DNA from: a virus
Virus record (IMG/VR): IMGVR_UViG_3300043567_000365
Span: 1-24,934 of that record
Length of the DNA: 24,934 bases
Direction: 5' to 3' (one strand)
In this document: positions 1-24,934 of the stretch, one piece after another
How positions within the stretch are numbered: position 1 is the first letter of the stretch
Layout: the number at the start of each line of letters is the position of its first letter
Program-made: the position numbers and the translations under genes
Notes under the pieces: model-generated
What the model was told of the DNA's origin: nothing
Database searches by the model: none
Seen by the model: the letters and a program-made list of their open reading frames with translations, nothing else

Positions 1-155
1 AAAAAAGCCCTCGGAACTCTTGCGTCCAGATACGGAACTAAGAAAAACGAGACAGTTCCATCCTTGTGGGCCTGCACGTGGAACGGATATTCGTCCATGT
101 GAGCAAAACAGAAATTCGCCAACTGCCTCGCCGAAGTGATCTTGCTGATAGTCAA
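1..155 (-). CDS. Small phage protein, C-terminus beyond the window edge
   Basis: Open frame entering from the left edge, read leftward. The best start is TTG at 153-155, because the strong ribosome site AAGGAGG lies 6 nt upstream of it. The first residues read MTISKITSARQ; the next in-frame ATG (HMDEYPF) has no ribosome site. The 51 visible residues include FHVQAHKDGTVSFFLVPYLD, which looks like beta strands of a small globular domain, but I do not recognise the family. It is the first gene downstream of the structured RNA array at 182-752, about 26 nt from the last repeat unit. The array therefore forms the sequence just upstream of its ribosome site and could affect its expression (inference). 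That the frame is real is fairly sure; the function is unknown. Confidence 0.6.
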   Translation of the reverse strand, partial: MTISKITSARQLANFCFAHMDEYPFHVQAHKDGTVSFFLVPYLDARVPRAF

Positions 156-181
156 CTTACGCCTCCTTTCAAAGGACAATC

Positions 182-227
182 CCACCTAGCAGCATCAAAG
201 CTGCAACCACGCCGACCGTGTAGGTGG
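182..227 (-). repeat. RNA array unit A
   Basis: Leftmost unit. Outer stem CCACCTA (182-188) with TAGGTGG (221-227), 7 bp. Inner hairpins are GCAGC/GCTGC (189-193 and 200-204, loop 194-199) and CACG/CGTG (208-211 and 217-220, loop CCGAC on the plus strand). The outer stem differs from every other copy at several positions, and each change is compensated. Confidence 0.8.
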
Positions 228-317
228 TTTCCATGAGTTGGCAAAACTTGCCTCAACCGACCTGAACACAACAAAACGCAACGCAACGGAACCCGACTTA
301 CCTCGCCTTGATTCATC

Positions 318-364
318 CCACTCCGCGACGCTCGCCGCCGCACGCTTGCTGACCAAGAGAGTGG
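318..364 (-). repeat. RNA array unit B
   Basis: Outer stem CCACTC (318-323) with GAGTGG (359-364). Hairpins are GCGAC/GCCGC (325-329 and 337-341, 7-nt loop) and CTTG/CAAG (345-348 and 354-357). The A-C mismatch seen in the first hairpin on the plus strand is a G-U pair when the minus strand is the RNA. Confidence 0.75.
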
Positions 365-464
365 TTTGCATGACATGCCCGAACTTACCGCGACTGAACT
401 AGCCGAACTCGAACCCAACGCACCTTGCCATTCCATGCCTCTCCGCAACGGACCGAACTCCATC

Positions 465-510
465 CCGCTCCGCGTCATCGAAGACGCAGTTGTGCCGACC
501 ACAAGAGCGG
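465..510 (-). repeat. RNA array unit C
   Basis: Outer stem CCGCTC (465-470) with GAGCGG (505-510). Hairpins are GCGTC/GACGC (472-476 and 483-487) and TTGTG/CACAA (490-494 and 500-504, loop CCGAC). All three helices pair perfectly in this copy. Confidence 0.8.
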
Positions 511-580
511 TTCGCAAAACCAACCTGACCGGAGCCTGTACAGATAGGCCCAACCCAGACGTGACAAACCAAAACCGATC

Positions 581-625
581 CCTCTCCGCGCCACCGAAGA
601 CGCACCATGCCGACCATGAGAGAGG
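581..625 (-). repeat. RNA array unit D
   Basis: Outer stem CCTCTC (581-586) with GAGAGG (620-625). Hairpins are GCGCC/GACGC (588-592 and 599-603), whose C-A plus-strand mismatch becomes U-G on the minus strand, and CATG/CATG (606-609 and 615-618, loop CCGAC). Confidence 0.75.
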
Positions 626-706
626 TTTAATTGCCATACACCAACACGACAGGGCCGACCCGGACTCAACCAACCTGGAACCGACTCACCAGACCATGAT
701 TCAATC

Positions 707-752
707 CCACTCCGCACCGTCGAAGGTGCTTCCGTGCCTATCACGAGAGTGG
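707..752 (-). repeat. RNA array unit E
   Basis: First unit in the direction of transcription. Outer stem CCACTC (707-712) with GAGTGG (747-752). Hairpins are GCACC/GGTGC (714-718 and 725-729) and CGTG/CACG (733-736 and 742-745). The loop of the second hairpin departs from the consensus (CCTAT on the plus strand). Confidence 0.75.
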
Positions 753-853
753 TTCCTTGCCCAGGCATGACAAGCCGGGACATACCCTGCCGAGCCGCAT
801 CCTGACCGACCGGAACCGGCCATTCCGCAACCCAGGCAAGATTCGTTTGCTTG

Positions 854-1477
854 TTACGCACCGACAGTCTCTCGCTCACGGCGAGCCTTCTTGATGGTGA
901 CGTTCTCCACCTTTTCAGCAGTGAACCGACCGCAGCGAGGACGCCAATCGCACAGGCCAACCTGCGTGCCAGCAGAGTTGACCCAGCGGTCCACCTGCTC
1001 CTCGTTGACGACGGAGTCCTCGTACTCCACCTCGATCACGGCAGACCAGTCCTTAAAGATCGGGCGAGTCCGCATGATGCGACTCATGCCGACCTTTACG
1101 CCGACACAGTTGCGGAACTCTTCTTCCTGCCACAGGCCGTCAGCGTCGCGCGGCCCGTCGTACAAGAGCACGGCGTGCTTTGGCACGAAACACGCCGACT
1201 TGGCGATCTTGCCTTCCTTGGTGATCTTGGCCGCCGAGTACAGCGTGGCCTCGATGTTCTCGCCTGGGATAACAGGCCCGCTGTCCTCGTCCATGTAGAG
1301 ACCGGCCTTGAACTCAATCTCGGCCATGCGCTCAAAATCGGCGTCGGTCTTCTTCTTCTTGGACGTCACCTGCTTCAGCTGCTTAGAGGCAGCGGACAGC
1401 GGGTTTGCGAGAGCTCCATTGTGCATGATCAGAGGCGCGTCGCCTGTGATCCGATACGTCAACGTCTTCCAAGCCAT
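854..1477 (-). CDS. Conserved phage protein, possibly RAMP/Cas7-like fold
   Basis: 207-residue protein starting MAWKTLTYRITGD. The ATG at 1477 has AAAGGA 8 nt upstream; the open frame continues 15 codons further up without a better site. Motifs seen in order are APLIMHNGALANPL (about 13-26), a Lys-rich KKKKTDAD (about 38-45), PVIPGENIEATLYSAAK (about 65-81), MSRIMRTRPIFKDW (about 126-139) and GLCDWRPRCGRF (about 175-186). I recognise this combination from an uncharacterised phage family. The 'placed at an early glycine-rich turn, then PGENIEATL' pattern recalls RAMP/Cas7-type RNA-binding folds, but that is inference from a few motifs. It is the last gene before the structured RNA array, 102 nt from its first unit. 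An RNA- or ssDNA-binding role is possible; no catalytic residues are evident. Confidence 0.75.
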   Translation of the reverse strand: MAWKTLTYRITGDAPLIMHNGALANPLSAASKQLKQVTSKKKKTDADFERMAEIEFKAGLYMDEDSGPVIPGENIEATLYSAAKITKEGKIAKSACFVPKHAVLLYDGPRDADGLWQEEEFRNCVGVKVGMSRIMRTRPIFKDWSAVIEVEYEDSVVNEEQVDRWVNSAGTQVGLCDWRPRCGRFTAEKVENVTIKKARRERETVGA

Positions 1478-1790
1478 AGAACACATCCTTTCGTGATGTA
1501 AACCCTTCAGAAACACAACCAACAGTTACCGGCTGACCGTCGTAACGACGGGACCGGATTACGCTTGTGACCGCTTCGTGGCACTGACAGCAAAGCGTTA
1601 TCAAGTCGCGTTGCACGTCCTCGTTTATGAAGCGTTCGTATGTTTTGTGATGCACTTCAAGCCTCCACGTTGATCCGTCGTGAAGGCACGTCTGACACTG
1701 GTGTCCGTCAATCTCCAGCCGCTCTTGCCGCTTGCACGACCAGGCGTGGCTTCCGATGTATCTCTCGTAGTTTTGTTCGTGCGGCCTCAT
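1383..1790 (-). CDS. HNH endonuclease family protein
   Basis: 135 residues from the ATG at 1790, which overlaps the stop of the upstream winged-helix gene as ATGA and has GGAGG 5 nt upstream. An ATG four codons earlier has no ribosome site. The HNH/McrA-type signature reads CQTC (about 32-35), EVHHKTYERF (about 45-54) and LITLCCQCHEAV (about 65-76). That is two CxxC zinc knuckles around the His-His pair and the following Asp/Asn region, the usual beta-beta-alpha metal fold. The last third overlaps the start of the next gene by 95 nt and looks like a shadow of it, so the functional domain is probably the first 90 residues. In phages such proteins are free-standing nicking enzymes, homing endonucleases or terminase partners. 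Its place among replication genes does not decide which. Confidence 0.75.
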   Translation of the reverse strand: MRPHEQNYERYIGSHAWSCKRQERLEIDGHQCQTCLHDGSTWRLEVHHKTYERFINEDVQRDLITLCCQCHEAVTSVIRSRRYDGQPVTVGCVSEGFTSRKDVFYGLEDVDVSDHRRRASDHAQWSSRKPAVRCL

Positions 1791-2098
1791 GCCACCCTCC
1801 ATTCCCTCTCACCCCGCCCGCTCGCACTCCGTACTGTCCTGCCCGTCTCCACGATCTTCCCAGCCCGTGCAAGCTCGTTGATCCGCTTTCCGATCTGGTG
1901 CGGCATCAGTCCGCACCGTGCCGCGATGCCTGACGCACCCGCCGGCCCATGCGACAGCGCCTCGAGGATCGCCGCGTGGTGCTCGCCGGCGAACGTCTTG
2001 ACGCTGGCGGCTGCGGCCTTGCTCGTCACCGGATCAGTGCGGCGGAATAGCGGCAGTGTGTCCTCAATGTCTGGCGTGATGTAGTGCGGGCGGATCAT
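1787..2098 (-). CDS. Winged-helix DNA-binding protein
   Basis: 103 residues. The start ATG overlaps the stop of the methyltransferase (ATGA), and its own stop overlaps the HNH start, so the three genes are translationally coupled. After a Pro-rich N-terminus comes RTDPVTSKAAAAS (about 19-31), a motif I know from phage winged-helix proteins. It is followed by a helix-turn-helix/wing: HHAAILEALSHGP (about 40-52), GASGIAARCGLMPHQIGKRI (about 54-73), LARAGKIVETG (about 76-86). The order of two helices, a recognition helix and a charged wing supports DNA binding. It may load replication proteins or regulate the operon; the sequence does not say which. Confidence 0.8.
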   Translation of the reverse strand: MIRPHYITPDIEDTLPLFRRTDPVTSKAAAASVKTFAGEHHAAILEALSHGPAGASGIAARCGLMPHQIGKRINELARAGKIVETGRTVRSASGRGEREWRVA

Positions 2099-2991
2099 GC
2101 CACAGCCTCCGGTGCATCAAACAGCGTCCTGCTGTTCGCCTGGTGCGTCCGCTCTGCCTTCGCCAGATTCTTCAATGCCTGAGCGTGGTACTCGGGCTTC
2201 AGTTCGCAGCCGTAGAAGCGGCGTCCCTGCTGCAGCGACACGTACCCCTCGCTGCCGATGCCGGTGAACGGGCTGAAAACCACCTCGCCGGGATTGCTGT
2301 ACAGCCTGACGAGCCTGTCAATCACATCCAGCTGCAGCGGGCAGATGTGCTTCGTGTCTTCCTCGCTACGTGCCTCTTTGACGTTGAGCGTGTTCGTCTC
2401 GCGGATGTCGCTCCAGCAGCACTCGGCCCAGTCAATCCACTCGTTGCGTGAGACGTCGCCATCCGAGTCGATGGCTACTTCGTTCTCGCCGGGGGCACGG
2501 AACTTGATGAGGTAGTCGGGTAGGCATCCACGCTGCTTCGCTCTGTCGCTCTCAAGGCCGGCGAACTGCAACTCACGGCTGCGAGTGCGGATTGCCTGTG
2601 CCTGCGGATTCTTCCGCACCACCCAGTCGTATTCGTAGACAAGCCCGGCACGCTCGCCGAGGCGGATGTTGAGTCCACGGTAGTCGTGCAGGCCGACTTC
2701 GCCGGAACGCTTCAGCCTCGGGATCTGCATGACGTGCACCACGACAGCCCGGCCCGGCTTCAGCACGCGGGCCAGCCCGCGAAAGAAGTAGGACAGGTGT
2801 ATCTTGGCTTCGCCTTTCATGTTCTCGCTGTTGCCGATGTCCTCGGCCTTCGAGGTGTACGAGAACAGGCTGGGGAACGGCGGCGAAAAGACTGAGAAGT
2901 CCACCGACTGCGGCGGCATTTCTTCCAGCATGTGCGGGATGCAGTCGCCTTGGTGAACGGCATATTTCTGGTCAGTTGGTAGAAGAGTCAT
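2095..2991 (-). CDS. DNA methyltransferase (N4-cytosine/N6-adenine type)
   Basis: 298 residues. The ATG at 2991 has AGGAGG upstream; the longer open frame would overlap the helicase further. The catalytic motif IV is SPPF at residues 36-39, typical of amino-methyltransferases that modify the exocyclic N4 of cytosine (SPPY/F class). The AdoMet-binding motif FTGIGS is at 242-247, near the C-terminus, the beta-class order. Between them lie LARVLKPGRAVVVHV (about 73-87) and the target-recognition region with CLPDYLIKFR. It is sandwiched between a helicase and a DNA-binding protein and starts inside the helicase gene (20 nt overlap). A free-standing phage methyltransferase without a partner nuclease most likely protects phage DNA from host restriction or marks it for replication control (inference). 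The target sequence is not predictable. Confidence 0.9.
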   Translation of the reverse strand: MTLLPTDQKYAVHQGDCIPHMLEEMPPQSVDFSVFSPPFPSLFSYTSKAEDIGNSENMKGEAKIHLSYFFRGLARVLKPGRAVVVHVMQIPRLKRSGEVGLHDYRGLNIRLGERAGLVYEYDWVVRKNPQAQAIRTRSRELQFAGLESDRAKQRGCLPDYLIKFRAPGENEVAIDSDGDVSRNEWIDWAECCWSDIRETNTLNVKEARSEEDTKHICPLQLDVIDRLVRLYSNPGEVVFSPFTGIGSEGYVSLQQGRRFYGCELKPEYHAQALKNLAKAERTHQANSRTLFDAPEAVA

Positions 2992-4429
2992 GAAACATTT
3001 CCTCCTGCTCTCGGGTGTCGGCCTCGACGCGACGTGCCTTACGCAGCACGTTCTCAACCATCGGGCGCTCGATGTCGGTCACTGGGATATGGACGTTCAG
3101 TGGGCGAGTTGAGCCAACTCGGTTGGAACGCTTCACGGCCTGGTAATACTCCTCGTAAGAGTCCTGCAAGCCGCTGAATACTTGCCGCGTGCAGATCTGC
3201 AGATTGAGTCCGAAGCCAAGGATCTTGGGCTTCGTGATGAGCACCTTGATGCGTCCAGCCTTGAACTCGTCAACGAGTCGCTGGCGTTCTTCTTGCGGCG
3301 TCTTGCCGTCGATGCTCGCAGCATCCGGCATCATGGCGGCGAGCATGTCCTGCTCGTCGTTGTAGCGGCACCAGATGATGGTGCTTTCTGTCGGCCACTC
3401 TCGCACCATGTCAACGATGTACTGTGGCTTGATGCTGCTTTCGCACTTCGCCATACGCGAGAGCTTCGCCCTGGTGGTGATGCCGCCGAGTTGCGTGACG
3501 AACAGCTGCCCGGTAATGGCTTGAACTGCTTTGTCCTGCTCTGCAGAAAGCCGCACGTCGTCAATGTGGACGTGAATGGGCGGGATGTTGTGGACGTTGT
3601 CGGCCCAACCGTAGGTGCTCGGGTCAGTCAGGAAGATGCACCAGTGAGACAGTGCCTTGTAAAACGGCCTCAATGCGTGCGGCTTGAGTTCCCATCGCTC
3701 CATCGTCTGCCCGCGATTGATGAAGAACTTCGCGAGGAACGAATTGACGTTGGGAAAAGCATCGAGAAATACAGCGTGATTCGCGTACTCGATGCGGTCA
3801 TTCGGTGCCGGCGTGCCAGTCAGCGCCAGCTTCCACTCCACGCCAGCCCCGATGCGTAGGCACACCTGGCCCCATTTGCCGTAGTGGCTCTTGAGCATCG
3901 ACGACTCGTCGAGGATAAGCCCGCCGAGGTTGCCGTCTGGCGTGTCGTCACGCAGTGCGTCGTAGTTGGTGATGCCGAGCCGCCCGCCGGGCTTCTTCAT
4001 CCACTTGGCGAGATCCTTGGCGGCTACCTGCTCGATGGGCAGCGTGTCACCGTAGAACTTCTGAGCCTCGGCAATCGTCTGTGCCACTACCATCAGAGGC
4101 GAGACAATCAGCACCGGCTTTTTCGGGCACGCCTCGCGGACGTGGCGAGCGAACTCCAACAGCATCAGCGTCTTGCCAAGCCCGCAGTCGGCGAAGATGG
4201 CGTAACGCTTCTTCTCTACTGCCGTGCGGACGATGTCGCGTTGATAGTCAAACAGGCCAGGTCGTGGCTCGTAGGCTGAAGCCTTTGCCTTCTTCGCCTT
4301 TACGCCGATGTCGCCTGCGTACTCGTCAGGAAACCACGCCATCCTGCCGTGAATCTCGTATCGCGGAAGCGACTTGATGCGAAGGAACTTGCGGTATGAG
4401 TCGATCGTGTCGTCAAGATAAATCTGCAC
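2972..4429 (-). CDS. SNF2-type DEAD/DEAH helicase
   Basis: 485 residues from a GTG at 4429, chosen because AAAGGA sits 6 nt upstream. The frame stays open for another 54 codons upstream without a good ribosome site. Superfamily 2 motifs are clear: Q-like DYQRD (61-65), Walker A DCGLGKT (81-87), motif Ia IVSP (108-111), DES box (174-176), motif III TGTPAPN (204-210). The C-terminal RecA lobe has GFGLNLQ and the arginine-finger helix QAVKRSNRVGS. ATP-driven translocation on duplex DNA is the family activity. Phage SNF2-like helicases of this length usually accompany replication or recombination modules. Its 3' end overlaps the methyltransferase start. A Cys-rich in-frame stretch just upstream is described separately. 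Confidence 0.92.
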   Translation of the reverse strand: MQIYLDDTIDSYRKFLRIKSLPRYEIHGRMAWFPDEYAGDIGVKAKKAKASAYEPRPGLFDYQRDIVRTAVEKKRYAIFADCGLGKTLMLLEFARHVREACPKKPVLIVSPLMVVAQTIAEAQKFYGDTLPIEQVAAKDLAKWMKKPGGRLGITNYDALRDDTPDGNLGGLILDESSMLKSHYGKWGQVCLRIGAGVEWKLALTGTPAPNDRIEYANHAVFLDAFPNVNSFLAKFFINRGQTMERWELKPHALRPFYKALSHWCIFLTDPSTYGWADNVHNIPPIHVHIDDVRLSAEQDKAVQAITGQLFVTQLGGITTRAKLSRMAKCESSIKPQYIVDMVREWPTESTIIWCRYNDEQDMLAAMMPDAASIDGKTPQEERQRLVDEFKAGRIKVLITKPKILGFGLNLQICTRQVFSGLQDSYEEYYQAVKRSNRVGSTRPLNVHIPVTDIERPMVENVLRKARRVEADTREQEEMFHDSSTN

Positions 4430-4591
4430 TGTGAATCCTTTCGTGGTGTGTATTGGCCGCGTCTCGTGCGGCATCCCGGCTGCGTTACCCGTTGGAGTCA
4501 AGCCGCAGCTGCGGCAGTTACTCGCCACCGATCCGCTGGGCGGCCAATGGTGCCTTGGATCGCAGCACCTACGGCAATGGCGTGCCGGTCG
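4430..4591 (-). other. Intergenic stretch with in-frame Cys-rich coding potential
   Basis: 162 bases between the small charged gene (stop TAG at 4592-4594) and the helicase GTG. The frame of both genes is the same. After the TAG it reads through CRRCCDPRHHWP and NCRSCG, a paired CxxC pattern resembling a zinc ribbon, and runs on into the helicase. The only possible start codons here (GTG at 4528, then an ATG) lack ribosome sites. Another frame is also open (about 36 residues, GLSDRHAIAVGAA), likewise without a start. The most conservative reading is a noncoding spacer carrying the helicase ribosome site; a readthrough product is possible. Confidence 0.35.
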
Positions 4592-4834
4592 CTAAGTCCC
4601 TTCTCGATCTGCGTGGAAAATCTGCTCGTCTGTCATCCTGTGCGTGCGAGTCCCGAGCGGTGCCCGCAACGGCGGCAGGTTTTGCCACCGTTCCGATGCC
4701 GCTCGTCGTTCTGCCTCTTCCGCCTGGTACTGCGGGCTGTTGACTTCCTCGATGTCACGGTCAAGCCGGTCAATCAGTTGCCTGTGCCTGCGGTTCGCCG
4801 TCAGCCGGTCCTCGTCAGGTTCGTAGTCGTCCAT
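4592..4834 (-). CDS. Small highly charged phage protein
   Basis: 80 residues with an ATG at 4834 preceded by GAGGAAAGG, a good ribosome site. It sits 14 nt after the stop of the SSB-like gene. The sequence is hydrophilic and rich in Asp, Glu and Arg, with a predicted long helix in DRLTANRRHRQLIDRLDRDIEEV (described here by position, about 8-30) and no hydrophobic segment. A second half with WQNLPPLRAPLG and MTDEQIFHAD follows. No family recognised. Its place between the SSB-like protein and the helicase suggests a replication accessory or helicase-loading role, but that is only positional inference. Confidence 0.7.
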   Translation of the reverse strand: MDDYEPDEDRLTANRRHRQLIDRLDRDIEEVNSPQYQAEEAERRAASERWQNLPPLRAPLGTRTHRMTDEQIFHADREGT

Positions 4835-4848
4835 GACTGTGCCTTTCC

Positions 4849-5346
4849 TCAGAACGGGATGTCATCGGCACCAGCCGCAGCCTTGAACGTCGCCGCAGCC
4901 TTCTGCGGGAGCGTCTGACGCTTGGGTGCTGCCGGCTTGGCGACCAGCGGCACGTACTTCTTCACCACCGCCGACACGTTGCCAGACTTGGACGTGTAGT
5001 GAACGACCTCGACCGTCACTTCCCGTCCTTCGATGTCGCTGGGCACGACACGCAGCGTGTTGCCATCCGGCACGATGCCGAGAGCGTCGGCCAACTGCTT
5101 CGCCATCCACGGCAGATGCTTCGGCAAGTCGTGGAAGACGAACTTGTGGTTGCCGACAGCCAGCCGCAGCTTCAGGCAGATGCCGTCAGGGTTGCTGGTC
5201 TCGTCCACCTTCCACTGATTCGGGCCTTCCTCGGCCTTCTTGATTACCGCCGTGTGCGTGCCGACCGGCACGATGGTTCGCTCCTCGGGCAGCGTCTTGT
5301 GAACGTCAGCCGGGAAGTCCTCGTCGATGTTCATGTCCCAATCCAT
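4849..5346 (-). CDS. SSB-like (DUF669-like) phage DNA-binding protein
   Basis: 165 residues. The ATG at 5346 has AAAGGA about 9 nt upstream; an alternative ATG four codons later is possible. The middle has VPVGTHTAVIKKAEEG (about 27-42) and ICLKLRLAVGNHKFVFHDLPKHLPW (about 56-80), the beta-rich layout of phage DUF669 proteins. A linker rich in Ala, Lys and Pro leads to the C-terminal tip GADDIPF. An acidic tip ending in D-D-I-P-F is the hallmark by which bacterial SSBs recruit partner proteins, so the protein probably coats single-stranded DNA and recruits replication or recombination enzymes (inference). It lies directly after the Sak4-like ATPase and before the helicase, which fits a recombination-dependent replication module. 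Confidence 0.8.
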   Translation of the reverse strand: MDWDMNIDEDFPADVHKTLPEERTIVPVGTHTAVIKKAEEGPNQWKVDETSNPDGICLKLRLAVGNHKFVFHDLPKHLPWMAKQLADALGIVPDGNTLRVVPSDIEGREVTVEVVHYTSKSGNVSAVVKKYVPLVAKPAAPKRQTLPQKAAATFKAAAGADDIPF

Positions 5347-5364
5347 GAGCCTGCGTCCTTTCGC

Positions 5365-6240
5365 TTAGAGAGTGAGTCCGTTCCGCTTGTCCGTGATCGC
5401 TGCCGCCAGTTCCGTCGCTGTCGCCTGCGAGATCCGCCCCTCGGTCAACCGCTGGGCAATCCGCTGGTTCAGTCTGTCGAGCACGTCAACGCTGGTGGCG
5501 TCGCTGATCGCCTTCCTCGCACCGTCGATGACCGTCTGATCCTCGAGCGGCTTGCCGCCAGAGAGCCACTCGGCGATCCGCTCGCCGGTCTGGACGTTGA
5601 TGGGCTTGGGATCGCCAGCGAACAGGCCCGTGCGGTCCTTGCTGACCGTCGCGTAGTGCCCGTCATGGATCAGGTCCAGGACGGTGGTGAACTCAAACTC
5701 CAGCCCGTCGCGGGCTTCCAGCTTCATCCCGAGTTTCGCCACCTTCTTCTTGCCGTGGTCGTCCACTTGGGCAGTCTCGGTCTTGCTGCGACCAGAGCAG
5801 ATGACGTGGGCAGGCGACCGCAACAACTTGTCCACGAACGCCCGCCAGCGTGGCGTGATGACGCTGAACGCCGACCACGTATTGCCACGAAACTGAGCCT
5901 TCGCAACGTCTTCGAGAAGCTCCAGGCATCCGCCCGAGCCGCTCCAGCAGTGCGTGACGCTGTCCACGATGATGACTTCGTAGCCAGCTTCTTCGGCTGC
6001 GGTGATCGCCTCGATGTACCGCTCTGGCGTGAACGGCGGGCGAAGGTCGATCACGTCGAAGTCGTGCAGGTGCTCGTAGAGATCGCTGCTGCCTTCCTCC
6101 GTGTCGATCACCATCGTCCTGCCGCCAAGCCCCTTGGCGATTTGCAGAGCGCCCCAAGTCTTTCCCGAGCCGCTCGGGCCTGTGAGAAGCAGCCGCAGCT
6201 TGGTTGCCGACCGCTTCGCCTTTCTGATCTGTACCGTCAT
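5365..6240 (-). CDS. Sak4-like RecA-fold ATPase (phage recombination)
   Basis: 291 residues from the ATG at 6240 with AAGGA 7 nt upstream. The Walker A motif is GPSGSGKT at 21-28, immediately after the first strand, and Walker B is EVIIVDSV at about 88-95. This is the AAA_24/Sak4 arrangement of phage single-strand annealing or strand-exchange ATPases. Later motifs include HVICSGRSKTE and LGMKLEARDGLEFEFTTVL, which match the same family, and the C-terminal third is helical. It sits next to an SSB-like gene, the usual partner. The frame is open further upstream and a GTG at 6333, with AAAGGAG close by, would add 31 residues including KYVPPSRMRKRL. The 143 bases between this gene and the stop at 6384 hold nothing else I can support. 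Confidence 0.88.
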   Translation of the reverse strand: MTVQIRKAKRSATKLRLLLTGPSGSGKTWGALQIAKGLGGRTMVIDTEEGSSDLYEHLHDFDVIDLRPPFTPERYIEAITAAEEAGYEVIIVDSVTHCWSGSGGCLELLEDVAKAQFRGNTWSAFSVITPRWRAFVDKLLRSPAHVICSGRSKTETAQVDDHGKKKVAKLGMKLEARDGLEFEFTTVLDLIHDGHYATVSKDRTGLFAGDPKPINVQTGERIAEWLSGGKPLEDQTVIDGARKAISDATSVDVLDRLNQRIAQRLTEGRISQATATELAAAITDKRNGLTL

Positions 6241-6383
6241 GTCCGTGTCCTTTCGTGTCTGTCCGTCCTGAAAAAGCCGCTTTCGCATCCTGCTAGGCGG
6301 CACGTATTTGCGTCCTTGCTGCTCCGGTTCCACCGGCTCCTTTCCGCCCGCCTGCGTCCTGCTGGCGAGCGTTCCTTGTGCGT

Positions 6384-6596
6384 TCAGTGCGTGATGTCCT
6401 TGGCCGGCACGGCGAGCCATGCGCCGCCGACGTCGATGGTCAGGCGGTCGCCGTCGATCCACTCGACGTGTCCAGACCACCTTCGCCCAGCCGACAAGCC
6501 AGAGACGAAGTCGCCTACGGCGGGCGTCTGCTGCGTGCCGTAGGTCTCGGTCATGCCGGCGACGGCGGCGGCGTATTCGTTTGAGTGAGCGTCCAT
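6384..6596 (-). CDS. Small phage protein with a beta-barrel-like C-terminus
   Basis: 70 residues. The ATG at 6596 is chosen because AAAGGAG is 9 nt upstream; the earlier in-frame ATG at 6605 abuts the ribosome site. Residues about 25-60 read VGDFVSGLSAGRRWSGHVEW then DRLTIDVGGAWLAVPAKDI, alternating strands like a small SH3/KOW-type barrel. No named family recognised. It is the first gene of the replication operon, directly downstream of the promoter at 6627-6654. Confidence 0.75.
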   Translation of the reverse strand: MDAHSNEYAAAVAGMTETYGTQQTPAVGDFVSGLSAGRRWSGHVEWIDGDRLTIDVGGAWLAVPAKDITH

Positions 6597-6626
6597 GTGG
6601 GTCATCTCCTTTGGTTGTGGGGTGGA

Positions 6627-6654
6627 AGTGTACGGCTGAACAGTCGTCGGTCAA
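6627..6654 (-). promoter_or_regulatory. Promoter for the replication operon
   Basis: On the minus strand, -35 TTGACC (6649-6654), a 16-nt spacer and -10 TACACT (6627-6632). Transcription would begin near 6620, giving a leader of about 24 nt with AAAGGAG before the ATG at 6596. Unlike the three neighbouring promoters it carries no CTAACG operator. Confidence 0.55.
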
Positions 6655-6722
6655 GCGTCCGAAAGTGCTGCAAAACAAGCTGTGGAGCGGTTTGTGTTTG
6701 TTGGAAATCTGTATAGTATTTG

Positions 6723-6777
6723 CTAACGACTGCGTTAGTTGCGACGAGCAAGATAACGCCTGCGTTAGTTCTGTCAA
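6723..6777 (-). promoter_or_regulatory. Promoter with two palindromic operators, 30 bp apart
   Basis: Minus-strand -35 TTGACA (6772-6777, overlapping the end of the upstream gene), 16-nt spacer, -10 TATCTT (6750-6755). The spacer contains operator ATAACG-CCTG-CGTTAG (6753-6768). A second, perfect copy CTAACG-ACTG-CGTTAG lies at 6723-6738, exactly 30 bp away, about three helical turns on the same DNA face. The leader to the next gene is about 147 nt and includes the second promoter at 6627-6654. This is the only one of the three sites with a doubled operator, and it precedes the replication genes. Confidence 0.65.
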
Positions 6778-7010
6778 CGGAGAATGCTTAGGGCTGCGTC
6801 AGCAAGGTTGATTGCCGAACGTCCGAACTGGCGAAGCCGACCGGGCGGCTCCATCTGCGGCGGCATCTGCTGGGCAACGACCTGCGGCGCGAGAGCCTGG
6901 CGGTGTGCGATGTCGATGGCGGCGATCTCGAATCGCGTCTCGACCAGCAACTCGGCACCGATGGTCATGCAGGCGATGACGAGAGCGGCTTTGAGTGTGT
7001 CGCGGAGCAT
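6774..7010 (-). CDS. Small protein with N-terminal hydrophobic segment
   Basis: 78 residues, ATG at 7010 preceded by GGAAAGGA with 7-nt spacing. The N-terminus LKAALVIACMTIGAELLV (about 6-23) is a single hydrophobic helix, either a membrane anchor or signal-like segment. It is followed by Gln/Pro-rich QVVAQQMPPQMEPPGRL and ends FGRSAINLADAALSILR. No family recognised. It is the second gene after the operator at 7422-7437, and its 3' end overlaps the -35 box of the next promoter. The intergenic 57 nt to the gene upstream contain only the ribosome site. Confidence 0.65.
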   Translation of the reverse strand: MLRDTLKAALVIACMTIGAELLVETRFEIAAIDIAHRQALAPQVVAQQMPPQMEPPGRLRQFGRSAINLADAALSILR

Positions 7011-7067
7011 GGCGGAATCCTTTCCGTGTGTTGCCCGCCGGCCCAGTTGCCGGCGGGCGTGGTGGTG

Positions 7068-7412
7068 TCAGAGAGCGGCGATGAACGCTTGACTGACTCC
7101 GCTGATGTTCATCGTGAAGCAGCCGTGCAGCATGGCCGAGTAGCCACCGACGCCCGAGCCGTCCGTGCCCCAGATGCTGCCGCCTCGGGCCGCGACCAGC
7201 GACAGGATGCCGTAATACTCGCCGTCCAGCTTGACGAACTCGTCGCGGCTGTTGGGCGTGAAGTGCTTGGTGATCGTGACGACGTTTTCACGGCTGCTGA
7301 TCTTCCAACCAGCCTCGCGGGCTGCGGCGGCGAACTTGGCGGCGGCGGTCTTGGTCGAGGTCTTCATCGTTTCGTCTCCGGTTCGTCGTCCGCGAGTCTC
7401 AATCGCTCGCAT
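7068..7412 (-). CDS. Phage hypothetical protein, possibly leaderless start
   Basis: Two starts compete. The ATG at 7412 lies exactly 6 nt after the -10 box TAGTAT, the same geometry as the regulator gene upstream, so a leaderless message could start there (114 residues). The ATG at 7367 has GGAG 8 nt upstream and starts MKTSTKTAAAKF (99 residues). The body reads AAAREAGWKI, NVVTITKHFTPNSRDEFVKLDGEYYGIL and ends with a Gly-rich part (GGSIWGTDGSGVGGYSAML). The pattern resembles small phage proteins of unknown function. It lies under the control of the operator at 7422-7437. Confidence 0.7.
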   Translation of the reverse strand: MRAIETRGRRTGDETMKTSTKTAAAKFAAAAREAGWKISSRENVVTITKHFTPNSRDEFVKLDGEYYGILSLVAARGGSIWGTDGSGVGGYSAMLHGCFTMNISGVSQAFIAAL

Positions 7413-7418
7413 GGCACC

Positions 7419-7447
7419 ATACTAGCGTTATCGTTAGTTGCTTGCAA
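7419..7447 (-). promoter_or_regulatory. Promoter with operator in the spacer
   Basis: Minus-strand -35 TTGCAA (7442-7447), 17-nt spacer, -10 TAGTAT (7419-7424). The palindrome CTAGCG-TTAT-CGTTAG (7422-7437, one mismatch in the half-sites) covers the spacer and the edge of the -10 box. A bound protein would block RNA polymerase. The ATG at 7412 follows 6 nt after the -10 box. Confidence 0.65.
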
Positions 7448-7455
7448 GGGGGGTG

Positions 7456-7477
7456 AGGAATTTTTTTCGGAATTCCT
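7456..7477. terminator. Hairpin after the regulator gene
   Basis: AGGAATT (7456-7462) pairs with AATTCCT (7471-7477) around an 8-nt loop, with G and C runs outside that could extend it. It lies 10 nt past the stop of the regulator gene. There is no U-tract in the right place for the leftward transcript, so it may only slow or partly terminate transcription. Confidence 0.3.
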
Positions 7478-7486
7478 GAAAAGCCC

Positions 7487-7738
7487 CTATTTCTTGCGGG
7501 TTTTCCGCTTTTTCGGGGTCGCTGGCTTGGCGTCCCGCCTGCCGACAGACCGGGTCGTCAGGGAGCTTTTGAGCGTCTCGACGTCGGTCTTGTGGATCAG
7601 CCAGGCTCGCTCGCCAGCCTTCCAGCCTTTTAGCCGACCGTCACCAAGCAGCAGGCGCACCCATCCATCGGTGCAGCCAGCTTGCTTTGCTGCCTCCGAG
7701 ACGGTGAGCCACGATTCGTCGGGTGATGCCACAACCAT
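7487..7738 (-). CDS. Excisionase/AlpA-like helix-turn-helix regulator
   Basis: 83 residues. Helix-turn-helix at about 11-33 (LTVSEAAKQAGCTDGWVRLLL), followed by a wing GRLKGWKAGERAWLIHKTDVE (about 34-55) typical of MerR-like excisionases (HTH_17/AlpA type). The C-terminus is a basic tail (KKRKTRKK). The family binds DNA near att sites or promoters. The gene is divergent from the integrase, the classic place of an excisionase or early regulator. No ribosome site is visible; the ATG follows the -10 box by 6 nt, so the message is probably leaderless. Its own promoter carries the CTAACG palindrome, so it is the first candidate for the protein that binds these operators, though a repressor outside the window is equally possible. 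Confidence 0.8.
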   Translation of the reverse strand: MVVASPDESWLTVSEAAKQAGCTDGWVRLLLGDGRLKGWKAGERAWLIHKTDVETLKSSLTTRSVGRRDAKPATPKKRKTRKK

Positions 7739-7744
7739 GCCCCG

Positions 7745-7772
7745 ATACTAACGGCTGCGTTAGCCGAGTCAA
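7745..7772 (-). promoter_or_regulatory. Regulator promoter with operator; leaderless geometry
   Basis: Minus-strand -35 TTGACT (7767-7772), 16-nt spacer, -10 TAGTAT (7745-7750). The perfect palindrome CTAACG-GCTG-CGTTAG (7748-7763) fills the spacer. The ATG at 7738 begins 7 nt from the -10 box, where transcription would start. Confidence 0.7.
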
Positions 7773-7830
7773 GCGTTTCCCGCCTAAAAACCGCCCAATT
7801 TGCCCGAGGCACCGTCACGGCTCTACCTTT

Positions 7831-7903
7831 GTTTGGGTGTACAAAACTCAAATAACCCAAACTCAAGTGGAGGATAGCTCGTTTGGGTTCTGTACATTAG
7901 TAT
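7831..7903 (+). promoter_or_regulatory. Integrase upstream control region with GTTTGGGT repeats
   Basis: GTTTGGGT occurs at 7831-7838 and 7881-7888, and its complement AACCCAAAC at 7854-7862. The pair 7854-7862/7881-7889 is a perfect 9-bp inverted repeat with an 18-nt centre. A shorter direct repeat AAACTCAA is at 7844-7851 and 7859-7866. A -10-like TAGTAT lies at 7898-7903 on the plus strand, about 40 nt before the integrase start; no good -35 box is visible. These may be binding sites for a regulator or integrase arm sites. The rest of the 177-bp gap between promoters and integrase shows nothing else. Confidence 0.45.
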
Positions 7904-7940
7904 ACGTCAACTCAGTAACCTCAAGTGATGGAGAATCGAA

Positions 7941-8906
7941 ATGACCAGAATACTACGGGACATCTACGAAAACGAGTACGCAGTGCTGCGGGCACATTCT
8001 GACCAGTGCAGGCGGCAATACCGGCTGACGTTTGCCCGCTGGGCAGACCAGCTGAAAACGGAGCCGACAACCGAGCACCTCGACCCGCTGGTGGTTCAGA
8101 CCTACGTTGCCAGCCGGCGAGCCGTGCGGTCAGCCGCCACGGCCAGAAAGGACCGAAACCAGATTTCCGCCCTCTGGTCGTACTGCGCAAAACGGCGATA
8201 CGTTGACCAGTTCCCAACGCTTGCCCAGATACGGGCACCAGGACGCATACCACGAGGCTACACGGTCGATGAGGTCTCAGCCCTCTTGCGGCAGGCTTTG
8301 CAGCGACGGCCCCGTATAAAGCCAACCACGCTGCCGCCGCACCTTTTCTTTCCGCCGCTGATTAGGTCGTGCTGGGAGACCGCCGAACGGATCGGTTCGC
8401 ATCTGGCACTCCGCTGGCGTGACGTGGACACGACGCAACGAATCGTCATCTTCCCAGCCGAGGGTCGGAAAGGCGCGACCCGCGACATCCTGCGGACGAT
8501 TTCAGAGGATCAGTGCAAGTGGCTTGAGCAGATCCGAGGCAAGCCTGACGATCTGGTCTGGCCGTGGACTGCTGACAAAAGCACCTTGTGGCACCACTTC
8601 GGGCTGCTTTGCAAGCGGGCCGGCGTCACAAACCGTGGCTTCCACGGGCTGCGGAAGTCTGCCGCCAGCTACATGGCGCTTGCTGGTGGCGATGCCACGC
8701 AACTGCTTGACCACTCAAACCCAGCCATCACCAAGGCCCATTACATCGACGTGACGATTGCCAAGCCGAAGCAGACGGCGATTGACCTGCTGCCACCGCT
8801 TGACCTGACGACGCCAAAGCCGCCGGCCAGCGAGCAGCCGCCAGAGAAGCCCGCCGACGCCCCGCCTGCCAGCGACGAAAAGCCGCCAGAGAACAACGCT
8901 GCTTGA
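7941..8906 (+). CDS. int: Tyrosine recombinase (phage integrase)
   Basis: 321 residues, ATG at 7941 with GGAG 7 nt upstream. The N-terminal SAM-like core-binding domain is about 1-95. The catalytic domain has R150 (AERIGSHLALRW), K177 (GRKG), the H235-x-x-R238 pair (HGLRKS), H258 (LDHSN) and the nucleophile Y268 (KAHYID). All active-site residues are therefore present. A Pro/Ala/Glu-rich disordered tail of about 45 residues follows the catalytic domain and is unusual. The enzyme would integrate the phage at a host att site. It is transcribed away from the excisionase-like gene. I found no tRNA or duplicated core that would reveal the att site. Confidence 0.95.
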   Translation: MTRILRDIYENEYAVLRAHSDQCRRQYRLTFARWADQLKTEPTTEHLDPLVVQTYVASRRAVRSAATARKDRNQISALWSYCAKRRYVDQFPTLAQIRAPGRIPRGYTVDEVSALLRQALQRRPRIKPTTLPPHLFFPPLIRSCWETAERIGSHLALRWRDVDTTQRIVIFPAEGRKGATRDILRTISEDQCKWLEQIRGKPDDLVWPWTADKSTLWHHFGLLCKRAGVTNRGFHGLRKSAASYMALAGGDATQLLDHSNPAITKAHYIDVTIAKPKQTAIDLLPPLDLTTPKPPASEQPPEKPADAPPASDEKPPENNAA

Positions 8907-8931
8907 CGCCCGTGCCACACTGCCCATACGT

Positions 8932-8985
8932 CGCCCGGCTGGCAGGCAGCGGACATATAACCCGTGTCGCCGACCCAGCCGGGCG
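8932..8985. repeat. 11-bp inverted repeat downstream of the integrase
   Basis: CGCCCGGCTGG (8932-8942) and CCAGCCGGGCG (8975-8985) form a perfect 11-bp stem with a 32-nt loop. It lies in the 105-bp gap between the integrase stop and the next start. It could be a terminator-like or attenuating hairpin, or a recombination or protein-binding site. There is no U-run after it. Confidence 0.6.
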
Positions 8986-9011
8986 GCGTTCCATGTTCAG
9001 GAATCTGGAAA

Positions 9012-9221
9012 ATGCCCCACGCCATCCTTCGCTTCCGCCTGCCCGACGAGCAGTCCGAGTTCAACGCCGCCATGCAGGGTGCCGACGCCAAGTCGGCGAT
9101 CTGGCAGATCGACCAGTACTGCCGCAGCGTCTGCAAGCACGGCGAGCCGAGCGAGGAAACGAGAGAGCACCTGGAGCACATACGGCGGTTGATAGGCGAG
9201 ACTCCGGGGGTGGTGGACTGA
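9012..9221 (+). CDS. Small conserved phage protein
   Basis: 69 residues starting MPHAILRFRLPDEQSEF. The ATG at 9012 follows a weak GGAA; a GTG 16 codons upstream is less likely. The pattern of a beta strand with LPDE, then FNAAMQGADAKSAIWQIDQYCR, then a helical tail with EETREHLEHIRRLI is one I know from many phage genomes as a short protein of unknown role. There is no membrane segment or zinc motif. It is the first gene after the integrase on the rightward transcript. Confidence in the gene is good; the function is unknown. Confidence 0.75.
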   Translation: MPHAILRFRLPDEQSEFNAAMQGADAKSAIWQIDQYCRSVCKHGEPSEETREHLEHIRRLIGETPGVVD

Positions 9222-9247
9222 TTCCAGATTCCAGAAAGTGGAACGCA

Positions 9248-9517
9248 ATGGGACGCATGAAGGAACTCGACCGACGCATCCGCCAGGGCGGCGACGACGC
9301 AATAGCGGCTGTGAGCGAACTGCTGCCACGCTGGATTCCGGTAGACGAACGTCTGCCGGAAGACGGGCAAAGAGTTCTTGCAGTCACTCGTGTTGGCGGC
9401 ATAACTGAAGTTGGCGAGTTTGCTTTCAATAGTCGTGGCGAATGGTTCTCCACCGACTACGGGTCTTGGAACGCCAGCCACTGGATGCCACTCCCCGAGC
9501 CACCGGAGGTGACATGA
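9248..9517 (+). CDS. DUF551-domain phage protein
   Basis: 89 residues, ATG at 9248; a second ATG three codons later is possible. After a short charged helix comes the DUF551 signature: RWIPVDERLPEDGQRVLAV (about 28-46), EVGEF, WFSTDYGSW and the closing HWMPLPEPP (about 78-86). DUF551 is a small beta domain common in phages with no assigned biochemical role. Its stop overlaps the next gene's start as ATGA, so the two are probably translationally coupled. Confidence 0.85.
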   Translation: MGRMKELDRRIRQGGDDAIAAVSELLPRWIPVDERLPEDGQRVLAVTRVGGITEVGEFAFNSRGEWFSTDYGSWNASHWMPLPEPPEVT

Positions 9518-9777
9518 AACGGGGGTTCACGCTCGTCGAAGCAATGGTCGTCGTCGCCATCCTGATGACACTGATCGGCCTGCTGTGGCCTGCGATCTCT
9601 GCCGCCAGAGCCGCAGCCAGCCGTGGCCGCGACGGCGTCGAGCATGCGACCGCCGGCCCGCCAGGATCGTGGAGCCTTCACACACGTCAGCACGACGGGC
9701 ACTGGTTTGTTGAGCATGCAGGCGGTGGCGTGTGCCATCACCCTGACTGCCCGTGTAGTGGAAAGGTGGAGAGGTAA
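9514..9777 (+). CDS. Prepilin-like small membrane protein with Cys/His tail
   Basis: 87 residues. The ribosome site GGAGG lies just before the ATG. The N-terminus MKRGFTLVEAM is a textbook class III (type IV prepilin) signal: a basic leader, Gly4 at the cleavage point, Phe at +1 and Glu at +5. The helix VVVAILMTLIGLLWPA and SAARAAASRGRD follow, as in planctomycete DUF1559/pseudopilin proteins. The usual beta-rich pilin domain is missing. Instead a short soluble part ends in HDGHWFVEHAGGG and CHHPDCPC, a possible metal site. If the host prepilin peptidase processes it, the product could insert into a pilus or secretion pseudopilus. Role in the phage is unknown; receptor masking or superinfection exclusion are guesses. 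Confidence 0.8.
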   Translation: MKRGFTLVEAMVVVAILMTLIGLLWPAISAARAAASRGRDGVEHATAGPPGSWSLHTRQHDGHWFVEHAGGGVCHHPDCPCSGKVER

Positions 9778-9781
9778 GGCG

Positions 9782-9871
9782 ATGGACTTTCTTTACGCTG
9801 TCTTGCTGGGTTTCGCTGGCGGACTTATTGGGTCTTGGATAGGCCGCACGTTTATTGCGAGGAAGTCATGA
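9782..9871 (+). CDS. 29-residue single-pass membrane peptide
   Basis: ATG at 9782 with GGAGAGG/AAGG upstream, 4 nt after the previous stop. The sequence is one hydrophobic helix, LYAVLLGFAGGLIGSWIG (about 4-21), with small-residue GxxxG-type spacing, and a short basic end (RTFIARKS). It overlaps the next gene as ATGA. The size and tight packing support a real small membrane peptide; its role is unknown. Confidence 0.65.
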   Translation: MDFLYAVLLGFAGGLIGSWIGRTFIARKS

Positions 9872-10122
9872 CCGACACCGACTTCCGCGACAAGAACGGC
9901 AAGGTCGATGCCGAGCGGCTGCTCGCTTCCCTCACGAATGCACAGAGAAACGCAATCGCTGCCGTGATTCGTTCGACGCCTATATCGGCTGATTGGGTTT
10001 CGGATGGCGACGGCGGCAGCATGTGTGTCGATGATGCCACCGCAACGCTGAACGAAGCGGCTGGGATATTTGATGCGTCGGCGTCTGACTCAATCTTTGG
10101 GCATGAAGGAGACGACGCATGA
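9868..10122 (+). CDS. Small acidic phage protein
   Basis: 84 residues, ATG at 9868 with GAGGAAG upstream and ATGA overlap with the membrane peptide; its stop in turn overlaps the next ATG. It is hydrophilic and acidic: MTDTDFRDKNGKVDAERLL, a helix around NAQRNAIAAVI, and a C-terminus with DGDGGSMCVDDATATLNEAA. No domain recognised and no membrane segment or catalytic motif. Confidence 0.7.
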   Translation: MTDTDFRDKNGKVDAERLLASLTNAQRNAIAAVIRSTPISADWVSDGDGGSMCVDDATATLNEAAGIFDASASDSIFGHEGDDA

Positions 10123-10805
10123 CCGACCGCGACACGTTTGCCGCTGCGGCGTTAACGGGGCTGCTTTCACGCTCCATCGCGCCAGAACAGGCGATGAGCC
10201 AATACGTTCGCATAGCAGCAGCCTATGCCGACGCCATGCTCCGCGAGCGTGAGCGAACAAATCATGACGCTGTGCCGGAAGCGATAGCCACAAACAACGG
10301 GGGAACCCCGAAGGACGCTGATGGCACCGGCAGTACACCCAGCAAGGCCGAGATCGACGCTATTGAGTGTGTGGTCGAGGACGGCAGAATCGCCAGCATG
10401 AGCATCTACGGCGTAATGCGATCGCTGCTCGTCAGGCTGCGGCCGGAGTGGGAGAGCGAATCATACGAGAAAAGCGACGAGAAACACGCGAACACTAATA
10501 CGAATCGGGACACTCCACCAAGAGAGGGTAGTGTGCAGGGCGAGGGTACGGTTGCTCCAGCCGCATGGCTCGCCGTTGCCGCCGACGGCAGCGAAAGCTC
10601 TGCGGTCTACATGCTGAAGGAGCAGGCAGACGCAGCCGCCAGAGAGTGGGGCTGGTTTGTAGTCCCGCTCTACCGCTCGCCCACGCTCACCGACGAGGAG
10701 CGGGGGGCGATTGAGCAAATGCTTGATGAGGTGGCCGGCAAAGCGCCAGCCGCATCTTGGGTGCCCGCCACGCTCCGCAAGCTGCTGGCCCGACTGAACA
10801 CCTAA
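10119..10805 (+). CDS. Phage hypothetical protein, two small modules
   Basis: 228 residues, coupled by ATGA overlap to the gene before. The N-terminal module (about 1-47) has TFAAAALTGLLS and AAAYADAMLRERE, a helical block I know from many phage accessory proteins. A hydrophilic linker with Asn/Thr runs (about 48-145) follows. The C-terminal module has AAWLAVAADGSES, KEQADAAAREWGWFVVPLYRSP and TLTDEERGAIE, also recurrent in small phage proteins, often fused in different combinations. This looks like a mosaic of short phage domains. The product role is unknown. It is the last gene of the rightward transcript and ends 22 nt before the hairpin at 10828. Confidence 0.75.
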   Translation: MTDRDTFAAAALTGLLSRSIAPEQAMSQYVRIAAAYADAMLRERERTNHDAVPEAIATNNGGTPKDADGTGSTPSKAEIDAIECVVEDGRIASMSIYGVMRSLLVRLRPEWESESYEKSDEKHANTNTNRDTPPREGSVQGEGTVAPAAWLAVAADGSESSAVYMLKEQADAAAREWGWFVVPLYRSPTLTDEERGAIEQMLDEVAGKAPAASWVPATLRKLLARLNT

Positions 10806-10827
10806 TCGCACGTTCCGTCATGTTATG

Positions 10828-10846
10828 TGGGGCGACACTCGCCCCA
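10828..10846. terminator. Hairpin between convergent transcripts
   Basis: TGGGGCGA (10828-10835) and TCGCCCCA (10839-10846) pair perfectly around a CAC loop: an 8-bp, G+C-rich hairpin. It lies in the 85-bp gap between the last rightward gene and the last leftward late gene, so it could stop both transcripts. No long U-tract follows on either side. The rest of the gap holds nothing I can support. Confidence 0.6.
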
Positions 10847-10890
10847 AACGTGTTACAAAATCGACAAAATGTGTACGGATTCCAATACGA

Positions 10891-11280
10891 TCAGTCGAAG
10901 ATGTGCATCTTCGCCAGTTGCCGCCGTGCCATCGCCTCGACCCGTGCCTTGCTGCCTGGCTCTGACGGCAGCTTGTCCGGTGGCGTCATGAACGCTTCAA
11001 TGTCCTCTGCCAGCGTCGCGGCTCGGTGCTCAACCTCGCGCACCGTGTCGAGCACTAGCGTGTGATCGCCTGCCTTGGCTCTGTCGCACAACTCGCCCTG
11101 CCCGCCCTTGCGTGGATCGTAGAGCAGTTCGATTGTCCACGTAATGCGGGCACCGACGCGAGCGAGTTGCGTCAGCCACTTCCGCAGCTGCGGCGAGAGC
11201 CTTTCGGGCATGCGGCGTTTCTTGCCCCTCGGTGGTGGCAGTTCGTCGTCGCTCAGCAGTGACCGCTGGACCTCGCCCAT
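10891..11280 (-). CDS. Small basic phage protein
   Basis: 129 residues from the only ATG downstream of an in-frame stop (11280); the ribosome site is weak. It is basic at the N-terminus (PPPRGKKRRMPERL) and helical after that: LRKWLTQLARVGARITWTIELLYDP, then TVREVEHRAATLAEDIEAF, and MARRQLAKMHIF at the end. No domain recognised. It is the last gene of the leftward late transcript, 21 nt after the zinc-motif gene. Confidence 0.65.
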   Translation of the reverse strand: MGEVQRSLLSDDELPPPRGKKRRMPERLSPQLRKWLTQLARVGARITWTIELLYDPRKGGQGELCDRAKAGDHTLVLDTVREVEHRAATLAEDIEAFMTPPDKLPSEPGSKARVEAMARRQLAKMHIFD

Positions 11281-11301
11281 GCAGCGAGTCTGCCAACTCT
11301 G

Positions 11302-11772
11302 TCAAGTCTTTCGGGCTTCCCGGCACGCCTGACGCATCCATGTGCGGTTCGCCATACTCTCAAACCACAGCCGAGCGAACGACTCGACGGCGTCAGTGCC
11401 GACATCGCTGTAGAGTTTCTGGAGTTCCGGCGAATCGCCCCACATGGCTTCGACGTCTTCTCGCACCTTGGCGATCAAGACCTTGGCGTCACGCACTGCT
11501 GCCATCTCGCTTTCTGGCTGCGCCCTAGCGAGCTTCGTCCAGTGCTCGCAGTTCCAGCAGCGACAGACGGAATCGACGAACTCGTCAAACGCTCTGCCAG
11601 CGGCAACGGCTCGCGGGCCGACTTCAGCACGCAACCGGCTCCGCAGATGCGGCAGCATCCCAGCCGGCGCGTCGTCCACCGTCACCTCCCGCCCGCAGGC
11701 CGAGCAGGTGAAACAGGCGTGGACAACGCGCCGGTCGGGGCTTTGCACTTGCAAGTCGATGGGCACGGGCAC
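11302..11772 (-). CDS. Zinc-ribbon-like phage protein
   Basis: Up to 156 residues from a GTG at 11772. The paired motifs CFTCSACGRE (about 20-29) and CRCWNCEHW (about 70-78) could bind one or two zinc ions. A helical C-terminal half follows with ARLWFESMANRTWMRQACREAR. The start is uncertain: no ribosome site precedes the GTG and it lies inside the preceding gene. A GTG at 11679 sits just after the preceding stop with GGAGG in place, but would remove the first Cys cluster. I keep the longer form because the first cluster looks like a true zinc knuckle. Function unknown; nucleic-acid or protein binding is plausible. Confidence 0.6.
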   Translation of the reverse strand: MPVPIDLQVQSPDRRVVHACFTCSACGREVTVDDAPAGMLPHLRSRLRAEVGPRAVAAGRAFDEFVDSVCRCWNCEHWTKLARAQPESEMAAVRDAKVLIAKVREDVEAMWGDSPELQKLYSDVGTDAVESFARLWFESMANRTWMRQACREARKT

Positions 11773-11987
11773 GGCGTGCGGTGCCCGTCGCCGTGCACGA
11801 TGTAGCCACGCCCGCCGCAGTCCGTGCAGCAGCCCGGTTTAGGCTCTGGCTTCGGTTCTGGAGCCTTGTCCGGTGCCGTGGCGGCATAGGCCACTGAGAC
11901 CGCCGCCGAGGCTCTAGGAGCCTCCTGGTCGATCTGTGCAGGATCAGCCGAGAGAGCGGCAAGTACCGAGAGGATGTATTGCCACAT
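11682..11987 (-). CDS. Small exported-type protein with CxxCxGxG-like zinc motif
   Basis: 101 residues from the ATG at 11987 (GGTGA upstream); an ATG four codons earlier abuts the ribosome site. The N-terminus MWQYILSVLAALSA is a short hydrophobic segment, then a Pro/Lys/Glu repeat (PEPKPEPKP, about 45-53). A CCTDCGGRGY and CPCPSTCKCK cluster follows, resembling the DnaJ-type cysteine-rich motif. The last 15 residues are low-complexity and overlap the zinc-ribbon gene. Such short Cys-rich proteins near lysis genes can be envelope proteins, but no spanin or lysin signature is present. Confidence 0.65.
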   Translation of the reverse strand: MWQYILSVLAALSADPAQIDQEAPRASAAVSVAYAATAPDKAPEPKPEPKPGCCTDCGGRGYIVHGDGHRTPCPCPSTCKCKAPTGALSTPVSPARPAGGR

Positions 11988-11992
11988 GCGTC

Positions 11993-12253
11993 TCACCATC
12001 CTTGCCCGTGGTTGATAACTCGATGCCCGTGCTCATCGACTCTTGCGTGAACGACGTAGCGTGCCTCTTGCGGCGGCTGCTCAGCAAACATCGCTACCCA
12101 CAAGCCGAGCCGGGCGAGCCGCTGAATCAGTCGCAAAACCGGTCGGCTCGGCTCTGGCTTCACCGGGCTGTAGTCGCTCGTGGCGGCCCACCATGTGAGC
12201 ATCACGGCCACCAGGCCCACAACCACGGCTGTCTGCATTTCTTTCTGGGTCAT
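11993..12253 (-). CDS. Small single-pass membrane protein
   Basis: 86 residues. The ATG overlaps the stop of the GlsB-like gene (ATGA) and GGAGCG lies upstream. The N-terminal helix TAVVVGLVAVMLTWWAA (about 8-24) is a membrane anchor. The rest is soluble with Arg-rich helices (LRLIQRLARLGLWVAMFAEQ) and a C-terminus HARVDEHGHRVINHGQGW. Located in the run of membrane proteins next to the peptidase. It could be a holin-partner or spanin-like protein; no motif supports a specific claim. Confidence 0.7.
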   Translation of the reverse strand: MTQKEMQTAVVVGLVAVMLTWWAATSDYSPVKPEPSRPVLRLIQRLARLGLWVAMFAEQPPQEARYVVHARVDEHGHRVINHGQGW

Positions 12254-12477
12254 CGGTCAACGCTCCAGACGGAGTAGACGAACATCACCACACACGCACC
12301 GATCACGCTGCCGATCAGGCCGGCGGGAGCGTCTCCAAACGGCAGGCCACCTGCGAGAGAGCCGATCAGGCCAAGCCCGATGGTGGGCACCCAGCCTTCA
12401 GGGCACTTGCCGGGCATCAGCCACTTGGCGATGCCACCGGCGATTGCGCCGAATACGAGCCACAAGAGAAGCGACAT
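12250..12477 (-). CDS. GlsB/YeaQ/YmgE-family small membrane protein
   Basis: 75 residues, ATG at 12477 with GGAG upstream. It matches the transglycosylase-associated (PF04226) pattern: LLLWLVFGAIAGGIAKWLMPG (about 3-23), then GLGLIGSLAGGLPFG (about 34-48), then GLIGSVIGACVVMFVY (about 53-68). These are three Gly-rich membrane helices with small-residue packing. Chromosomal members are stress-linked membrane proteins of unclear activity. In this phage it sits directly downstream of a membrane-anchored peptidase and beside other small membrane proteins. It is a candidate for the holin role, but that is positional inference. Confidence 0.8.
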   Translation of the reverse strand: MSLLLWLVFGAIAGGIAKWLMPGKCPEGWVPTIGLGLIGSLAGGLPFGDAPAGLIGSVIGACVVMFVYSVWSVDR

Positions 12478-12485
12478 GGGATCTC

Positions 12486-13619
12486 CTACTGTGCAAGGTG
12501 GAACGTGTCAGCAATGAGGCGAGCAGGTGAAGGCATCCGAGCTTCTGGCGGGAATGGCTGCAGCCAATTGCCGTGGTCCAGATTCCGATAGCGAAAGTTC
12601 ACGCCTGAGATGCTGAATGAATCTTGACCAGAGAGCATCGCATCAACCGTCTGGCGATCTACCCAGAATGAGCCGTCAGGCTGGTCTGCCGGCCACTTCG
12701 GGCCTGCATTAAAGACGCCCCAGCTGTTCATGCAGAGAAGCCCATCACGCTTGCCTTCGTTCTTGGCGTAACGCACGGCAATGAAGCACATGCAATGCGC
12801 CCAAGAGCCTTGGCGTGGCGCGAAGCCATCGGCGTCACGCTGCGACGAAAAGCCAACTCCGCTGCAAACTGGCACACAAAAGCCGCTTTCTAAACTTGCG
12901 GCAGCCTCGTCAAAGTTTCGCACGAGGGCGACGTTTGTCGCCGTGTTCTTGTTGGCTAGCTTGGCGAGGGAAATTCCCACTTGCCCACCGCCGCACAACA
13001 AGTTGCCCCATTCCTTCGCCCGCTGCGGGCTGTAGGTCGTCAGGTCGGCACCGGGGTACGGCTGGCGAAACAGGATGCCGCCTACCGTCGGGTCTTTGCA
13101 CTTGCCGGCGACCCAGCGTGCACATGCACCTCCATAGCTGCCGTCGCTGTACCCTGCCTGCGTCACAGGAGGAAGTCTGCCGGCGGTACGACTACCCGAG
13201 TACAGGCTGGTTGTGTCGACGAGTTTTGGCGGCTCCGGCAATTCGCCTTCGGCCCAATCCACACATTGGCCCACATAGCTTCCCATAGCCCAACCAAAGC
13301 TCGTGCAATCGCCTATGCCTTGCTTCCACGGGCCGAACGGCTTGCCGTAGACCTGGCGGTGAGCACGATCTGCGAAGCGATAGAGGAACGTGTCCTGCCC
13401 CTTGGCGTTCTTGATCACGTCCTTGGCAGCGTCCGAGAAGAGTGGCTGGTCGAGCTCGGCCAAGAAACGCTGCGTCCCGGCAGGATCTGGCACATAGCCG
13501 AACTGCCCGTCAATGCGTGCCGCGACCCGGTGCGTGGCTCGCTCAACGAGCGCACCCAAGATCGCCATCACGATCACGAACACAACGGCAGACAGCGACC
13601 AGCGGTTAGCGCGTGACAT
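12486..13619 (-). CDS. Membrane-anchored papain-like cysteine peptidase
   Basis: 377 residues from the ATG at 13619 (GAGGG about 10 nt upstream), overlapping the upstream gene by 14 nt. An N-terminal membrane helix (about 9-25, LSAVVFVIVMAILGALV) is followed by a papain-fold (C1-type) domain. It has Q100 (oxyanion) and C105 in WKQGIGDCTSFGWA, H275 in GSWAHCMCFIAV, and N298 in LLCMNSWG. All four catalytic positions are in canonical order and spacing. Multiple additional Cys residues suggest disulfides and an extracytoplasmic place. No peptidoglycan-hydrolase motif is present. It sits in the lysis-gene position, between membrane proteins. It may be a wall-protein protease or lysin (inference, see findings); a maturation protease is less likely because head genes are not nearby. 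Confidence 0.85.
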   Translation of the reverse strand: MSRANRWSLSAVVFVIVMAILGALVERATHRVAARIDGQFGYVPDPAGTQRFLAELDQPLFSDAAKDVIKNAKGQDTFLYRFADRAHRQVYGKPFGPWKQGIGDCTSFGWAMGSYVGQCVDWAEGELPEPPKLVDTTSLYSGSRTAGRLPPVTQAGYSDGSYGGACARWVAGKCKDPTVGGILFRQPYPGADLTTYSPQRAKEWGNLLCGGGQVGISLAKLANKNTATNVALVRNFDEAAASLESGFCVPVCSGVGFSSQRDADGFAPRQGSWAHCMCFIAVRYAKNEGKRDGLLCMNSWGVFNAGPKWPADQPDGSFWVDRQTVDAMLSGQDSFSISGVNFRYRNLDHGNWLQPFPPEARMPSPARLIADTFHLAQ

Positions 13620-14160
13620 CAGCGGCAGCCCTCGACAGGTCACGGAGTGCCAACACCCACGCCGCTCGGCTCTCTGGCGTCACAGGACCGCCAGATGAGC
13701 CCACAGCGTCGTCTAAGAACTTATGGATGGCTTCTTTGGCGTGCGGCTGCCGGGCACCGATGCTCTCGCCACGGCATCGCATCTCGCGGGCGGCGATCCG
13801 CAGCTCATCAAACGCCACGCCCGTCTTGAGCCGCTGGTCGTGTTGTCCGTCCCACTCAATGCACGACGCCAGTTCGTCGCACAAGGCAGAGAGCGTGGCT
13901 GCATCTGCTGCGGCAGTCGGCCCGATGAACTTGCCTCGTAGCGTGAACGCATCCGGCGGCGCAGGCGAAGGGGTCGGTGCTGGTGCTTGCCGGCTCGGCG
14001 CAAAAGCAATAACCGCAGCAACGAGCAATGCCACAGCGGCGACGTACTGCCCGTCGATGGTCGGCATCTTGGCCGTGGCGTACCACGCTTTGACATTCTC
14101 TGTGATCTGCTGGCCGGCAAGCACGTAGACCGCAAAGGCAATGAGTAACGCTGTGATCAC
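13606..14160 (-). CDS. Two-helix membrane-anchored phage protein
   Basis: 184 residues from a GTG at 14160 (GAGGAAG upstream), overlapping the upstream stop as GTGA. Hydrophobic helices at about 2-18 (ITALLIAFAVYVLAG) and about 39-55 (YVAAVALLVAAVIAFA). Then a Pro-rich linker (APAPTPSPAPP) and a soluble helical domain with CDELASCIEWDGQHDQRLKTG and the FLDDAVGSSG region. It belongs to the membrane-protein run around the peptidase. The N-terminal TM pair plus a cytoplasmic or periplasmic domain recalls spanin or holin-associated proteins, but no family is recognised. Confidence 0.7.
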   Translation of the reverse strand: MITALLIAFAVYVLAGQQITENVKAWYATAKMPTIDGQYVAAVALLVAAVIAFAPSRQAPAPTPSPAPPDAFTLRGKFIGPTAAADAATLSALCDELASCIEWDGQHDQRLKTGVAFDELRIAAREMRCRGESIGARQPHAKEAIHKFLDDAVGSSGGPVTPESRAAWVLALRDLSRAAADVTR

Positions 14161-14528
14161 GACTTCCTCAGCAGTGGCAGAATTGTTTCGATAATCCCGG
14201 CAGCAATGGCGACGACCAGTGCTCGAGCTGCGGGGCGGACGAAGTACCAGAACGGGTACAGGCTCATCGGCACACACAGCACGGCCACGGAGTCAAACAG
14301 CACGCCGATAGCCTCAAGCACGATCTGCCGTTTCTCCTCGCCCGTCAGGTTCTGTGTGGCGTCAAGCGTCTCGACAGACAGCCTGACGAGCGCTGCGACG
14401 AGAGCACCGAACTCCGTTATCGTCAGCCCGTCTTTCGCCGAGACGCGAGCCGTGACGAGAAACGCCGACACCTTTGACGCAATGTCGTTGAACGGCGCAG
14501 CGGCAGCGAGTGGGGCGTCGGCGACCAT
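14157..14528 (-). CDS. Membrane protein of phage late region (holin-like candidate)
   Basis: 123 residues. The ATG at 14528 has only a weak ribosome site. A soluble N-terminal helix pair reads DIASKVSAFLVTARVSAKD and EFGALVAALVRLSVETLDAT (about 15-58), then the conserved-looking LTGEEKRQIVLEAIGVLF. Two hydrophobic segments at about 75-95 (SVAVLCVPMSLYPFWYFV) and about 101-118 (ALVVAIAAGIIETILPLL) could span the membrane. The arrangement fits a class II holin or similar, but I do not recognise the family. It starts the run of membrane proteins after the DUF1599 gene. Confidence 0.65.
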   Translation of the reverse strand: MVADAPLAAAAPFNDIASKVSAFLVTARVSAKDGLTITEFGALVAALVRLSVETLDATQNLTGEEKRQIVLEAIGVLFDSVAVLCVPMSLYPFWYFVRPAARALVVAIAAGIIETILPLLRKS

Positions 14529-14558
14529 ACCGCCAGAGTAGGCGGGATGGGTGGTGAG

Positions 14559-15293
14559 TCAGACCGGGTCTGACTGCCCCTCTCGGTACAGCACCAGAGC
14601 AATGGCGGAATAACAGGCAATGTCCTTCAGCGTGTCTTCGATGCCGTCGAACTCGCATTTCCCACGGCGGAAGAACGCCTTGAGCCGGTGCATCTTGTCG
14701 CTGATCCGCAGGATACAGCCAGCCCACGCCGGCATATTCACGACGTCGGCACTCTGCCTGATGTTTGACAATGCGTCCTCGTCAACGCCGTAGTCGAGCG
14801 TCTTCGCCAAGTGCAGGGTTTTGAGTTCCTCAAGGATGGCTAGGAACTCCCGCGAGCCGGGACGGATGTCGTCCTGCTTGGCAAGGATGCTATCCCCCGT
14901 CCACCGGATGTCATCCGGTGCCGCTTCCATCTCACGCTGCCCTTGAAGAATCCAATCAACCGGCACTGTTTCCTCGCGCTCGGCGGCGTATTTCTCGGCG
15001 CTCGCCTTCGTGATGTCCTTCCAGCGGCTCGCCACTTCGTCAGTCGTCGTTGTGGTCGTGTGGCACCTCACGCCTTCGCAGCATGAGCCAGCTAGCCTTT
15101 CCTCCACTGCTGCCCGCAGCATGGCGTTGGATTCCTCAAGCGTTGCGATTACCTCTTGCATGCGTTTCCTTTCGAGAAGAAGTCTGGCGACGTCTGCCGC
15201 CAATGATCCTGCGGTGCCGGTCCACTGCCCTTGATAGCGATACGCTCGCTGGCGTGCGTCGGCTAGATACTCGTCAGATAGGTCGTAGTCCAT
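14559..15293 (-). CDS. DUF1599/Nmad1-like protein with coiled-coil N-terminus
   Basis: 244 residues; the ATG overlaps the stop of the metallophosphoesterase (TGATG). The N-terminal half is helical, with LLLERKRMQEVIATLEESNAMLRAAVEERL likely a coiled coil (about 38-67). A run of six Thr residues follows CCEGVRCH (about 71-84). The C-terminal third matches the DUF1599 (nucleotide modification associated domain 1) pattern: LAKTLDYGVDEDALSNIRQSADVV (about 160-183), CILRISDKMHRLKAFF (about 190-205) and IEDTLKDIACYSAIALVLY (about 215-233). The family occurs in phages with modified nucleotides, though its catalysis is unclear. No thymidylate synthase-like or other base-modifying gene lies in the window, so a modification role is only suggested. 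Confidence 0.8.
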   Translation of the reverse strand: MDYDLSDEYLADARQRAYRYQGQWTGTAGSLAADVARLLLERKRMQEVIATLEESNAMLRAAVEERLAGSCCEGVRCHTTTTTTDEVASRWKDITKASAEKYAAEREETVPVDWILQGQREMEAAPDDIRWTGDSILAKQDDIRPGSREFLAILEELKTLHLAKTLDYGVDEDALSNIRQSADVVNMPAWAGCILRISDKMHRLKAFFRRGKCEFDGIEDTLKDIACYSAIALVLYREGQSDPV

Positions 15294-16462
15294 CAGTCAA
15301 GCCTCGGGCCTGCGACGTGCATGGATGCCAGACCGCCGCCGTGGCGATACAGAAACGTCTCCATTGCCTGACGGCTCCCGATCCAACCGTTGATGGCGTG
15401 GTAATCGTCTGGCGGATTCAACGCTGGCGCGGTTCGCACGATGACGCCGTCAAGCGTGTCGATGGGCTTGTTGTTCGCAGCCGCCTGGTGGTGCAGGTGC
15501 CCAGTGTGCCACTCGCGGTACACGCTCTGACTCCACGCCTTCGGCTGCTCTAGCGCCATGATCTGCGGCAGCTTCGGCTTCGCCTTGTGCCCGTGCGTAA
15601 AGCCGATGAGGTTGCCGCCGTGCGAAAGATATTGCCGCCCCTTGAACTCGCCGCACACTTTTGCAGACCGAGATCCTCGAAAACGCTCCTGCAAGATTCT
15701 CTGGAACGTCCACGTCATCACTTCGTCGTGGTTGCCGTTCACGATCACAACGTCTGTCGGAACCGTCTCGGCGGATTGCTGAACGAGAGACAAGAGCGTG
15801 TCGCAGCCGACTTCGATCATCTTCTGAAGCCGCCCGTCACGCTCTAGCGGCGTGCCGCCGGTAGTCGTGCCGGCGGGCGTGTCGTAGTGAAAGAGATCGC
15901 CAAGGAAAGCGACCGTGCGTCTGGCTGGCTTGGTGTCGTTGCCAACCGTCAGCAGTTCGCTCGCAGCGTCACCAACAAGCCGGGCGGCAATATCCAAGTC
16001 GTAATCGCCGCCACCGGCTGTCTTGTCCCAGCAGTATTTGCCAAAGTGCGTGTCTGCCACCACGAGCACCTGCCAGAGTCCTTCCCGCTTTGGTGCCTTG
16101 ACAGATTTGGTCAAAGGCTTGCGGATGTCTTTCCTTGCAGCGCCGATCATCGCCTCGACAACCTCGCGGGTCGTCGGCCCGCCCTTCGGCTTGAGCCGCA
16201 CGAACACGCGATGCAGTTCAATGCTGCCGCCTTCGCCGTCGCCGCATTCCCACTTGGTCGCCTCGCTGGATGCAATTTCAAAACGGCTCATGTCCGCTTC
16301 GATGTGCTTCAGCAGATCCTCGACGGTCTTGATGCGTCGGCTCGTGGATCTCGCCTCAAGAGTGTCGCCTGATTGCGATTGCGTCACCTGCTCGGCGTCT
16401 GCGGCTGGCTTGGGGGGCGGCAGTTTCGCCTTGATCCTGTCGGCTATTTTCTTCGCAGCCAT
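15293..16462 (-). CDS. Calcineurin-like metallophosphoesterase
   Basis: 389 residues, ATG at 16462 with AAGGAG upstream. Metal-binding motifs are in order: DTH (137-139), GD (188-189, FLGDLFH), GNHDE (243-247), TH-GH (289-292) and GHLHH (321-325), the full two-metal set. A Gly/Lys/Pro-rich N-terminus of about 125 residues, with ETTR-like helices, precedes the catalytic domain. Family members hydrolyse phosphodiesters in nucleic acids or nucleotides. Phage homologues of this type lie near late genes; here it is followed by the DUF1599 gene, with which it may act in nucleotide or DNA end processing (inference). Confidence 0.9.
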   Translation of the reverse strand: MAAKKIADRIKAKLPPPKPAADAEQVTQSQSGDTLEARSTSRRIKTVEDLLKHIEADMSRFEIASSEATKWECGDGEGGSIELHRVFVRLKPKGGPTTREVVEAMIGAARKDIRKPLTKSVKAPKREGLWQVLVVADTHFGKYCWDKTAGGGDYDLDIAARLVGDAASELLTVGNDTKPARRTVAFLGDLFHYDTPAGTTTGGTPLERDGRLQKMIEVGCDTLLSLVQQSAETVPTDVVIVNGNHDEVMTWTFQRILQERFRGSRSAKVCGEFKGRQYLSHGGNLIGFTHGHKAKPKLPQIMALEQPKAWSQSVYREWHTGHLHHQAAANNKPIDTLDGVIVRTAPALNPPDDYHAINGWIGSRQAMETFLYRHGGGLASMHVAGPRLD

Positions 16463-16704
16463 TCAGACAACTCCTTCTCTGAGACAATGTGCCACCCGCT
16501 TGCAGCCGCTTCTTCTCTCAGTGCTCGTGCGACGGACGCCGATGATGCGGAGCCATAGCCGCCCGCCTGGAACCGCCTGCGGATCTCCAGCACGCCGGCC
16601 CGGTCGTCATCGCTCAGGCGATCCATCCACGTCGCCGGCTTGGCTGGCTTCACTCTCTCAGCTACGGCGTCGGCTAGTGCGACGCGGCGGCTTTTCGTCT
16701 TCAC
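16444..16704 (-). CDS. Small phage protein, helical, basic N-terminus
   Basis: 86 residues from a GTG at 16704, chosen because AAAAGGAG lies 7 nt upstream; an ATG 13 codons earlier would lie inside the preceding gene with no ribosome site. The N-terminus is basic (VKTKSRRV). A middle domain reads MDRLSDDDRAGVLEIRRRFQAG, and the C-terminus SSASVARALREEAAASGWHIVSEKELSEWLRRK is a helical pair. I know this last pattern from phage proteins of unknown function, possibly DNA-binding. It overlaps the metallophosphoesterase start by 19 nt. Confidence 0.75.
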   Translation of the reverse strand: MKTKSRRVALADAVAERVKPAKPATWMDRLSDDDRAGVLEIRRRFQAGGYGSASSASVARALREEAAASGWHIVSEKELSEWLRRK

Positions 16705-16843
16705 GCGGCGGCTCCTTTTCCTCAAGGTGAATCCACCCGTCATCGTCAGGGATGCCGCCGCCGACGTGCTCCTCGTCGTCGTCGTCGAGGTCAGGCGGCA
16801 AGATCACCGCCTCGGTCTTCGGCTTGGCTCGCTGGCGTCCCAT
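16658..16843 (-). CDS. Small acidic protein
   Basis: 61 residues from the ATG at 16843 (AGGTGG upstream). The N-terminus is basic (MGRQRAKPKTEA), the middle is a strong acidic run (PPDLDDDDEEHVGGGIPDDDGW), and the end is mixed-charge (KEPPREDEKPPRRTSRRRS). It overlaps the next gene by 47 nt. Possibly a disordered or scaffold-like protein; no family recognised. Confidence 0.6.
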   Translation of the reverse strand: MGRQRAKPKTEAVILPPDLDDDDEEHVGGGIPDDDGWIHLEEKEPPREDEKPPRRTSRRRS

Positions 16844-16865
16844 GCCACCTAGCGTGGCAGGCGTG

Positions 16866-17303
16866 TCAAGCGTTTCGCCGTGCGCTCGCAATTGCCCGCC
16901 GCACGAGCAGCCTGCCCGCCACGTCGAGGAACGGCAGTCCGCGAGCCGTGGCCTGCTCGTTGAGCCATTCGACGATGGTGTCGATATTGGTCTCGCACCA
17001 GCCGGGCGATTGCTGTTCCTGACGGTCCATCTCGGCGGCGCGAGCGTTGCAGGAGCAGTCGGGGCTGGCGGTGATGTAGAGCGGCCATCCGGCGAGGAGC
17101 TTTTTTAGTTCTGTGCCGGGGCCGTGGGAAAGTGGGAAAGTGGGCGATTCCTGCAGCCGCGACACTCGCGGATAGAACTCGCTCTCTGTGTCAATCGTCC
17201 ACTCGTCGCCGTCCTGCGAAACCACGCACGGCAGCACCTCGTCGAGCGTGTAGCCACGCTCGGCGCAACGGGCCTCAAGGTTAGAGCGGTGGCAGGTGAT
17301 CAT
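16866..17303 (-). CDS. Conserved late-region phage protein
   Basis: 145 residues, coupled by ATGA overlap to the tail-type gene upstream. It starts MITCHRSNLEARCAERGYTLDEVLPCVVSQDGDEW and ends with NIDTIVEWLNEQATARGLPF and AGRLLVRRAI. The internal CSCNARAAEMDRQ and WCETNIDTI place Cys residues for a possible metal or disulfide site. I recognise this arrangement as recurrent in planctomycete-associated phage or prophage sequence, but it has no assigned function. Probably a late structural or assembly accessory protein. Confidence 0.75.
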   Translation of the reverse strand: MITCHRSNLEARCAERGYTLDEVLPCVVSQDGDEWTIDTESEFYPRVSRLQESPTFPLSHGPGTELKKLLAGWPLYITASPDCSCNARAAEMDRQEQQSPGWCETNIDTIVEWLNEQATARGLPFLDVAGRLLVRRAIASARRNA

Positions 17304-18109
17304 GGGAGTGGGTTGAAAAACGAAATGCTGGTTGTGGTGCCGATCTGGCTTGAAAGCGAGAGAGGCACGTTCACGTTGCCGACAGAGTCCGTCACATATG
17401 GCACGGAATTGAGTGTGTCTGAGATACTTGGAAAGAAAGAGCCGTCAAGGCACTGAGTTCGCGGGTATGGCGCAGCAGATGAATATGTTTTTGAGATAAC
17501 CGTCTTGTTCCACGAAGATATGCCTCTGAATCCTGATTCGTAGTTAGGACAGAGATCAAGTGGCATCAGACTGTTTTCAAGGACAGAAATCTGCACCGCC
17601 ATCGTGATAGAATTTCCTTGCACTGCAAGACCCAGTTCTACAGACACAGTTGGCTGGAAAACTGGTCCCCCGAGCGAATTTGCTGGCGCAGGCGTTTGCG
17701 TTGTTGCGCTTACGGAGCCGCTCCAGTTGCAAGTTTTCTCAAAATCGATTCCAGCATTCCCAAATACAGGTATAGGAGAAATAACACCACTTGCAGTCAC
17801 AGCCCACGCTATGTCACACACCTTCCGTCGACCGGCGTTCTGTAACAAAAGTTTTTCAAACGCAATCGACAATGAAAATGGAATGTTGAAATCACACCCG
17901 CAACACGGATTCGGGCTGCACACCGTCCCTACGCCCTTGAACGTCTTCCCCGTCCCCTGGCACTGGCACTGCGGCTTGACCGTGCACGTCGTGCCCTCGC
18001 AGCACGCGCCTTCTTTGCAGGCTTGGTTGCACTCGGCCTCGGTGGCGTAGGACGTGCGGCCTGTGGTCGTAAAGCCGGGCGGGGAGTTTGATGGTTGGTA
18101 GCAGGGCAT
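17300..18109 (-). CDS. Cys-rich tail/fibre-type protein
   Basis: 269 residues, ATG at 18109, one nucleotide after the stop of the preceding gene. The N-terminal 75 residues are Cys-rich (CNQACKEGACCEG, CTVKPQCQCQGTG, CSPNPCCGC), a likely disulfide-knotted module. The C-terminal 190 residues are beta-rich and Ser/Thr/Asn-rich with low charge (ASGVISPIPVFGNAG, TVSVELGLAVQGN, ENSLMPLDLCPN). The C-terminal part has clearly lower G+C than its N-terminal part. Position after the distal-tail-like and two structural genes, and the exchange-prone composition, suggest a tail tip or receptor-binding protein (inference). Confidence 0.7.
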   Translation of the reverse strand: MPCYQPSNSPPGFTTTGRTSYATEAECNQACKEGACCEGTTCTVKPQCQCQGTGKTFKGVGTVCSPNPCCGCDFNIPFSLSIAFEKLLLQNAGRRKVCDIAWAVTASGVISPIPVFGNAGIDFEKTCNWSGSVSATTQTPAPANSLGGPVFQPTVSVELGLAVQGNSITMAVQISVLENSLMPLDLCPNYESGFRGISSWNKTVISKTYSSAAPYPRTQCLDGSFFPSISDTLNSVPYVTDSVGNVNVPLSLSSQIGTTTSISFFNPLP

Positions 18110-18110
18110 A

Positions 18111-18926
18111 TTAGTACGACACGTTCACAAAATTGATAGTTGTGGCGTCGGTGCCTGAACTCTTGTCAATTACTTCTGGACCTCTTGTCGGATCGTATTG
18201 CACTTTGTAGTAGCTAGACGCAGTGCGTCCATACACAGAAGGCAGCGACGGATTCCATGCACGCACGCCGGCGAGGCATTGAGAAGAAACAAGATGGCAG
18301 TCCGCCGAAGTGTTCCACCATACTACCCTTGGCCCGAGTGGATTGTATGGGTCGTACGTGTCTCCTATACCGGCACCTTGTGACCCGCCAAAAGTAAACG
18401 TGCGCGACCCAAAGATACCGCTGCCGCCGTCTCCGGGGACGACAACTTGATCACCCTTTTCGTAGTATTGCTGCATCCCTGACACTGATTCAGTTCTGGC
18501 TACCCAGGCATGATAAGTGCATAGCTTTGCGCTGATTCGGTACAGCGAGAACTGATCTTCGGTGGTGACGGTTATGTCTGCCTCTGATGTTGGGCAATAA
18601 ACGCAACCGCCGATATTGGGCAGGCCGAGGCCAAATGACTTCGTCCAAAATGTTTTCGTTGTGTCTGGCGTGAGCGCGTGCGTCCCGTTCAGGTGCGCCA
18701 TCACGGATAGAAAACTCACATACCACAATGTGCCGTTGTTGTCCCTGTACCGAGAGTGACGAATAAAATCTGTGGCCGTCACGCTGATGGACACGGACGA
18801 AATCGTAGTTGGCGCACACTTACACGACTCATCGCCAGAGCAATACCACCCACCGCAGCACCCGCAGTTCTCTGCGATCTGGCCGTCCTTGACGATCAGC
18901 GATCCGTTTTTCGTGGCGAGTGTCAT
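18111..18926 (-). CDS. Tail/fibre-type structural protein with small N-terminal Cys motif
   Basis: 271 residues from the ATG at 18926, overlapping the stop of the preceding gene as ATGA. The N-terminus TLATKNGSLIVKDGQIAENCGCCGGWYC has a compact Cys cluster. The remainder is beta-rich with aromatic residues (FIRHSRYRDNNGTLWYVSFLS, FGLGLPNIGGCVYC, VVWWNTSADCHL), consistent with an extracellular structural protein. Like the next gene it has a high-G+C start and a more A+T-rich body. No enzyme motif seen. Confidence 0.7.
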   Translation of the reverse strand: MTLATKNGSLIVKDGQIAENCGCCGGWYCSGDESCKCAPTTISSVSISVTATDFIRHSRYRDNNGTLWYVSFLSVMAHLNGTHALTPDTTKTFWTKSFGLGLPNIGGCVYCPTSEADITVTTEDQFSLYRISAKLCTYHAWVARTESVSGMQQYYEKGDQVVVPGDGGSGIFGSRTFTFGGSQGAGIGDTYDPYNPLGPRVVWWNTSADCHLVSSQCLAGVRAWNPSLPSVYGRTASSYYKVQYDPTRGPEVIDKSSGTDATTINFVNVSY

Positions 18927-19666
18927 GTGCAGGCCGTGGTGGAGACCCACGCCAAGCCGCCGTTGGCTGCGTGCGTGAGCACTTGCTGAGTGGACGCCGA
19001 GTAGCCCGTCATGCTGTGCCAATCCCAGCCGACTAGCACCCACTCATCGGCAACATACGCGATGAGGCAAACGGAACCCGACAGCGTGGCGATGTAGTTC
19101 TTCGCGGTGTATGTCGCACCCGAGATGACGGCATCAGTGACGGTCGTCGTGCTGCCTTTCGTCCACGTCCCTGAGAACGTGCCGCGAATGACGCCGGCCT
19201 GCATCCGAATCAGTGCCCAGTTAGAATCCTTCCAGAGGACATGAGCCCCAGACGCCTTGCCGAGGTCTGCCGCCTTCAGCTGCACCACACCACCAACCGC
19301 CACCCTGCCAACAGCGTTCGCCGCAATCGGCTCAACGGCCACGCACCAAGCCGTCGTGGTCGCAGAAGGCGACGCACCCGTCAGCACCGGCATTTCCTCG
19401 AACGACGCTGTCGCGCCGCCTGACGACGACGTAGGCGTGATCTCCATGCCAGTGATCGCCAGTACGCCCCAGCGAGCGACGGTGACGCTAGGCTTGCAGT
19501 ACACCCATGTGTACGGCTTCAGCACAGGCGAGCCGGGGACGCCTGCCGTGCCGGGATTGGCACCAAGCACAAGGTCCGCAGCGTCCTGCGCTCGATTCCA
19601 CGCACGGGCACTGATCGCCCCGCGTAGCGGCTGGCCCGGTTCTAGGCGTCCGTCTGGGCGTGCCAT
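18923..19666 (-). CDS. Phage structural protein (tail type)
   Basis: 247 residues; the ATG at 19666 overlaps the preceding stop. It begins MARPDGRLEPGQPLRGAISARAWNRAQDAADLVLG, a conserved-looking helical N-terminus I know from planctomycete-associated phage sequences. Then come Gly/Thr/Ser/Val-rich beta repeats (GTFSGTWTKGSTTTVTDA, GWDWHSMTGYSAS). No catalytic motif. It lies between the distal-tail-like protein and the two fibre-type proteins and is probably part of the tail tip or baseplate. Confidence 0.75.
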   Translation of the reverse strand: MARPDGRLEPGQPLRGAISARAWNRAQDAADLVLGANPGTAGVPGSPVLKPYTWVYCKPSVTVARWGVLAITGMEITPTSSSGGATASFEEMPVLTGASPSATTTAWCVAVEPIAANAVGRVAVGGVVQLKAADLGKASGAHVLWKDSNWALIRMQAGVIRGTFSGTWTKGSTTTVTDAVISGATYTAKNYIATLSGSVCLIAYVADEWVLVGWDWHSMTGYSASTQQVLTHAANGGLAWVSTTACT

Positions 19667-20505
19667 TAGCCGATACCTAACGCAGAGAAGTTGCCGTCTT
19701 TGTAGACCTTGTTGACGTAGGCGTATTTGGGCTTCTTGATTCGATCAGTCGTTGTGGTTGCTTCCTCGTACCGCACCCACAAATACTCGTGGCCTTTTTT
19801 GTTGACGCTCAACGTGCCAACCGGCTGATTCGTCACGTTTGGCGACGCGACGAAGCGATAAGAAAGCGACCACGGCCCACGCCCCTTTTCGTCGTCCCAC
19901 TCTTGCGAGCCAGAGCAGCCGAGAAACAGCACTTCGCCAGCATCAAACCCACGGAACGACGAGGCGTTCGTTCGCCCTGTCTGCGTTGCCACGCCCTTGA
20001 TGTAGGCATCTGTGACGTATGCGTTAGGCACGTCGTATGTCTCTGTCCAAGACAGCTGCGGCACGACAACGTCAACGCCGTTCACGCCGTTATCATCCAC
20101 GGCGATAGCGTTGCCAAACGACGGGCCGCCGCCAAATATCGTTTCGCTCTCAGCCTGCGTAATGTGCTGTGTGCCGCCGGTCGTATCGAAACTGCGAGCC
20201 CGCTTCAGCGGGTTTGTTCCGTCCTCTGCGCCGTCCTTCGAGTAGTTGATCGTCAACTGCCAAGCGTTGTCGCCTAGGAACGAGACAGAGTAGGACTCTG
20301 CCATCAATTGCATTCCAGATACGCCTGGATACTGCCAGTAGCGGCCGTTGGCGCTGATCCCTGCGTTGATCTCAGCATGCAGCACAGTATCGTCGGCAGT
20401 GCCGAAGATCTTGTAGCTCTTCGTGTAGCTAGAAGCCGCCTTGCGTCCCTTGCGGACGATGGTCGCCTGCCGTGAGTCGCCGTCTTCCACCCATACGAGT
20501 GCCAT
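19666..20505 (-). CDS. Distal-tail-like structural protein
   Basis: 279 residues, ATG at 20505 overlapping the tape measure stop (TAATG). It starts MALVWVEDGDSRQATIVRKG and is beta-rich, with AGISANGRYWQYPGVSGMQL, FLGDNAWQLTINYSKDG and a long QEWDDEKGRGPWSLSYRF region. Position directly after the tape measure gene is that of Dit/distal tail proteins in siphophages. Assignment by position and composition, not by a diagnostic motif. Confidence 0.7.
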   Translation of the reverse strand: MALVWVEDGDSRQATIVRKGRKAASSYTKSYKIFGTADDTVLHAEINAGISANGRYWQYPGVSGMQLMAESYSVSFLGDNAWQLTINYSKDGAEDGTNPLKRARSFDTTGGTQHITQAESETIFGGGPSFGNAIAVDDNGVNGVDVVVPQLSWTETYDVPNAYVTDAYIKGVATQTGRTNASSFRGFDAGEVLFLGCSGSQEWDDEKGRGPWSLSYRFVASPNVTNQPVGTLSVNKKGHEYLWVRYEEATTTTDRIKKPKYAYVNKVYKDGNFSALGIG

Positions 20506-23033
20506 TACGCTGCCACCTTTCCGCCGTCGTCAATCTTGCGGGTATTCTTCGCCGTCTCTTCAGCCGCCTTCGCAGTGCGTTCCGCGAGCGAACTGCCGCC
20601 GAACACGCTGCCGAGGTTGAGCGATGAGAAGGTGCCGGCGACTTGCCCCATGCTCTGTGCCGACTGGGCACCGGCCGCATCAGCGCCAGCCGTCGCAGCC
20701 TTCTCGCTCGGCGATGCACCCATTGAGCTAGTCGCCTTGCTGATCCGCTCCTGTGCATCGTCAATGGCATTCTCAAGGATGCCTGCCTGATTGCTCGTCA
20801 GGCGACCGCTTGAGTTCAGAGCGTCAAACTGCCCGTAGAGATCAGCCAGCTGATCCAGCGACGTTGCGTTCTCAACTTCCTTGAGCAGATCAGCGAACTG
20901 CTCGCCCATGACTCTCCGTTCCTTGCCACGCCGTGACGTAGCACCGACGTTCTCTTCTGCCGCCTGCGTGTCGCTGCGCCGCCTGTCGGAACGCCTAGCG
21001 TTCTCGGCTTGCCGCTCGTCCTTGGTTGCCTGTGCATCCTCCCTGATTCCCTTTTCGCGATCCTTGCGGTCCTTCTCTGCCTGCCTGTTCTGCTCGTCAG
21101 CCTTGGCAGTCCTGCCCTCGATGCCCGGTCGCTCCTGCCGTCGCTGTTCAGCACGGGCAGCATTCTTGTCCTTGATCTTTTGAATCCGCTCCTTTGTGTC
21201 CTTCGCACCCGTAATGAATCCCTGCACCCTCGTCCATGCGATTTGGATGCCTGCCACGAGGTTGTCAAACGTCGCCATCACGCCGTTAGCGATGTTGTCA
21301 AAGAAGCCCATAATGAAGGCACCCATCGTGTTCAGCAGGGCAGCGGAGTCTGTGTAAATCTTGTCCCATGCGATGTAGATGCCCGAGCCGATGTCGGTGA
21401 ACACGTCTTGAAACGCTGCCACCCACGGATCAACGTAGGACATCAACGCTTCAGTGCCACGCAGCCAGCCGGCGACAAGCCCAGCCCAGAGGACGTCCAT
21501 AGCACCGGACAGGTCGCCGGCAGCGACAGCTTCGTAGACGCCGTTGAAGGTGGTCGTGGCTGTGGCGGCGAGGTCGCCTAGGACGACGATGCCGTCAGCC
21601 ACTGCTGCACCAAAACCCTCGCCGATGGCTCCTGCCGCCTGTTGGACGAGAGAAGCCACCGGGCCGAGGGCCGCACCTATCTGGTCTTTAAACTTGTAGA
21701 GAGCAAAGACCGCCGCACCGATGCCAGCCGCAACCAGCAGCACCGGGCTAGCAAGGGCAGAAAAGAGACCGAAGCCCTTCAAGACAAGACCGATGGAGCC
21801 GCTCAACGCCTGCAACGAATACCCTACAGTCACCATTGCAGCACCGATGCCAATGGCTGCGGCGGCAACTTGAGCAAACAAGACGACGGCTTCCTTATTG
21901 TCAGTCGCCAGCTTCGTCAGCCCGTCGATGAATCCCGTGATGAACGGCAACGCACCCGCAAGAGCCGGTGCCACTGCATCCGTGATGGCAATAGCCATCC
22001 GCTGCATTGCCGCCAGCACGCTACCGAACGAGCCAGCCAGGCCCGACATCACTAACTTGTACTTCTCGCCCACTGGCAGGGCGGATGCCATCGCTTCACG
22101 CATCTTGGTGAATCCATCCACGCCTTCAGAAGCGAGAATCGACGCGGCACGAATGGCGTCCGCACCGAAGATGCGGCGGAAGATGTCATCCTTCGCTGTC
22201 TGGTCTAGGCCTCCCATCGCTTGATTGAGCGTGCCGATGATTTCCACCATCGGCTTCATTTGCCCGTCAGCGCCACGAAACGAGGCGACCGAAAGCCCGA
22301 GTTGGTTAAGGGCACCCACGGCATCGTCAGCCGGTGCCATCAGCCGCATCAGCATCGTCTTGACGCTGGTGCCGGCGTCGCTGCCCTTCACGCCGTTGTT
22401 GGCGAGGATTGCCAGCGTCGCCGACAAGTCCTCAATGCTCTGCCCAGCTAGGCCGGCGACGGCAGACGACATTGAGAACGCTTCCGACATCTGAGCGATA
22501 GACGTGCTTGACGCATCCGCAGCCGAGGACAACGCATTGGCGGCGACGTCGGACGACACCTTGAACACGTTCATGGCGTCCGACATCACCACAGCCGCCT
22601 GGGCAACGTCCATCTCGCCAACCTTGGCAAACTCCAACGCCGTCTGCCCAGCACCACCGAGCACGGCATCAAGCGACATGCCTGCCTTCAGCAGTTCAAG
22701 CATGCCCTGAGCCGCCTCGGTAGGCCCGACGCCGAGAGCCTGCGACATCGCCATAGACGATGCCTTGATCTGGTCGATCTGCGCCGACGTCGCACCCGTG
22801 CTCGCCCGAATGTTGAGCAGCGTGGACTCAAACGCTGCACCCTGACGCACGGCAGCGGCAATCGGTGCCGCCATGCCGATGCCAGCAGCAGCAAGCTTGC
22901 CGCCGCCAGACGCGAGCGAGCGGCCCATATTGCCGAGGCTTTTGTTGACCTTGGTCAGCGCCGAGAAGAACTTCCTCGGATCGGCACCGATCTCGACAAA
23001 TACGCCACCGGCTCTGACTGCTCCAGCACTCAT
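20505..23033 (-). CDS. Phage tail tape measure protein
   Basis: 842 residues; the ATG overlaps the stop of the frameshifted chaperone ORF (ATGA). The N-terminal region has the TP901/TIGR01760 pattern: VEIGADPRKFFSALTKVNKSLGNM (about 14-37), GAAFESTLLNIRASTGATSAQ (about 65-85), and EAAQGMLELLKAG (about 106-118). Long helices with SIEDLSATLAILANNGVKGSDAGT follow. Hydrophobic segments lie at about 350-450 (PALAGALPFITGFIDGL, AVVLFAQVAAAAIGIGAAMV). The C-terminal third is charged coiled coil (KIKDKNAARAEQRRQERPG, KDREKGIREDAQATKDERQ). This protein sets tail length and forms the channel for DNA injection. Confidence 0.93.
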   Translation of the reverse strand: MSAGAVRAGGVFVEIGADPRKFFSALTKVNKSLGNMGRSLASGGGKLAAAGIGMAAPIAAAVRQGAAFESTLLNIRASTGATSAQIDQIKASSMAMSQALGVGPTEAAQGMLELLKAGMSLDAVLGGAGQTALEFAKVGEMDVAQAAVVMSDAMNVFKVSSDVAANALSSAADASSTSIAQMSEAFSMSSAVAGLAGQSIEDLSATLAILANNGVKGSDAGTSVKTMLMRLMAPADDAVGALNQLGLSVASFRGADGQMKPMVEIIGTLNQAMGGLDQTAKDDIFRRIFGADAIRAASILASEGVDGFTKMREAMASALPVGEKYKLVMSGLAGSFGSVLAAMQRMAIAITDAVAPALAGALPFITGFIDGLTKLATDNKEAVVLFAQVAAAAIGIGAAMVTVGYSLQALSGSIGLVLKGFGLFSALASPVLLVAAGIGAAVFALYKFKDQIGAALGPVASLVQQAAGAIGEGFGAAVADGIVVLGDLAATATTTFNGVYEAVAAGDLSGAMDVLWAGLVAGWLRGTEALMSYVDPWVAAFQDVFTDIGSGIYIAWDKIYTDSAALLNTMGAFIMGFFDNIANGVMATFDNLVAGIQIAWTRVQGFITGAKDTKERIQKIKDKNAARAEQRRQERPGIEGRTAKADEQNRQAEKDRKDREKGIREDAQATKDERQAENARRSDRRRSDTQAAEENVGATSRRGKERRVMGEQFADLLKEVENATSLDQLADLYGQFDALNSSGRLTSNQAGILENAIDDAQERISKATSSMGASPSEKAATAGADAAGAQSAQSMGQVAGTFSSLNLGSVFGGSSLAERTAKAAEETAKNTRKIDDGGKVAA

Positions 23034-23431
23034 ACGTGTTTCTGCCAGTCTTGCCCGAATAGGCGTTTTAGGTCATCAGGCGTCGCCTGTCTCGGTTTCG
23101 GTTTCTTTGCGTACGGATTGAGTTTGCGAGGGTCTGCCTTCGGCGAGTTCTTGTCTCGGTTGATGTTTGCCTGCTGTGCGAGAAGGTTCGCCGTGTGCCA
23201 CCAATCGTGCTCTAGGCGGCTGTCACGAGCGGCGAAGAGTTGTCGGACGGTCCACTCGCCTGGATGGACTCCGAGGATTCCAGCGGCTTCCCAGACTGCA
23301 TCCCAGATGCTCCGGCGAGGCTCTCGATCGTCGCCTTCTCCAGCCCCGCCTCCGCTCGACCCAACATCTCGCTTGCGACCTCGTCCATTTTCTGAGCGAG
23401 AAGCGCGATCATCTTGCGGAGGCGCTGGGGG
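23030..23431 (-). CDS. T part of tail-assembly chaperone G-T (made by -1 frameshift)
   Basis: The -1 frame after 23431 has no ATG, GTG or TTG start but runs about 134 codons to a TGA at 23030-23032 that overlaps the tape measure start. It reads through a Pro/Gly/Asp-rich linker (PPAPPQDDRASRSENG, SSGGGAGEGDD) into RRSIWDAVWEAAGILGVHPG (about 40-60) and WTVRQLFAARDSRLEHDWWH (about 62-81), then ANLLAQQANINRD. This is the T-domain pattern of siphophage tail-assembly chaperones. Without a start it can only be made as the C-terminal part of a G-T fusion. The fusion binds the tape measure protein; G alone binds tail-tube subunits. Confidence 0.82.
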   Translation of the reverse strand, partial: PPAPPQDDRASRSENGRGRKRDVGSSGGGAGEGDDREPRRSIWDAVWEAAGILGVHPGEWTVRQLFAARDSRLEHDWWHTANLLAQQANINRDKNSPKADPRKLNPYAKKPKPRQATPDDLKRLFGQDWQKHV

Positions 23432-23769
23432 AAAAAATCGACAAGCTCCTGCTCTAGTGCCTTCGTGGCAGCGTCCAGCGAATCGCCCCGCAGACCGTCA
23501 AGGAAGTCTTCCCTCGTCAGTCCCTTAGTCTCCACTTGCTTGGTCAGCAGTGCGTAGAGGATCTCGCCAATCTTGGCGTACTGGCTTCGCAGCACTTGGA
23601 ACGTCTGCGAGATGTTCGCAGCGTCAACCATGTCGAACGGCACAGCCTTACGCTCGCCGCTCTCTTCGTCCACGACGTCAACCGTGACGTTGTCGCGGAC
23701 ACGAAGTGCCGAGGCGACGGTCAACGCCACCTGCCACGGTCTGCCCTGGTCATCCCTAAACTCACGCAT
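23212..23769 (-). CDS. Tail-assembly chaperone G
   Basis: 185 residues, ATG at 23769; it begins MREFRDDQGRPWQVALTVASALRVRDNV. Internal helices include AANISQTFQVLRSQYAKIGEILYALL (about 49-74), GLTREDFLDGLRGDSLDAATKALEQELVDFF (about 83-113), and, after the slip site, RLRKMIALLAQKMDEVASEM. A TTTTTTC heptamer in the correct phase (23431-23437) lies at codons 111-113. Ribosomes slipping there make the G-T protein described separately, about 245 residues long. Frame-0 ribosomes end at 23212 in a Ser/Pro-rich tail. The location just before the tape measure gene is the classic one. Confidence 0.85.
   Translation of the reverse strand: MREFRDDQGRPWQVALTVASALRVRDNVTVDVVDEESGERKAVPFDMVDAANISQTFQVLRSQYAKIGEILYALLTKQVETKGLTREDFLDGLRGDSLDAATKALEQELVDFFPQRLRKMIALLAQKMDEVASEMLGRAEAGLEKATIESLAGASGMQSGKPLESSESIQASGPSDNSSPLVTAA
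23431..23437 (-). promoter_or_regulatory. Candidate -1 ribosomal frameshift site T TTT TTC
   Basis: On the minus strand the heptamer reads T TTT TTC in frame with the chaperone gene (codons GAT, TTT, TTC), followed by a C-run. It matches the X XXY YYZ rule for simultaneous -1 slippage. The -1 frame then stays open to the T-domain stop. A downstream stimulatory structure has not been worked out. Confidence 0.75.
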
Positions 23770-23774
23770 CCCAC

Positions 23775-24137
23775 TTACCTCACAAGAGCCGGATCAGTCA
23801 TGCGACCTTCGAGCACAAAGGACGCCACGCCATCAATCGGGTCTGTCTCCGAAATCCCGGTCATCACCGCCAGAAACGAAAACCCGGCAGCGCCGCCGTT
23901 CACCGTGAACGTCCCGCCCGTGTGCATTTTCTGGAACGCCGTGCCCAGATCTGCTGCGTCGTTCAACTCGACAGACACGCTGCACTCGTAGCCCGTGCTG
24001 TAGACCGCTGCGTAGCGACTGCCGTAGGCGTTCACGTCGATCGTGCGGGCGGATTCCGTCAGCGTCACATTGCGAGCGCTGAAGATTTGCCCGCCATCGA
24101 GCATGATGGAGCAGTCTTTCCCCAGCGTGATCGCCAC
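23775..24137 (-). CDS. Tail-tube-like protein 1
   Basis: 120 residues; the ATG lies one nucleotide into the stop of the next gene. It starts MAITLGKDCSIMLDGGQIFSARNVTL. The shared fold pattern continues: TIDVNAYGS (about 33-41), CSVSVELNDAADLGTAF, GGTFTVNGG, and the closing PIDGVASFVLEGRMTDPA. All-beta, Gly- and Thr-rich, as expected for a tail tube subunit. It is the last of three paralogues and lies directly before the chaperone gene, the usual place of the tube gene, so this may be the main tube protein. Confidence 0.75.
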   Translation of the reverse strand: MAITLGKDCSIMLDGGQIFSARNVTLTESARTIDVNAYGSRYAAVYSTGYECSVSVELNDAADLGTAFQKMHTGGTFTVNGGAAGFSFLAVMTGISETDPIDGVASFVLEGRMTDPALVR

Positions 24138-24454
24138 TAGAACTCCTTAGCCGTCACATTGAAGGTCACTGCCCCATCAACTCCTATATTTTCGGACACA
24201 GACATGACCGACCATCCGGTCGTCGCGTTCTGCTCAAGTGCCGCGATCAGACCAGCTGCGTCGTGGCACTCAATCTCCCACGTTTTGGTGGTGAAGCCGA
24301 CAGCGGCAACCTTCTTGCCAGGCCCGACGGCAGCGCCGACGCTGCTCCTGTTGGAAATGTCAATTGTCTCGGCTTCTTCGGTGTACGTGGCTGAGATGAC
24401 GCCAGCCCCGAACGGCGGCTCTGCTGAAACGTCCTTACCAAGAGTGATAGCCAT
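24137..24454 (-). CDS. Tail-tube-like protein 2
   Basis: 105 residues, starting MAITLGKDVSAEPPFGAGVISATY. It shares with its neighbours the MxITLGK start, ETIDISNRSS (about 29-38), a KTWEIECHDAAGLIAAL segment matching the tube pattern, and a closing GVDGAVTFNVTA. It lacks the longer GGQIF insertion of paralogue 1. The same fold is expected; the role may be a tube variant, a tip or a tail-terminator piece. Confidence 0.72.
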   Translation of the reverse strand: MAITLGKDVSAEPPFGAGVISATYTEEAETIDISNRSSVGAAVGPGKKVAAVGFTTKTWEIECHDAAGLIAALEQNATTGWSVMSVSENIGVDGAVTFNVTAKEF

Positions 24455-24466
24455 GAGGTTTACTCC

Positions 24467-24805
24467 TTAAGCTGATGCGGGTGTGGTGCGAGTGCCCGAA
24501 ACCGTGTACGTAACAATTCCATCAAGCGGCTGACTCTGCGAAATGTTCGTGCAGATGTAGGTGGCATTTCCGGTAGTTGTTCCGGCGATCGTAAAACTTC
24601 CGCCGAGGCTGACGCCCGGGGCGTCTACGCACTCAAGTTCAATCGTCTGCTCAATGAGAGCCTTCCTGAACTTGCGGGAAGTGTCGCCGAACTTGGTGAC
24701 ATCGACGTCAGACGCAGAGTTGGTGACAGTGCAAGAGCGCGCGTTCGCAACGCCTGCGACGACCACATTTTTCCCGAGCGTGACAGTAACGGAAGAACCA
24801 GACAT
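24467..24805 (-). CDS. Tail-tube-like protein 3
   Basis: 112 residues; the ATG at 24805 has GAGGA upstream. It starts MSGSSVTVTLGKNVVVAGVANARSC and shares the TVTLGK strand, SDVDVTKFGDTSRKF (about 33-47), TIELECVDAPGVSLGGSFTIAG and the closing PLDGIVTYTVSGTRTTPASA with the two downstream genes. Three related genes in a row point to tandem duplication and divergence. It is the first of the three in the direction of transcription. Confidence 0.7.
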   Translation of the reverse strand: MSGSSVTVTLGKNVVVAGVANARSCTVTNSASDVDVTKFGDTSRKFRKALIEQTIELECVDAPGVSLGGSFTIAGTTTGNATYICTNISQSQPLDGIVTYTVSGTRTTPASA

Positions 24806-24893
24806 GCGTGTCCTCGTGTGCGAGTGCCAGCGGTGCGGCTGGTTCGCTCACGGTATGGGCAGCAGGGCGGAATCTAGACCGGGTATGCCGTGG

Positions 24894-24934
24894 CTAGTTC
24901 TTCGCCAGCTGGTCTTTCCACTTCTTGTTGGCTT
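24894..24934 (-). CDS. C-terminal end of an upstream late gene (partial)
   Basis: The window edge cuts this gene. The visible part reads ANKKWKDQLAKN and a TAG stop at 24894-24896. Basic, helical ending, consistent with a neck or tail-completion protein expected before tail-tube genes in siphophages, but 12 residues are not enough to tell. The 88 bases between it and the next start hold the ribosome site GAGGA and nothing else I can support. Confidence 0.5.
   Translation of the reverse strand, partial: ANKKWKDQLAKN

Follow-up and report, generated by a model that had tools for sequence, protein, structure and literature searches.

Three paralogous genes of the tail tube type, here called T1, T2 and T3, stand in tandem at the place of the major tail protein in a 24,934-base stretch of viral DNA (the window). 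The record is classed as linear and is therefore probably a fragment, in this case of the genome of an uncultured, long-tailed phage. The three genes keep a fixed order among relatives, their duplications are older than the family we sampled, and no tail sheath is detectable beside them. Our preferred explanation, to which we give a probability of roughly 0.6, is that one ancestral tube gene was copied twice before the family radiated, leading to three tube-fold rings that are not interchangeable, with T3 forming the bulk of the tube and T1 and T2 serving specialised positions. If labour is divided in this way, all three proteins would be found in virions.

Gene organization and the tail module

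The late genes of the window lie on the minus strand, with T1-T2-T3 at the high-coordinate end. Three consecutive genes had been predicted at positions 23775-24805, and open reading frames of 112, 105 and 120 codons indeed occupy this interval on the minus strand (Table 1), a strand that the prediction had left unstated. T3 starts with GTG, and one base is common to its start and to the end of the T2 frame. When the record itself was searched with T3, exactly three places matched: T1, T2 and T3. The motifs that had been described for the three proteins hold with exceptions once the translations are inspected. The N-terminal pattern begins with methionine, but T3 starts with GTG; the TIDV strand reads TIDI in T2; the D-A-(A/P)-G turn is present as DAPG in T1 and DAAG in T2 but becomes DAAD in T3; and the C-terminal motif appears as PLDG in T1 and PIDG in T3, whereas T2 has GVDG, without the proline.

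Table 1. Position and strand of the tail genes and of other features in the window.
Feature	Position	Strand	Remarks
T1	24467-24805	-	112 aa; tail-tube paralogue
T2	24137-24454	-	105 aa; tail-tube paralogue
T3	23775-24137	-	120 aa; tail-tube paralogue; adjoins the tail chaperone gene
Putative tail assembly chaperone (G-like) ORF	23212-23769	-	185 aa; between T3 and the tape measure gene
Putative second-frame (GT-like) chaperone extension	23030-23497	-	Open from stop to stop; from three-frame translation
Tape measure protein	20505-23033	-	842 aa; PF10145, E 6e-38; phrog_1533, E 3e-68
Neck/tail-completion-like gene, C-terminal end (KANKKWKDQLAKN)	24894-24934	-	Cut by the window end; compared by eye with the protein of relative L191
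Cysteine-rich protein	18111-19043	-
Cysteine-rich protein	17300-18109	-
Putative papain-like protein	12486-13643	-	385 aa
Tyrosine integrase	7941-8906	+	PF00589, E 1.3e-11
SNF2/helicase-like protein	2972-4528	-
DNA N6/N4 methyltransferase	2095-3057	-

T1, T2 and T3 occupy the position of the siphophage major tail protein: neck- and terminator-like genes precede them, and the chaperone and tape measure genes follow. The 185-aa ORF that follows T3 has homologues in 300 loci among the matches listed and no convincing Pfam or PHROG family, so that its naming as a chaperone rests on its position and on a two-frame architecture. The second-frame extension ends on the start of the tape measure gene (ATGA) and has a homologue in 285 listed loci, in the same relative frame in 283/283 of those compared. 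A G/GT pair in two frames is typical of siphophage tail chaperones, which the two ORFs resemble. Among the listed loci the open frame of the tape measure ranges from about 690 to 1190 aa. Past the tape measure gene lie two proteins that are cysteine-rich near their N-termini and have no convincing family match.

Upstream of T1, the neck-like gene encodes about 274 aa in relatives and matches phrog_26 (tail-completion/Neck1) in 12 of 18 of them (best E 5.3e-5). It is preceded in relatives by a 155-aa gene with weak terminator matches, each in one member of 17 (phrog_179 at 0.012, phrog_37 at 0.042 and phrog_176 at 0.27). Further upstream, relative L191 has a gene for a head-tail joining protein (PF25138) together with fibre-like genes. 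The fibre-like genes (L191:836-6324; fn3 and laminin-G domains, tail fibre PHROGs) are located between the head-tail joining and the neck/tail genes, which is an unusual place for fibre genes. Four other relatives have an ORF of 606-614 aa; the one copy scanned, in L326, has a C-terminal capsid domain and adjoins a portal and a GpA-type terminase gene.

The sheath search, made with PF04984 alone, detected this family in 0 of 12 large contigs, possibly incomplete, and in 3 of 14 known genomes used as a control. A contractile phage was rejected on the basis of this result. Given the tape measure gene, the two-frame chaperone and the lack of a PF04984 sheath, the phage is therefore most likely a non-contractile siphophage.

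Elsewhere in the window, an SNF2/helicase-like protein adjoins a DNA methyltransferase. Additionally, a 385-aa protein has the motifs CTSFGWAMGSY, GSWAHCMCF and MNSWG, noticed by eye, which look papain-like; it has no Pfam match at 0.01.

Family assignment and predicted fold

Of 31 relatives of T3, 30 match phrog_1407 ('major tail protein'), with a best E of 9.2e-12, and by sequence match T3 belongs to this established major tail protein family; the window's own T3 reaches it at just 0.0036. For T1, 16 of 19 relatives match phrog_4574, likewise named 'major tail protein', but weakly (at best E 0.0024). T2 matches no named tail family convincingly among the PHROGs searched with its 28 members: one member reaches a major tail protein PHROG (0.083), and the best match, at 0.0011, is to an unnamed PHROG reached by three. 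T2 was filed as a tube paralogue because of its relationship to T1 and T3, not through a family match of its own. On the tail tube protein of Roseobacter phage CRP-406, the T1 HMM scores 28.5 bits, that of T3 15.3 and that of T2 4.2; the T2 HMM does better on Bacillus phage phi18-2, whose major tail protein it scores at 7.0 bits, though both T2 scores are weak. It is thus T1, and not T3, that lies nearest by HMM to a known single tube protein, that of CRP-406. Pfam holds no family for the T1, T2 and T3 of the window. Among 31 T3 members, one reaches PF09393 ('phage tail tube protein') at 0.036, and the remaining rows are unrelated and weak. Sequence searches of the PDB with T3 and T1 gave no meaningful match.

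AlphaFold2 models of T3 and T2 have moderate confidence (pLDDT 61 and 71, respectively). The best Foldseek matches in the PDB, at E of about 1e-3, are phage neck, baseplate, tube and Hcp entries for T3, and tail entries of a gene transfer agent (GTA), monocin, SPP1 and R4C for T2; Foldseek does not indicate the tube chain within composite entries. The matches of T2 include the R4C tail tube protein (8gtb) and the GTA entries 6toa_G and 6tba_50, whose chains would correspond to the GTA tube (RcGTA g9). In BFVD, several 'major tail protein TP901-1' entries appear for the T2 model from rank 2 onwards, among unnamed phage proteins. VIA-align did not separate tube proteins from unrelated folds for either model: with T3 a cyanophage tube and a flavin reductase share Z 8.4 and PilZ domains score slightly lower, and with T2 domains of the PilO/XcpY type lead at Z 7.3. 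The structure prediction that had been proposed as a check gave a mixed answer for T2 and T3, in which the tail-tube neighbours found by Foldseek speak for the prediction, and the moderate pLDDT and the undiscriminating VIA-align results speak against it. T2 and T3 may have the tube fold, as their moderate-confidence models suggest, and T1 would share it through its homology to T3. The original description of the proteins as tail-tube-like agrees with the PHROG matches of T3 and, more weakly, of T1, with the tail-tube neighbours of the T2 and T3 models and with the tail-tube position in the operon.

Distribution among relatives

Five scans of viral contigs, from each of which the best 80 loci at most were taken, provided at least 314 loci. 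Together with three loci from the record itself and three reference phages (CRP-406, Hestia and phi18-2), 320 loci were examined; close relatives dominate this sample, and the locus counts are lower bounds. T1, T2 and T3 occur in that order in 285 of the 317 non-reference loci, among the matches listed for the three HMMs. The other 32 listed loci have T2 and T3 (9), T3 alone (3), T1 and T2 (2) or no match (18). All 14 incomplete sets stand at a contig end, with at most 178 bases before the first T2, 84 bases before a lone T3 and 2 bases after the last T2. The 18 loci without a match were reached through the tape measure and begin inside the chaperone or tape measure gene or shortly ahead of it, also at a contig end. 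Hence no listed locus with an uncut region is without T1, T2 or T3. Among the reference phages, the three HMMs find one T1-like gene in CRP-406 and none in Hestia and phi18-2.

Greedy merging of loci that are identical over their overlap left at least 160 groups with the set, 155 of which have three closed ORFs in their first member. A group is not equivalent to a single contig, since near-identical contigs merge and the record under study touches two groups. In 14 contigs of 31-45 kb, the T3 profile (E 0.01) finds two to three places each, all inside the set, and no further copy of T1, T2 or T3 was found outside it at this threshold. In the loci L037, L044 and L050 the tape measure has diverged strongly from that of the window (E about 1e-58 to 1e-65, where most loci give 0), yet T3 is about 87% identical, which points to mosaic exchange.

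Two pattern-seeded scans of a collection of bacterial and archaeal genomes, one for T3 and one for T1, found no relative in a host or prophage. The window encodes a tyrosine integrase, on the strand opposite to the late genes, which suggests a temperate phage, though the two genome scans gave no prophage relative of T1 or T3. Among cultured phages, tblastn found no match for T3 at E 1 and none for T2 at E 10; T1 gave weak matches only, the best being the CRP-406 tail tube (E 0.07). Queries from divergent relatives gave a similar picture: T3 from two of them matched weakly, at best a 'tail tube' of a Pontimonas phage (E 0.9), and T1 from one of them found CRP-406 as its best match (E 0.03).

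Paralogy and age of the duplications

The three proteins are significantly similar to one another, as expected from the prediction that they are paralogous, and the all-against-all alignment suggested as a check, run pairwise, was significant for every pair (BLASTP E 6e-15 for T1-T3, 4e-8 for T2-T3 and 3e-6 for T1-T2). In global and local shuffle tests, 0 of 1000 shuffles reached the real score for any pair, and comparison of the family alignments as profiles gave probabilities of 97.9% for T1-T3, 96.6% for T2-T3 and 95.9% for T1-T2. Chance similarity is ruled out by the shuffles and the profile comparison.

Across 146 representatives, orthologues share on average 76% (T1), 71% (T2) and 70% (T3) identity, with minima of 50, 49 and 41%, whereas the copies inside one genome are 33-37% identical over the aligned part. 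Judging from the mean distances, T1 evolves slowest of the three. In a tree of 70 rows, which has few alignment columns and a very long CRP-406 branch, T3 falls on one side of a branch with support 100 and T2 likewise with support 89; T1 does not form one clade (2 changes), but the well-supported branches do not exclude one. The three class labels together require 2 changes, the minimum possible. Taken together, the identities and the tree place the duplications before the sampled family, so that the split of T1, T2 and T3 is old as judged by sequence comparison. Neither a local duplication nor an artefact of assembly would account for three classes of this age or for a set that returns in about 160 sequence-distinct groups, and both were rejected.

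Co-divergence, coupling and expression signals

Among the 39 groups with all nine of the compared genes, T1 and T2 diverge together (r 0.89, partial 0.72). T3 keeps pace more closely with the neck-like gene (r 0.91, partial 0.49) and with the extension of the chaperone (0.89) than with T2 (0.66). In 46 thinned genomes the correlation decreases from T1-T2 (0.74) to T1-T3 (0.58) and T2-T3 (0.43), each step of this order being recovered in at least 99.65% of 2000 bootstraps. T1-T2 exceeds T2-T3 in 2000/2000 bootstraps, though both pairs are neighbours. This pattern fits cooperation between T1 and T2 with T3 apart, and it may equally reflect recombination between T2 and T3 rather than contact.

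T3 starts between -1 and +4 nt from the end of T2 in 142 of 146 representatives, and 126 of the 146 have a Shine-Dalgarno-like motif within T2; from these features the two genes look translationally coupled. Codon usage, ribosome-binding strength, start codons and charge give no consistent answer as to which copy is abundant. The start codon of T2 is ATG in 155/155 cases, and T3 uses GTG (76), ATG (65) or TTG (14). The mean ribosome-binding energy is -6.1 for T1, -4.9 for T2 and -6.8 for T3 (146 representatives), and all three proteins are acidic, with mean net charges of -2.8, -5.8 and -5.5, respectively (46 representatives). Comparison of codon usage with that of the capsid gene in four genomes singled out no copy.

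Possible roles of the three proteins

Position and family match make T3 the candidate for the bulk tube protein, which it probably is, and in our best reading T1 and T2 are predicted to form specialised or mixed rings. The tail would nucleate at its tip, around a tape measure coated with chaperone. T3, whose gene adjoins that of the chaperone and which appears coupled to the translation of T2, would then polymerise into the bulk tube, and T1 and T2, which diverge together, could provide specialised rings linking the bulk tube to the terminator and to the distal tail protein.

The main rival to T3 as the bulk protein is a mixed tube: T1 and T2, or even all three proteins, would share hexameric rings or alternate ring by ring along the whole tail. 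The joint divergence of T1 and T2, seen both in the 39 groups and in the 46 thinned genomes, would be expected of such partners, and so would the coupling of T2 and T3; yet the divergence of T3 tracks that of T1 and T2 less well than that of the neck and chaperone genes, and coupling is commonplace in phage late operons. Mixed rings do have a parallel in the superfamily, in the Hcp2-Hcp3 heterohexamer of the Bacteroides type VI secretion system (T6SS; PDB 9vne, as titled; as cited in PMC13323088). Weighing these points, we find a mixed tube rather doubtful. An obligate three-component tube, with T1 and T2 co-assembling with T3 in common or alternating rings, can be put forward tentatively; it would be a heteromeric siphophage tail tube, of which the surveyed portions of the literature gave no description.

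Alternatively, one protein might build the tube, with one paralogue as terminator or stopper and one as a distal tail (Dit-like) protein, comparable to the gene multiplication described for RcGTA, where the stopper, terminator, tube and distal tail proteins are all tube-like in fold (excerpt of PMC7296036). T1 sits just ahead of the next tube gene, as does the gpU/terminator gene in CRP-406 and Damascus. However, the relatives have a separate 155-aa gene upstream with weak terminator matches, which weakens the case for T1 as terminator, in addition to a Neck1-like gene, and the rings of RcGTA share less than 19% identity according to the same excerpt, as opposed to 33-37% here, making such an assignment of roles unlikely. 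Finally, a single protein could build the tube while the two others, used in decoration, assembly or outside the virion, merely keep the fold. The differences in start codon and ribosome-binding strength among the genes would suit this explanation, as would T2, which has no recognisable major tail protein family. Since every uncut locus in the sample retains all three genes, none of them looks dispensable on the sampled scale, and we judge this explanation very improbable.

Comparison with known systems

The tube of a siphophage is usually regarded as a homopolymer, with the tape measure setting its length. Two tail proteins of SPP1 arise through frameshifting; SPP1 is also the subject of a 2008 study by Auzat. 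The expectation that most siphophages have one tube protein agrees with CRP-406, Hestia and phi18-2, each of which has one annotated; that there should be two at most does not hold for Microbacterium phage Damascus, whose annotation lists three major tail proteins related to one another. In CRP-406, the tube gene (134 aa) is placed after a gpU-like gene and one ORF ahead of the tape measure. The R4C tube consists of 20 layers of one-protein hexamers, according to the part of its description available. CRP-406, R4C and RcGTA (g9) thus have one tube gene each, and here there are three paralogues.

Damascus (cluster EL) encodes its three 'major tail proteins', gp17, gp19 and gp20, upstream of the tape measure, with 42-51% identity among them, and Gordonia phage Nithya (cluster DJ) has two that are mutually homologous, gp25 and gp27. 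In the sections available, the Damascus paper counts two major tail proteins (PMC11080557), and two have been reported for EL and DJ actinophages and for sepunaviruses. A capsid-protease fusion is annotated in Damascus and Nithya; the relatives described here have a protein of 606-614 aa, of which the one scanned copy has a C-terminal capsid domain only. Unlike T1, T2 and T3, the Damascus and Nithya tail proteins have 255-609 aa, and gp18 separates gp17 from gp19 and gp20. None of these five proteins scores above 0.9 bits with the T1, T2 or T3 HMM, and no sequence relation to them was found. With three in the Damascus record, there is a precedent for one phage carrying three paralogous major tail genes. 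No example of tail tube paralogy or duplication emerged from a literature search, and what seems new, as far as gene sequences tell, is that a large uncultured family carries single-domain tube genes throughout as a strict tandem triplet.

Tube-fold proteins with different positions in one particle are known from other systems. In the extracellular contractile injection system (eCIS) AlgoCIS, the same-fold proteins Alg1, Alg5 and Alg7 form the bulk tube and its initiator layers (PMC8894135, in the portion available); an eCIS is contractile, whereas no sheath family was found here. The Hcp2-Hcp3 pair shows, going by the title of its entry, that tube-fold paralogues can mix in one ring, though in a secretion tube and not in a virion tail. 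RcGTA is similar in that several rings of one ancestral fold are stacked along the tail (PMC7296036, excerpt), and differs in the lower identity given above and in the different roles of its rings, whereas the copies here lie in tandem. A triplet family as widespread as this one offers a natural system for studying whether tube rings can mix or become specialised by position. It also displays, still readable in sequence, a stage of gene multiplication of the kind that has been invoked for the RcGTA proteins serving as stopper, terminator, tube and distal tail.
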